Shown piece after piece: positions 1-54,666 of a stretch of DNA of 54,666 nt. Source of the stretch: an uncultured Holdemania sp. (GTDB lineage: Bacteria; Bacillota_I; Bacilli_A; Erysipelotrichales; Erysipelotrichaceae). The position numbers and the translations under genes are program-made. The stretch is from assembly GCA_947037125.1 (NCBI GenBank), contig CAMQTJ010000008.1:1-54666 (forward strand), given 5' to 3'. The notes below the pieces were generated by a model that did not search any database, had not been told where the DNA came from, and saw only the letters and a list, made by a program, of their open reading frames with translations. The stretch's first letter is position 1; each line of letters starts with the position of its first letter.

Positions 1-155
1 GATATAATGATGTTCCAATGATTCAAGCGGCTAAAGTTGGTGTTGCAATGGGCAATGGTTGTAATGAAGTAAAGAATGTAGCTGATTATGTAACTGATAA
101 TATTGAAGATGATGGTGTATATAATGCATGTATTAAATATGGCTGGATAAATTAG
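1..155 (+). CDS. Cof-type HAD-family phosphatase, C-terminal fragment (5' truncated)
   Basis: The reading frame starting at base 3 encodes about 50 residues before the TAG at 153-155. It begins inside HAD motif IV: YNDVPMIQAAKVGVAMGNG matches the GDxxND..M...AG.GVAM.NA pattern of Cof-type phosphatases, which hydrolyse sugar phosphates or other small phosphates in the cytosol. The rest of the protein lies upstream of the window. It is followed 10 bases later by a second HAD gene, so the two are probably a tandem duplicated pair in one transcript. The substrate cannot be inferred. Confidence 0.8.
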   Translation, partial: YNDVPMIQAAKVGVAMGNGCNEVKNVADYVTDNIEDDGVYNACIKYGWIN

Positions 156-165
156 GAGTGTTTAT

Positions 166-1050
166 ATGAATATTAAAATGATTGTAAGTGACATGGATGG
201 AACAATGCTTAATACTGATCAAGAAATTACAAGTTTGACACTGTCTTCATTAATTCAAGCACAAAAGCAAGGCATAATGTTAGTTCTTGCTTCAGGTAGA
301 AGTTATCGTACTTTAATTGATTATGGAAAAAAGCTTGAAATGGATAAATACAATGGTTATTTTATAGGGGTAAATGGTGCAGCCCTTTATGATGTATCAA
401 AAGGTATCAATACAATAGTTCAACAATTACAACTTGATGAAATCAAAGAAGTTTATGAAATGCTCGATGATTATGAAGTGGAAATAATGGCAGTATTAGA
501 TGATACAATATATGATTATATACCGGATTCACTATTACAAATAAAAAAACAATATCGTATTGATAACAATATTGCAGATGATGTACCAATGACAGCTGGA
601 ACATTTAAAATGATAGTTGATCAAAGAAGAGGATATGATCATATCAATTATATCAATAGTTATAGTGAAATTAATTGTGTTGTAAATAAAATATGTATTA
701 CTAATGCAGCAGAAAAACTAATTGATGTTTATGATCATTGTGTTAAAACTTTGGGCCATAAATATAATTTTGCTCGTACTTCACCAATGTGGATTGAATG
801 CACACCTAAATGTATATCAAAGGGTAATGCAATCAAAAAACTAGCAATTGAAAATAATATCGCACTTGATGAAATAGTAGTATTTGGTGATGGTGAAAAT
901 GATTTATCAATGTTTGAAGCTGTGAAATACAGTGTTGCAATGAAAAATGGTATGGATAGTGTAAAAAACATAGCCTATACTATAACTGATGACAATAATA
1001 ATGACGGAATTGCAAAGTTTATTGATGAAAATATATTAAAAAATAATTAG
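166..1050 (+). CDS. Cof-type HAD-superfamily phosphatase
   Basis: 294 aa, the usual length for Cof/YidA-like cytosolic phosphatases that act on sugar phosphates and similar metabolites. Motif I is DMDGT (nucleophile D9, acid/base D11), motif II is the Ser in LASGR (S43), motif III is K219 in CISKGNA, and motif IV is GDGENDLSM (D242, D246), all in order. A large C2-type cap lies between motifs II and III. The start is supported by AGGAGTG seven bases before the ATG; this SD overlaps the stop of the preceding HAD fragment, suggesting co-transcription. The exact substrate is unknown. Confidence 0.9.
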   Translation: MNIKMIVSDMDGTMLNTDQEITSLTLSSLIQAQKQGIMLVLASGRSYRTLIDYGKKLEMDKYNGYFIGVNGAALYDVSKGINTIVQQLQLDEIKEVYEMLDDYEVEIMAVLDDTIYDYIPDSLLQIKKQYRIDNNIADDVPMTAGTFKMIVDQRRGYDHINYINSYSEINCVVNKICITNAAEKLIDVYDHCVKTLGHKYNFARTSPMWIECTPKCISKGNAIKKLAIENNIALDEIVVFGDGENDLSMFEAVKYSVAMKNGMDSVKNIAYTITDDNNNDGIAKFIDENILKNN

Positions 1051-1112
1051 CAACTATAAAAGTATAAAGGTAAGAGTTTAAAGCGAAATAGTGGATTAAT
1101 TAGTGAATTAAA

Positions 1113-1140
1113 TTGCTTTTTTAATATTTCGTGTTATTAT
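1113..1140 (+). promoter_or_regulatory. Candidate sigma-A promoter for the helicase gene
   Basis: TTGCTT (1113-1118) and TATTAT (1135-1140) are separated by 16 bases, about 45 bases before the helicase ATG. A perfect 6-bp inverted repeat, AAGTAG/CTACTT, flanks a second TATAAT (1158-1163) in the leader. Weak evidence in AT-rich DNA. Confidence 0.35.
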
Positions 1141-1183
1141 AAACAAGATAAAGTAGTTATAATGCTACTTAGATGGGAATAAT

Positions 1184-2641
1184 ATGGAAAATATAAATAA
1201 AAAATGGGAAGACTATAATCTTGATGAGAACCTTATTAAGGCACTACACAAGTTAAATTATGATAAGCCACTTGAAGTACAAGATAAAGTAATACCACTT
1301 CTTTTACAGGAGAAAAATGTTACAGTTAAATCACAAACAGGAACAGGGAAAACAGCATCATTTGGTATTCCTTTATGTCAGTTGATTGATTGGAATGAAA
1401 ACGATGCAGTTGCAATGATTTTAACACCAACAAGAGAATTAGCATTACAAATTAAAAATGAAATATCTAATATTTCAGTTTATAAAAGATTAAAGGTTGC
1501 AGCATTAATTGGGAAACAACCAATTTCTAAGCAAATCACTGATTTAAAACAAAAGACACATATCATTGTAGGAACACCTGGTCGTGTACTTGATCACCTT
1601 AAACGTAATACAATTGATATTAGTAAAATTAAATATTTTGTTTTAGATGAAGCAGATGAAATGCTTAATATGGGATTTTTACCTGATGTTGATACAATCT
1701 TAAAAATGGCTAATAAACAAAAAACAACACTATTATTTAGTGCTACTATGCCAATTCAAATCGTTGAATTAGCTAGACGTTACCAAAAAAAGCCGGTTAT
1801 TATTGAAATGCAATCAGAAGAAATGACAAACCGTATTAATCAATATTATTATCGTGTTGAAGAAGCTGATAAGAAAAAAGTCTTAGTTAGAATATTGATG
1901 GAAAATAAACCTGAAACAGGTATTATCTTTTGTAATACTCAAATTATGGTCGATGAAGTACATGATTATCTTGAAGATATGGAAATATCAGTTGATGAAA
2001 TTCATGGTGGTATGGAACAAGATGATCGTTTAAAAACTATGAGAAACTTCAAAAAAGGAAAATTCAGATTTTTAATTGCGACAGATGTTGCATCTAGAGG
2101 AATTGATATTGAAAAAGTTGATTTAGTAGTTAACTTTGATATGCCTAATGAAAAAGAAACTTATATTCACCGTCTTGGAAGAAGTGCTCGTGTTGAATCT
2201 GAAGGTAAAGGAATTTCTTTACTAACTAAATTTGATAAGCGAATACTTGGAGAAATTGAAGAATTAATCAATGATAAAATCGAAGAAAAAAGCTTATTAA
2301 GATTAGGTAAATATACAAGTATTGAAGTTGTGAAGTCTGTATTCTTAAAAGCTAGTTTAAGTGAAAAAATCTTAAAAGACAATGGTTTAAAACAAGAAAT
2401 AATGAAACTATACATTAATTCTGGTAAACAAAAGAAATTAAGAAAAAGTGATATTGTAGGAGCAATTCTTCAACTTGAAACTGTGAAAATGGAAGATGTT
2501 GGTATTATTACAATACTTGATTCTGTTTCATATGTAGATATTTTAAATAATAAAGGTAATATGGTTAGAAAATTCTTAAATACAACAACAATCAAAGGTA
2601 AAAAAATGAAAGTTGTTGAAGCTAAAGAGTGGTTATACTAA
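1184..2641 (+). CDS. dbpA: DEAD-box ATP-dependent RNA helicase, DbpA/YxiN type
   Basis: 485 aa. ATP-dependent RNA unwinding enzyme, in this subfamily normally acting on 23S rRNA during 50S assembly. The helicase motifs are all visible: AQTGTGKT-like motif I (SQTGTGKT, K56), PTRELALQ, GTPGRVLDH, DEAD at 155-158, SAT at 186-188, IATDVASRGIDIE, and motif VI as HRLGRSAR (329-336) instead of the usual HRIGRTGR. The last ~75 residues (about 412-485) look like the DbpA RNA-binding (RRM-like) domain, which distinguishes it from CshA/CshB types. The last 58 bases of the gene and its terminator recur exactly at 6240, downstream of the flavin reductase gene. Confidence 0.88.
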   Translation: MENINKKWEDYNLDENLIKALHKLNYDKPLEVQDKVIPLLLQEKNVTVKSQTGTGKTASFGIPLCQLIDWNENDAVAMILTPTRELALQIKNEISNISVYKRLKVAALIGKQPISKQITDLKQKTHIIVGTPGRVLDHLKRNTIDISKIKYFVLDEADEMLNMGFLPDVDTILKMANKQKTTLLFSATMPIQIVELARRYQKKPVIIEMQSEEMTNRINQYYYRVEEADKKKVLVRILMENKPETGIIFCNTQIMVDEVHDYLEDMEISVDEIHGGMEQDDRLKTMRNFKKGKFRFLIATDVASRGIDIEKVDLVVNFDMPNEKETYIHRLGRSARVESEGKGISLLTKFDKRILGEIEELINDKIEEKSLLRLGKYTSIEVVKSVFLKASLSEKILKDNGLKQEIMKLYINSGKQKKLRKSDIVGAILQLETVKMEDVGIITILDSVSYVDILNNKGNMVRKFLNTTTIKGKKMKVVEAKEWLY

Positions 2642-2662
2642 TATAATAAAAAAACAGTAATT
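2584..2662 (+). repeat. 79-bp exact direct repeat, left copy (3' end of dbpA)
   Basis: This covers the last 17-18 codons of the helicase gene, its TAA and the upstream arm of its terminator. It matches 6240-6318 base for base (offset 3656). Similarity continues through the terminator, the right copy lacking 4 bases of the palindrome. The two copies bracket a segment with an IS remnant, an AraC-type regulator and a flavin reductase. Confidence 0.97.
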
Positions 2663-2686
2663 TTAAAATTACTGTTTTTATTTTAT
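2647..2686 (+). terminator. Rho-independent terminator of dbpA
   Basis: Perfect palindrome CAGTAATTTT/AAAATTACTG, flanked by A7 upstream and TTTTTATTTTATTT downstream, six bases after the helicase stop. Confidence 0.85.
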
Positions 2687-3202
2687 TTGTTAATCAAATG
2701 CGATTGTAAATCATTATATGAATTAGGCATAATTTTCTAGAAGAAGTATTTAATAGTACTTCATTTAATTTACATGATATCCCCACAGTAGACACAGCAA
2801 ATAAATAAAAATGTGAATATTAAAATGAGGGTCTTTTTCTATGGGAGGAAAAAGAATATTTACAACTGAATAAAAAATACAAACTGTAATTGATTATCAG
2901 AATGGTGTAATATCCTAGGTATAATATTGATAGAACTAAATATCAATACTAAGAATTTTTGGAGTTGGGTTTTAAAATAGAATAACCATGAGAAACTAAT
3001 TGAATATGATCACAAAAATTTAAAGAAGTAGGTGATGTTTCCGAACTAAGGTAAATCATTGTTGTAGGTAATTTTCAATTAATATAACTGATTGTTTGTT
3101 TTTACTACTATACGGATAGTAAGAAAATACAATGATATTTAAGAAAAAAACAATATTATATGTTTTTTAATAAGTGGAAAACTAGGCGATATGAAAATTA
3201 TA
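2687..3202. other. Gene-poor stretch with decayed IS remnant
   Basis: About 515 bases with no intact gene. Its middle part (2841-3031) is recognisable as a broken IS3-family OrfA. ATCCCCACAGTAGACACAGC at 2778-2797 could be near an IS terminus but I cannot pair it with a second end. I see nothing recognisable in the remainder (3032-3202). Confidence 0.5.
2841..3031 (+). pseudogene. IS3-family transposase OrfA remnant
   Basis: The frame from 2841 reads MGGKRIFTTE-stop-KIQTVIDYQNGVIS, like the start of IS3/IS150-group OrfA helix-turn-helix proteins (TxExKLxVVxDYLNG). After several stops and a frameshift, the frame from 2945 reads NTKNFWSWVLK-stop-NNHEKLIEYDHK, which resembles the OrfA stretch V..WV..YN.HE.L..YDPKG. 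No OrfB and no clear inverted repeats remain. It is an old, non-functional remnant lying inside the segment flanked by the helicase-end repeats. The family assignment is from memory of the pattern. Confidence 0.55.
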
Positions 3203-4081
3203 TTATGTTATTGCTTTCAATTGTTTTAGATTATCACGATAATAAGTGGGTGAAAGGTTGTGAAATTTTTTAAACTGACTACTAAAGTAAAAAACGGAAG
3301 AAAACCCTAGTAAATCTGATATTTCAGATATGGATAAGTTAAGATCTTTTAATAATTGCGTAGCTTTAATCATTTTAAAACGTATAATAAATTGAGAGGG
3401 ACTACAATCTACTATATTTTTAATACATCTATAAAGATAACTTTTAGATATATTTAAATGATTAGCTATGTCTTTAACATTTATATGTTTAGAAATATTA
3501 TTCTCTAAAAATAAGATTGTTTTATCGATAATTAGTTGTTCACTAGATTTAGTAGAATCTTTTAAAAGAAACTTAAAATCAGCAGAAATGTAATCCAGTA
3601 GTAATGTATTTATTATATAATCTAAATGAATGCTACTACCATATTTTTTATTAGAACATATATTATATGTATAGTTTAATAAAGACATAAGATAATCATC
3701 AATTATATCTGGATAGAAACGAATTTTTGTTATTCTAAAATTTTTAAAAAATTGCTCCTCATCAAAAGCATTGCTAACACTAAAAAAAATTTCAAAACTA
3801 TCAGTATTATCAAAAGACTTAGCGCTATGCATTGTAAATGGAGGAATAATAATTATTGAGTTTTTTAATGCTGTATATTCATTTTCTTTAAAACTAAAAC
3901 AACAACCACCAGAAGTAATCATGACGATTTTTACATAAGGTGTTATTATGTTATTTAAATATTTATTTGATTGGTTAGGCCAATTCGTGAAATATGCAAA
4001 ATCGAAATTTAATTTTTTAAAATATTCACTGGAAAAATCACTAATTACTTCATAATCATCGAGGCGTGTGTATTTTTTCAT
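3203..4081 (-). CDS. AraC-family transcriptional regulator
   Basis: 292 aa. The C-terminal ~100 residues contain two helix-turn-helix units typical of AraC/XylS proteins: IADHLNISKSYLYRCIK-like first unit (here NVKDIANHLNISKSYLYRCI) and ISEISDLLGFSSVFYFSSQFKKFHN-like second unit, ending in the characteristic SPTYYR. The N-terminal ~150 residues look like a cupin-type effector-sensing domain, with IIIPPFTMHSA in the ligand-binding barrel. It is divergently transcribed from the lipoprotein flavin reductase across a 170-base gap, so it is the probable local regulator of that gene, sensing the substrate or a related compound. The effector is unknown. Both genes sit in the repeat-flanked segment. 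Confidence 0.88.
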   Translation of the reverse strand: MKKYTRLDDYEVISDFSSEYFKKLNFDFAYFTNWPNQSNKYLNNIITPYVKIVMITSGGCCFSFKENEYTALKNSIIIIPPFTMHSAKSFDNTDSFEIFFSVSNAFDEEQFFKNFRITKIRFYPDIIDDYLMSLLNYTYNICSNKKYGSSIHLDYIINTLLLDYISADFKFLLKDSTKSSEQLIIDKTILFLENNISKHINVKDIANHLNISKSYLYRCIKNIVDCSPSQFIIRFKMIKATQLLKDLNLSISEISDLLGFSSVFYFSSQFKKFHNLSPTYYRDNLKQLKAIT

Positions 4082-4179
4082 TTTAATTCCTATAAATATA
4101 CTTTCATTATTTAAATAATAGCATTAAATGACACTTTGTAAAGATAAAATTATTAATTACACTCTTTTATTATCAATAT

Positions 4180-4214
4180 CACAAATGTTGTGTTGAATAT
4201 AATATTTATATAAT
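4180..4214 (+). promoter_or_regulatory. Candidate promoter and operator of the flavin reductase gene
   Basis: Perfect inverted repeat CACAA-ATG-TTGTG (4180-4192) overlaps a possible -35 (TTGTGT, 4188-4193), followed after 15 bases by TATAAT (4209-4214). It lies in the divergent intergenic region between the AraC-type gene and the reductase. A role as regulator site is inference. Confidence 0.35.
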
Positions 4215-4251
4215 CTATTAATAATGTAATAATTTAGATGGAGGAAAGAAA

Positions 4252-6207
4252 ATGAAAAAAATACTTACAAATTTAAAGGTTATAGTTGCTTTTGCGCTTG
4301 TTGCTACGCTTATGACAGGTTGTTCGACTGAGGTAAACGATGAAGTTTCAGACAATGGAGTAGTTTATGATGTTAATGAAAGTGCTGATGTAGTTATAGT
4401 AGGTGGAGGTGGTACAGGAATGTCTGCTGCTCTTACAGCAATTGAAAATGGTGCAGAAAGCGTTGTTATTATTGAAAAATTAACTGTGCTTGGTGGATTT
4501 ATGCGAATGAAGACTGGACAATTTTCAGCTCCAGACACAACTATACAGCATGAACAAGGATTGATGGAAGATAGTGCCGAAAGATATGAAGAGGAGATTT
4601 TGAAGTTTGCAAATCTTAATGGAGGTCACCCAATTGAATATTTAGTACACTCTTATGCTACAAACGCATCAGCTGCCTGGGAATGGGTATATGAAATGGG
4701 AGTTAAAGAATATCCATTTAAAACGGATGAAGATGGTAATAAGGCTATAATAAATCCTGGACATATGCCATATGATTATAATAGAGTTTATGTTCCTTTA
4801 GCTAAAGAAGACTCTACAGTAGTAAATCCAATAATTGAAGTATTTGAAAAAGAAATAGTTGCAAATACTAATATTAAAGTTTTTACTGAAGTAGAAGGTA
4901 AACAGTTAACTACAAATGAAAATGGTCAAGTCAATGGTGTTATTGCAAAGGGCAAAGATGGAACTACATATAAATTTAATGCTAATAATGGAGTAATTAT
5001 GTCAACAGGAGGATACGCTGCTAATCCTAATTTGTTTGAACTATACTCTACTGACCTTAATAATTTAATATCAGCAGCTCTTTCTGCTAATGATGGTTAT
5101 GGTTTATATATGATGCAAGAATTAGGAGCAGGAATAACAGAAGAAGCGATGACTTGGATCGAGACATATCCTAAAGGATTGATAAATGAAGGTTCAACAA
5201 CTGCTGGTGTAAATGGAAGTACTGGTACATATTATACGGGTGGAATTTTAGTTAATATTAATGGAGAAAGATTCATAAATGAATGTGCTTGGGAAGATGA
5301 AGTAAGAAATGAGGCACTCAAGGAACAACCAGATAGTTATATGTATGAAGTATTTACAGATGAAATATTTGAAGCAACAAAAGGTACACTTAGAGGTGCT
5401 TATGATAGCTTTAAAGAAGGTGGTACATATTACAATAGACTAATACAAGCAGATTCACTTGAAGAATTAGCAGAAAAATTAGAAATACCTGTTGATAATT
5501 TTGTTTCGACGGTAAATACCTATAACGAATCAGTAGATTCAGGAGTAACTGATGAATTCGGAAGAGAATTTACTGCGAAAACAGGAGAAAATCGTGTAGA
5601 AGTAAAAAATAAGATTGAAGGTAGTAAATATTATGCTTTAAAAATACAACCAATAGTTTTGAGTTCACGTGGAGGAATCATGGTTAATGAATTTAATCAA
5701 GTAATAACTAGTGACAGCGAAGTAATTCCAGGCCTATATGCTGGAGGCGAAGTTGTTGGGCAAATGTGGGGAAAAACGATTGCACCAGGTGTTGGGATGA
5801 ATGGATGCGTGACTTGGGGAAGAATTACAGGAAAAAACGTAATGACATTACCAATGAATGAAAAATATGAAGTTAAGGTCGCTCCGAATATTTTTGATGA
5901 AAATCTATTCGTTTTCGATGATGCTGAACATGTAGGTATAGATTACAAAAATTTGAATGATGGTACTTATACAGGTTCAAGTCAAGGTATGAATGGTTTA
6001 GTTGAAGTTGAAGTAGTAGTAATTGATAGTAAACTTAGCGATATTCAAATTATTAAACATAGTGAAACAGAAAATATCGCTGATGCTGCAATAAAAGAAA
6101 TTCCACAGAATATTATCTTGAATCAATCAACAAATGTTGATAGTATTTCAAACGCAACAATTACTTCTGAAGCTATAAAAAAAGCAGTAGAAGATGCTTT
6201 AAAATAA
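4252..6207 (+). CDS. Lipoprotein FAD/FMN-dependent reductase (fumarate reductase flavoprotein family, extracytosolic)
   Basis: 651 aa. A signal peptide with lipobox LMTGC (lipidated C24) places it on the outer face of the membrane. Residues ~45-80 form the FAD-binding Rossmann fold (VVIVGGGGTGMSAA), followed by a FAD_binding_2 reductase domain to about 535. The family's proton-transferring Arg is present in GERFINE (R340). The C-terminal ~80 residues are an FMN-binding domain with the flavinylation motif DSISNATITS (about 630-639, likely Thr636), normally modified by ApbE; no apbE is in the window. Such proteins use electrons from the membrane to reduce an enoate-type acceptor in anaerobic respiration. 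The QxHPT-like and RLGGN-like substrate motifs of fumarate reductase are absent (ETYPK; TIAPGVGMNG), so the acceptor is probably not fumarate. GGAGG precedes the ATG. The divergent AraC-type gene is its likely regulator. Confidence 0.85.
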   Translation: MKKILTNLKVIVAFALVATLMTGCSTEVNDEVSDNGVVYDVNESADVVIVGGGGTGMSAALTAIENGAESVVIIEKLTVLGGFMRMKTGQFSAPDTTIQHEQGLMEDSAERYEEEILKFANLNGGHPIEYLVHSYATNASAAWEWVYEMGVKEYPFKTDEDGNKAIINPGHMPYDYNRVYVPLAKEDSTVVNPIIEVFEKEIVANTNIKVFTEVEGKQLTTNENGQVNGVIAKGKDGTTYKFNANNGVIMSTGGYAANPNLFELYSTDLNNLISAALSANDGYGLYMMQELGAGITEEAMTWIETYPKGLINEGSTTAGVNGSTGTYYTGGILVNINGERFINECAWEDEVRNEALKEQPDSYMYEVFTDEIFEATKGTLRGAYDSFKEGGTYYNRLIQADSLEELAEKLEIPVDNFVSTVNTYNESVDSGVTDEFGREFTAKTGENRVEVKNKIEGSKYYALKIQPIVLSSRGGIMVNEFNQVITSDSEVIPGLYAGGEVVGQMWGKTIAPGVGMNGCVTWGRITGKNVMTLPMNEKYEVKVAPNIFDENLFVFDDAEHVGIDYKNLNDGTYTGSSQGMNGLVEVEVVVIDSKLSDIQIIKHSETENIADAAIKEIPQNIILNQSTNVDSISNATITSEAIKKAVEDALK

Positions 6208-6239
6208 TTTCACTATCGAATTAAAAGTAGATTTAATAA

Positions 6240-6318
6240 AACAACAATCAAAGGTAAAAAAATGAAAGTTGTTGAAGCTAAAGAGTGGTTATACTAATAT
6301 AATAAAAAAACAGTAATT
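6240..6318 (+). repeat. 79-bp exact direct repeat, right copy (displaced dbpA 3' end)
   Basis: Identical to 2584-2662. It would encode the helicase tail TIKGKKMKVVEAKEWLY and stop, but here has no gene attached: upstream is the end of the reductase gene. This is the arrangement left when DNA enters the 3' end of a gene and restores the gene with its own copy. Confidence 0.97.
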
Positions 6319-6335
6319 AATTACTGTTTTTCTTT
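6303..6335. terminator. Terminator in the duplicated helicase end, between convergent genes
   Basis: Palindrome CAGTAATT/AATTACTG with A7 before and TTTTTCTTTT after. It can serve the reductase gene on + and, read on -, the convergent PatB-type gene ending at 6376. It is 4 bases shorter in the palindrome than the copy at 2647. Confidence 0.75.
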
Positions 6336-6375
6336 TATAGTTTTTAGAATAATAATTATGTTTTATATAATAGTT

Positions 6376-7554
6376 TTATAATTTATCAAGTGCATCTTTA
6401 ATATTATTTAGTACTTCAATAACAGTTGTTTTAGGACAACCTAAATTTAATCGAATAAAATTCTTATATTGATCACCAAAAGAAATACCTGGAGTTACGT
6501 ATACATTTGCTTCATTTAGAATAAATTCTTGAAGGTCAACAAATTTATCACTATATTTTTCAAAATCAAGCCACAATAAATAAGTTGCTTCAGCTTTATG
6601 ATGAGTAATATTTGGTAAATTATTTTTTATAAATTCATAACAATAATTTTGATTTTCATTTACATAACTAAGTAATTGATTAAACCAATCTTCACTATCT
6701 TCATCACCATATGCAGATTCAAAGGCGCATTGTGCAAATAAGTTTACGTTTGTACTACCAACTTTATCTGATTCGTCAATAAATTTTGATTGAATTTGTT
6801 TATTTTTTATTATCGCTGCTGCAATTTTTAATCCTGCAAGATTAAAAGATTTACTTGTAGAAACAAGTGAGATAGTATTATTTTTAGTATATTCATTAAT
6901 ATTGATAAAATTATTATAATTATTATTATCCATGATAAAATCACTATGAATTTCATCAGAAATTATTTTTAATTGATGTTTTTCACAAAATAATGCAAGT
7001 TGTGTTAACTCTTCTATTGTAAAAGCACGTCCTGTAGGATTATGTGGGTTACAAAGTATGAATATTTTGCATTGTGCACTTACTTTGTTTTCAAGATCAT
7101 CAAAATCGATTAAGTATGTTCCATCAACTATTTTCATATCACTAAAGATAGGTTCACGGTTGTTTGCTAATGTCTTTTTCACAAATGGTTGATATGACGG
7201 TAAAAGAATCATAACTTTATCATTCTCATTTGAAAAAATTCTAATAGCAGCTGATAATCCTGGAAGTACTCCTGAAATTAATGTTACATCATCAGTGTTA
7301 AATTCATAATTATATCTTTTTTTATTCCAAGATTGAAGATTTATTTTGCAATTAATATTTTCAACTGTATAACCATAAATAGGACATTTCATTCGATCAG
7401 TTAAAGCTTTTTGAATTGAGTTAGCTATAGGAAAATCCATATCAGCTATCCACATAGGAATTGCGTGTTTATTATCTAGATCATTATGTAAAACATGCCA
7501 TTTAGTACAATGTGTACTTTCCCGACACACTTTCTTATCAAAATTATATTTCAT
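6376..7554 (-). CDS. MalY/PatB-family PLP aminotransferase (C-S lyase type)
   Basis: About 392 aa from the ATG at 7554. This start is preferred over one nine codons upstream because AAGGGGAC lies five bases before it. Fold-type I PLP enzyme of the MalY/PatB group, which cleaves cystathionine and other cysteine conjugates or acts as an aminotransferase. The landmark PMWIADMDFP near the N terminus is characteristic of this group. CNPHNPTGR, DEIHSDF and the PLP-lysine motif STSKSFNLAGLK (Lys235 from this start) follow in the usual order. The length is normal for the family. Convergent with the reductase gene, so apparently monocistronic. Substrate not determinable. Confidence 0.88.
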   Translation of the reverse strand: MKYNFDKKVCRESTHCTKWHVLHNDLDNKHAIPMWIADMDFPIANSIQKALTDRMKCPIYGYTVENINCKINLQSWNKKRYNYEFNTDDVTLISGVLPGLSAAIRIFSNENDKVMILLPSYQPFVKKTLANNREPIFSDMKIVDGTYLIDFDDLENKVSAQCKIFILCNPHNPTGRAFTIEELTQLALFCEKHQLKIISDEIHSDFIMDNNNYNNFININEYTKNNTISLVSTSKSFNLAGLKIAAAIIKNKQIQSKFIDESDKVGSTNVNLFAQCAFESAYGDEDSEDWFNQLLSYVNENQNYCYEFIKNNLPNITHHKAEATYLLWLDFEKYSDKFVDLQEFILNEANVYVTPGISFGDQYKNFIRLNLGCPKTTVIEVLNNIKDALDKL

Positions 7555-7629
7555 ATTAAGTCCCCTTAAATAGTATAACACTAAAAAAAATATGTTGTAA
7601 TAAATTGTAAATTAATTATAATATATATA

Positions 7630-7671
7630 GGTCAGTCGCAGTTATCTGACGTTAAACAAAACAAGAAAGGA
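7630..7671 (+). ncRNA. preQ1-I riboswitch (class I, Tte-like)
   Basis: Stem GTCAG/CTGAC (7631-7635 with 7646-7650) encloses the loop TCGCAGTTAT and is followed by the A-rich tail GTTAAACAAAACAAGAAAGG. Stem, TCGCAGT loop and ACAAAACAAG tail closely match the Thermoanaerobacter tengcongensis preQ1-I aptamer as I remember it. The tail runs into the AAAGGA ribosome binding site of queT, so ligand binding should hide the SD and lower translation. The downstream gene, a queuosine-precursor transporter, is the expected target. Confidence 0.88.
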
Positions 7672-7678
7672 CAACTAA

Positions 7679-8203
7679 ATGAAACAAACAAGAAAAATGC
7701 TTTTTATTGCGTTGATTGCTGCTATTTATACAGCAGCAACATTAGCGCTTGCACCTTTATCTTTTGGAGGATTGCAAATCAGAATTTCAGAGGCTTTAGT
7801 ATTATTGCCATTATTATTCAAAGATTCAATTTACGGAGTCACACTAGGTTGTGTACTGGCAAACTTTATTGGTGCCTTAATGGGTATTAATATGTTAGGT
7901 TATTTTGATGTAGTAATAGGATCTGTCGCAACACTTATTGCAGCATATTCAACTTATCAATTACGTAATATTAAAATTAAAAATGTTCCAGTATTATCAT
8001 TACTTATGCCAGTAATTATCAATGGATTATTTGTTGGGTTAGAACTAGCTTATGTATTAACGCCTGCAACATTTATTCAAGGATTTATTATATTTGGCAC
8101 ACAGGTTGCGATAGGTGAATTAATAGCTGTTACAGTTATTGGGTTACCGTTGATTAATTTATTAAAAAAACATAAATTAAAAGAACGCTTTAATCTAAAA
8201 TAG
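7679..8203 (+). CDS. queT: QueT-family queuosine precursor (preQ1) transporter
   Basis: 174 aa integral membrane protein with about five hydrophobic segments. The N-terminal region (ALIAAIYTAATLAL, FGGLQIRISEALVLLPLL) is typical of QueT, an ECF-type substrate-specific component for queuosine precursors such as preQ1. It works with a shared ECF energising module that is not in this window. Translation is evidently controlled by the preQ1 riboswitch directly upstream; the AAAGGAC SD is part of the aptamer tail. No queuosine biosynthesis genes are nearby, consistent with salvage. Confidence 0.88.
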   Translation: MKQTRKMLFIALIAAIYTAATLALAPLSFGGLQIRISEALVLLPLLFKDSIYGVTLGCVLANFIGALMGINMLGYFDVVIGSVATLIAAYSTYQLRNIKIKNVPVLSLLMPVIINGLFVGLELAYVLTPATFIQGFIIFGTQVAIGELIAVTVIGLPLINLLKKHKLKERFNLK

Positions 8204-8211
8204 AATTAAAT

Positions 8212-8247
8212 AGATTTGCTAATAATTTCTTTAGTGAATCTTTTTTT
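8212..8247 (+). terminator. Terminator of queT
   Basis: Eleven-base stem AGATTTGCTAA/TTAGTGAATCT (two G-T wobbles), eight-base loop and a T7 run, eight bases after the queT stop. Confidence 0.8.
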
Positions 8248-8540
8248 GTTTACTCAATAAAAATAAGTGAATTTGCTGTAGTTACGAATATATGTTGAAA
8301 AAAATGAAAATTTTATGTGATATTTAAACTATTGAATAGTATTAGATAATAGTTATCATTTTCAATTGAAGAGTATATTATGTCAACTATGATATATAGA
8401 AATATATATATAGATAATTAATAAAATTATTATAATAATAATTATTGCTTTGATTTATTTACTTGATAATATAATTGTCGTTATTTAAATAATTAATACA
8501 GTAAAATATATAAGATTATAATACTCTAAAAATATATATC
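8248..8540. other. AT-rich intergenic stretch
   Basis: About 290 bases with no convincing gene or RNA on either strand. The only patterns are GATAATAGTTATCATTTTC (8345-8363), which matches the 19-bp Fur-box consensus at 15 positions, and AT repeats. The Fur-like match is isolated from any iron gene. Confidence 0.5.
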
Positions 8541-8550
8541 ATGGTATAAT
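8541..8550 (+). promoter_or_regulatory. Extended -10 promoter for tmk operon
   Basis: ATGGTATAAT contains TGnTATAAT 28 bases before the tmk ATG. The same extended -10 word occurs before the capsule locus and, as TGGTATGAT, before rplJ. Confidence 0.6.
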
Positions 8551-8577
8551 TAAGATATGTGTAAAAGAGGTAGAAAT

Positions 8578-9207
8578 ATGAAAAAAGGATTATTTATAAC
8601 GTTTGAAGGACCAGATGGTAGTGGTAAGACAACTGTATCAAAAAACGTGTTTAATATGTTAATTGAAAACGGTTATGATGCAATATATACAAGAGAACCA
8701 GGTGGTATCGGTATTTCTGAACAAATAAGAAATGTAATATTAGATCCAAAAAATACAGCTATGGATAAAAAGACAGAAGCATTATTATATGCGGCAAGCA
8801 GAAGACAACATTTAGTAGAAAAAGTCTTTCCTGCATTAGAAGCAAAGCAAATAATAATTTGTGATCGTTTTTTAGATAGTTCTTTAGCGTACCAAGGATA
8901 TGGTAGAAAAATTGGTGTTGAAGATGTGCTTAAGATTAATGAATTTGCTATTGAAAATTGTATGCCAGACAAAACAATTTATTTAGATATTGATGCTCAA
9001 ACAGGGTTAAATCGCATTGAAAAAAGAGAAAGTAAAGATCGTTTAGATCAAGAATCAATTAACTTTCATTTAGATGTAGTTGCAGGATATCAAGAAATCA
9101 TCAAAGAAAATACTGATCGTATTATTGTTATTGATGCGAAAAATGATATTAGTAATGTTACTGCGAAATGTTATGATGAAATTGTGAAAATCATTAATGC
9201 AAAATAA
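8578..9207 (+). CDS. tmk: Thymidylate kinase
   Basis: 209 aa from ATG 8578, chosen because AAGAGGTAG precedes it at good distance and the protein then starts MKKGLFITFEG as in the family. Phosphorylates dTMP to dTDP for DNA synthesis. P-loop GPDGSGKTT (11-19, K17), the TREPGG motif for dTMP binding, DRFLDSSLAYQG and a LID region around REsKDR are in order. The length is normal. It overlaps holB by 11 bases, matching the conserved Bacillota tmk-holB block, although yaaQ/yaaR, which lie between them in B. subtilis, are absent. Confidence 0.95.
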   Translation: MKKGLFITFEGPDGSGKTTVSKNVFNMLIENGYDAIYTREPGGIGISEQIRNVILDPKNTAMDKKTEALLYAASRRQHLVEKVFPALEAKQIIICDRFLDSSLAYQGYGRKIGVEDVLKINEFAIENCMPDKTIYLDIDAQTGLNRIEKRESKDRLDQESINFHLDVVAGYQEIIKENTDRIIVIDAKNDISNVTAKCYDEIVKIINAK

Positions 9208-10168
9208 ATTAAAAGATTTACAACCTGTTGTTTATCAAGTTTTAAGTAATTGTTTTAAAAATAATAAGTTATCACATGCAATTATGTTAAGTGGTGCAAA
9301 AACCAATATAAAATTAGAAACAGCATATTATATTGCACAAAGTCTTGTTTGTGAAACTAGTAATGACTTTGCTTGTGGTATTTGTGATTCATGTACGAAA
9401 ATCACTAATCAAAGTTATGCTGACTTTAAATATTTTGATGGGACAAATGTTTCGATAAAAAAAGACGATATATTAAATCTACAAAAACAGTTTAATAAGA
9501 CAGGAATTGAAAAGTCAGGAAAAAAAATATATATCATCAACGCTGCAGAAAATATGACTATTGAAGCTGGGAATAGTTTACTAAAATTTTTAGAAGAACC
9601 AAGTTCTGAAAATATGATTGCTATATTCATAGTGGATAATTTAGATAAAATGCTTACAACTATTACATCACGATGTCAAATAATTAATTTTAAACCTAAT
9701 GATCGTCAAAGTTGTATTGATGAAGCAATTAGTTTAAATGTTGATGAATTTGATGCGAAAATGATTTCTAATTATGTAAAGGATGCCAATGGGATCTTAT
9801 TGGTTAGTGAGAGTGAAAGTTATCAAAATGCATTATGTATGTTTACTGAATTTAATAATGATTTATTCATGTTAGAAAGAGTTTTAGTGAGTTTTCAAAC
9901 TAATTATATGAATAATAAAGAGTTAGCTAAAGACATTTTGGCTCAATTTATTAATATATTTTGTACATATCTAGACGATTACCTGCTTGATAGTGTATTA
10001 TTAAAGGATAAATACGTTAATTTAAATCGTTATTTAGAGAAGAATCAAATGCATTTAGCAATGATTTATACCATATTACTAGAAACGCAAGGTAAGATCT
10101 ATCGACCTTTTGATTTGAATTTAGTCGTTGATCAAATGTTTTACGAATTACAGGAGGTAATTAAATGA
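9197..10168 (+). CDS. holB: DNA polymerase III delta' subunit
   Basis: 323 aa. Clamp-loader AAA+ subunit that helps load the beta clamp onto DNA. The zinc module is visible as C52, C60, C63 and C66 (CETSNDFACGICDSC). The Walker A position reads SGAKTNIK, without the GxxGxGK consensus, so this subunit probably does not bind ATP, as in E. coli delta'. Sensor-1 (TTITSRCQ) and the LEEPSSE region are conserved. It overlaps tmk at its start and ends with an ATGA-type overlap on ricT, indicating one operon with translational coupling. Confidence 0.9.
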   Translation: MQNKLKDLQPVVYQVLSNCFKNNKLSHAIMLSGAKTNIKLETAYYIAQSLVCETSNDFACGICDSCTKITNQSYADFKYFDGTNVSIKKDDILNLQKQFNKTGIEKSGKKIYIINAAENMTIEAGNSLLKFLEEPSSENMIAIFIVDNLDKMLTTITSRCQIINFKPNDRQSCIDEAISLNVDEFDAKMISNYVKDANGILLVSESESYQNALCMFTEFNNDLFMLERVLVSFQTNYMNNKELAKDILAQFINIFCTYLDDYLLDSVLLKDKYVNLNRYLEKNQMHLAMIYTILLETQGKIYRPFDLNLVVDQMFYELQEVIK

Positions 10169-11007
10169 GTGAAGTAGAAATAGTATTTAAATATGTAGTG
10201 TCAATTAAATTTAAAAATTCAAAAAAACCATATACATTTGGAACAAACAATAAAAAAATTATTTATGGTGATTTTTTAGTTGTGGAAACAGCTCGTGGAT
10301 TAGAAATGGGTGAAGCAATCTCTGATCTTAGAGATGGTATAGGTTATAAATCAAATAATCCATTAAAACCTGTCGTACGATTAGCAACACCTGAAGATAA
10401 AAAAGCAAGTGTTGATAATCTTGTTGCAGCAAGTAATGCTTTAAATAAATGTGCAAGTTTAATAGAAAAACTAAAATTAGATATGAACCTTATCAGTGCA
10501 GAATATACTCTTGATAAAGGAAAGATTGTTTTTGTATATGTTTCAGAAAACCGCGTTGATTTCCGTGAACTTTTAAAAGAGTTGGCAAATCTTTTTCATT
10601 GTCGTATTGAACTAAGACAAATTGGTCCAAGAGATAAGGCTAAAATGATTGGTGGAATCGGTATTTGTGGAATGGAAACTTGTTGTTCACGTTTTTTAAG
10701 TGCTTTTGATGTTATTTCAATTAATATGGCTAAAAATCAGTTAATGCCATTAAATATTCCAAAATTATCAGGACAGTGTGGAAAACTTATGTGTTGTTTA
10801 AAATATGAAGATGAAAATTATAAAACTATGTGTGCAAATTTACCTAAGATTAATACACAAGTCGAGTATGAAAAGAAAATGTATAAATTATCTTCTATGA
10901 ATATTTTAGCTAAAAGTGCAAAACTTGATAGTCGTGATGGAACAATCTTTATTTCTTTAGATGATCTTATGGCTAAGGGAATCTTTAAAAAGAAAGAAAG
11001 TAAATAA
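10165..11007 (+). CDS. ricT: RicT/YaaT (PSP1-domain protein)
   Basis: 280 aa. Homologue of B. subtilis RicT (YaaT), a PSP1-domain protein that works with RicA/RicF as the Y-complex promoting RNase Y processing and carries Fe-S clusters. Conserved cysteines occur as GICGMETCC (C168, C173, C174) and GQCGKLMCC (C205, C210, C211), with the strong family motif IGPRDKAKMIGGIG before them. The SD CAGGAGG lies in the 3' end of holB, and the ATG overlaps the holB TGA. The replication regulator gene yabA, which usually follows yaaT in B. subtilis, is missing here; rsmI follows directly. Confidence 0.92.
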   Translation: MSEVEIVFKYVVSIKFKNSKKPYTFGTNNKKIIYGDFLVVETARGLEMGEAISDLRDGIGYKSNNPLKPVVRLATPEDKKASVDNLVAASNALNKCASLIEKLKLDMNLISAEYTLDKGKIVFVYVSENRVDFRELLKELANLFHCRIELRQIGPRDKAKMIGGIGICGMETCCSRFLSAFDVISINMAKNQLMPLNIPKLSGQCGKLMCCLKYEDENYKTMCANLPKINTQVEYEKKMYKLSSMNILAKSAKLDSRDGTIFISLDDLMAKGIFKKKESK

Positions 11008-11009
11008 AA

Positions 11010-11867
11010 ATGCATAGGCAAAAAAGTTTTATAGATACTAATGCAACACTTTATGTTGTAGCAACGCCAATTGGTAACCTTAGCGAAATGACACCAAGGG
11101 CAATTGATATATTAAAAACTGTGGATGTAATTGCTGCAGAGGATACAAGAAATACTCAAAAGTTATTGTCACATTTTGATATACATACAAAATGTATCGC
11201 ACATCATTTATTTAATGAAACACCAAGTGCTGATGGAATTATCGAAATGCTTAAAAATGGAAAAAATATTGCAATCGTATCTGATGCAGGTTATCCATTA
11301 ATTTCTGATCCTGGACAATTTCTTGTGGAAAAAGTTGTAGAAAATGGATTTAGTGTAGTTCCAATTAGTGGAGCTAATGCAATGCTTAATGCACTTGTAG
11401 CTTCAGGGCTTTGTTCAATGAAGTTTTACTTTAATGGATTTTTACCAAGTAAAGATGGCCATGCAAAAAAAGAATTGCTTAAAATTAAAGATTTAGAGTG
11501 TACTACAATATTTTATGAGTCACCTCATAGAATTGAAAGAACACTTGAATTAATGTTAGAAGTTTTAGGTGATCGTAAAATATGTTTAGCGCGTGAAATA
11601 ACTAAAAAGTTTGAAGAATTTATTCGAGGAACAATTAGTGAAGTGCTATCAGATATCGAAAACATTAAAGGTGAAATGGTAATTGTTGTTGAAAAATCAC
11701 AAGTTGAGCAAGTTATTGATTTTACTGCAATTGTGAGTGAAGTACAACAGTTAGTAGATGATAATGTGAAACCAAGTAAAGCTATTAAAGATATATCAGT
11801 TAAATATAATATATCAAAAAATGATTTATATAAGATGTATCATGATGAGGTAGATGAAAATGACTAA
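11010..11867 (+). CDS. rsmI: 16S rRNA (cytidine1402-2'-O)-methyltransferase
   Basis: 285 aa. SAM-dependent tetrapyrrole-methylase-fold enzyme that 2'-O-methylates C1402 in the ribosomal P site. Family motifs VATPIGNLSEMTPRA, AEDTRNTQKLL, VSDAGYPLISDPG, PISGANA and FYESPHRI appear in order. It starts two bases after the ricT stop with the SD (AAAGAAAG) inside ricT, and ends overlapping the Spx-like gene. The position after holB-ricT is the usual Bacillota context. The C-terminal ~50 residues form the small helical domain seen in Bacillus RsmI. Confidence 0.93.
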   Translation: MHRQKSFIDTNATLYVVATPIGNLSEMTPRAIDILKTVDVIAAEDTRNTQKLLSHFDIHTKCIAHHLFNETPSADGIIEMLKNGKNIAIVSDAGYPLISDPGQFLVEKVVENGFSVVPISGANAMLNALVASGLCSMKFYFNGFLPSKDGHAKKELLKIKDLECTTIFYESPHRIERTLELMLEVLGDRKICLAREITKKFEEFIRGTISEVLSDIENIKGEMVIVVEKSQVEQVIDFTAIVSEVQQLVDDNVKPSKAIKDISVKYNISKNDLYKMYHDEVDEND

Positions 11868-12213
11868 ATTTATTGCTTATCTTAAATGTTCTACATGTAT
11901 TAAAGCTAAAAAGAAATTAGATAGTCTTGATATCGATTATCAATTACAAGATATAAAAGAAGATAATCCAACAAGACAACAACTTGAAAAATGGGTTGAG
12001 TTGAGTGGTTTAGATATTAATAAATTTTTTAATACATCAGGTATTGTTTATAAAGAATTACAACTTAAAGATAAAATCAAAACAATGACGTATGATGAAA
12101 AAATTGATTTACTTTCATCAAATGGAATGCTTGTGAAAAGACCAATTTTGGTTATGAATGATAAAGTTGTTGTAGGATATAAAGAAGAAATTTATGATGG
12201 ATTGATTTCTTGA
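11860..12213 (+). CDS. ArsC/Spx-family thioredoxin-fold protein
   Basis: 117 aa from ATG 11860; a start two codons earlier leaves only three bases after GAGG, so the downstream one is preferred. Thioredoxin-like ArsC/Spx/YffB family. CSTCIKAKKKL gives a CxxC redox pair near the N terminus, and KRPILVMNDKVVVGYKEE is the family's RPI region. Members are either Spx-type regulators binding the RNA polymerase alpha CTD or arsenate reductase-like enzymes of unknown substrate. The CxxC is Spx-like, but Spx is normally about 131 aa and not in an rsmI operon, so I leave the function open. Translationally overlaps rsmI. Confidence 0.8.
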   Translation: MTKFIAYLKCSTCIKAKKKLDSLDIDYQLQDIKEDNPTRQQLEKWVELSGLDINKFFNTSGIVYKELQLKDKIKTMTYDEKIDLLSSNGMLVKRPILVMNDKVVVGYKEEIYDGLIS

Positions 12214-12241
12214 AAATAATAATGTAATAAAAAAATAATAT

Positions 12242-12280
12242 AAAATCGCCAAATCAGTAAAATGACTAGGCGATTTTTTT
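12242..12280. terminator. Bidirectional terminator
   Basis: AAAATCGCC...GGCGATTTTTTT stem-loop 28 bases after the Spx-like gene, with an A run upstream, so it can also stop the convergent Nudix transcript. Confidence 0.85.
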
Positions 12281-12318
12281 ATTATAAGTAATAATGCAGC
12301 TAACATATTTTTAAGTAA

Positions 12319-12741
12319 TTATTTCTTGTTTTTTATAAAATTATTAACCTTTTCTAATAATAAAGGTTGAATTAAAGGATAAGTCCAGTTTGTAGGCAAC
12401 TTATCAAATAAAACTACTTTTTCAATTTCCATATCAGGTAATAAACCAAATTCAAATATTTCAGCATAATATAACATTCCAAAATCTTCTTCATTGTGTT
12501 TAGATACACCATAAACACATACAGGTTTAATTGTATAATTTAATGCGCCAGTTTCTTCCCATAATTCTCTTGTTGCTGTATCAATAATAAGTTCATTTAT
12601 TTCTCTTTTACCACCTGGAATTTCGAAAGTGTTACGTTTTTTATGTTTGCAAAAAACCCATTTACCACTAAACCTTGAAATAATTACTGCATAAGATAAA
12701 AGACTATCATCTATATCATCATAAAAATTAACTTTAAGCAT
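12319..12741 (-). CDS. Nudix hydrolase
   Basis: 140 aa from the ATG at 12741, selected because AAAGGAG is seven bases upstream. The Nudix box is complete: GGKREINELIIDTATRELWE-ETGA fits Gx5Ex7REUxEExGU. Members hydrolyse nucleoside diphosphate derivatives such as oxidised nucleotides or NDP-sugars. The protein is short with no extra domain, and the substrate cannot be read from sequence. It is transcribed convergently with the rsmI operon and divergently from feo. Confidence 0.88.
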   Translation of the reverse strand: MLKVNFYDDIDDSLLSYAVIISRFSGKWVFCKHKKRNTFEIPGGKREINELIIDTATRELWEETGALNYTIKPVCVYGVSKHNEEDFGMLYYAEIFEFGLLPDMEIEKVVLFDKLPTNWTYPLIQPLLLEKVNNFIKNKK

Positions 12742-12941
12742 ATTGAATTCTCCTTTAATGTGATAAAAATACAACTAATTAAGTAGTTATTAATACAATT
12801 ATAACATAATCAAAATAGCTATAGCGTTATTTTAAAAAGGATAATAAAAGATTAATCATGTCATAATTAACTAAGTTAAGATAGCAAATATAATAATGTT
12901 ATTTAATTGCTTACTATGCAAAATAGTGGTAAACTTAATAA

Positions 12942-12957
12942 GTTAACTAAGGCTAAC
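12942..12957 (+). promoter_or_regulatory. Candidate DtxR-type operator upstream of feoA
   Basis: GTTAACTAAGGCTAAC is an imperfect inverted repeat resembling the DtxR/IdeR box core (TTAGnnnAGnCTAAC). It lies 16 bases before the feoA ATG. Directly before it, AACTTAATAAGTT is a second, perfect inverted repeat. The operon encodes its own DtxR-family regulator. Binding is inferred. Confidence 0.4.
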
Positions 12958-12973
12958 ATTTTTGGAGGTAGTT

Positions 12974-13198
12974 ATGAATTTACTAGAATGTAAAATAAAT
13001 CAAGATGTAATTGTTGAAGATATCTTGTGTGATAAAAAAGTAAGGAAACACCTAATAGATATGGGGATTACTCAAGGTGTAAAAATAAAAATAAAGAATT
13101 CATCACCAATGAAAGATCCTTTAATTGTAAGTGTAAGAGGATATATCTTGTCATTAAGAAAAAAAGAAGCACAAGCAATACAAGTTAGGGAGATATAA
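12974..13198 (+). CDS. feoA: FeoA, ferrous iron transport accessory protein
   Basis: 74 aa from ATG 12974, with GGAGG five bases upstream. Small SH3-like cytosolic protein required for FeoB function. It has the family pattern: KVRKHLIDMGITQGVKIKI, then VSVRGYILSLRKKEA. Two bases separate it from feoB, so the pair is translationally linked. First gene of a feoA-feoB-dtxR operon. Confidence 0.9.
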   Translation: MNLLECKINQDVIVEDILCDKKVRKHLIDMGITQGVKIKIKNSSPMKDPLIVSVRGYILSLRKKEAQAIQVREI

Positions 13199-13200
13199 TT

Positions 13201-15198
13201 ATGAGTTTTAAAGTAGCGTTAGTCGGAAATCCAAATAGTGGTAAAACAACATTATTCAATAGACTTACAGGATCAACACAACATGTTGGGAACTGGCCTG
13301 GGGTTACTATTGAAAAGAAGTCAGGAAGTTTTAATTATGAAGAACATGTTATAACTCTTATCGATTTACCCGGTATTTATAGTATGTCTACATATAGTAT
13401 GGAAGAAGTTGTATCAAGAAACTTTATAATGGATGAGCATCCTGATTTAATAATTAATATTGTCGATGGTACAAATTTAGAAAGAAATCTGTATTTAAGT
13501 TTACAATTAAAAGAGTTAGGCTTGCCAATGGTTATTGCAATAAATATGTTTGATGAACTTACAAAATCAAAAATAATTATTGATTGTGATTTGCTGTCTA
13601 AACTTATCAAGTTGCCAGTTGTTGGTATTAGTGCAAAAAATGGTTTAGGGATACAAGATATGATTCATAATTTAATTCATAATACAAATTCTACAAAACT
13701 TGATTATGATATTGATATTGAAAATTGTGTTAATGATATTATCAAAGTTATGGATAATAAAGAATATGATGCAACTCATCAAAAGTTTTATGCAGTTAAA
13801 ATATTTGAAGAAGATGATTTAATTGTAGAACTGTTTGATTTTAGTGAAAGTGAATTACAAAAAATAGATTTGATTAAAAAAGCTTACATTAATCAAAGTA
13901 AGTATAATGCAGTTGATATGGCGATTGCAGATATAAGATATAGTTTTATTGAGGATGTTATAAGCAAGAGTGTTGATAATAATGTTAACCGTTTGCAAGT
14001 TAAGAGTGAGAAAATTGATCACTTTTTAACTCATCGTTATTTAGGTATACCATTATTTTTTGTTGTTTTAGGATTAATGTTTTTTATAACATTTGGTCCA
14101 CTTGGTTCAATGTTAGCAGGGCTTGTTGAATCAATAATTGAGGTAATTGCAAATAATTCAAGTCAGTTTTTACAAGGTATTGGTGCAAGTACATTAACAC
14201 AAGATCTAATCACAACAATAATTAATGGGGTTGGTAGTGTTTTGGTATTGATGCCACAAATTATGTTGTTGTTTTTGATGTTGTCTGTAATTGAAGATTG
14301 TGGATATATGTCACGTGGTGCATTTTTAATGGACCAAGCATTACGTAAGATAGGGTTAAATGGAAAAGCCTTTATTCCATTATTAATGGGGTTTGGTTGT
14401 TCAGTACCTGCTATTATGGCTTCAAGGATTTTAGAAAATGAAGAAGATCGAAAGATGACAATATTGCTTACTCCATTTATGTCATGTGGTGCAAGGTTGC
14501 CTGTATATGCAATATTTGCAAGTGTCTTTTTTCCTAAATCATCATGGTTAGTGATTTTTGGGTTGTATGTTTTAGGAATTATAGTTGCAATTATGTGTGG
14601 CTTTTTACTTAAAGCTACAATATTTAAGCGTAGTGGTTCAACATTTATTATGGAACTTCCGCCATATCGTTTACCATCGTTAAAAAATACAATGATGAAT
14701 ATGTGGGATAAAGCCAAAGACTTCTTATATAAAGCCGGAACAATTATCTTTGCTATGAGTGTATTATTTTGGGTGTTATCTACTTTTGATTTTGGATTTA
14801 ATGTAGTTAATGAAAGTTCATTAAGTATGTTAGGTATAATTGGTCAAAAAATTGCCTTTATTTTCACTCCTTTAGGATTTGGGAATTGGGAAGCAGTTGT
14901 GTCATTATTCTCTGGATTCATCGCTAAAGAAAGTGTTGTAGCTACTTTATCTGTGGTTTATAAAGCTTCATCACAAACTGAATTAGCAACAATAATTGCG
15001 AATCAATTTACATTAGCTTCTTCATTAGCGTTTATGGTTTTTACTCTATTGTATGTGCCATGTGCTGCAACTGTTGCAACTATTAAAAAGGAAACAAAAA
15101 GTTTAACATTTACATTGAAGGCAATATTATTTCAAACTTTAGTCGCTTATGTAGTTGCATTTATTGTTTATAATGTCGTAATTATAATAGGTGGTTAA
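13201..15198 (+). CDS. feoB: FeoB ferrous iron transporter
   Basis: 665 aa, typical for FeoB. N-terminal G domain: G1 GNPNSGKTT (9-17), the WPGVTIEKK switch, G3 DLPGIYSM and G4 NMFD. A helical GDI-like region follows to about 280. The membrane domain (~280-665) has the two Gate motifs, including GFGCSVPAIMASR with the conserved Cys and FMSCGARLPVYA. It imports Fe2+ across the cytoplasmic membrane in anaerobic conditions. Downstream dtxR starts one base after its stop codon. Regulation is probably by that protein acting on the feoA promoter. Confidence 0.96.
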   Translation: MSFKVALVGNPNSGKTTLFNRLTGSTQHVGNWPGVTIEKKSGSFNYEEHVITLIDLPGIYSMSTYSMEEVVSRNFIMDEHPDLIINIVDGTNLERNLYLSLQLKELGLPMVIAINMFDELTKSKIIIDCDLLSKLIKLPVVGISAKNGLGIQDMIHNLIHNTNSTKLDYDIDIENCVNDIIKVMDNKEYDATHQKFYAVKIFEEDDLIVELFDFSESELQKIDLIKKAYINQSKYNAVDMAIADIRYSFIEDVISKSVDNNVNRLQVKSEKIDHFLTHRYLGIPLFFVVLGLMFFITFGPLGSMLAGLVESIIEVIANNSSQFLQGIGASTLTQDLITTIINGVGSVLVLMPQIMLLFLMLSVIEDCGYMSRGAFLMDQALRKIGLNGKAFIPLLMGFGCSVPAIMASRILENEEDRKMTILLTPFMSCGARLPVYAIFASVFFPKSSWLVIFGLYVLGIIVAIMCGFLLKATIFKRSGSTFIMELPPYRLPSLKNTMMNMWDKAKDFLYKAGTIIFAMSVLFWVLSTFDFGFNVVNESSLSMLGIIGQKIAFIFTPLGFGNWEAVVSLFSGFIAKESVVATLSVVYKASSQTELATIIANQFTLASSLAFMVFTLLYVPCAATVATIKKETKSLTFTLKAILFQTLVAYVVAFIVYNVVIIIGG

Positions 15199-15199
15199 T

Positions 15200-15571
15200 A
15201 TGATTGTGAATGAAACTTATGAAATGTATTTAGAAACTATTTTATTATTAGAGGGTGAAGTTGGTAATGTTAGGATAAGTGATGTTGCTACCAAGATGGG
15301 TGTTAGTAAAGCTAGTGTTAATAAAGCGATTAAAAAATTGTGTGAGAAAGATTTAATATTTCATGAACATTATGGTTTAATTACATTTACTGATGAAGGT
15401 AGAAAAATTGCGAATGATACTTTAGAGAAACATAAACTTTTAAATAATTTTCTTTGTGATATCTTAAAAGTTTCAAAAGAAAATGCTGAAAATGATGCAT
15501 GTTTAATGGAACATTGTATTAGTGATGAAACTTTAAAATGTATAGAGAAGTATTATCAAGATAATAAGTAA
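15200..15571 (+). CDS. DtxR/MntR-family metal-dependent repressor, iron-type ligands
   Basis: 123 aa from ATG 15200 (GGTGG five bases upstream; a GTG three codons earlier is less likely). N-terminal winged helix (DVATKMGVSKASVNKAIKKL) and a metal-binding/dimerisation domain; no SH3 domain. Aligned by eye to MntR and DtxR, the ligand positions are M9, E12, H78, C101, E104 and H105. Met and Cys replace the Asp8 and Glu99 of Mn-sensing MntR, and match Met10 and Cys102 of Fe-sensing DtxR. Last gene of the feo operon, so it is likely an autoregulating Fe2+ repressor. Confidence 0.85.
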   Translation: MIVNETYEMYLETILLLEGEVGNVRISDVATKMGVSKASVNKAIKKLCEKDLIFHEHYGLITFTDEGRKIANDTLEKHKLLNNFLCDILKVSKENAENDACLMEHCISDETLKCIEKYYQDNK

Positions 15572-15583
15572 AAGATAAATATG

Positions 15584-15631
15584 GGTACCCTTGTTAGTTG
15601 TTAAGACAATTATTGAGGGTACTTTTATTTT
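15584..15631 (+). terminator. Terminator of the feo operon
   Basis: Long stem beginning GTACCCTTGTTA and closing with AGGGTAC, followed by TTTTATTTT, 13 bases after the dtxR stop. Confidence 0.8.
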
Positions 15632-15700
15632 GAAATATAGAATACTGATTAATTGAATATTTAATGACTATAATCGTGTATTCATGATATATGTTATTTA

Positions 15701-15709
15701 TGGTATAAT
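15701..15709 (+). promoter_or_regulatory. Extended -10 promoter of the capsule locus
   Basis: TGGTATAAT, a perfect TGnTATAAT, lies 29 bases before the first capsule gene. A poor -35 (TTCATG) is 17 bases upstream, as is common with extended -10 promoters. Confidence 0.6.
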
Positions 15710-15738
15710 TAATAAGATGTTTATGAAAGGGTATTTAT

Positions 15739-16986
15739 ATGAAAGAAAAAATGCTAGTTATTCCAGGTGGATTTTTACCATACAATGATCCGATTACTTT
15801 AATAAGTTATAAACACTTAAGACTATTAGATTATGAATTTGATGTAATAGCGCTAAATAATACAGTAGATAATTCAATAAAAAAAGAATTAGATAAAGAT
15901 ATAAATTACAAAAAATTTAATGTTAAATACGTAGCTAAATACGATGATACTATAGCAACATTACAAAGAAAAAATGTAATTAGTGGTGTATTTAATATTT
16001 TTAAATATATCAAAGCATGCGTAAAACAAAGTAAAAAAGAAGAATATAGTGTTGTGTATTCTTCTTCAGTTCCATCATTTACCCATGTTGCAGCATATTT
16101 TATTAAACGTAAAAATAAAAATATTAAATGGATAGCATCATTTTCTGATCCATTATATAAATCACCTTATAAAAAAGATGATGAAAGTTTTAAAGACTAT
16201 TCAATAATATCAAAAATAGGATTTTATGTTTATACATTTATATATATGAATGGAATGTATGAAAAAATTGCAATGAAATACGCGGATAAAATAATATATA
16301 TTTGTGAAGAACAACGTGATTTTATGATTAATAATTATAAGAATAATGAAAAACTAAAAGATAAGGCAATAATTGTGCCATTAAATTATATAAAGGATTG
16401 GGAATTATATGAAAATATGATTGTTAATGAGCGAAGCGAAATTAAAAAACAATTAGTTATATTTTCGCATTTTGGAAGAATATATGGACTGAGAAAAATT
16501 GATAGTTTACTTTTAGCTATTAATGAATTGAATAATGAAATTAAAGATTTTGATAAAATTTTCTTATTTGAACAATATGGTGAAATTATTGAACGTTATC
16601 AAAATAAAATAAATGAATATAATATAGGTTATTTATTTAAACTTATAGATAAAGTTAGTTATGAACAAGCGCTAATTAAAATGCGTGAATGTGGATGTTT
16701 AGTATTGTGTGATACGATAATTGATGATGATTTAATTCAACCGTATTTACCTAGTAAAACATTGGATTATTTGTTGATGAAAAAACCTTGTTTAGTTGTT
16801 ACTACAAAACTAAGTCCTGCTTATCGTATATTTAATCATAAGGGCTTTAATTGTTGTTTAAATGATGTGCAAATGATTAAAAATGAAATATTAAACATAA
16901 TTGCGAATCAAAAAGTTAATGAATATTCAATGCTTGAGTATGAAAATGAAGTTGCAATAAAAGATTTAGAGGATTATTTAAAATAA
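15739..16986 (+). CDS. Glycosyltransferase, GT-B fold (family 4-like)
   Basis: 415 aa, no membrane anchor evident. The N-terminal half (MLVIPGGFLPYNDPITLIS; later VVYSSSVPSFTHVAA and WIASFSDPLY) is the acceptor-side domain of GT4-like enzymes. The C-terminal half has a donor-side fold with SHFGRIYGLR and LPSKTLDYLLMKKPCLVV, comparable to the PsKxxeYla...Pvia stretch of GT4 enzymes. It would transfer a sugar to the lipid-linked repeat unit on the cytosolic side. First gene of the locus, 19 bases before the flippase gene. Donor and acceptor unknown. Confidence 0.72.
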   Translation: MKEKMLVIPGGFLPYNDPITLISYKHLRLLDYEFDVIALNNTVDNSIKKELDKDINYKKFNVKYVAKYDDTIATLQRKNVISGVFNIFKYIKACVKQSKKEEYSVVYSSSVPSFTHVAAYFIKRKNKNIKWIASFSDPLYKSPYKKDDESFKDYSIISKIGFYVYTFIYMNGMYEKIAMKYADKIIYICEEQRDFMINNYKNNEKLKDKAIIVPLNYIKDWELYENMIVNERSEIKKQLVIFSHFGRIYGLRKIDSLLLAINELNNEIKDFDKIFLFEQYGEIIERYQNKINEYNIGYLFKLIDKVSYEQALIKMRECGCLVLCDTIIDDDLIQPYLPSKTLDYLLMKKPCLVVTTKLSPAYRIFNHKGFNCCLNDVQMIKNEILNIIANQKVNEYSMLEYENEVAIKDLEDYLK

Positions 16987-17005
16987 AGATGAAAGGAGTA
17001 ATTTC

Positions 17006-18514
17006 ATGAAATCACGTAAGAATATATTTAATATTTCAATTATTTTTTTATCACAGTTTTTAGCTATTGGATATTCACTTATAAGTAAAAAATTACTCTG
17101 GGAATATTTACCTAACGAATTAGTGGGGATATCATCCTTATTTGAAACAATATTCTTAGCAATAGGATTAATTGATATTGGATTTGTATCATTATTATCA
17201 TTTAATTTGTATAAATCAGTAAATGAAAAAGATGATAAATTAATTTGTGATGAATTATCTTTATTTAAAAAAGTCTTTGACCTGATAGCAATTAGTATTT
17301 GTGTAATTTCTTTGGTTTTATTGCCTTTTTTAACAATAATATTTAAAATATCATATCAAGATATGTCGGTAGTATATGCTATATATATTATCTACTTGTT
17401 TGCGACTTTCACAAAGTTTCAATTTACTCATAAAATATGTTTATTGAATGTTTATCAAAAAGAGTATATTCATAGATTATATTACTTATTTTTTGATTTA
17501 GTTTGTTTTGTAATGAAAATTATATCTATTGTTATTTTTAAAGATTATGTTTACTATATTTTTTCAGTATTTATAACAGGTTATTTAGTTAATTTATTAA
17601 CCGGCTTATATGTAGATAAACATTTAATATACACAAAGCGATTACATAAAGTAACAGTAAAACAACTACTTGAATCTAAGGTAATTGATCAATGTAAAAA
17701 ATATATTTGTAAATCACTTTATGATTTAGTTTTCTTTGCTACGGATAATTTAATAATAGGAGCTATGGTAAGTACGAATGTTATTGGGCTATTAAGTAAC
17801 TATAATATAATTTTTGCAGCGTCTAACATGGTAGTAACACATATTAATACAACATTAAGGAATTACTTAGCTAAAGTTAAATATAATTCAACTGTATCAA
17901 AATATTATCAAGAATATCAACGTGTTAATTTTTTGAATTATATGATATCTTCAATTATAATTATAGGTTTATATTTAATGAGAGACGATTTTATTAGTCT
18001 TTGGTTAGATTCTTCATTCCTATTTGATGAATCAGTTGTGAATTTGATTATATTAATACTAGGATTAAACTTATTACTTAAGCCAATTGAAAGTGTATTT
18101 ATGATTGGTGGTTTTGCTTTTAAAGAAAGATTACCACTTATTATATCTTCTATAACTAATTTGATTTTGTCAATCGTGTTATTGAACCAAATTGGTGTAA
18201 TTGGTATATATATCGCAACATTAATAAGCACAATTATTTTTTGGATAGGAAAGATTTATTATGTAATTAGATATGAATATTTCGAACAAAGGAATAAATT
18301 GTTATTGGGTTTAATTGCATATTTATTAACATTTATGTTTACATTGACAATTTGTGGTATTATTGTAGAAGGAATTATTGTGAATAGTATTTTATTGTTT
18401 TGTATAAAAGCAATATGTATAGGTACAATAGTTATTTTAGTTAATAGTTGTATTTATATTATTTTCAATTATAGAAGTATTTTAGCATATAGTAAAAATG
18501 TAAATACTAGATAA
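17006..18514 (+). CDS. Wzx-like polysaccharide flippase (first)
   Basis: 502 aa, about 12-14 hydrophobic segments, MOP/PST superfamily. It starts with SIIFLSQFLAIGYSLISKKLLWEYL and ends with alternating membrane helices, as in oligosaccharide repeat-unit flippases. It moves undecaprenyl-diphosphate-linked repeat units to the outer face. The SD AAAGGAG precedes the ATG. It is one of two flippases in this locus; the other (33826) belongs to a different branch by appearance, so the locus may export two glycans or be a mosaic. Confidence 0.8.
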   Translation: MKSRKNIFNISIIFLSQFLAIGYSLISKKLLWEYLPNELVGISSLFETIFLAIGLIDIGFVSLLSFNLYKSVNEKDDKLICDELSLFKKVFDLIAISICVISLVLLPFLTIIFKISYQDMSVVYAIYIIYLFATFTKFQFTHKICLLNVYQKEYIHRLYYLFFDLVCFVMKIISIVIFKDYVYYIFSVFITGYLVNLLTGLYVDKHLIYTKRLHKVTVKQLLESKVIDQCKKYICKSLYDLVFFATDNLIIGAMVSTNVIGLLSNYNIIFAASNMVVTHINTTLRNYLAKVKYNSTVSKYYQEYQRVNFLNYMISSIIIIGLYLMRDDFISLWLDSSFLFDESVVNLIILILGLNLLLKPIESVFMIGGFAFKERLPLIISSITNLILSIVLLNQIGVIGIYIATLISTIIFWIGKIYYVIRYEYFEQRNKLLLGLIAYLLTFMFTLTICGIIVEGIIVNSILLFCIKAICIGTIVILVNSCIYIIFNYRSILAYSKNVNTR

Positions 18515-18528
18515 GGATTGGTGATTTT

Positions 18529-19668
18529 ATGTATGTTATAGTGATTTATTCAATGTTTTTTGTACTCACTTTAATATCTTTAACAGATAATAAAGTATCT
18601 GATTTTATCAATAGGCATTCTAAAAAATTATTGTTGTTAGTTTTCATTTTTTTCGGATTTAGATTAAGTATAGGACCAGATTTTGGACCGTATAGAGATA
18701 TGTTTGCTAGAGCAACAGGCGAGTTTAACGAACTTCTAATAAATTCACCTTCAAGAAATCTATTATTTAATGTTTTGCTTAATATTGTTAAGCTATTTAC
18801 AGATAATTTTGGTTATTTTGTATTGGTTTTTAATATGATTTGTTTAAGTATAATGTATTATGTAATGAAAGAATCTGATAATATCATGTTATCAATTATG
18901 ATATTTATTGGTTGTGGTGTATTGGAAGTTTATTATGGTAGTGGAATGCGACAAATGCTTGCGATGGTAATATTTTTTCTGGCTTACTATAAATTTCTAA
19001 AAAATGATCAATATTTAAAATATTTTGGACTAATATTTATTGCTTTTTTATTTCATGACATAGCCATAATTGCAATATTTTTACCATTAATTAAAAAAAT
19101 CAGTAATTCGTTAATGGATAAAAAAGATAATAAAAAAAGAACAATTATGTTATTTGCGTTTTTGATTATATCAATCATTGCAAGCGTATTATTTAATTTG
19201 TTATTGCCATTATTTATAGAAATACTACCTGTTACTGTTGTGTATTATATTAGCGGGGCAGATTTTAGTTTTGTTGGACTATTGCTGCGAATAGTTATGT
19301 TTTTGTTCGTAATAATATTAGCTTATTGTGCAAATGAAAATAAGCTAAGTGATTTTGATAAATTTTCAATATTAGTATGTTATTTTTCATTTCTAGTGTA
19401 CATAATTTTGTGTAATTTTAGTATTATGGCGCGTGTTAGTGATTTCATAGCTATTATAGAAATACTACTTATACCATCATTAGTTATGAAAATAGACAAC
19501 AAGAAAAATGTATTGTTATTTGTATCTGGTTGTTTCATTATAAATTTAGTTTTACTTTATTCTGATATTAATTTTAGAATTAATTATCGTTATCTATCAA
19601 ACGATATAATGGAGTATCCTTATGTAAATGTTTTTCAGTTAGATAAAGCTAAAGATTATTATGAATAA
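18529..19668 (+). CDS. EpsG-family polysaccharide polymerase (Wzy-like, first)
   Basis: 379 aa, about ten membrane segments. EpsG-family features are RLSIGPDFGPYRDMF near residues 45-60 (the usual GxDyxxY motif) and GSGMRQMLAMVIFFLAYYKF (the xRQxxA motif). Joins repeat units at the outer face of the membrane. It follows the flippase by 14 bases; the pair is a Wzx/Wzy unit. A second EpsG-like gene lies at 30663. After it comes a 160-base gap with a candidate internal promoter. Confidence 0.8.
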   Translation: MYVIVIYSMFFVLTLISLTDNKVSDFINRHSKKLLLLVFIFFGFRLSIGPDFGPYRDMFARATGEFNELLINSPSRNLLFNVLLNIVKLFTDNFGYFVLVFNMICLSIMYYVMKESDNIMLSIMIFIGCGVLEVYYGSGMRQMLAMVIFFLAYYKFLKNDQYLKYFGLIFIAFLFHDIAIIAIFLPLIKKISNSLMDKKDNKKRTIMLFAFLIISIIASVLFNLLLPLFIEILPVTVVYYISGADFSFVGLLLRIVMFLFVIILAYCANENKLSDFDKFSILVCYFSFLVYIILCNFSIMARVSDFIAIIEILLIPSLVMKIDNKKNVLLFVSGCFIINLVLLYSDINFRINYRYLSNDIMEYPYVNVFQLDKAKDYYE

Positions 19669-19773
19669 AATACTTTTTAATATTATGAAATAATATTTAG
19701 CTAGTGAATTCACATTATTTGGGATATTTATTTATGATATAAAGAATAAATCATTGTATTTGGTAAAACGTAT

Positions 19774-19802
19774 TTGATTAATGTTGTTAAAAATTATATA
19801 AT
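19774..19802 (+). promoter_or_regulatory. Candidate internal promoter within the capsule locus
   Basis: TTGATT (19774-19779), 17-base spacer, TATAAT (19797-19802), 25 bases before the dehydratase ATG, inside the longest gap of the locus. Confidence 0.45.
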
Positions 19803-19827
19803 AAAAGTAAATAAAGGTGGTAAAATT

Positions 19828-21654
19828 ATGATTGTTTCAATTAGAAAAAGAGCATTATTAATGAGTTTATATGATTTCTTAGCAATTATATTCAGTTATA
19901 TAATTGGTTTAATAATAAGATTCGATTTAGATATAAATGAAGCTATGAAATATAAAAGTGCATTAATATCAGCAGTTGCAATTGCTATTATAATTCATTT
20001 TATAGTTTTTGAAGTATTTAATATAAGAAAAACAGTTTGGAGATACATAAGTGTTGATGAAGCAATTAGGATAGTTTCGGCCGTCTTTGTTGCGAATTTA
20101 TCAACACTATTATTTACTTCAACTTTTTTTGCGTTGGGATTTCCTAGAAGTGTCTATGTAATTGCGGGATTTTTCATTTGTGCATTGATGCTTGGAATTA
20201 GAATTGTTTATCGTTACTTACGATTAAAAAGAAAAATAAATTTGAAATCAGAAAACGCAATAATTATAGGGGCTGGGGATGCAGGAAATATCCTTGCAAA
20301 AGAACTAGCTGTTAACGATCTTTATGATTATCGTGTAGTAGGATTTGTAGATGATGCAATTTATAAAAAGAATCGTACTATTAATGGCTATAATGTTTTA
20401 GGTAACACAGATGATTTAACTAAAATAAAAGAGAAACATAATATTACTATGGCATTTATTGCGATGCCAAGTTCATCTAAACAACAAGTGAAAAATATCA
20501 TAGATAAGTGTAAAAAGATTCAGTTACCTGTTAAAATAATGGGGCTAAATGAAGTTGGTAATATAGATAAAAATGTAATAAGAAATATATCTATCAATGA
20601 TTTATTAGGTAGAGGGCAAATAACTTTAGATAACCATGGAATAAGTGATTATATTAGTGATAAAGTAATTATGGTAACAGGTGGTGGCGGTTCAATTGGA
20701 TCTGAGCTCATTAGACAAATAGTTAAGTTTAAACCAAAAAAGATTGTGTGTTTTGATATTTATGAGAATAATATGTATACCTTACAACAAGAATTATTAA
20801 TAGAGAAAAGAGAAAATAAAATAGATAATAATGTTGAGTTGATTTTCTTAATTGGTTCAGTAAGAGACAAGGTAAGGCTAAATGATGTAATTAGTAAATA
20901 TAAACCTGACGTATTGTTTCATGCAGCAGCACATAAACACGTTCCACTTGTAGAAGATTCGCCATTAGAGGCATTAAAGAATAACGTATTTGGAACTTAT
21001 AATACATTAATGACTTGTATAGAAAATAAAGTTGGCAAGTTTGTACTTATTTCAACCGATAAAGCTGTAAACCCAACTAATGTAATGGGTGCTACTAAAA
21101 GAATGTGTGAACTAATAGTTCAATCACAAAAAGATAATGGAGTAACAAAAATAGGCGCTGTAAGGTTTGGGAATGTGTTAGGTTCTAATGGATCTGTAAT
21201 TCCATTGTTTATGAGTCAAATTAAACATGGTGGACCTGTAAGAGTTACCGATAAAGATATAACAAGATATTTTATGACAATACCTGAAGCTGCAAGACTT
21301 GTTATACAAGCAGGAGCCTATGCAAATAATGGCGATATATTTGTACTTGATATGGGAGAACCTGTCAAGATATTGAAGTTAGCAGAGGATTTAATTTCTT
21401 TATCAGGTTTAAAACCATATGAAGATATAAAAATTGAATTTACAGGTTTAAGGCCTGGAGAAAAAATGTATGAGGAATTATCATTATCTAGTGAAATAAG
21501 ACATAAGACAGAAAATGATTTGATTTTTGTGAATGAACCAATTGAAATGACTAAAGAAATGGTTGATAAGAAATTATTAATGTTGTCTAGTGTTATTTTG
21601 AATAGCAATGAAGTTGAAAATATAAATAATGTTATATTAAATATTATATTATAA
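19828..21654 (+). CDS. Membrane-anchored UDP-GlcNAc 4,6-dehydratase (CapD/PglF/EpsC type)
   Basis: 608 aa from ATG 19828, chosen for AAAGGTGG upstream; a TTG 18 codons earlier lacks an SD. Four N-terminal membrane helices (to ~130), a CoA-binding-like Rossmann domain (IIGAGDAGNILAKEL), then an extended SDR catalytic domain: TGGGGSIGSELIRQ, HAAAHKHVPLVE, STDKAVNPTNVMGATKR (the Tyr of YxxxK is replaced by Met, as usual in this family). Converts UDP-GlcNAc to UDP-2-acetamido-4-keto-6-deoxyglucose, the precursor of QuiNAc, FucNAc or diNAcBac. With the next two genes it makes the initiating sugar and transfers it. Confidence 0.9.
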   Translation: MIVSIRKRALLMSLYDFLAIIFSYIIGLIIRFDLDINEAMKYKSALISAVAIAIIIHFIVFEVFNIRKTVWRYISVDEAIRIVSAVFVANLSTLLFTSTFFALGFPRSVYVIAGFFICALMLGIRIVYRYLRLKRKINLKSENAIIIGAGDAGNILAKELAVNDLYDYRVVGFVDDAIYKKNRTINGYNVLGNTDDLTKIKEKHNITMAFIAMPSSSKQQVKNIIDKCKKIQLPVKIMGLNEVGNIDKNVIRNISINDLLGRGQITLDNHGISDYISDKVIMVTGGGGSIGSELIRQIVKFKPKKIVCFDIYENNMYTLQQELLIEKRENKIDNNVELIFLIGSVRDKVRLNDVISKYKPDVLFHAAAHKHVPLVEDSPLEALKNNVFGTYNTLMTCIENKVGKFVLISTDKAVNPTNVMGATKRMCELIVQSQKDNGVTKIGAVRFGNVLGSNGSVIPLFMSQIKHGGPVRVTDKDITRYFMTIPEAARLVIQAGAYANNGDIFVLDMGEPVKILKLAEDLISLSGLKPYEDIKIEFTGLRPGEKMYEELSLSSEIRHKTENDLIFVNEPIEMTKEMVDKKLLMLSSVILNSNEVENINNVILNIIL

Positions 21655-21677
21655 AAAGTTTTGAAAGGGATATATAT

Positions 21678-22283
21678 ATGTATAGAAAATATATTAAGAA
21701 AGTTATCGATTTTATGATAGCGTTAATAGGATTTGTTGTTTTATTACCAGTTTTTATTATAATAACAATTATAATAAAAACCGAAAGCAAAGGTCCAGTT
21801 CTATTTAGTCAAAAAAGAGTCGGGAAAAACAAAAAATGTTTTATGATACTAAAGTTTAGGACTATGAAAATTGATGCTCCGAAAGACTGCCCAACACACT
21901 TATTACAAAATCCAGATTACTATATAACAAGAGTTGGTAAGGTATTAAGGAAAACTAGTCTAGATGAGTTACCGCAAATAATAAATATAATCAAAGGGGA
22001 CATGAGTATTGTCGGACCAAGACCATCACTATATAATCAATATGATTTAATCGAACTAAGAGATAAGTATAATGCTAATGATATTAAACCTGGGCTAACG
22101 GGATGGGCTCAAATAAATGGTCGTGACGAATTAAATACAGAAGTTAAAGCGAAATTAGATGGTGAGTATGTTGAAAAGCAAGGATTTTTGTTTGATTCAA
22201 TGTGCTTTTTAAAAACATTTACATATGTTTGTAAAAGTAACGGAGTATTAGAAGGCAAAAAAAATGAAGATGGTGGTGAATAG
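21678..22283 (+). CDS. Initiating phosphoglycosyl transferase (PglC-like sugar transferase)
   Basis: 201 aa, monotopic PGT. One N-terminal hydrophobic re-entrant helix (DFMIALIGFVVLLPVFIIIT), then RVGKNKKCFMILKFRTM, the catalytic Asp-Glu dyad in TSLDELPQ (D96, E97), KGDMSIVGPRP and KPGLTGWAQINGRD, all hallmarks of the family. It transfers a sugar-1-phosphate from UDP-sugar to undecaprenyl phosphate, starting the repeat unit. The size corresponds to the minimal PglC/EpsL catalytic core. It is next to the 4,6-dehydratase, which suggests a 6-deoxy-HexNAc first sugar. AAAGGGAT precedes the ATG. Confidence 0.92.
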   Translation: MYRKYIKKVIDFMIALIGFVVLLPVFIIITIIIKTESKGPVLFSQKRVGKNKKCFMILKFRTMKIDAPKDCPTHLLQNPDYYITRVGKVLRKTSLDELPQIINIIKGDMSIVGPRPSLYNQYDLIELRDKYNANDIKPGLTGWAQINGRDELNTEVKAKLDGEYVEKQGFLFDSMCFLKTFTYVCKSNGVLEGKKNEDGGE

Positions 22284-22284
22284 T

Positions 22285-23046
22285 ATGTTGTTAATAACTG
22301 GTGCTAGTTATAAATATGATGGGTTATTTATAACGTTATTGGATAAAAATAATTGTTTAGGAAAAATAAAAAGTTTAGTAAGAACTGCTTCCAATACTGA
22401 TATTTTAGATATCACTAATTTATTTATTGAAAAAATAAATGTAGGATTAACCAATAGATCTACTTTAGAAAATGTGTTCGAGGGAGTTGAATTGCTTTTG
22501 CGTTTTGCTGGAATTTATTGGTTCACAAATATTATATGTGAAGTAATACAAAGTATAATAAATATTATTAAGGATCATGCGTCTGATATTTGTGCAAAAT
22601 GTAGAAATTCTGTAGAAGAATATAAGGGATTTAAAAGTGGAATTAGTGAGTTAGCAAAGAATAGCAATTGCAAATATATCACACACATACATACTAAGAT
22701 GTGTGGTAATAGAACAGACATAAATATTTGTAAGTGCATAATGATGGTGGAAAAATTAAATGTTAATTCAATTTTGTATGATGGTAAATATTATTTATCA
22801 TCAATATATTTTAAAAAGTTTAGTATATCGTACTATAAATTTTTTCTTAAATCTATAATTTCGAGAAAATCAGAATATATTATATCAGTAAAAATAATAG
22901 AATATATGGAAAGAGTTCAAAGGTTGCTCAATAAGATTAATTTTAATCACGAAGTAGCATCAAAAGATTTTAAATTTAACCAATGTCAATTTAGTGATGG
23001 CGTTAGGGAAAACCTTTTTGAGTATATCAAGTTGGATAAAAAATGA
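22285..23046 (+). CDS. Divergent NAD-dependent epimerase/reductase-like protein
   Basis: 253 aa from ATG 22285, one base after the preceding stop. The first ~75 residues follow the extended SDR layout: MLLITGASYKYDG in place of GxTGxxG, then SLVRTASNTDIL, LENVFEGVELLLRFAGI like the usual kGvDvVvHlAG. The glycine-rich loop is broken (ASYKYDG), the YxxxK catalytic pair is not visible and the protein is short. It may be an inactive relative of the WbpV-type 4-keto reductase expected beside a 4,6-dehydratase and PGT, or a strongly altered enzyme. The C-terminal half resembles the SDR substrate domain only weakly. Confidence 0.6.
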   Translation: MLLITGASYKYDGLFITLLDKNNCLGKIKSLVRTASNTDILDITNLFIEKINVGLTNRSTLENVFEGVELLLRFAGIYWFTNIICEVIQSIINIIKDHASDICAKCRNSVEEYKGFKSGISELAKNSNCKYITHIHTKMCGNRTDINICKCIMMVEKLNVNSILYDGKYYLSSIYFKKFSISYYKFFLKSIISRKSEYIISVKIIEYMERVQRLLNKINFNHEVASKDFKFNQCQFSDGVRENLFEYIKLDKK

Positions 23047-24236
23047 ATATTCTAGTCGTTTGTCAATATTATTCACCAGAACCATTTAGAATTATAGATA
23101 TTTGCCAAGAACTTGTATTAAGAGGAAACACGGTTACAGTATTAACGGGACTTCCAAATTATCCAGAAGGAAAAGTATTATCTGATTATAAATTTTGTAA
23201 AAAAAGACTTGAAATAATTGAGGGTGTTAAAGTAGTTAGATGTTTCGAGATAGGTAGAGGAAGTGGGAAAATTAGGTTAGCATTAAATTATGTAAGTTTT
23301 GCTTTATCTGGGTCAATTAAGGCTTTGTATTTGAAAGAAAATTTTGATGTAGTATTCGTTAATCAACTTTCACCAGTATTAATGGCTTTGCCAGCGATTA
23401 TATATAAGAAAAAAAACAATGTTAAGTTAGTTTTATATTGCTTGGATTTGTGGCCTGATAGTCTAAGTGTAGTAGGTATAAAAGATGGTGTAATATATAA
23501 CTTATTCAATATATTATCTAAGTATATTTATCGTAGTTCTGATACTATATTGACTTCTTCATCGCAGTTTAATGACTACCTATCTACAAAGTTTAGTATC
23601 AATAGCAATAAGATAAAATATTTACCTCAATATGCAGAAGATATATTTACAGTTCAAAAAAAAGTTAAAAAATATAATGATGACAGCATTTTTAATTTGA
23701 CATTTGCAGGAAATATAGGTGAAGCACAATCTGTTTCAATAATTGTTGAGGCTGCAAATTTATTTAGGAATAATAAAAAAATATTCTTTAATATTTATGG
23801 AGATGGAAGTTGCTATGAAAAATGTGTTGAACAAACAAAAAAATTGGGACTAAAGAATATTAAATTTTATGGGCGATTAGATGTTAGTGAAATGCCTCTA
23901 ATATATTCTAATGCTGACGCAATGTTAGTAACACTAAATAATGATGAAGGTATTATTAAAACATTACCAGGAAAAGTACAGTCATATATGGCGGCAGCTA
24001 AACCAATAATTTCAGCGGCAAGTGGTATTACTTTGGAAGTGATTAAATTATCTAAATCTGGTTTATATTGTGAATCAGGCGATGTGGAGACACTGGCTAT
24101 TTTAATTGAAAAAATGTATAAAGAACAAGATAAAATTCTTGAGTATAGTAAAAATTCATTTCAATATTATAATGAAAACTTTAGTAGAAAAAAATTTTTA
24201 ACGAAACTAATAGACTGTTTAAATGAAAAAGGTTAA
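23043..24236 (+). CDS. Glycosyltransferase family 4, WbuB-like
   Basis: 397 aa, overlapping the previous gene by four bases (ATGA). GT-B enzyme with the WbuB pattern: NILVVCQYYSPEPFRIIDIC, VTVLTGLPNYPEGKV, LYCLDLWPDSL, and the donor-side FYGRLDVSEMPLIYSNADAM and PGKVQSYMAAAKPIIS. WbuB is an L-FucNAc transferase in E. coli O26, and capEFG for UDP-L-FucNAc are in this locus, so this is the best candidate for adding L-FucNAc. The substrate is inferred from that combination. Confidence 0.85.
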   Translation: MNILVVCQYYSPEPFRIIDICQELVLRGNTVTVLTGLPNYPEGKVLSDYKFCKKRLEIIEGVKVVRCFEIGRGSGKIRLALNYVSFALSGSIKALYLKENFDVVFVNQLSPVLMALPAIIYKKKNNVKLVLYCLDLWPDSLSVVGIKDGVIYNLFNILSKYIYRSSDTILTSSSQFNDYLSTKFSINSNKIKYLPQYAEDIFTVQKKVKKYNDDSIFNLTFAGNIGEAQSVSIIVEAANLFRNNKKIFFNIYGDGSCYEKCVEQTKKLGLKNIKFYGRLDVSEMPLIYSNADAMLVTLNNDEGIIKTLPGKVQSYMAAAKPIISAASGITLEVIKLSKSGLYCESGDVETLAILIEKMYKEQDKILEYSKNSFQYYNENFSRKKFLTKLIDCLNEKG

Positions 24237-24289
24237 GATTATTTGGAAAATACTATTTATCTAGAGTTTATAAAGAAAGAGGTTATTTT

Positions 24290-25360
24290 GTGAAAGTTGT
24301 ATTAATATCTCCGGCCCCACCACCATATGGCGGAATCGCTAATTGGACAAGAATGATTTTAAGATACAATAAAGAAAATGATAACGAATTAGATTTAATA
24401 AACATTAACATTGCACCAAAAACTCGAAGTACAGAAGGAAGAACGTTATATGAAAGAATATTTGGTGGTGGAATTGAAATGATTTATCATCTTAAAAAGT
24501 TGAATATTATAGCGAAAAAAGAAAAATTAGAAGCAATTCATTTAACAACTAGCGGGCAGTTTGCAATAATAAGGGATATACTATTATTGTCATTAGCTAA
24601 GTATAAAGGGATAAAAACAATATATCATATTCGTTTTGGGAGAGTTTCAGAAATATACAAAATGAACACAATTGAATGGAAATTACTTCAAAAAGCAGTT
24701 GCACTATCTAATGTAACAATATCATTAGACAGTAAGACTTATTCAGTTTTAAACAGCAAATTTATAGATGGTAAAATAGTCCATTTAGCAAATCCTATAG
24801 ACATTGAACAATTACCAAAAATTAGTTATAAAAAACGAAAGCAAGTTGTTTTCGTAGGGTGGGTAATAAAAACAAAAGGAATAGAAGAGTTAATACGTGC
24901 GTGGAATGAAATAGGAGCTGATTATGATGGATATACATTGTTAATTATTGGTCCTGCTGAAGAGCAGTACAAGAAGAAAATTCAAAATATGTGTAAACTA
25001 GACAGTATTGTATTTTCAGGCGAAAAAAATCATGAAGATACGATAAAAGAAATTGCTGAGTCTGAAATACTTGTTTTACCAAGTTACACAGAAGGCTTTC
25101 CAAATGTGATAATTGAGTCAATGGCACTTAATACTCCAGTGATTGGAACTGATGTTGGTGCAATAGCTGATATTTTGAGCTTAGATTGTGGGATAGTAAT
25201 TGAACCAAGAAATACAAAAGATTTAATTAATTCGTTGCGTAAGTTGCTAAATAATGAAGTTTTGAGGGACGATATAGCGAAAAATGCTTCTAGAAAATTA
25301 ATAAGTAATTATTCTTTAGAAGTCATTTACAAAAAATATAAAGAAATATGGGTTAAATGA
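24290..25360 (+). CDS. Glycosyltransferase family 4
   Basis: 356 aa with a GTG start supported by AAAGAGG. It opens with PPPYGGIANWTRMIL, the glycine-rich GGI acceptor loop of GT4 enzymes. The C-terminal donor domain has VFVGWVIKTKGIEELIRAW and the EX7E region PSYTEGFPNVIIESMALNTP. A retaining cytosolic transferase that adds one sugar of the repeat unit. Specificity unknown. Confidence 0.87.
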   Translation: MKVVLISPAPPPYGGIANWTRMILRYNKENDNELDLININIAPKTRSTEGRTLYERIFGGGIEMIYHLKKLNIIAKKEKLEAIHLTTSGQFAIIRDILLLSLAKYKGIKTIYHIRFGRVSEIYKMNTIEWKLLQKAVALSNVTISLDSKTYSVLNSKFIDGKIVHLANPIDIEQLPKISYKKRKQVVFVGWVIKTKGIEELIRAWNEIGADYDGYTLLIIGPAEEQYKKKIQNMCKLDSIVFSGEKNHEDTIKEIAESEILVLPSYTEGFPNVIIESMALNTPVIGTDVGAIADILSLDCGIVIEPRNTKDLINSLRKLLNNEVLRDDIAKNASRKLISNYSLEVIYKKYKEIWVK

Positions 25361-25391
25361 ATAACTTATGATGAAATTGGAGGAATAAATA

Positions 25392-26702
25392 ATGGATTTA
25401 TATAATAAAATTTTAAAAGGTGAAGAAAAAATATCTTTAATTGGACTAGGTTATGTTGGAATGCCAATTGCAGTTGCATTCGCTAAAAAAGTAAAAGTAG
25501 TAGGGTTCGATCTTAATAAACAAAAAATCGAACTATATAAGCTAGGAATTGATCCTACAAAAGAGGTAGGTAATAATGTAATAGCTAGTTCAAAAGTAGA
25601 ATTCACTAGTGATGAAAAAAAATTGAAAGATGCAAAATTTCACATTGTAGCAGTTCCAACACCTGTAAATTCAGATCACACACCTGATTTAACGCCTGTG
25701 GAAGAAGCTAGTAAAATCTTAGGTAGAAACTTAACAAAAGATTCTATTGTTGTATTTGAAAGTACAGTATATCCTGGAGTTACAGAAGATATTTGTGTTC
25801 CTATATTGGAAAAAGAGAGTGGGATGAAGTGTGGTGTTGATTTTAAAGTAGGGTATTCTCCGGAAAGAATAAATCCTGGCGATAAAATACATACATTAGA
25901 GAAAATTGTAAAAATTGTGGCAGGTATGGATGGAGAAACATTAGATAATATTGCAAAAGTTTATGAACTAGTGGTAGAAGCAGGGGTTTATAAAGCTGAA
26001 AGTATAAAAGTAGCGGAGGCTGCAAAAGTAATCGAAAATAGCCAAAGAGATATAAATATTGCTTTCATGAATGAATTAGCTATAATATTCAATAAAATGA
26101 ATATAGATACCAAAGCAGTTTTGAAAGCGGCTGGAACTAAATGGAATTTTTTAAACTTTTCTCCAGGGCTTGTGGGAGGTCATTGTATTGGTGTTGATCC
26201 ATATTACTTAACTTATAAAGCAGCACAATTGGGATATGATAGTAAGATAATTTTAAGTGGAAGAAGAATAAATGATGACATGGGGAAATATGTTGTTGAT
26301 TCTTTGATTAAATATTTAATAAAGGCCGATATTAACGTTAAAGATGCAAAAGTTGGCATACTAGGTTTTACGTTCAAAGAAAACTGTCCAGATACAAGAA
26401 ACACAAGAGTGATAGATATTGTCAATGAATTGAAAGAATATAACATCATTCCTCTGATTGTTGATCCTATTGCTGATAAAGAAGAAGGAAAAACGCATTA
26501 CGATGTAGATTTTGTAGATTTTAGTTTACTAAAAAATTTGGATGCAGTTATAATTGCGGTGGCTCATTCTGAATTTTTATCACTAAGATTATCCGATATT
26601 GATAGTTTATATGGGAGTCAACGAAAAGTTTTACTTGATATAAAAGGAATTTTAGATAGAAATGAATATGAAGGTGCAGGATATGCATATTGGAGGTTAT
26701 AA
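25392..26702 (+). CDS. tviB: UDP-N-acetylhexosamine 6-dehydrogenase (TviB/WbpO type)
   Basis: 436 aa. UDP-sugar dehydrogenase that oxidises UDP-GlcNAc or UDP-GalNAc to the uronic acid with two NAD+. Motifs: ISLIGLGYVGMPIAVAFAKK (NAD fold), VAVPTPVN, ESTVYPGVTE, SPERINPGD, catalytic Cys265 in GGHCIGVDPYYL, and the C-terminal UDP-binding region with FKENCPDTRNT. The overall pattern is of TviB/WbpO rather than UDP-glucose dehydrogenase. Directly followed by the TviC/WbpP-like epimerase, as in Vi-antigen and P. aeruginosa O6 loci. Predicts GalNAcA/GlcNAcA, an acidic sugar, in the polymer. Confidence 0.88.
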   Translation: MDLYNKILKGEEKISLIGLGYVGMPIAVAFAKKVKVVGFDLNKQKIELYKLGIDPTKEVGNNVIASSKVEFTSDEKKLKDAKFHIVAVPTPVNSDHTPDLTPVEEASKILGRNLTKDSIVVFESTVYPGVTEDICVPILEKESGMKCGVDFKVGYSPERINPGDKIHTLEKIVKIVAGMDGETLDNIAKVYELVVEAGVYKAESIKVAEAAKVIENSQRDINIAFMNELAIIFNKMNIDTKAVLKAAGTKWNFLNFSPGLVGGHCIGVDPYYLTYKAAQLGYDSKIILSGRRINDDMGKYVVDSLIKYLIKADINVKDAKVGILGFTFKENCPDTRNTRVIDIVNELKEYNIIPLIVDPIADKEEGKTHYDVDFVDFSLLKNLDAVIIAVAHSEFLSLRLSDIDSLYGSQRKVLLDIKGILDRNEYEGAGYAYWRL

Positions 26703-26703
26703 A

Positions 26704-27687
26704 ATGAATTATCTGAACTTAAAATTTCCTAAAAATTCAGTTTTTCTTGTTACAGGTGGGGCTGGATTTATAGGGTCAAATTTATGCGAAGCAATTTTAA
26801 TTATGGGTTATAAGGTAAGATGCTTAGATAACTTATCAACTGGCAAACAAGAAAATATCGATTTTTTGCTGAATAACTCTAATTATGAATTTTTTCTGGG
26901 TGATATTAAAAATTTAAATGATTGCATAAAAGCAACTAGAGGCATTGATTACGTTCTTCATCAAGCCGCTTGGGGAAGTGTTCCAAGAAGCATAGAAAGA
27001 CCAATATTTTACGCAGACAATAATATTTTAGGTACTCTTAATATGATGGAGGCATCTAAACAGAATTGTGTTAAGAAATTTGTATATGCTTCAAGCAGCT
27101 CAGTTTATGGTGATGAACCTCATTTGCCAAAGAAAGAAGGCGTTGAGGGGAATCTTTTATCGCCATATGCTTTAACGAAATATGTTACAGAAGAGTATGG
27201 GAAAATGTACACTAGATTATATGGATTAGATACATATGGGTTGAGATATTTTAATGTTTTTGGTAGAAGGCAAAATCCTCAAGGTGATTATGCAGCTGTA
27301 TTACCTAAATTTATTACACAACTATTGAATAATGAAGCTCCCACAATAAATGGTGATGGTAAGCAATCGAGAGATTTCACATATATTGATAATGTAATTC
27401 AAGCAAATTTAAAAGCATGTTTAGCTACACATGAAGTAGCTGGACAAGCGTTTAATATCGCGTTTGGAGGACGAAAATATTTAATTGATATTTACACGGA
27501 CTTAACAAAAGCTTTGAAAAAGGATATTAAGCCTAACTTCGCACAAGAAAGACTTGGGGACATAAAACACAGTAATGCAGATATATCAAAAGCTGTCGAG
27601 CAGTTGGGATATGAGCCTGAATTTAGTTTTGAAGAGGGACTTAAGTTAGCGATTGATTGGTATATTGATGAATACAATAAATCATAA
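26704..27687 (+). CDS. tviC: UDP-GlcNAc/GlcNAcA 4-epimerase (TviC/WbpP type)
   Basis: 327 aa from ATG 26704, one base after the tviB stop, with GGAGG upstream; an in-frame start 14 codons earlier lies inside tviB. Extended SDR: TGGAGFIGSNLCEA, HQAAWGSVPRSIERP (the WbpP-type QAALGSVPRSi signature), SSSVYGDEP, catalytic YALTK and LRYFNVFGRRQNPQGDYAAV. Epimerises C4 of UDP-GlcNAc(A), giving UDP-GalNAc(A). Together with tviB it makes UDP-GalNAcA. Confidence 0.9.
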   Translation: MNYLNLKFPKNSVFLVTGGAGFIGSNLCEAILIMGYKVRCLDNLSTGKQENIDFLLNNSNYEFFLGDIKNLNDCIKATRGIDYVLHQAAWGSVPRSIERPIFYADNNILGTLNMMEASKQNCVKKFVYASSSSVYGDEPHLPKKEGVEGNLLSPYALTKYVTEEYGKMYTRLYGLDTYGLRYFNVFGRRQNPQGDYAAVLPKFITQLLNNEAPTINGDGKQSRDFTYIDNVIQANLKACLATHEVAGQAFNIAFGGRKYLIDIYTDLTKALKKDIKPNFAQERLGDIKHSNADISKAVEQLGYEPEFSFEEGLKLAIDWYIDEYNKS

Positions 27688-27714
27688 ATTTAAGCTATTA
27701 ATTAGTGAAGTTAA

Positions 27715-28278
27715 ATGAAAATAATCAATTATGCGAATCGTGGATTAAATAAAGTTTTAAATGGTGTATATTATTTAACCGTTATGCAATGGAAAAAACT
27801 ACAATGTGCGAATTGTGGTGATAAAGTTAAAATTGGAAAAGGAACTGATGCTCATTGGGAGAATATTAAAATAGGTAATAATGTATCTATAGGACAAAAT
27901 AATTATTACTCTAATTCAAGAGCGACAATACATATAGGTAATCATGTAATGACTTCACCTCATGTAAATATTATTACAGGTACGCACAGGACAGATATGG
28001 TTGGAAGATTTATGGATTCAATAAAAAATAGTGAAAAATTTAACGAACATGATATGGATATTTATATTGAAGATGACGTTTGGATTTGTTCTCACGCGAT
28101 TATTTTACGTGGTGTAACGTTAGGGCGTGGATGTGTTGTTGCAGCAGGAGCTGTTGTAACTAAAGATGTGAAACCATTTAGTATTGTTGGAGGAAATCCT
28201 GCTAAATTGATAAGATTTAGATTTACTCAAGAAGAAATTACAAAGCATGAAAGTTCATTATCTAAACAAAACTATTAA
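27715..28278 (+). CDS. Hexapeptide-repeat acyltransferase
   Basis: 187 aa, left-handed beta-helix acyltransferase of the maltose/galactoside O-acetyltransferase type. Hexapeptide repeats run from about residue 50 ([13 protein letters not shown]) through [15 protein letters not shown] and [35 protein letters not shown]; the catalytic His is in ITGTHR. Ends with [13 protein letters not shown]. Probably O-acetylates a sugar of the repeat unit using acetyl-CoA. No clear SD before the ATG at 27715, where GTGAAGTTA precedes. Confidence 0.85.
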
Positions 28279-28301
28279 ATAACAAGAATATGAGGTTAAT
28301 A

Positions 28302-29507
28302 ATGCGTAAAAAAAATATAATGATTATAACTGGACTACTAACTGGAGGTGGTGCAGAAAGGCTAGTTTCTGATATTTCAAAAGGTATTCAATCCAAATTT
28401 AATGTGTATGTAGTAGTATATAATAAATCAAAAAATGAATATGACTGTGGAGGAACTAGAATTAATTTGAATTTTAAATCAACAAATAAGTTTAATAGAA
28501 TAGTATGTTCAATAAAGAGATTTTTAAAAATACGAAAATTAAAAAAGAAATATAAAATTGATTGTTCAATATCTTTTTTACCCCATATAGATTTAATTAA
28601 TGTACTAACAAGGGTAAAAGGAGAAAAAATTATTTTAGATGTAGTTAGTAATATGTCTGTGGTATATCCTGTTGGAATGAAGAGAATCATTAGAAAAATT
28701 GTTTTGAGTAAAGCAGATTTCCTTGTTTCTGTATCTGAAGGGGTTCGCAAAGATGTTATTGATAATTTTAACTGTTTGGAAAGCAAATGTAAAACAATAT
28801 ATAACACTTGTGATATTGAGTCTATAAATAATTCAAGTATGACTATAGATGAAACCAATAGGTATTTTAAGGACAATACAATGATGTATATAACTAGTAT
28901 GGGATCTTTTCGACACCCCAAAGGACAATGGCATTTAATAAAAGCATTTTCTATAGTTATTAATGAATTTCCGAATGTTAAGTTAGTTCTATTGGGTGAT
29001 GGAATTTATAGAATGCAATTTGAAAAATTATCTAGAGATTTATTTATTGAAAGCAGTATAATTATGCCAGGTTTTGTGAATAATCCTCACGCTTTCATAA
29101 AAAATAGTGATTTATTTGTTTTTTCTTCAATATTTGAAGGATTTGGAAATGCAATTATCGAATCATTAGCTTGTGGTGTTCCAATTGTTAGTACCGACTG
29201 TCGATATGGACCAAGAGAAATTCTAGCACCAAGCACTGACCAAAATAAAATCGCAAATATTATAGAAGAATGCGAATATGGCGTGATTATTCCGCCTTTT
29301 AATTATGATGATATCGACATAAGCTTAGTAATTAATAAAGAAGAAATTATAATGGCTAAAGCAATAGTTAACTTATTAAAAAATAATTCGCTAATGGAGA
29401 AATACTCAGAGAAAGGATTAATTTATAGTCGAAGATTTGACTGTAATAATATAACTGAAAAGTGGGTTGAATGTATAAACAATTGTTTGAACAATAGAAG
29501 AAGGTAA
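28302..29507 (+). CDS. Glycosyltransferase family 4
   Basis: 401 aa from ATG 28302 (GAGG six bases upstream is better placed for this than for the in-frame ATG 12 bases earlier). MIITGLLTGGGAERLVSDIS gives the GGAER acceptor-side motif; the donor domain has GSFRHPKGQWHLIKAF, LVLLGDGIYR and SSIFEGFGNAIIESLACGVP (EX7E). A retaining cytosolic transferase for one sugar of the repeat unit. Followed by the ATP-grasp gene after two bases. Confidence 0.87.
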   Translation: MRKKNIMIITGLLTGGGAERLVSDISKGIQSKFNVYVVVYNKSKNEYDCGGTRINLNFKSTNKFNRIVCSIKRFLKIRKLKKKYKIDCSISFLPHIDLINVLTRVKGEKIILDVVSNMSVVYPVGMKRIIRKIVLSKADFLVSVSEGVRKDVIDNFNCLESKCKTIYNTCDIESINNSSMTIDETNRYFKDNTMMYITSMGSFRHPKGQWHLIKAFSIVINEFPNVKLVLLGDGIYRMQFEKLSRDLFIESSIIMPGFVNNPHAFIKNSDLFVFSSIFEGFGNAIIESLACGVPIVSTDCRYGPREILAPSTDQNKIANIIEECEYGVIIPPFNYDDIDISLVINKEEIIMAKAIVNLLKNNSLMEKYSEKGLIYSRRFDCNNITEKWVECINNCLNNRRR

Positions 29508-29509
29508 AT

Positions 29510-30637
29510 ATGAAAGCTATTTTAGTAACAGATAATCATTATAATGCATTAGGTGTTTTAAGAAGTCTTGATGAAAACAATATTTATGTAATTCTAATAT
29601 TATTGAATACGGAGAAATGCTTTGTTGAATACAGTAAATACGCGGACAAATGTATTAAGATAGAGAAATCAGAGATAAACATAATAAATGTAATTAAAGA
29701 AGTGGCGAATAGCTCAGATGAATTTATTGTCTACCCACTATGTGATTATGCGGCTTTGGTAATAGATGAAAATTATAAAGAATTCCATTCTAATATAATA
29801 ATTCCGGGTATGCAAGGTAACATGCGAAAATATCTAAATAAAGATTATGCAAAAAAAGAGGCTAAAGAAAACGGATTGAATATTGCAGAAGGAAGAATAA
29901 TAGAAAATTTTGAAATATCGAAATTGCATTGGGATGTATTTCCCGCGATTTTAAAACCTGTACAGAGTATCGATGGTATTAAACAGGATATAGTTAAAGT
30001 TAATTCAATAGAAGAGATGAAATTAAAATTATTTGAATTAAAGAGCAAAGGATATGAGAGAATATTAGCTGAGAAATATATCACAGGAGAAGATGAACAT
30101 ATGATCGAAGTAATGGGATATTGTTCAATTAAAAAAGAGGTAGTAATTTGTGGTATTGTCGAAAAAATAAGAGAGTATCCTATTATAAATGGAAGTACTT
30201 CTTTTGCAAAGATTGTGAAAAATCACAAAGCTATAGATAAGGAAGTAATTGCACAATTCATTAAAAGCTCAAATTTTTATGGAATATTTGATTTGGAATT
30301 CAAGTACGCAGAAGGGAAAATATATTTTATTGAATGCAATTTTAGGAATGGGGCTCCTAGTTATGCAGTTACCATTTCAGGAAATAATATTCCTTCTTTA
30401 TGGTTTATGGATTCAAATGATAATGAAAACATTAATTATGTAAAAGAAAATAAAGAACTCTTATTTATGTGTGAGCAATATGATGTTATTAATATGTTAA
30501 AGGGTTATATTTCACCATTTAAATGGTTTATTGAATATAGCAAATCGGCTAAAATATTTGTGGATAAAAGCGATTTAAAGCCTTATATAATATATTTTTA
30601 TGAGATGGCAAAACAAATATTTAAAATAAAAAAGTGA
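29510..30637 (+). CDS. ATP-grasp family ligase
   Basis: 375 aa. N-terminal pre-ATP-grasp domain (AILVTDNHYNALGVLRSLDE), then ATP-binding halves with AILKPVQSIDGIKQDI, a lysine in LAEKYITGEDEHMIEV, and the Mg-binding region DLEFKYAEGKIYFIECNFRNG (Glu and Asn ligands). ATP-grasp ligases activate a carboxylate as acyl phosphate and join it to an amine or thiol. In a locus predicted to make GalNAcA, amidation of the uronate or attachment of an amino acid is a sensible guess. The substrate is unproven. Confidence 0.75.
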   Translation: MKAILVTDNHYNALGVLRSLDENNIYVILILLNTEKCFVEYSKYADKCIKIEKSEINIINVIKEVANSSDEFIVYPLCDYAALVIDENYKEFHSNIIIPGMQGNMRKYLNKDYAKKEAKENGLNIAEGRIIENFEISKLHWDVFPAILKPVQSIDGIKQDIVKVNSIEEMKLKLFELKSKGYERILAEKYITGEDEHMIEVMGYCSIKKEVVICGIVEKIREYPIINGSTSFAKIVKNHKAIDKEVIAQFIKSSNFYGIFDLEFKYAEGKIYFIECNFRNGAPSYAVTISGNNIPSLWFMDSNDNENINYVKENKELLFMCEQYDVINMLKGYISPFKWFIEYSKSAKIFVDKSDLKPYIIYFYEMAKQIFKIKK

Positions 30638-30662
30638 TCGTTTATCTTGTGGAGGGAAAACT

Positions 30663-31835
30663 ATGATAGAACTTATTGATATAATATTTCCTTTTAGTAG
30701 TAATTGGCACTGGATGACTTTTACATTATATGTTATTGTTGGAGTTGTAGTTAGTAATTTATGCGCAAAAGGTGCTAAATTACGAGCTAATAATGAAAGT
30801 GTCCAAAATAATAGCAATTATTATAATTTATATTATTTTGGAGCTTTTATTATTTTATTATTACTTGCTACTTTAAGAACAGAATTTGTAGGGTCAGATA
30901 CGCAAATTTATGTAAATTATTTCGAAGAAGCTGCATATTATAAAGAGTTGTATAGTGATTTCAGAATAATGGAACAAGGATTTTTGCTATACAATTTAAT
31001 AGTAAGAACATTTACAGATAGTTACACTATATATTTTGTTATAACTTATTCCTTTGTAGCATGGTCTTATGTAAGTTATATTAAGAATAACTTTGATGAG
31101 AATTCGAATTATATTTTTCTTCAATTATTTATATTTTTTTATACAAGTAATATGTCTGGAATTAGATCGGCAATAGGAATATCATTCTTAATGTTCGCTT
31201 TTACTAAATTAAATAAAGGTAAAACGTTTCAATCGATAATATTAACATTTGCAGGATCTATGTTCCATTATACTATGGTAGTTAATTTGTTTGTAATATT
31301 AGTAGTATGGCTTTATCAAAATACTTTATGGATTAGACAAAAATGGGTCTGGGTAGTATCTATAATAATATCTATTTTAATTTCATCTTTAGGAGTAAAA
31401 TTTATTAAATCTTTTTTTGAAGGAACAAAATATGAGTATTATGCATCAGTAAATATAAGTGATTTATCGATATTTGGAAGCATATTTTTTATAATTTTTT
31501 CGATTTTATGTATTGTTTACTACAATAGATTAGAAAAAGAAACTGAAACAAAAGAGCAACTTTTGGTGCCTTTTGCTACTTCCTTGTCCATAATTCTGTT
31601 ATACCCTCTTTTGTATATAACAGGTGCTTATCGTGTTCCTAACTATTATGCACTTCCAAGATTAGCAATATGGTCAAATATTAATATAAATTTATCTAAA
31701 GATTTATGCAATTATGAGAAGCAGAGAAAGTTATTAAAGTTTTTAATGCAAGTAGTAGTAATATTATACTTATTATTTAGATTTACAAGAGCAGCTCAGG
31801 ATGGTAATTTCGCATACGATTGTATTTTGTGGTAA
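30663..31835 (+). CDS. EpsG-family polysaccharide polymerase (Wzy-like, second)
   Basis: 390 aa, about ten membrane helices. Family motifs RTEFVGSDTQIYVNYFE (the GxDt..Y region) and SGIRSAIGISFLMFAF (xRxxxa) are clear, better than in the first EpsG gene. Preceded by GGAGGG. Together with the flippase at 33826 it forms a second Wzx/Wzy pair in the locus. Which polymerase acts on which repeat unit cannot be told. Confidence 0.82.
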   Translation: MIELIDIIFPFSSNWHWMTFTLYVIVGVVVSNLCAKGAKLRANNESVQNNSNYYNLYYFGAFIILLLLATLRTEFVGSDTQIYVNYFEEAAYYKELYSDFRIMEQGFLLYNLIVRTFTDSYTIYFVITYSFVAWSYVSYIKNNFDENSNYIFLQLFIFFYTSNMSGIRSAIGISFLMFAFTKLNKGKTFQSIILTFAGSMFHYTMVVNLFVILVVWLYQNTLWIRQKWVWVVSIIISILISSLGVKFIKSFFEGTKYEYYASVNISDLSIFGSIFFIIFSILCIVYYNRLEKETETKEQLLVPFATSLSIILLYPLLYITGAYRVPNYYALPRLAIWSNININLSKDLCNYEKQRKLLKFLMQVVVILYLLFRFTRAAQDGNFAYDCILW

Positions 31836-31847
31836 GGAGAATTTTAT

Positions 31848-32783
31848 ATGAAAAAAAAGTTTATAATTACAATTGATACTGAAAGTGATAATCAATGGGA
31901 TACAAATAGCAAGTTAACGACGGCAAATTCAAGATTTATACCTAGATTTCAAAAGTTATGTGAAAAATATGGATTTAAACCAGTATACTTAACAGATTAT
32001 ACAATGGCACATGATGATTTTTTTATAAAATTTGCAAGAGATTGCTTAAATCGTGGTACATGTGAAATAGGTATGCATCTTCATGCTTGGGATACACCAC
32101 CTTTTAATGATTATGATAATAAACATGGAGCGAAACCGTATTTAATCGAGTACTCAGATGAAATAATGTACGAAAAATTATCTAATATTACGGATTTATT
32201 AGAAACTATTTTTCAAAGAAAAATGGTTTCGCATAGAGCTGGTAGGTGGGCAACTAATACTAAATATTTCGAAATGCTCGGGAAATTAGGTTATAAAATA
32301 GATTGTTCTGTAACACCCGGTGTTGATTGGAGCAAGAATAAAGGAGCAATTTTAGGAGGGACAGATTATTCTAATCATCCATCTAACCACTATTTTATTC
32401 AAGAAAATTATAATGTTTTAGAGGTTCCTGTAACTATTAGAAAGTTATTCTTTTTACCAATTGATATACATAATGGGAAATATGAATTTATGAAAAGCAT
32501 TGTTCGTAAATTCATAGGGAAAAACGTATGGTTTCGTCCATCACAAAATAGTGAAGGTGATTTTCAAGGACTTTTAAATAAGGTAGAATCTGAAAATTGT
32601 AATTATATAGAGTTTATGATGCATTCTTCAGAATTAATGCCTGGTGGTAGTCCGTATTTTATTAATGAGGAAGAAATAGAAAACTTATATAAAAATTTAG
32701 AAAAACTTTTTATTGATATCAGCAAAAAATATGAAGGAGCAACACTTGAAGAATATTACAAGGAGGTTATTAATGAACTTTAA
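31848..32783 (+). CDS. Polysaccharide deacetylase-like protein
   Basis: 311 aa, no signal peptide, so cytosolic. TIDTES at residues 8-13 is the metal-binding Asp motif of carbohydrate esterase 4/NodB-like folds; EIGMHLHAWDTPP gives the HxxxH-like His ligands and SHRAGRWATNT the catalytic Arg region. WalW-like members occur in capsule and LPS loci. It could remove an acetyl group from a HexNAc of the lipid-linked unit. Its end overlaps the next gene by 11 bases and holds that gene's AAGGAGG. Confidence 0.72.
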   Translation: MKKKFIITIDTESDNQWDTNSKLTTANSRFIPRFQKLCEKYGFKPVYLTDYTMAHDDFFIKFARDCLNRGTCEIGMHLHAWDTPPFNDYDNKHGAKPYLIEYSDEIMYEKLSNITDLLETIFQRKMVSHRAGRWATNTKYFEMLGKLGYKIDCSVTPGVDWSKNKGAILGGTDYSNHPSNHYFIQENYNVLEVPVTIRKLFFLPIDIHNGKYEFMKSIVRKFIGKNVWFRPSQNSEGDFQGLLNKVESENCNYIEFMMHSSELMPGGSPYFINEEEIENLYKNLEKLFIDISKKYEGATLEEYYKEVINEL

Positions 32784-33810
32784 AACATTCACTTCCATTA
32801 GTTCGGTAAAAAAATATTGGAAATTAATTGAAAATGAAAATACCAACGTTTATCAAACTTATGCATTTAATAATATACTATATAAGGCGAGAAAAACATC
32901 AATAACAAATATTATGGACAAAAATAATGATACATTATTTGTAGTTGGGTTTGAAGAATCGAAAATAAGCTGTATTGCAGCACTAGCTATTAATAACAAG
33001 GAGAAATCTATTTCAATTCTTGGCTATGGAACAAATGCGGGATATCTTGATTTTATTTATAGTGAAAATATTAGTGACGCCAGTATTTCTAATTTATTAA
33101 ATAAATGTTATGAAATATATCCTAATTATAAATTTTTGTTAACTGATATAAAAGGAACAAGTAGACTAGCTAATGCACTTATAAAATATAACTATAAAGA
33201 AACTGAGTGCTATGCCATAAAACTTCAAGATTCATACGAAGAATATTATCAAAATTTATCAAAGAGTAGACGGCAAAATATTAGAACAACATATAATAGA
33301 TTATCGAATGATTCAATCAATTACTCACTTAGAATCTACAGTAGCGGAGATAATATAAATATGAAAACTTTAGAAAAGTTAAATACTATTTATCGAAAGC
33401 GACATCAAGAATGGAATGGGATCTTTACCGAAAATAAGTCTAAGTCGTATAATTTATTGAAAAAATGGCAAGAGTTGAATAGGGATATTATATTTAAAAG
33501 TATAAAAAAAATACCAAATGCAATTGTAGTAGTTTTAGAAATAAATAATGAACCAGCAGCTTTTATGGTTGCATATATATATAAAAAATCACTAATAGTT
33601 CCGAGATTAGCTATTGATTTGACTTATGCAAAGTACAGTCCCGGAGGATTATTAATAGTGGAGTATATAAAATATCAATATAATAGCGAAAATGGCAAAG
33701 ATTTTGTTATTGACCTTTGTAGGGGGAACGAAAAATATAAAAGTGATTACGGAGGTATGTTGTATTTCACTAAAATTTTTGATTTTAATGTTAAATCAAA
33801 ATTTAAATGA
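32773..33810 (+). CDS. GNAT-fold acyl/aminoacyl transferase (FemAB/BioF2-like)
   Basis: 345 aa from ATG 32773 with AAGGAGG eight bases before it; a start 20 codons upstream lies inside the previous gene. It has the double-GNAT layout: NLSKSRRQNIRTTYNRL (the lskklRqnirr motif) in the middle and EPAAFMVAYIYKKSLIVPRLAIDLTYAKYSPG toward the end, then LCRGNEKYKSDYGG. Homologues acylate amino sugars or add amino acids to polysaccharides. Overlap with the deacetylase-like gene suggests sequential work: expose an amine, then acylate it. This is inference. Confidence 0.75.
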   Translation: MNFKTFTSISSVKKYWKLIENENTNVYQTYAFNNILYKARKTSITNIMDKNNDTLFVVGFEESKISCIAALAINNKEKSISILGYGTNAGYLDFIYSENISDASISNLLNKCYEIYPNYKFLLTDIKGTSRLANALIKYNYKETECYAIKLQDSYEEYYQNLSKSRRQNIRTTYNRLSNDSINYSLRIYSSGDNINMKTLEKLNTIYRKRHQEWNGIFTENKSKSYNLLKKWQELNRDIIFKSIKKIPNAIVVVLEINNEPAAFMVAYIYKKSLIVPRLAIDLTYAKYSPGGLLIVEYIKYQYNSENGKDFVIDLCRGNEKYKSDYGGMLYFTKIFDFNVKSKFK

Positions 33811-33825
33811 AAGTAGGCGGAGTAT

Positions 33826-35298
33826 ATGTCATCTGTTAAAAATGTTTTTACCTCAGCAGTTGTATCATCTTTTTTATGGAAATTTATGGAAAGGGCAAGT
33901 ACTCAAATTATTAATCTAGTCGTTCAAATTTCACTTGCAAGAATGATTGCCCCTGAAGATTTCGGGAGCTTGGCAGTTTTGATTGTGTTTTATAATTTAT
34001 CCAATATCTTCATTCAAAAAGGATTATCTTCATCTCTAATACGAAAAAAGGAAACTGATGAACTTGACTATAATACTGCTTTTCTAGCGAGTCTCTTTGT
34101 AGCCACTTGTTTGGTTATTATTTTATTTTTCATAGCTCCCTATATTGCAGAAATTTACAAATCTGAGGAATTAGTAAGTGCTCTGCGGATACTTTCAATA
34201 AGCCTTTTATTTGGATCATTGTATTGTATTCAAAATGCTATTCTTGTAAGAACAATGCAATTTAAAATTATTTTTATTAGAGGATTAAAAGCCTCTATAT
34301 TTTCAGGTGTAATTGGTATATCAATGGCATTATGTGGTTATGGACTTTGGGCTTTAGTTGCACAAATATTAACGAATCAAATTGTACTTTGTATTTCAGT
34401 TAGAAAGAGTATTGAATGGAAACCAAAGTTTCAATTTTCTATTAATCGACTAAATGATATTTTATCTTTTGGAGGGAAAATACTAATTTCTGAACTTATT
34501 GTTTATACTATAGAAAGTGTGAGAACGCTGCTTATTGGAAAGAAATATTCAGTTGAAGACTTAGCATTTTATGATAGAGGTCAAATGTATCCGGCAACAA
34601 TAATGCGTAGCATATATGATACTATTGGTAGTGTACTACTACCTGTTTATTCAAGACATCAAGACGAAGAAGAATTGTTAATTAGTGCAATGTATCAAAC
34701 GATTTTCATAGCAATGTTTTTAATTACTCCTATATTTGTTGGTATGGCTGCAGTTGCTGAACCATTGATTAGTATATTACTTACAGATAAGTGGTTACCT
34801 TGTGTCCCTTATTTTATAATTTTCTGTTTTTATCAGATTCCATATCCCATTCAAGGCATTACTAGGCAATTATTATATGCTAAAGGACAAAGCGCTTTAG
34901 TGCTTAAAATGGAAGTTGTAAAGGGTATTGTCACAATTACAACCTTAATAATATCTTATAGCTATGGTGTTTTAGAAATTGCAGTTGCTGCATTAGTTAC
35001 TACATACTGTGTAACCATTATTAATTTAATCTACACTCGTAGAGTCATACCAATACAGATTAAAACAATCTTACATGGAATGACAAGGACTATATTATAT
35101 AATGTAATAATGTTTTTGATAGTGTATTCTATTAATTACTTAGCATTAAGTAATACTATAAAAATAATGATACAAATTTCTTTAGGTATTAGTAGTTATT
35201 TTGTACTCGCAAAAATTTTTAGAGATCAAAATTACTTAATATGTATAAGCTTGCTTAATAAAATATTTATTAGAAATAGTAGTAATCATAAATCTTAA
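33826..35298 (+). CDS. Wzx-like polysaccharide flippase (second, WzxC/PST type)
   Basis: 490 aa, about 12-14 membrane helices. The N terminus FLWKFMERASTQIINLVVQISLARMIAPEDFG is typical of the WzxC/TuaB branch (ERxxxQxixfv...lLxPeDfG). It flips lipid-linked repeat units. Clearly different in signature from the first flippase at 17006, so not a recent duplicate. Confidence 0.88.
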   Translation: MSSVKNVFTSAVVSSFLWKFMERASTQIINLVVQISLARMIAPEDFGSLAVLIVFYNLSNIFIQKGLSSSLIRKKETDELDYNTAFLASLFVATCLVIILFFIAPYIAEIYKSEELVSALRILSISLLFGSLYCIQNAILVRTMQFKIIFIRGLKASIFSGVIGISMALCGYGLWALVAQILTNQIVLCISVRKSIEWKPKFQFSINRLNDILSFGGKILISELIVYTIESVRTLLIGKKYSVEDLAFYDRGQMYPATIMRSIYDTIGSVLLPVYSRHQDEEELLISAMYQTIFIAMFLITPIFVGMAAVAEPLISILLTDKWLPCVPYFIIFCFYQIPYPIQGITRQLLYAKGQSALVLKMEVVKGIVTITTLIISYSYGVLEIAVAALVTTYCVTIINLIYTRRVIPIQIKTILHGMTRTILYNVIMFLIVYSINYLALSNTIKIMIQISLGISSYFVLAKIFRDQNYLICISLLNKIFIRNSSNHKS

Positions 35299-35350
35299 TA
35301 AAGTTATTTTGTATAAAAATGTTCGTTTGACGAAGAAAGAAGGAAAAATT

Positions 35351-36715
35351 ATGAAGAAATACGAAGAAAAAAATGTGATGGTAAGTATTTTTATTAATTT
35401 TAAAAAAAGATTAAAAATCATATTGTTAATTTTTGTATGTACATCGCTAATTTCAATAGTAACATTTATAGCTAAAGATGTTTCAATTACATATAAATAC
35501 ACATCTATTGGTAAATTTGTCGTTAACCACCTTGATGAAAATATTACTGAAATAAACGAAACTACAAAAAATAGTAGTGAAACAGATTTTAATTTAAATA
35601 ATGGTGTAATTGAAAAAAATTTTTATATAGGTCAAAAGTTAGATGAAAGGTCTGAAAATAAATTTACAGATTCAACATCATTGTCTAACGCCACATATTT
35701 AGAAATTTTGAAAAGTGAAGAAATTTACCAAATGGTTATAAATGAATTAGAATTAGAGTATAGCTACAAAGAGTTTTCAAATAGATTAACTACATCGATT
35801 GGGGAAGGTGGAGAAATTATATATGTCTACTTTTGTACAGATGTAGATTATGAAGCAGAAATAGTCGTAGAGAGTATTATTCATAGTTTAATTGATTATA
35901 TCGAAGGCTTTTCAAAATCAACAGAAATTGTTGTGTTAACCTATGCTACAGAGCAGGAAATAACTACGATTACTAATAGCGATCCTTCTTTAAATTTCAT
36001 AACTTCTATGATAATTGGTGTTCTGGTGTCATCTGCTGTAATATTTCTATCAACATGGTTTGACAATAAATTAAAAAATCCTGAAAATTTCATGCAATAT
36101 GTGGGCTTAAGAACTGTCGGCATAATTAGTAAAAATAAGAGTGATAAAATAAGGAGCCATGATGAGATTAATAATATAAGAACAAATTTAGTAGTTGGAA
36201 ATATCGCTGGTAACATCATCGGTTTTACAAGTTTTGGTTTTTCAAAAGAAGTTTCAAAAACAATTAATTTATTAGCTAAATCATTGGTAGATATGAATAA
36301 AAAAGTGCTAGTATTAGATTTGAAATTTGATAAGAAAACACAAGAAATTGGCCTTTCAGAATATTTGTCTAATCAAATAACATTAGATAATTTGAATTTC
36401 AAATGTTTTGATGGTTATGATTCGATACCGTGTGGAGCAATCAATGAAGATGCATCGACGCTAACTACTTCTTATAATTTAGAGGAATTAATAAAAATTT
36501 CAAGAGTAAATTATGATTATGTTCTTATAGAAAATAGAAATATGATGGAATTTAATGACACACTAATTACTTCTTTATTATGTGACTCAACGGTATTATT
36601 GTCACAATGTAATAAAAACTCGGATAAGGAAATTATAACATTGGTTGAAAAATTTAGTCATATAGATATTGAATTACTAGGAGTTATTATTACAGATTTC
36701 GACGAGAAGTTATAA
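35351..36715 (+). CDS. Wzz-like chain-length protein fused to a degenerate BY-kinase domain
   Basis: 454 aa from ATG 35351 (AGAAGGAAAAATT upstream; an earlier start by 14 codons lacks SD). Residues ~18-45 and ~210-235 are the two membrane helices flanking an extracytosolic Wzz-type loop. The cytosolic part (~250-454) resembles CpsD/CapB bacterial tyrosine kinases: LNxLAKSL-like helix, KVLVLDLKF (Walker A') and YDYVLIENRN (Walker B). The P-loop position, GFTSFGFSKEVSKTINLL (~291-308), lacks PxxGKS/T. The C terminus has no Tyr cluster. So it is probably a non-catalytic regulator of chain length. No separate CpsB/CpsD is in the window. Confidence 0.78.
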   Translation: MKKYEEKNVMVSIFINFKKRLKIILLIFVCTSLISIVTFIAKDVSITYKYTSIGKFVVNHLDENITEINETTKNSSETDFNLNNGVIEKNFYIGQKLDERSENKFTDSTSLSNATYLEILKSEEIYQMVINELELEYSYKEFSNRLTTSIGEGGEIIYVYFCTDVDYEAEIVVESIIHSLIDYIEGFSKSTEIVVLTYATEQEITTITNSDPSLNFITSMIIGVLVSSAVIFLSTWFDNKLKNPENFMQYVGLRTVGIISKNKSDKIRSHDEINNIRTNLVVGNIAGNIIGFTSFGFSKEVSKTINLLAKSLVDMNKKVLVLDLKFDKKTQEIGLSEYLSNQITLDNLNFKCFDGYDSIPCGAINEDASTLTTSYNLEELIKISRVNYDYVLIENRNMMEFNDTLITSLLCDSTVLLSQCNKNSDKEIITLVEKFSHIDIELLGVIITDFDEKL

Positions 36716-36763
36716 TTTAATTTTTATGCAATACACAATAGATTACGAGTAGGAGGGAAATAT

Positions 36764-37756
36764 ATGTTTAAAGATAAAACAATATTAATTACTGGAGGTA
36801 CGGGTTCATTTGGAAATGCTGTTGCTAAAAGATTTTTGGATACAGATATCAAAGAAATACGTGTGGTATCTCGAGATGAAAAGAAACAAGATGACATGAG
36901 AAAGTTATATAACAATGACAAACTAAAATTTTATATAGGTGATGTTCGCGACTTTCAATCAATTGAGGGTGCTTTTAAAGGTGTTGACTATGTATTTCAT
37001 GCAGCTGCTTTAAAGCAAGTTCCTTCATGTGAATTTTATCCAATGGAAGCAGTTAAGACAAATGTTATTGGCAGTAATAATGTTGTAAGTGCATGTGTTG
37101 CACATAACATCAAAAACGCAATTTTTCTAAGCACAGATAAGGCTGCATATCCAATTAATGCAATGGGGATTACAAAAGCATTAATGGAAAAAAATGTTAT
37201 TGCAAGAAGTAGACAAATGGGCGCTGAAGATACAATCTTTTGTTGTACAAGATATGGTAATGTAATGGCTTCTCGTGGAAGTGTTATACCTTTATTTTTG
37301 GAACAAATTGAAGCAGGAAAAAATCTAACTATTACTAATCCTGACATGACAAGGTTTATGATGACATTAGATGATGCGGTTGATTTAGTTTTATATGCTT
37401 TTGAACACGGAAAACAGGGAGATTTATTTGTTCAAAAAGCTCCTGCAGCAACAATTGATGTACTTGCAAAAGCTGTCATTGAATTAAAAGATACTAAAGT
37501 AGGTGTAGAATATATTGGAACTCGTCATGGTGAAAAAGTTTATGAAGTACTAGTTACATCAGAAGAAATGATGAAGGCCGAGGACATGGGTGGATATTTT
37601 AGAATACCTGCGGATAATCGAGACTTAAACTATACAAAATATACAGAACAAGGACAAGAAGAAATACATATGCTTGAAGAATATCATTCACATAATACTA
37701 GTCGATTAGATATTGATGGAATGAAGAAACTTTTATTGAAACTTGACTTATTTTAG
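36764..37756 (+). CDS. capE: CapE-type UDP-GlcNAc 4,6-dehydratase/5-epimerase
   Basis: 330 aa. Soluble extended SDR that starts the UDP-L-FucNAc pathway from UDP-GlcNAc. TGGTGSFGNAVAKRFL (NADP fold), VSRDEKKQDDMR, FHAAALKQVPSCEFYPMEA, STDKAAYPINAMGITKALME (Met/Lys catalytic pair), and RYGNVMASRGSVIPLF are all typical of CapE/WbjB/FnlA. SD GGAGGG. First of three genes in the capE-capF-capG order known from Staphylococcus aureus type 5/8 capsule. Confidence 0.93.
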   Translation: MFKDKTILITGGTGSFGNAVAKRFLDTDIKEIRVVSRDEKKQDDMRKLYNNDKLKFYIGDVRDFQSIEGAFKGVDYVFHAAALKQVPSCEFYPMEAVKTNVIGSNNVVSACVAHNIKNAIFLSTDKAAYPINAMGITKALMEKNVIARSRQMGAEDTIFCCTRYGNVMASRGSVIPLFLEQIEAGKNLTITNPDMTRFMMTLDDAVDLVLYAFEHGKQGDLFVQKAPAATIDVLAKAVIELKDTKVGVEYIGTRHGEKVYEVLVTSEEMMKAEDMGGYFRIPADNRDLNYTKYTEQGQEEIHMLEEYHSHNTSRLDIDGMKKLLLKLDLF

Positions 37757-37766
37757 GAGAAAGCAC

Positions 37767-38864
37767 ATGAAAATACTTGTTACTGGAGCAAATGGATTTA
37801 TTGGTAAAAACTTATGTTTAACATTACTTAATTTGAATTATGATATTATTAAATATGATTTAGATACAAAAAAAGAATTAAGTGAATGTGTTAATGAATG
37901 TGATTTTGTAATGCACTTAGCTGGAATCAATCGTCCATTAACACCAGAAGAATTTTATGATGGAAATACAAATTTAACATTAAAATTAATTGAAGAAATG
38001 AAAAAAAGTAATAAAAATATTCCTTTGCTTATTTCGTCTAGTATTCAAGCTGAATTTGATAATGATTATGGTAAAAGTAAGAAAATGGCTGAGGAATTGG
38101 TATTTGATTATCAAAAATCAACAGGCAGTAAAGTATTTGTGTTTAGGCTTGCGAATGCATTTGGTAAATGGTGTAAACCAAATTATAATAGTGTTGTTGC
38201 AACATTTTGTAATAATGTTGCAAATGGTATTGATATTAGTGTAAATGATCCAGGTGTTATGATTAAATTCGTATATATAGATGATATTGTATCTTCTTTT
38301 ATTAAATGTATAGAAAATGATGGTAGCGAGGAATTGCAATATATCACTCCTACATATAATCGTAGCATTGGTGAATTAGCTGACTTAGTTAAATCTTTTA
38401 AACAATCAAGGCAAAATTTAAAAATTAATAATATGAATGACGAATTTGAATGTAAATTATATTCTACATATTTAAGTTATATACCGGAAAATGATTTTTC
38501 ATATCCACTAAAAATGAACGTAGATAATCGCGGTTCATTTACAGAGTTTTTAAGAAGTGAAAATCAAGGTCAAGTTTCTGTAAATATAACACATCCGCAT
38601 ATTAATAAAGGAAACCATTGGCATCATACAAAAAACGAAAAATTTTTGGTTGTAGCTGGTGAAGGAGTTGTTCGTTTTAGAAAAATTGGGACTGAAACAA
38701 TTATCGAATATTTTGTAAGTGGAGATAAACTTGAAGTAGTAGATATACCCTGTGGATATACACATAATATTGAAAATATTGGTGAATGTGATATGGTCAC
38801 AATTATGTGGGCAAATGAATCATTTGACCCTAATCGACCAGATACTTATTATGAAGAGGTATAA
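37767..38864 (+). CDS. capF: CapF-type bifunctional reductase/epimerase (UDP-L-FucNAc pathway)
   Basis: 365 aa from ATG 37767, AGGAG eight bases upstream. N-terminal SDR domain (LVTGANGFIGKNLCLTL; MHLAGINRPLTPEEFYDGN) reduces the keto sugar with NADPH. The C-terminal ~125 residues are the cupin domain (RGSFTEFLRSENQGQVSVN, HINKGNHWHHTKNEKFLVV) that epimerises C3 with a bound Zn2+; the histidines of HWHH are present. Second of the CapE-F-G set. Confidence 0.94.
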   Translation: MKILVTGANGFIGKNLCLTLLNLNYDIIKYDLDTKKELSECVNECDFVMHLAGINRPLTPEEFYDGNTNLTLKLIEEMKKSNKNIPLLISSSIQAEFDNDYGKSKKMAEELVFDYQKSTGSKVFVFRLANAFGKWCKPNYNSVVATFCNNVANGIDISVNDPGVMIKFVYIDDIVSSFIKCIENDGSEELQYITPTYNRSIGELADLVKSFKQSRQNLKINNMNDEFECKLYSTYLSYIPENDFSYPLKMNVDNRGSFTEFLRSENQGQVSVNITHPHINKGNHWHHTKNEKFLVVAGEGVVRFRKIGTETIIEYFVSGDKLEVVDIPCGYTHNIENIGECDMVTIMWANESFDPNRPDTYYEEV

Positions 38865-38867
38865 ATT

Positions 38868-39995
38868 ATGAGCAAATTAAAGTTAATGACTATTTTAGGG
38901 ACAAGACCTGAAATTATTCGTTTGTCAGCCACTATTAAGGCGTGTGACAAATATTTTGATCATACTTTGGTACATACAGGCCAAAACTGGGATTATAGCT
39001 TAAATCAAGTTTTCTTTGATGATTTAGGCCTAAGAGCACCTGATTATTATTTAGATAGTGTTGGTGAAAATCTTGGACAAACAATGGGGAATATTATATC
39101 TAAAAGTTATGAAATTATCAGTGAAGTAAAACCTGATGCTGTTTTAGTATTAGGTGATACTAATAGTGCACTAAGTGCAATTAGCGCTAAGCGATTAAAG
39201 ACACCAATATTCCATATGGAAGCTGGTAATCGTTGCTGGGATTGGAATGTACCTGAAATGATTAATCGTAAGATTGTCGATTCTATTTCAGATATTAATT
39301 TACCATATACTGAAAATTCTCGCCGTTATTTACTTGAAGAAGGAATTGACGGAAAAACTATCTTTGTAACAGGTAGTCCAATGAATGAAGTATTAAGTGA
39401 TCATATGGAAGAAATAGAAAACTCTAAAGTATTACAAGATATGAATTTAAATGCAAAAGGATATATTTTGGTATCAGCTCATAGAGAAGAAAATATCGAT
39501 AATGAAGATAACTTTATTTCATTAATGAATTCTATTAATAAAATGGCTGAAACATATAATATGCCTATTATTTATTCTGTTCATCCAAGAAGTCGCAATA
39601 TTATAGAGAAGCGTGGATTTAAATTTCATTATTTAGTACAAAGTATGAAACCTTTTGGTTTCTTTGATTATAACAAATTACAAAAAAATGCTTATTGTGT
39701 ATTAAGTGATTCAGGTACGTTAAGTGAAGAGAGTTCAATGCTTAATTTTCCAGGGGTTTTAATAAGGACAAGTACAGAAAGGCCTGAAGCATTAGATGCT
39801 GGAACAATTATTGTTGGTGGAATAACTGAAGAAACAGTTTCCCAATCAATTGAGTTAGCTGTAAGCATGAGCGAAAATAATGAACCAATGGTTATTGCGA
39901 AAGATTATAATTATACAAATGTTTCAACTAAAGTAGTTAAAGTAATACAAAGTTATACAGACATTGTGAATAGAAATGTATGGTTGAAAAAATAG
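38868..39995 (+). CDS. capG: CapG-type UDP-N-acetyl-L-fucosamine 2-epimerase
   Basis: 375 aa. Non-hydrolysing UDP-HexNAc 2-epimerase fold: MTILGTRPEIIRLSATIKAC, LVHTGQNWDYSLNQVFFDDL, HMEAGNRCWDWNVPEMINRK (CapG/FnlC-type rather than MnaA), SAHREENID and SDSGTLSEESSML. It completes UDP-L-FucNAc from the CapF product. Three bases separate it from capF. Last gene of the capsule locus, followed by a terminator. Confidence 0.94.
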   Translation: MSKLKLMTILGTRPEIIRLSATIKACDKYFDHTLVHTGQNWDYSLNQVFFDDLGLRAPDYYLDSVGENLGQTMGNIISKSYEIISEVKPDAVLVLGDTNSALSAISAKRLKTPIFHMEAGNRCWDWNVPEMINRKIVDSISDINLPYTENSRRYLLEEGIDGKTIFVTGSPMNEVLSDHMEEIENSKVLQDMNLNAKGYILVSAHREENIDNEDNFISLMNSINKMAETYNMPIIYSVHPRSRNIIEKRGFKFHYLVQSMKPFGFFDYNKLQKNAYCVLSDSGTLSEESSMLNFPGVLIRTSTERPEALDAGTIIVGGITEETVSQSIELAVSMSENNEPMVIAKDYNYTNVSTKVVKVIQSYTDIVNRNVWLKK

Positions 39996-40065
39996 ATATT
40001 AATTGACCCCCAAGAAATATGGAAGGTTATAAAAACCCCACGTTATTTGTTTTATCCCAAAATAT

Positions 40066-40092
40066 GAAGTCATTAATTTGACTTCTTTTTTT
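40066..40092 (+). terminator. Terminator of the capsule locus
   Basis: GAAGTCA/TGACTTC stem with short TTAAT loop, then T7, 70 bases after capG. Confidence 0.85.
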
Positions 40093-40174
40093 ATGGCTAT
40101 TATCTAATTGTTAATTTAGTTTGACAACCTAAGTAAATAGTTATAAAGTTATTAAGTACTAAAAAGGAGATTAT

Positions 40175-41131
40175 ATGAAAAAAAGAACAAAAATTATATT
40201 AGGAAGTGTGGTTTCACTAATTATAGTAGTATGTGTTGTGTTATTGTTTATCGGTAATTATTTTGTAGGTTATACATTAAAGGTTGATGAAAACAATTAT
40301 GTGCCATCAATGGGTGATTCAGTACCAGGTGCAATTTACGATACTGTAGCACAGCGTGAATATGATGAGTACCTAAAAACTGCAAAAGTTGGAAGTCTTG
40401 AAATAGAAAGTTTTGATGGTTTAACACTATATGCAGATACATATAATGATCAACTAGATCACAGCTATTATATATTGTCAGTGCATGGCTATACTAGTAA
40501 TCGTAAAAACATTGCACCAGCTATTTTGCCTTTTGTGAAAGAAGGTTTTAAAGTTGTGAATATAGACCAAAGAGCAAGTGGTGAAAGTGATGGTGATTTT
40601 ATCACTATGGGGCATAATGAATCAACTGATATTTTACAATGGGTAGATCTAATTGTTGAAAAAGATCCTAACGCTCAAATAATTTTATATGGTGAATCAA
40701 TGGGAGCTGCCAGTGTTATGTTGGCAGGTGCTAGAAATGAATCGCCAAATGTTGTTGCAATTATTGAAGATTGTGGATATACGGCAGCTATTGATATGTT
40801 TTCAGATCAAATAAAAGAAGTGTTTAATATGTCACCATTCCCATTTATCCAAGCAGCTGATTTTGTTTCAACATTCGCTTATGGTTTTACCTTTAGTGAT
40901 GCACAACCACTTAAAACTATAAATGATATTGATGTTCCAGTTTTATTTATTCATGGTTCAATTGACGACTATGTACCAACTTATATGGTATATGAATTAT
41001 ATGAAGCATTTGAAGGTGAAAAAGAATTGCTTATAATTGAAGGGGCAAATCATGCAGACAGTACTGATGTTAATCCTGAATTATATTATAGTAGTGTCTT
41101 TGAATTTATTAAGAAATACGTAAGTTATTAG
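40175..41131 (+). CDS. Membrane-anchored alpha/beta hydrolase
   Basis: 318 aa. N-terminal anchor helix (IILGSVVSLIIVVCVVLLFI), then an alpha/beta hydrolase: oxyanion region LSVHGYTSNRKN, nucleophile Ser175 in GESMG, acid in IDDYVP and the final His in GANHADS. Homologues are annotated as serine aminopeptidase-like or lipase-like proteins on the outer face of the membrane. AAAGGAG precedes the ATG. It sits alone between the capsule terminator and the rplJ promoter. Substrate unknown. Confidence 0.85.
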   Translation: MKKRTKIILGSVVSLIIVVCVVLLFIGNYFVGYTLKVDENNYVPSMGDSVPGAIYDTVAQREYDEYLKTAKVGSLEIESFDGLTLYADTYNDQLDHSYYILSVHGYTSNRKNIAPAILPFVKEGFKVVNIDQRASGESDGDFITMGHNESTDILQWVDLIVEKDPNAQIILYGESMGAASVMLAGARNESPNVVAIIEDCGYTAAIDMFSDQIKEVFNMSPFPFIQAADFVSTFAYGFTFSDAQPLKTINDIDVPVLFIHGSIDDYVPTYMVYELYEAFEGEKELLIIEGANHADSTDVNPELYYSSVFEFIKKYVSY

Positions 41132-41235
41132 TTAATTTTGTTTTAACGACTAATTTATTAATGAATATATATTTGAATTGATGATTTAAGTATTACGCAA
41201 TAACCTGATAAAAATAATAAAAAGTACGATTTCAA

Positions 41236-41263
41236 TTGACAAATCTGAGATTTATGGTATGAT
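41236..41263 (+). promoter_or_regulatory. Promoter of rplJ-rplL-rpoBC
   Basis: TTGACA (41236-41241), 16-base spacer with TGG just before TATGAT (41258-41263): perfect -35 plus extended -10. The strongest promoter in the window. Confidence 0.8.
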
Positions 41264-41276
41264 AAACAAGTTATCA

Positions 41277-41390
41277 ATATACCATAGACAGTAACGGCAG
41301 ATGCTTAAAAATGTTACCGAGGTACAGATTCGTTATCAATTAATGAAATTTGAACCCGCCTGTCTATTTGATAGGTGGGTTTTATTTTAT
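41277..41390 (+). ncRNA. Ribosomal protein L10 leader with attenuator
   Basis: The leader between the promoter and rplJ carries the L10-leader kink-turn-like region (GTAACGGCAGATGCTT...GTTACCGAGG). A terminator hairpin AACCCGCCT/AGGTGGGTT (41353-41381) is followed by TTATTTTAT. ATAGACAG (41284-41291) is the exact complement of CTGTCTAT (41360-41367), so pairing of the leader's ends would dismantle the terminator. L10(L12)4 binding is expected to favour termination. The mechanism is known from Bacillota; the pairings are read here. Confidence 0.85.
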
Positions 41391-41432
41391 GAGTATATTG
41401 GGGCAATAAAGAACACAGGAGGTATATGAGCT

Positions 41433-41966
41433 ATGAACAAAGAACTATTAGATGCAAAAGTTGCTTTAGTAAATGAAGTCGCAGACAAATTCGCTAAATC
41501 ATCATCATCTGTTGTTGTTGAGTATCGTGGTCTTACAGTTGCGGAAGTTACTGAACTTAGACGTGAACTTCGTAAAGAAGGAATCGAATTTAAAGTTTAT
41601 AAAAACGGTATTTCTACACGTGCTGCTGAACAAGCAGGATATGTTGAATTAAATCCACAATTCGTTGGTCCAAATGCTATTGCGTTTTCAGAAGACGCTG
41701 TTGCACCAAGTCGCATTTTAGCAAAATTTGCTAAAAAGCACAAAAATTTAATTTTAAAAGGAGCTGTTGTTGAAGGCCAAGTCGTTGACACAGAAACTAT
41801 TTTAGAATTATCAAGCTTACCAAACAAAGAAGGAATGCTTTCGATGTTATTAGGCTGTTTACAATCACCAATCAGAACGTTTGCTTGTACTGTTAAGGCA
41901 GTTGCAGATGCTCAAGGTGAAAGCACAGAATCAATCGAATCAGCTTGTGAAACACCAGCTGAATAA
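41433..41966 (+). CDS. rplJ: Ribosomal protein L10
   Basis: 177 aa. Stalk base protein of the 50S subunit that binds 23S rRNA and the L7/L12 dimers; also the probable repressor of its own leader. The conserved VVVEYRGLTVAEVTELRRELRKEG and VYKNGISTRAAEQAG near the N terminus, and the C-terminal helix for L12 binding, are present. AGGAGG lies ten bases upstream. The usual upstream partners rplK-rplA are not in the window; a hydrolase gene is there instead. Confidence 0.97.
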   Translation: MNKELLDAKVALVNEVADKFAKSSSSVVVEYRGLTVAEVTELRRELRKEGIEFKVYKNGISTRAAEQAGYVELNPQFVGPNAIAFSEDAVAPSRILAKFAKKHKNLILKGAVVEGQVVDTETILELSSLPNKEGMLSMLLGCLQSPIRTFACTVKAVADAQGESTESIESACETPAE

Positions 41967-41982
41967 TTAGGAGGAAATTAAA

Positions 41983-42351
41983 ATGGCAAAATTAAATCAC
42001 GCGGATATCCTAGCTTTCTTAGAAGAAGCTACTATTCTTGAACTAAACGAACTTGTAAAAGCAATCGAAGTAAAATTCGGTGTTACTGCTGCTGCTCCAA
42101 CTGCTGCTGCTGCAGCTGTTGAAGAAGTTGAAGCTGGACCTGTTGAAGTTAACGTTATGTTAACTGAAGTTGGTGGATCAAAAGTTGCAGTTATCAAAGC
42201 TGTACGTGCATTAACAGGTCTTGGACTTGTTGAAGCTAAAGGTCTATGCGACAAAGCTCCAAGTATCATCAAAGAAAAAGTAAGCATGGAAGTTGCTGAA
42301 GAAGTTAAGGCTGCATTAGTTGCTGCTGGAGCTACTGTTGAAATTAAATAA
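41983..42351 (+). CDS. rplL: Ribosomal protein L7/L12
   Basis: 122 aa. Multicopy stalk protein that recruits translation GTPases. N-terminal dimer domain, Ala-rich hinge ([13 protein letters not shown]), and the C-terminal domain [20 protein letters not shown]...[15 protein letters not shown]. 16 bases after rplJ with GGAGG. Followed by a weak hairpin that may reduce read-through into the methyltransferase and rpoBC. Confidence 0.98.
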
Positions 42352-42385
42352 TTTCACAACAATTTAAATCAAAAAACAATCTTTT

Positions 42386-42412
42386 AAGCCGAACTATATG
42401 TTTGGCTTTTAA
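42386..42412 (+). terminator. Weak hairpin between rplL and the methyltransferase gene
   Basis: AGCCGAAC/GTTTGGCT stem (one wobble), TATAT loop, only TTTTAAG after it, so likely a partial terminator or processing site as is common downstream of rplL. Confidence 0.5.
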
Positions 42413-42432
42413 GCCCTAAAGGAGGCGGTAAT

Positions 42433-43035
42433 ATGAGTCATTATTTTGACGAAAATCCCAATCTTGAGCATAACCGGAAGGAATTATCTTTCCGGTTTTC
42501 GGGCTTGAATTATACCTTTATAAGTGATGCTGGAGTTTTTTGTAAAAACAACATCGATGCTGGAACAGAAATACTACTAGTGCAAGTAGTAAATGATGTA
42601 GTAGGCAAGAAAGTTTTAGATCTTGGATGCGGATATGGTGTAGTAGGTGTGGTTATCGGTAAAATTTTTGAAGCAGATATTGATATGATTGACATTAATA
42701 GTCGTGCAATTGAATGCAGTATTTCTAATGCGCAAAGAAATAATGTAGTTGCAAATATCTATCAATCAAATGGCTTTGAAAAGGTAACAAGCACTTATGA
42801 TACTATAATTTTAAATCCACCAATTAGAGCTGGAAAAGATGTTATATACAAATTATTTGAAGATAGCTATAAATATTTAAATCAAGATGGAAAATTGTGG
42901 ATAGTAATTCGCAAACAACATGGAGCTTTAAGTGCTCAAAAAAAACTAAACGAAATATTTGAAGAAGTAAAACTGGTTAAAAAAGATTTGGGATACTATG
43001 TTTATTGTGCGTATAAACACATTAAACATACTTAA
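42433..43035 (+). CDS. RsmC-like class I SAM methyltransferase (YbxB type)
   Basis: 200 aa. Homologue of B. subtilis YbxB, which lies at the same site between rplL and rpoB. SAM-binding motif VLDLGCGYGVVG (about residues 58-69), acidic residue in IDMIDINSRA and the catalytic/substrate motif NPPIRAGK, typical for base N-methylation in RNA. The N terminus YFDENPNLEHN is family-typical. Only the C-terminal half of E. coli RsmC is represented. Probably a 16S rRNA guanine-N2 methyltransferase, but the target is not proven for this group. Confidence 0.88.
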   Translation: MSHYFDENPNLEHNRKELSFRFSGLNYTFISDAGVFCKNNIDAGTEILLVQVVNDVVGKKVLDLGCGYGVVGVVIGKIFEADIDMIDINSRAIECSISNAQRNNVVANIYQSNGFEKVTSTYDTIILNPPIRAGKDVIYKLFEDSYKYLNQDGKLWIVIRKQHGALSAQKKLNEIFEEVKLVKKDLGYYVYCAYKHIKHT

Positions 43036-43115
43036 TTTATTAATAAAATATTAATAAATTCGTTAATGATAGGTCTAAGACCTTAAGTGAAATAAAACTC
43101 GAAAGGATGGCAGGA

Positions 43116-46100
43116 ATGGCACAAGAAGAAAGCTACCGTATTCTAAAACTTGGTAAAAAAGCGACACGTCGTGATTACACTAAAGTAAGTGGAACATTAG
43201 ATTTACCAGATTTAGTAGAGATTCAAACAGAATCGTTTGAATGGTTTAGAAAAACAGGAATTAATGAGGTTTTTAAAGATGTTTATCCAATTCAAAACTT
43301 TACAGGAAATATCAATCTTAAATTCTTAAGTTATGAATTTGGAGAACCAAAATATTCAGTTCATGAATGTAAATATCGTGAGGCTAACTATTCAGCTCCT
43401 TTAAAAGCAAAAATGGAACTTGAAATGATGGATAATGAAACTGGTGAAGTTATCACTAAATGGGAAGATGTTTTCTTAGGAGATTTCCCTTTAATGACAC
43501 CGACTGGAACTTTTATCATCAATGGTGGAGAACGTGTTATCGTTTCTCAAATCGTAAGATCACCGGGTGCTTATTATGATATTCTTTCAGATGTTAAAAC
43601 AGGTAAAGATACATATACTGGGGAATTAATTCCAAGTAGAGGTACATGGCTTGAATTAATGACTGATTCTAAAAAAGCGGCTTTAGGTCGTTTAATGCAA
43701 ATGTCTATTGACCGTAAGCGTAAGGTATTATCAACTGTATTATTCAAAGCAGTTGGTTTAAGTTTAAACCTTAATCAAGCTGAGGATCCTTTAGATGTAA
43801 CTGAAATCAAGAAGTTTTTACAAGCATTAGATCTTCAAGTTTTTGATGATGTAGTGGTTGATAGTGAACCTCGTGAATTCTTAAATCTTTACATGATTCT
43901 TTATACTGCTTTATTTGGTAATTATGAAGAACTAAAAAATACTTTAGCAGCAGATAAAATCAAAACAACTAATGAAGCTTTATTAACTGTTTATGAAAAT
44001 CAACGTTCTGATGAGGTTCCAACTTTAGATGGTTCTGTAACATTGATGAATGCGAAATTTTTTGATCACCGTCGTTATGATTTAACTAAGGCTGGTCGTT
44101 ATAAACTTAATAAAAAACTTGCAATGGTTGAAAGAATTGAAAAAAATACACTTGCTCAAGATATGTTTAACGCTAATGGCGAATTAATGTATGCTAAAGG
44201 TACACTTGTAACTAAGGTTGAGCGTAATGCTATGAAACCTGAACTTGTAAAAGGATGTAATGTTAAAGCATATCCTTTTAATCACTTATTCTCACATCCA
44301 AATGTTGCTACTGTTAACCCTGCTGATTCTCATGCATTAGTTGGTCGTATCTTAGCAAATGATTTAGAGTCAGATAATGTTAACTTTGAAAAAGGTTCAA
44401 TTTTATCTTTAGAAGATCTACAATTAATTGCTACTAAATTTACACAAATTAGTGTTTATGGTGGTATTATTGCTCAATGTGTTCACTTAAACAAAGAAAA
44501 CGTTAAGAGTGTTATGAACTATGGTGCAAGACTATATGAATTTGGTCGTGTTACAGTTAATGGGCATGATATTACTAATGATGGTGAATTAGTATGTGAA
44601 AAATATTTACCAGATGTTGAAGTTGTAAAACTTTCTACAGCTGACAAGCAAATTATTGCTGATGCAGTTCCTGGAAATGATGTTTGTGTTTGGTTAGTAG
44701 GAGCAGCTGTTAGTCTTGTAAAAGTACATCCAGCAGGTTCACTTGAACAAGTTGTATCAATTATTGGTATTGATCCATTAAATGATAAAAAAACAATCAC
44801 AATTTCAGATATGTACGCGTTTTATGGTTACCAGTTAAATATGCTTGATAAAGTTGGAAACATTGATGATATTGACCAACTTGGAAATCGTCGTATTAGA
44901 ACTATTGGTGAACTAATTCAAAACCAATTCCGTATGGGATTATCTCGTATGGAACGTGTTGTTAAAGAAAGAATGTCAATTTCAGAGCCTTCAGGATTAA
45001 CTCCAAAGACTCTTACAAATATTCGTCCTTTAACAGCTGCAATAAAAGAATTCTTCTCATCTTCACAGTTATCACAATTTATGGATCAACAAAATCCACT
45101 GGCTGAATTAACGAACAAACGTCGTATTTCTGCTCTTGGGCCCGGTGGTCTTACTCGTGAACGTGCAGGATTTGAAGTACGTGACGTTCATAATTCACAT
45201 TATGGTCGTATATGTCCAATTGAAACACCAGAGGGACCAAACATTGGTCTTATCTCTAACTTAACTACTTATGCTAAGGTTAATGAGTATGGATTTATTC
45301 AAACTCCTTACCGTTTAATTGATGAAAATCGTGTTGTTACTGAAGAATGTATCTATTTATCAGCTGACGATGAAAACGACTATGTAATCGCCCAAGCAAA
45401 CGAGGTTATTGACGGAGTCTTAATCAATGAGCACGTTGTAGCGCGTGTTGCAGGAGAAACAGTTTTAGTAAGAAAAGAAACAGTTGAATTAGTAGACGTA
45501 TCACCTAAACAAATCGTATCAGTTGCAACAGCATGTATTCCTTTCTTAGAAAATGATGACTGTACTCGTGCCCTAATGGGAGCGAACATGCAACGTCAAG
45601 CAGTACCTTTATTACAACCACATAGTCCATATGTTGGTACAGGTATTGAACACCGTATCGCAACTGACTCAGGTTCTGGTTGTGTATGTACAGGTGATGG
45701 TATTGTTAAATATGTAGATGCTAATAAAATTATTATCACTGAAGATAATGGTGATGTAGTTTATGATCTAATTAAATTTAGACGTTCAAATGCAGGTACT
45801 TGTTTAAATCAAAATCCTATCGTAAAACATGGTGAAACAGTTAATATTGGAGACATCTTAGCTGATGGTCCATCAATGGAAGCTGGAGAACTTGCTTTAG
45901 GACAAAACGTTACTATCGCATTCATGACATGGCATGGTTATAACTATGAAGATGCTATTATTATGTCTGAACGTATGGTTAAAGAAGATGTTTATACTTC
46001 AATCCATATCGAAGAATATGATATTGAATGTCGTGATACAAAACTTGGTCTTGAAGAAATTACAAGAGATATTCCAAACGTTTCAGAAAATTCATGCCGT

Positions 46101-47243
46101 CATTTAGATGGTCGTGGTATTGTTATGATCGGTGCTGAAGTAAAAGAAGGAGACATCTTAGTTGGTAAAGTTACACCTAAGGGTCAAACTGAAGTTTCTC
46201 CAGAGGAAAAATTATTACTTGCAATCTTTGGTGAAAAATCACGTGAAGTACGTGATAATTCATTAAAAGTTCCACATGGTGGAGCAGGTATTGTTCAATC
46301 AATCCGTATCTTTAAACGTAGCGAAGGACACGAGCTTCCAGCTGGTGTTAACGAAGTTGTTAAAGTATATATCGTTCAAAAACGTAAAATCTCTGAAGGA
46401 GATAAAATGGCTGGACGTCATGGTAATAAAGGGGTTATTTCAAAAATTCTTCCTCAAGAAGATATGCCTTATATGCCAGATGGTACTCCTGTTGATATCA
46501 TGTTAAACCCTTTTGGAGTTCCTTCACGTATGAATATTGGTCAGGTCTTAGAAATCCATTTAGGTATGGCTGCTAAGAAATTAGGAATTAAATTTGCAAC
46601 TCCAGTATTTGATGGAATTACAAATGATGAATTAAAATCTATCATGAATGAAGCTGATGTTTCTGCTGATGGAAAAATTGTGTTACGTGATGGGCGTACT
46701 GGTGAAGCTTATGATGAACGTATCTCTGTTGGAGTTATGTACATGATTAAACTTGCGCATATGGTTGATGATAAACTACATGCTCGTGCAACTGGTCCTT
46801 ATTCATTAGTAACTCAACAACCATTAGGAGGTAAGGCTCAAAATGGTGGACAAAGATTTGGAGAAATGGAAGTTTGGGCACTTGAAGCATATGGTGCTGC
46901 TCATACATTACAAGAAATCTTAACAATTAAATCTGATGATATAACTGGTCGTACAAAAACTTACGAATCAATTATTAAAGGTAGAGCGATACCAGATGCT
47001 GGAATGCCTGAATCATTTAGAGTATTAAAACACGAACTTCAAGCACTAGCAATTGATGTTGTTATGAGAGATCATGATGGTAATGAAATTGATATGCGTA
47101 AAGTTGATGAAGGTGTTGCAATTATGCACACACCTGAAGTAATTGTTGAAGACGTAGAAGATTTAAGCATTGTGGAAGCGGAAGAACTTCCAGAAGCAGC
47201 TGTTATTGGATTCGGTGACGAATCTGATGACATGATAGGTTAA
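43116..47243 (+). CDS. rpoB: DNA-directed RNA polymerase beta subunit
   Basis: 1375 aa from ATG 43116; the ATG at 43107 directly abuts GAAAGG and is less likely. The catalytic and rifampicin-pocket regions are well conserved ([56 protein letters not shown]). About 180 residues longer than B. subtilis RpoB (1193): some 40 extra at around 215-265 and about 130 extra in the region encoded by 44163-44864. The Asn encoded at 45114-45116 replaces the His equivalent to E. coli His526. Ends with an acidic tail. Confidence 0.98.
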
Positions 47244-47255
47244 GGGGGCGAACAG

Positions 47256-50200
47256 ATGAGTGTAAATAAATTTGCATCAATGCAAATCGGTCTTGCATCA
47301 CCAGAAAGAATCAAAGAATGGTCATTTGGTGAAGTTAAAAAACCTGAAACAATAAATTATCGTTCACAAAAACCAGAAAGAGATGGTCTATTTTGCGAAA
47401 AAATATTTGGACCTTCTAAAGACTGGGAATGTTTTTGCGGTAAATATAAAAAAGTACGTTATAAAGGTGTAGTTTGTGACCGCTGTGGAGTTGAAATAAC
47501 AAAGTCTGCAGTACGTCGTGAACGTATGGGGCATATTGAACTTGCAGCTCCTGTTGCACACATTTGGTATTTAAGAGGTATTCCATCACGTATGGCATTA
47601 CTTCTTAATATCGCTCCAAAAGCACTTGAAGAAGTAGTTTATTTCGTATCTTGGGTTGTTACTGACCCTATGGATACACCACTAAGCTACAAACAAGTTA
47701 TTAGTGAAAGAGATTACCGCGAATACGTTGCAACTTACGGACCTGGTAGTTTCGGTGCTAAAACTGGTGCGGAGGCAGTTTTAAGTTTACTTGAAACTGT
47801 AAATTTAGAAAAAGATCATAAGCAAATTATTGCTGATTTAAATGGTGCAAGTGGAGACAAGCGTAAGAAATTAATCAAACGTTTAGAAACAGTTGATTCA
47901 TTTATGAATTCAGACAATGATCCTGAATGGATGGTATTAACTGTACTTCCCGTTATTCCACCTGATTTACGTCCAATGTTACAACTTGATGGAGGACGTT
48001 TTGCTACAAGTGACTTAAATGACTTATATCGTCGTGTTATCACACGTAATAACCGTCTTAAAAAATTACTTGAACTTGGAACACCTGCAATCATTGTTCA
48101 AAATGAGAAGCGTATGTTACAAGAAGCTGTTGATGCATTAATTGATAATGGACGTCGTTCAAAACCTATTACTGGTGCTGGTGGTCGTGCATTAAAATCA
48201 TTATCACATAGTTTAAAGGGTAAGCAAGGTCGTTTTAGACAAAACTTACTTGGTAAACGTGTCGATTTCTCTGGTCGTTCAGTAATCGCGGTTGGACCGG
48301 ATTTAAAAATGTACCAATGTGGAATTCCAAGAGAAATGGCTATTAAGCTATACAAACCATTTGTTATAAATGAAATTGTAAATCAAGAAATTGCAAGCAA
48401 TCCTAAGACTGCTGAAAAATTAATTGATCGTCAAGATCCACGTGTTTGGGATATCGTTGAACAAGTTATCGAAAACCATCCAGTTTTCCTTAACCGTGCG
48501 CCCACTCTACACAGACTTGGTATTCAAGCATTTATGCCAAAACTTGTAGAAGGACGTGCAATTCGTCTACATCCTCTAGTATGTACTGCATTTAATGCCG
48601 ATTTCGATGGTGACCAAATGGCTGTCCATTTACCACTTAGCGAAGAAGCACGTGCAGAAGCTGAAATCTTAATGCTTGGATCAAACAATATCCTAGGACC
48701 TAAAGATGGTAAGCCTATCGTTACACCTTCACAGGATATGGTTTTGGGGAATTTCTATCTTAATATGGAAGAAACTGCCCAAGAATTTTATAATAAAGCT
48801 GATGATTTAGTAGCTTTAGGTGAAATTGAATCTGCAGCAATGTGGAGAACATTTGGTGATAATGAAGGACATATTTATAAAGATGCTAATGAAGTATTTA
48901 TGGCTTATCAAGATCATAATGTTCACTTGCATACGCGTATTGCAATTCCTGCACAAGCACTTAATAAATCATGCTTTACTACAGAGCAAAATGCTTCGTA
49001 TTTAATAACAACAGTAGGTAAATTAATATTTAATGGTATGTTCCCAAGTGACTTCCCTTATGTAAATCGTGTAAATGCTGAAACATTAAAAATTACAGCA
49101 AATGATTCGTTTTTACCAATGGGTAGTGATATCAAAAAAATTATTCATGAAACACCTACAAGTCCAGAATTTGGGAAAAAACAATTATCATTAATCATCG
49201 CGGAAGTATTCAATCGTTACCGTACTGAGGGTACATCTGATATTCTTGACAAAATCAAGGATATGGGATTCCAATACTCTACAGTAGCTGGTATGACAGT
49301 TTCACTTTCAGATATTAATGTTGCTCCAAATAAAAAAGAGTTTGTTGATGATGGTCGTGAAAAAGCTGAAGTATTACATAACTTACTTGAAAAAGGGTTA
49401 TTAACTCCACAAGAATGGGAAAGACATTTCTCAAAACTATGGGATGATATCAAAAACAAAATTGGTGACGACGTAATGAAATCTTTACCTCGTAAAAATC
49501 CAATCAGTATGATGGCAGCTTCAGGTGCCCGTGGTAATAAATCTCACTTTACACAGCTTGCTGGTATGCGTGGATTAATGGCACGTCCAACTCAATCAAA
49601 ATCTAAAAAAGAATATCAACCAAGTATTATCGAAGTACCTATCTATTCATCATTCCGTGAAGGTCTAAACGTTTCTGAGTTCTTTATCTCAACGCATGGT
49701 GTTCGTAAAGGACTTACAGATACTGCCTTAAAAACTGCTGAGTCAGGTTACTTAACTCGTCGTTTAGTTGACGTTTCTCAAGACGTTGTTGTTGCTGAAG
49801 ATGATTGTGGTACTGATAGTGGTTATATTGTTGAAGCTTTAGTAGATCGTAAAAACAATACTGAAATTGAATCATTATATGATCGTATTGTTGGTCGTTA
49901 TAGTAAAGATCCAATTATCAATCCTGTAACAAAAGAAGTTATCGTTGAAGCTGACTCATTTATTGATGAAGATTTAGCTGATGCTGTAATTGCAACAGGT
50001 GTTACACAAGTAATGATTCGTAATACTTTCAAATGTGCTACTACAAATGGTGTATGCCGTAAGTGTTATGGTCGTAATATGGCGACTGGTAAAGTTGTTG
50101 AAATGGGTGAGTCAATTGGTATTATGGCCGCTCAATCAATCGGTGAACCAGGTACCCAACTTACAATGCGTACCTTCCATACTGGAGGAGTTGCGTCAGG

Positions 50201-51167
50201 TAGTGATGGAGATATCACTCAAGGTTTACCTCGTGTTGAGGAACTATTCGAAGCACGTTGTCCAAAACATGTTGCAGTTTTAGCTAAAATTGATGGTGAA
50301 ATAACTGAAATTAGTGAACTTGAAAATCAAACGGGTAGTATTATTGTTGTTACTAATGATAAAGAGAGTATTGAGCACAAATGTGACTTAACACAAAATA
50401 AACGTAATTGGTTAGAAATTGGTTCTAAAGTTATAGCTGGAGATAAATTAACTGAAGGTCAAGTAGCTCCAAAAGAATTACTTGAAGTTGCAGGTGTTGC
50501 GGAAGTTCAAAAATATATCTTAAAAGAAGTTAAAAAGGTATATGCTGCACAAGGTATCGAAATTTCAGATAAGCACGTTGAAGTTATGATTAAGCAAATG
50601 CTTAAAAAAGTTGTTGTTTTAGAAGGTGGAGATACTGGTCTAAGTGCTGGTCAAACTTTATCACTTCAAAGAATTACAAATGTAAATAACGAAGTATTAT
50701 TATCTGGGAAATATCCTGCGGTATTTGGTCCGACATTATTAGGTATTTCTAAAGCGTCAGTTGAAACAGATTCATTCTTATCAGCTGCATCGTTCCAGGA
50801 AACTACTAAAGTACTTACTGAAGCTGCAATTAAAGGTAAAATTGATAATCTTTGCGGATTAAAAGAAAATGTTATCTTAGGTAAGTTAATTCCAGCAGGT
50901 ACAGGAATTAGTGATACTCGTGAATCATCGATTAAAATAGCTGCAAGAGTTGCAGAACTAGTTGCAATTCGTGAATCTAAAAATCGTTATGAAGATGAAG
51001 AATCATTACCTGAAGAAGTAATAAATGTTCAACCTTTGATTGAAGAAGATGAAGAATTAGACGATCTAATCGAAGATATCGATGAAGATATGGATGATGA
51101 TTTAGATGATAATGAAGAAGTTGAATCTGAAGTTAAAGTTGAAGAAACTGAAACAGAAGAAGAATAA
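47256..51167 (+). CDS. rpoC: DNA-directed RNA polymerase beta' subunit
   Basis: 1303 aa, GGGGGCG upstream, 12 bases after rpoB. Zinc ribbon CFCGK...VVCDRCG near residues 66-84, catalytic NADFDGDQM (D449, D451, D453), second zinc site [13 protein letters not shown], and trigger-loop region [19 protein letters not shown] are intact. B. subtilis RpoC is 1199 aa; part of the extra length is an acidic C-terminal tail of about 45 residues, rich in Glu and Asp ([20 protein letters not shown] and beyond). Forms the active centre of RNA polymerase with RpoB. Confidence 0.98.
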
Positions 51168-51175
51168 AACAATTT

Positions 51176-51201
51176 AGGCGGCCTTCGGGTCGCTTTTTTT
51201 T
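51176..51201 (+). terminator. Terminator after rpoC
   Basis: GCGGCC-TTCG-GGTCGC tetraloop hairpin followed by T8, eight bases after the rpoC stop. Confidence 0.9.
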
Positions 51202-51243
51202 ATCTTTATATAGTATAATAGACTAGAAGGATGTGATTGTATT

Positions 51244-52053
51244 ATGTTTTATATTCTATGGGTTATTATGGCATTACTAATATGCTATAGTTTAAACGAT
51301 GAAATTATAGTCAAAAAATATACATGTAAATCAAAAAAAGTAAAAGGTGAAATAAAAATACTGCAATTAAGTGACTTTCATAATCATAATGCCCAAAAAG
51401 TTATAGGTAATATAGCTAAATTAGAATTTGATATTGTAGTTATAACAGGTGATTTAATTGATCCAAGATTTAGCTTAGAACAAGTAACTATTTTACTTGA
51501 ATATTTAAAGCAATATGAAACATATTTTGTAAGTGGTAATCATGAAATGAAAAGTAATAAAGTATTAAATAATATTGATGGGATATATAAATACATAGAA
51601 TCATTCAATATAACAGTAATTGATAATAAAAATGTGCATTTACTAATTAATGATAATAACATTAATTTAATAGGAATAATGGATAATACTTATTACAGTA
51701 AAAAAAATCGTCAGGCTAAAGAGATTAGTCAAATCGATAAGCAGTTAAATAAAGTTAATGACAATTATAATATTGTCTTAATGCACAGACCAGAAAAATA
51801 TGAAATTATTTTAAAGTATGATAGCAACCTTTTATTATCAGGACATGCCCATGGTGGACAAGCAAGGTTAGGCAATTTAGTAAATGGATTTTATGCTCCT
51901 AATCAAGGTATCTTCCCGAAAAGAGCAGGTGGTAAGTATACAAATGGTAAGCTAGTTCAAATTGTAAATAGGGGACTAGCTAGGTATATTTTTATACCAA
52001 GAATTTTTAATCATTGTGAAGTAGTATTAGTAACTATTATGAATGATGAATAA
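51244..52053 (+). CDS. Membrane-anchored metallophosphoesterase (YkuE-like)
   Basis: 269 aa. One N-terminal membrane helix, then a calcineurin-type phosphoesterase: LSDFHNHN (D44, H46), GDLID (D70), GNHEM (N99, H100), LMHRP and SGHAHGGQ complete the two-metal site. The C-terminal NGFYAPNQGIFPKRAGGKYTNG is typical of YkuE/YaeI-like enzymes, which cleave phosphodiesters of lipids such as UDP-diacylglucosamine-like substrates or cell-wall-linked compounds. The active domain side and substrate are not determinable here. A TATAAT at 51214-51219 may be its promoter. Confidence 0.87.
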   Translation: MFYILWVIMALLICYSLNDEIIVKKYTCKSKKVKGEIKILQLSDFHNHNAQKVIGNIAKLEFDIVVITGDLIDPRFSLEQVTILLEYLKQYETYFVSGNHEMKSNKVLNNIDGIYKYIESFNITVIDNKNVHLLINDNNINLIGIMDNTYYSKKNRQAKEISQIDKQLNKVNDNYNIVLMHRPEKYEIILKYDSNLLLSGHAHGGQARLGNLVNGFYAPNQGIFPKRAGGKYTNGKLVQIVNRGLARYIFIPRIFNHCEVVLVTIMNDE

Positions 52054-52075
52054 ATCAATAAATTTTAAGGTAAAT

Positions 52076-52105
52076 AAAAAAGGAAATATCATATTTCCTT
52101 TTTTA
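52076..52105. terminator. Bidirectional terminator
   Basis: A6-GGAAATAT/ATATTTCC-T6 palindrome between the convergent phosphoesterase and threonine aldolase genes. Confidence 0.8.
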
Positions 52106-52108
52106 TTT

Positions 52109-53140
52109 TTAAAGTTGATTAATATTATTAATAAGTATATTTACATTTTCATCAGTAGTTGCCCAACTTGTACAAAAGCGAGTGACAATTGAATCATTTT
52201 GTTTTTCCCATATTGAAAATTCAAATGTTTGTGATAAAATATCAACTTGAACTTGTGATAAAACAGGGAAAATTTGGTTAGTTGTAGTATCATACATCAT
52301 TGTAATGCCTTTATCTAAAAATGTTTTCTTAAGTAACATTGCTTGTTTATTAGCTTTTTTTGTTATTTCAAAATATAATCCATCATCAAATAGTGTCAAA
52401 AACTGAATACCTAATAATCTTCCTTTTGAAAGAAGGGAACCATTTTGTTTAATTATATATGTAAAATCTTTTTGTATATTTTTATTTGATATAACAACGG
52501 CTTCGCCAAGCAACGCACCAACTTTTGTACCACCAATATAAAAGACATCAAAAAGATTCGCAATATCTTGTAGCGTCACATCGTTATCTTTTGCAGAAAG
52601 CCCATAACCAAGTCTTGCGCCATCCATAAAGAAATACATACCACACTTTTTACAAACATTACTTAAATTAGTTAGTTCTTCTTTTGTATAGATTGTACCA
52701 TTTTCAGTAGGAAATGAAATATAAACCATACCAGGTTGAACAAGGTGATCGTGTGCAGAATCATCCCAATGATTATTATAATATTCTTCAACTTGTTGTG
52801 CGGTTATTTTTCCATCAACACTAGGTAAAGTTAATACTTTATGACCAGTTGCTTCAATGGCACCTGCTTCATGGCCATTAATATGCCCTGTATCAGGACT
52901 TAATACACCTTGATGTGGTCTTAACATTGCATCAATTATTGTCTTATTTGCTTGTGTTCCACCTACAAGAAAATAAACTTGAGCATCTTCATTATTACAA
53001 AGTTTCAATATTTTATCTTTTGCTTGTTGTGTGTACTCATCCTTACCATATCCTGGTTGTTGAATCATGTTCGTACTTAATAACATTTCTAAAATTTTTG
53101 GGTGTCCACCTTCTAAATAATCGCAGCCAAATCTTATCAT
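52109..53140 (-). CDS. ltaE: Low-specificity L-threonine aldolase (beta-eliminating lyase family)
   Basis: 343 aa. PLP enzyme that splits threonine/allo-threonine into glycine and acetaldehyde. FLVGGTQANKTIIDAML binds the phosphate region, GHEAGAIEATGHKVL is family-typical, Asp173 in FMDGARLGYG contacts the PLP ring and Lys206 in GGTKVGALLGEAVV forms the Schiff base. AAAAGGGAG precedes the ATG. Probably transcribed with, or just downstream of, the HExxH gene. Some close relatives are annotated tryptophanase-like; the motif set fits aldolase better. Confidence 0.88.
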   Translation of the reverse strand: MIRFGCDYLEGGHPKILEMLLSTNMIQQPGYGKDEYTQQAKDKILKLCNNEDAQVYFLVGGTQANKTIIDAMLRPHQGVLSPDTGHINGHEAGAIEATGHKVLTLPSVDGKITAQQVEEYYNNHWDDSAHDHLVQPGMVYISFPTENGTIYTKEELTNLSNVCKKCGMYFFMDGARLGYGLSAKDNDVTLQDIANLFDVFYIGGTKVGALLGEAVVISNKNIQKDFTYIIKQNGSLLSKGRLLGIQFLTLFDDGLYFEITKKANKQAMLLKKTFLDKGITMMYDTTTNQIFPVLSQVQVDILSQTFEFSIWEKQNDSIVTRFCTSWATTDENVNILINNINQL

Positions 53141-53201
53141 AATATTTCTCCCTTTTTAGTTATAAATAATAATCATTATTATAATTTATGAAATTGTTGA
53201 T

Positions 53202-53972
53202 CTAAATTAATTCATTCATTGATCGATATAAAGATTCTACACCATTATGATATATATTAGTGATATCATTGATGTTTTGTGCTAAGAATAGCATACCACT
53301 TATTGCTGCAAATTTATTGTAAAAATCGCCAGTGTCAGCATCTTGCAAATAAATTTCTTGTGAATTATAATGTTTTTCACTAAGTGATTTTTGATATTTA
53401 GACAAAGAAGGTTTATAGTGCACTTCAATAAGTTTAGTAAAATCATATTTAGTGATATCAAATCCAAAAGATAATAAATGTGCAAAACCTTCATCGAATA
53501 CAGTATTTTTTAATATTGTTTCATAATTTTCAGACTTTAAATCATAATCCTTATTGATACATAGGTGAACAAGTTCATGAGTAATTAAAGTTGTAATTGT
53601 CGAATTAATATTTTTTTCATCATAAGCCAAAAATTGTAATAGGTCGAAGATTATAAATGTTTCACCATTATAATCTCTTGTCATTGCATCATAAGGTGAA
53701 GGACAACCTACTGCAATTATAACATTACAGTTATCTAAAATATTTTTATAATTTGGAAACAGTTTCTCAAATAAATGAATATTGTTTGGTATGAAGTTTT
53801 TAAGACAATCAAGTGTTTTAAAATATAAATCTACCACTTTTTTATAGTTCACATAGCTTGGTTGTTCAAAAGTATAACTCCCATCATTTAAAATATTATT
53901 AAAAAGCCAATGATTTTTATAGTCTGATTCTTTGTCGAAGTAACCTAATATAATAGATGTGTCAATTTTCAT
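53202..53972 (-). CDS. Uncharacterised protein with HExxH zinc-peptidase motif
   Basis: 256 aa, no signal peptide or membrane helix. Residues 132-136 are HELVH within TTLITHELVHLCI, and EGFAH follows at 161-165, giving the two His and downstream Glu of a gluzincin-like zinc site. Residues 91-130 (SPYDAMTRDYNGETFIIFDL) precede. It resembles predicted intracellular metallopeptidases of low-GC bacteria, but I do not recognise a named family. AAAGGGAG upstream supports the start. Confidence 0.75.
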   Translation of the reverse strand: MKIDTSIILGYFDKESDYKNHWLFNNILNDGSYTFEQPSYVNYKKVVDLYFKTLDCLKNFIPNNIHLFEKLFPNYKNILDNCNVIIAVGCPSPYDAMTRDYNGETFIIFDLLQFLAYDEKNINSTITTLITHELVHLCINKDYDLKSENYETILKNTVFDEGFAHLLSFGFDITKYDFTKLIEVHYKPSLSKYQKSLSEKHYNSQEIYLQDADTGDFYNKFAAISGMLFLAQNINDITNIYHNGVESLYRSMNELI

Positions 53973-54156
53973 AATTAATACTCCCTTTTTATATATAATT
54001 TTATTGATATTATAACAAACATGAATAGATTATGCAATTAATCAAAATTAATAATTATACTACATTTATCAAACTGTATAAAATTTTCAGTTAATAACAT
54101 TGTATGTAAATATGCTATAAAGGTGAATCATTGTTAATAAAATTAGCATATAAATA

Positions 54157-54616
54157 TTATTGTGATTGTTTTTTATTTTTTAATTTAAGTGTCTTATCAA
54201 CCCATTCATGCAGTAGTGCATAGAATACTGCGAAAGTTGGAATACCAACAATAAGACCTAATACACCTAATAAGCTACTCCCTACGATCATAGAAAGCAT
54301 AACCCATAAACCTGATAATCCAATTGAATTACCTACAACTTTAGGATAAATGAAGTCACCTTCAATTTGTTGTAGTACAAAGATGAATATCAAAAATATG
54401 AATGATTGTTGTGGGCTTATAACAAAGAGTATGAAAAAACATGGTATAGTACCAAATATTGCTCCAAAAATTGGAATAAGACTGCAAAAACCAATAATAA
54501 CACCTATTAATACTGCATATTCGATTTGTAGTATTAATAATCCTAAAGTACACAAAGCACCAAGTATAAAGGCTTCTAATAATTGACCTGAAATAAATGA
54601 TGAAAATATTTTGTTT
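54157..54616 (-). CDS. AI-2E family permease, C-terminal part (truncated at contig end)
   Basis: About 153 residues remain. The frame stays open from the stop at 54157-54159 to the adapter junction at 54616; the in-frame TTG at 54555 is internal, not the true start. The visible part begins NKIFSSFISGQLLEAFILGA, the SGQLLEA stretch of AI-2E (PerM/YhhT) transporters, then GFCSLIPIFGAIFGTIP, the family's most conserved motif, and GIPTFAVFYALL at the end. Several membrane helices. Members are membrane permeases for small molecules or ions; the substrate is not known. The N-terminal half is missing. Confidence 0.88.
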
Positions 54617-54666
54617 AGATCGGAAGAGCGTCGTGTAGGGAAAGAGTGTTAAGATTAGTGTAGATC
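54617..54666. other. Illumina TruSeq adapter sequence (assembly artefact)
   Basis: AGATCGGAAGAGCGTCGTGT starts at 54617 and the TruSeq universal adapter continues to 54649. TAAGATTA (54650-54657) is the reverse complement of TAATCTTA, which I recall as TruSeq HT i5 index D506. GTGTAGATC (54658-54666) is the adapter part after the index. None of this is genomic. Confidence 0.98.

Follow-up and report, generated by a model that had tools for sequence, protein, structure and literature searches.

The window, by which we mean the whole stretch of 54,666 nucleotides from an uncultured Holdemania sp. that was analyzed, carries near its start a flavin reductase gene on the forward strand (4252-6207), a real gene whose open reading frame encodes 651 amino acids. 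The N terminus of the protein is hydrophobic and closes with a lipobox-like LMTGC motif at Cys24 (4252-4323), a predicted export signal and lipid anchor; the cysteine is without variation in an alignment of four proteins and is one of only three in the sequence. Two domains, both above the Pfam cut-offs, occur together in this one protein: FAD_binding_2 (PF00890; residues 46-507, 4387-5772, E 1.3e-45) and, at the C terminus, FMN_bind (PF04205; residues 579-651, 5986-6204, E 7e-15). The latter contains the flavinylation-type motif DSISNATITS (residues 630-639, 6139-6168), with FMN predicted on Thr636. Compared with the published ApbE motif, [S/T]GA[S/T] (PMC11334425), the reductase reads SNAT instead of SGAT, an Asn replacing the Gly, and the same Asn is found in both close orthologues. 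The initial annotation had described a lipoprotein FAD reductase with its own C-terminal FMN-attachment domain and a divergent AraC regulator, and these elements were recovered, the lipid anchor as a prediction.

The regulator gene lies on the reverse strand (3203-4081), divergent from the reductase, and encodes an AraC-type protein of 292 amino acids with Pfam HTH_AraC and HTH_18 matches. Orthologues of it (34%-35% identity) adjoin both Holdemania reductases discussed below, in neighborhoods that are otherwise different. Sequence comparison of the intergenic region identified a block (ATCACAAA ... TGAATATnATATnT; 4178-4207) that recurs at both of these Holdemania loci and is a possible operator or promoter; a promoter scan gave no excess over shuffles.

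The regulator-reductase pair is flanked by a direct repeat of ∼110 bp, made of the last ∼65 bases of a DEAD-box helicase gene together with the inverted repeat that follows it. The upstream copy (2576-2686, forward strand) includes the 3' end of the helicase gene itself, and the downstream copy (6232-6338, forward strand) lies past the reductase gene. Their core is 87 nt and 98% identical (2576-2662 versus 6232-6318), and with a 4-base gap the match reaches 2686 and 6338. No further full copy was found elsewhere in the genome, nor are there such flanking repeats at the two Holdemania loci. The three congeners have no close helicase orthologue, and hence no empty site to compare. The repeat-flanked 3.65 kb appears to be an inserted cassette or a duplication; the repeats may also be an assembly artifact of this 135-contig genome. 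The G+C content of the reductase gene is 33%, versus about 28% for its neighbors. A foreign base composition was rejected, the third-position value (15.5%) being that of host genes, and nothing therefore indicates that the gene was acquired very recently from a G+C-rich organism. Viral contigs searched for the reductase gave no match. Between the helicase and AraC genes, about 560 bp (2642-3202) hold no gene of at least 80 amino acids. The sole Rfam match in the window is a ribosomal protein L10 leader at 41264-41394 (forward strand).

An AlphaFold2 model of the reductase, built with 42 clade sequences as input, reached a mean pLDDT of 85. In structural comparison the model matches urocanate reductase (UrdA, 6T85/6T86) best, at Z 38, followed by flavocytochrome c3 (Z 35-37); ketosteroid dehydrogenases score Z 33-35. 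The sequence match to 6T85 is far above chance (E 3.6e-41), and the protein scores 241.4 bits against the flavocytochrome c subfamily model of NCBIfam (TIGR01813), under the curated cut-off of 285.45 bits. With UrdA the reductase shares the fold, the FAD domain, an extra domain that carries FMN in UrdA, where it is N-terminal (PMC7921117), and is predicted to do so here, and a Tyr at the position of flavocytochrome c3 H365; by analogy, it may also share an extracytosolic respiratory role. With flavocytochrome c3 and the fumarate reductase FrdA of Listeria, a flavinylated extracytosolic enzyme (PMC8238504), it shares the fold.

The active site, however, departs from all of these enzymes. The proton donor of flavocytochrome c3, R402, is the Arg of ITTRDK, eight residues past the Arg of GKRF, and it is exactly this letter that is changed in the Arg402Lys mutant (PDB 1jry). 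The same role has been assigned to R411 of UrdA, where R560 is likewise essential by mutation (PMC7921117). When 97 proteins are aligned, Tyr363 of the 3-ketosteroid delta1-dehydrogenase AcmB (7P18), the base of that enzyme (PMC9736390), falls in the column of R402, and two known families thus agree on the catalytic position. In the window reductase this column holds Glu348 (5293-5295), and in both Holdemania orthologues it holds Asp. The initial annotation had taken the Arg of GERFINE for a kept proton donor, but that residue, R340 (5269-5271), sits eight residues before the R402 column, as seen when the sequence is aligned with flavocytochrome c3 and the mutants of R402. With this claim refuted, while the open reading frame, domains, lipobox, divergent AraC gene and replaced motifs of the same annotation hold, the active site is more unusual than was first thought.

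The remaining residues follow the same pattern. H365, R402, H504, and R544 of flavocytochrome c3, all retained in Listeria FrdA, correspond to Y306, E348, L470, and I510, so that the carboxylate-binding R544 and H504 are replaced by Ile and Leu. The columns of R411 and R560 of UrdA, and those of Tyr363 and Tyr536 of AcmB, are E348 and I510. The columns of T377, E378, and R381 fall in a gappy loop of the alignment and are less sure. In agreement with the motif losses reported from the first reading, the reductase has ETYPK where other enzymes have QxHPT, and the NRLGGN-type motif is replaced by TIAPGVGMNG. Because E348, I510, and L470 replace the known catalytic and binding residues, the reductase, as judged from the alignment, is of neither the Arg type nor the Tyr type.

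The closest relatives found are proteins of Holdemania massiliensis AP2 and H. filiformis DSM 12042, and the reductase is present in three of the 315 genomes of its order, those of the window organism and these two. Both orthologues are uncharacterized. They match over the full length (67%-68% identity), with the same pocket motifs and a divergent AraC gene, but differ in having Asp at 348, other neighbor genes and no flanking repeats. The genes around the two orthologues differ from each other and give no hint of the substrate. The next relatives (∼36%-40% identity) form a large uncharacterized clade of gut Bacillota with the pocket motifs PTFPMG and GGTGVMGP. At 66 positions, many of them in pocket loops, the window and Holdemania group is fixed differently from its sister group, which suggests from sequence a different acceptor in the two groups. 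Trees support the window and Holdemania group at 100/100 and the wider clade at 100/100, separate from flavocytochrome c3/FrdA and from UrdA. The initial annotation had named a firm placement in a characterized clade of known substrate as an outcome that would speak against its proposal. Such membership was rejected by the AU test for the fumarate clade (p 4e-62), the urocanate clade (p 3e-75) and the ketosteroid clade (p 5e-4).

The genome content is consistent with extracytosolic electron transfer. Besides about 17 further homologues, it includes three genes for ApbE and an RNF cluster (locus L114, 13915-19289), whose RnfG has three FMN_bind domains and which adjoins an ApbE lipoprotein gene. 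For multi-flavinylated RnfG proteins, a role in handing electrons to other extracytosolic acceptors has been proposed, and the same electron wiring has been demonstrated for related flavinylated reductases (PMC8238504). One paralogue in the genome groups in the tree with flavocytochrome c3 and Listeria FrdA, so that fumarate is already served, and it retains R402, H504, R544, and H365. Together, the trees, the lost dicarboxylate-binding residues, the paralogues, the ApbE genes and the RNF cluster with its triple-FMN RnfG uphold the earlier suggestion of an extracytosolic respiratory-type reductase whose acceptor is not fumarate.

We therefore consider it fairly probable that the gene encodes an accessory, flavinylated reductase of the fumarate-reductase kind that acts outside the cytosol on a C=C acceptor other than fumarate and urocanate. 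The domains, lost residues, tree position and genome inventory of this proposal are read from sequence. The protein would probably be anchored as a lipoprotein outside the cytosol and supplied with electrons by a membrane complex; RNF with the triple-FMN RnfG is the most likely one, a link drawn from genome content and not from gene neighborhood. The electrons would first reach the FMN bound covalently in the C-terminal domain and then FAD, from which hydride, together with a proton, would be delivered to the C=C bond of the external acceptor. Either the acceptor itself or its effect is probably what the AraC regulator senses, and the presence of the acceptor would lead it to activate the reductase gene. 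Flavinylation, electron route, reaction direction, regulation and the kind of acceptor are thus the parts that we infer. Since both carboxylate-clamping arginines are lost, an acceptor recognized without an arginine clamp, such as a neutral carbonyl-conjugated alkene, appears from the residues to be favored over a simple acrylate.

Such a shift in substrate has a precedent in Cgr2, the digoxin reductase of Eggerthella lenta. This PF00890 protein, too, lacks the fumarate and urocanate reductase residues, along with most of those of ketosteroid dehydrogenases, and nevertheless reduces the neutral lactone of digoxin (PMC5953540). Cgr2 has 16 cysteines, depends on [4Fe-4S] clusters and is a predicted Tat substrate (PMC5953540), whereas the window reductase has the few cysteines noted above and an FMN_bind domain. 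The gut steroid 5beta-reductase was considered as a relative and set aside; it is a different family, as it has been assigned to the Old Yellow Enzyme family (PMC12238238).

The enzyme might still be an acrylate (enoate) reductase acting on a cinnamate-like or other carboxylate, held and protonated by relocated basic residues. Three such residues are conserved, K308, R352, and R473, and to judge by their conservation they might bind a carboxylate differently. R352 (5305-5307), four residues past the catalytic position, shows no variation among all 42 clade members aligned and is a candidate substitute, and K308 and R473 are fixed within the window group. Moreover, of the paralogues and relatives found in gut Erysipelotrichaceae, many retain the urocanate-type set for acrylates. 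The window reductase, in contrast, lacks both carboxylate-binding arginines of fumarate and urocanate reductases, as does the wider clade, and we regard this reading as unlikely, if deserving of attention. We also put forward, as a rather doubtful speculation, a third catalytic type in the fumarate-reductase fold, in which the carboxylate of Glu/Asp348 would occupy the acid/base position, perhaps helped by R352, and serve to reduce a gut compound that is not so far known as a respiratory acceptor.

The reverse direction, an extracytosolic dehydrogenase that resembles ketosteroid dehydrogenases and feeds substrate electrons into the chain, appears improbable: Loop 506-518 resembles the ketosteroid dehydrogenase loop, with the conserved substrate-loop Gly of AcmB kept (G513), and the fold matches as described, but both catalytic Tyr residues are missing, the tree rejects the joining, and the characterized FMN_bind relatives named in PMC8238504 are reductases. 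That the protein is a catalytically dead electron carrier or sensor, as the loss of every canonical catalytic residue checked might suggest, is very improbable, given an intact reading frame, replacement residues that stay fixed (except E/D348) across three species whose proteins are about 67% identical overall, and the 66 group-specific positions.

Enzymes of this kind and their FMN wiring are already known, as is the notion that Erysipelotrichaceae have large sets of reductases. Little et al. 2024, whose study presumably dealt with gut bacterial reductases for cinnamate, itaconate, and resveratrol, reportedly screened H. filiformis, and the acceptor of its orthologue may for this reason be known already. 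Given a fumarate-reductase fold with neither known catalytic set, the acceptor must be found by experiment. The search is made practical by the absence of either residue set, a likely regulator of its own and an orthologue in the cultured H. filiformis. Gut Erysipelotrichaceae have many such reductases, each of which may couple a diet- or host-derived compound to respiration, and the identity of this acceptor would also reveal how the fumarate-reductase fold changes its chemistry.

Two arrangements were observed among related loci. A divergent clade member of H. massiliensis (L067, 5926-7938; 36% identity) has the pocket motifs ATLAV and GGGAMSG, and an additional FAD reductase gene lies near it. 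In several Clostridia (loci L031, L037, L047, L051, and L054), the related reductase lies directly behind a very different second FAD reductase gene, a pairing that possibly represents a two-reductase unit.
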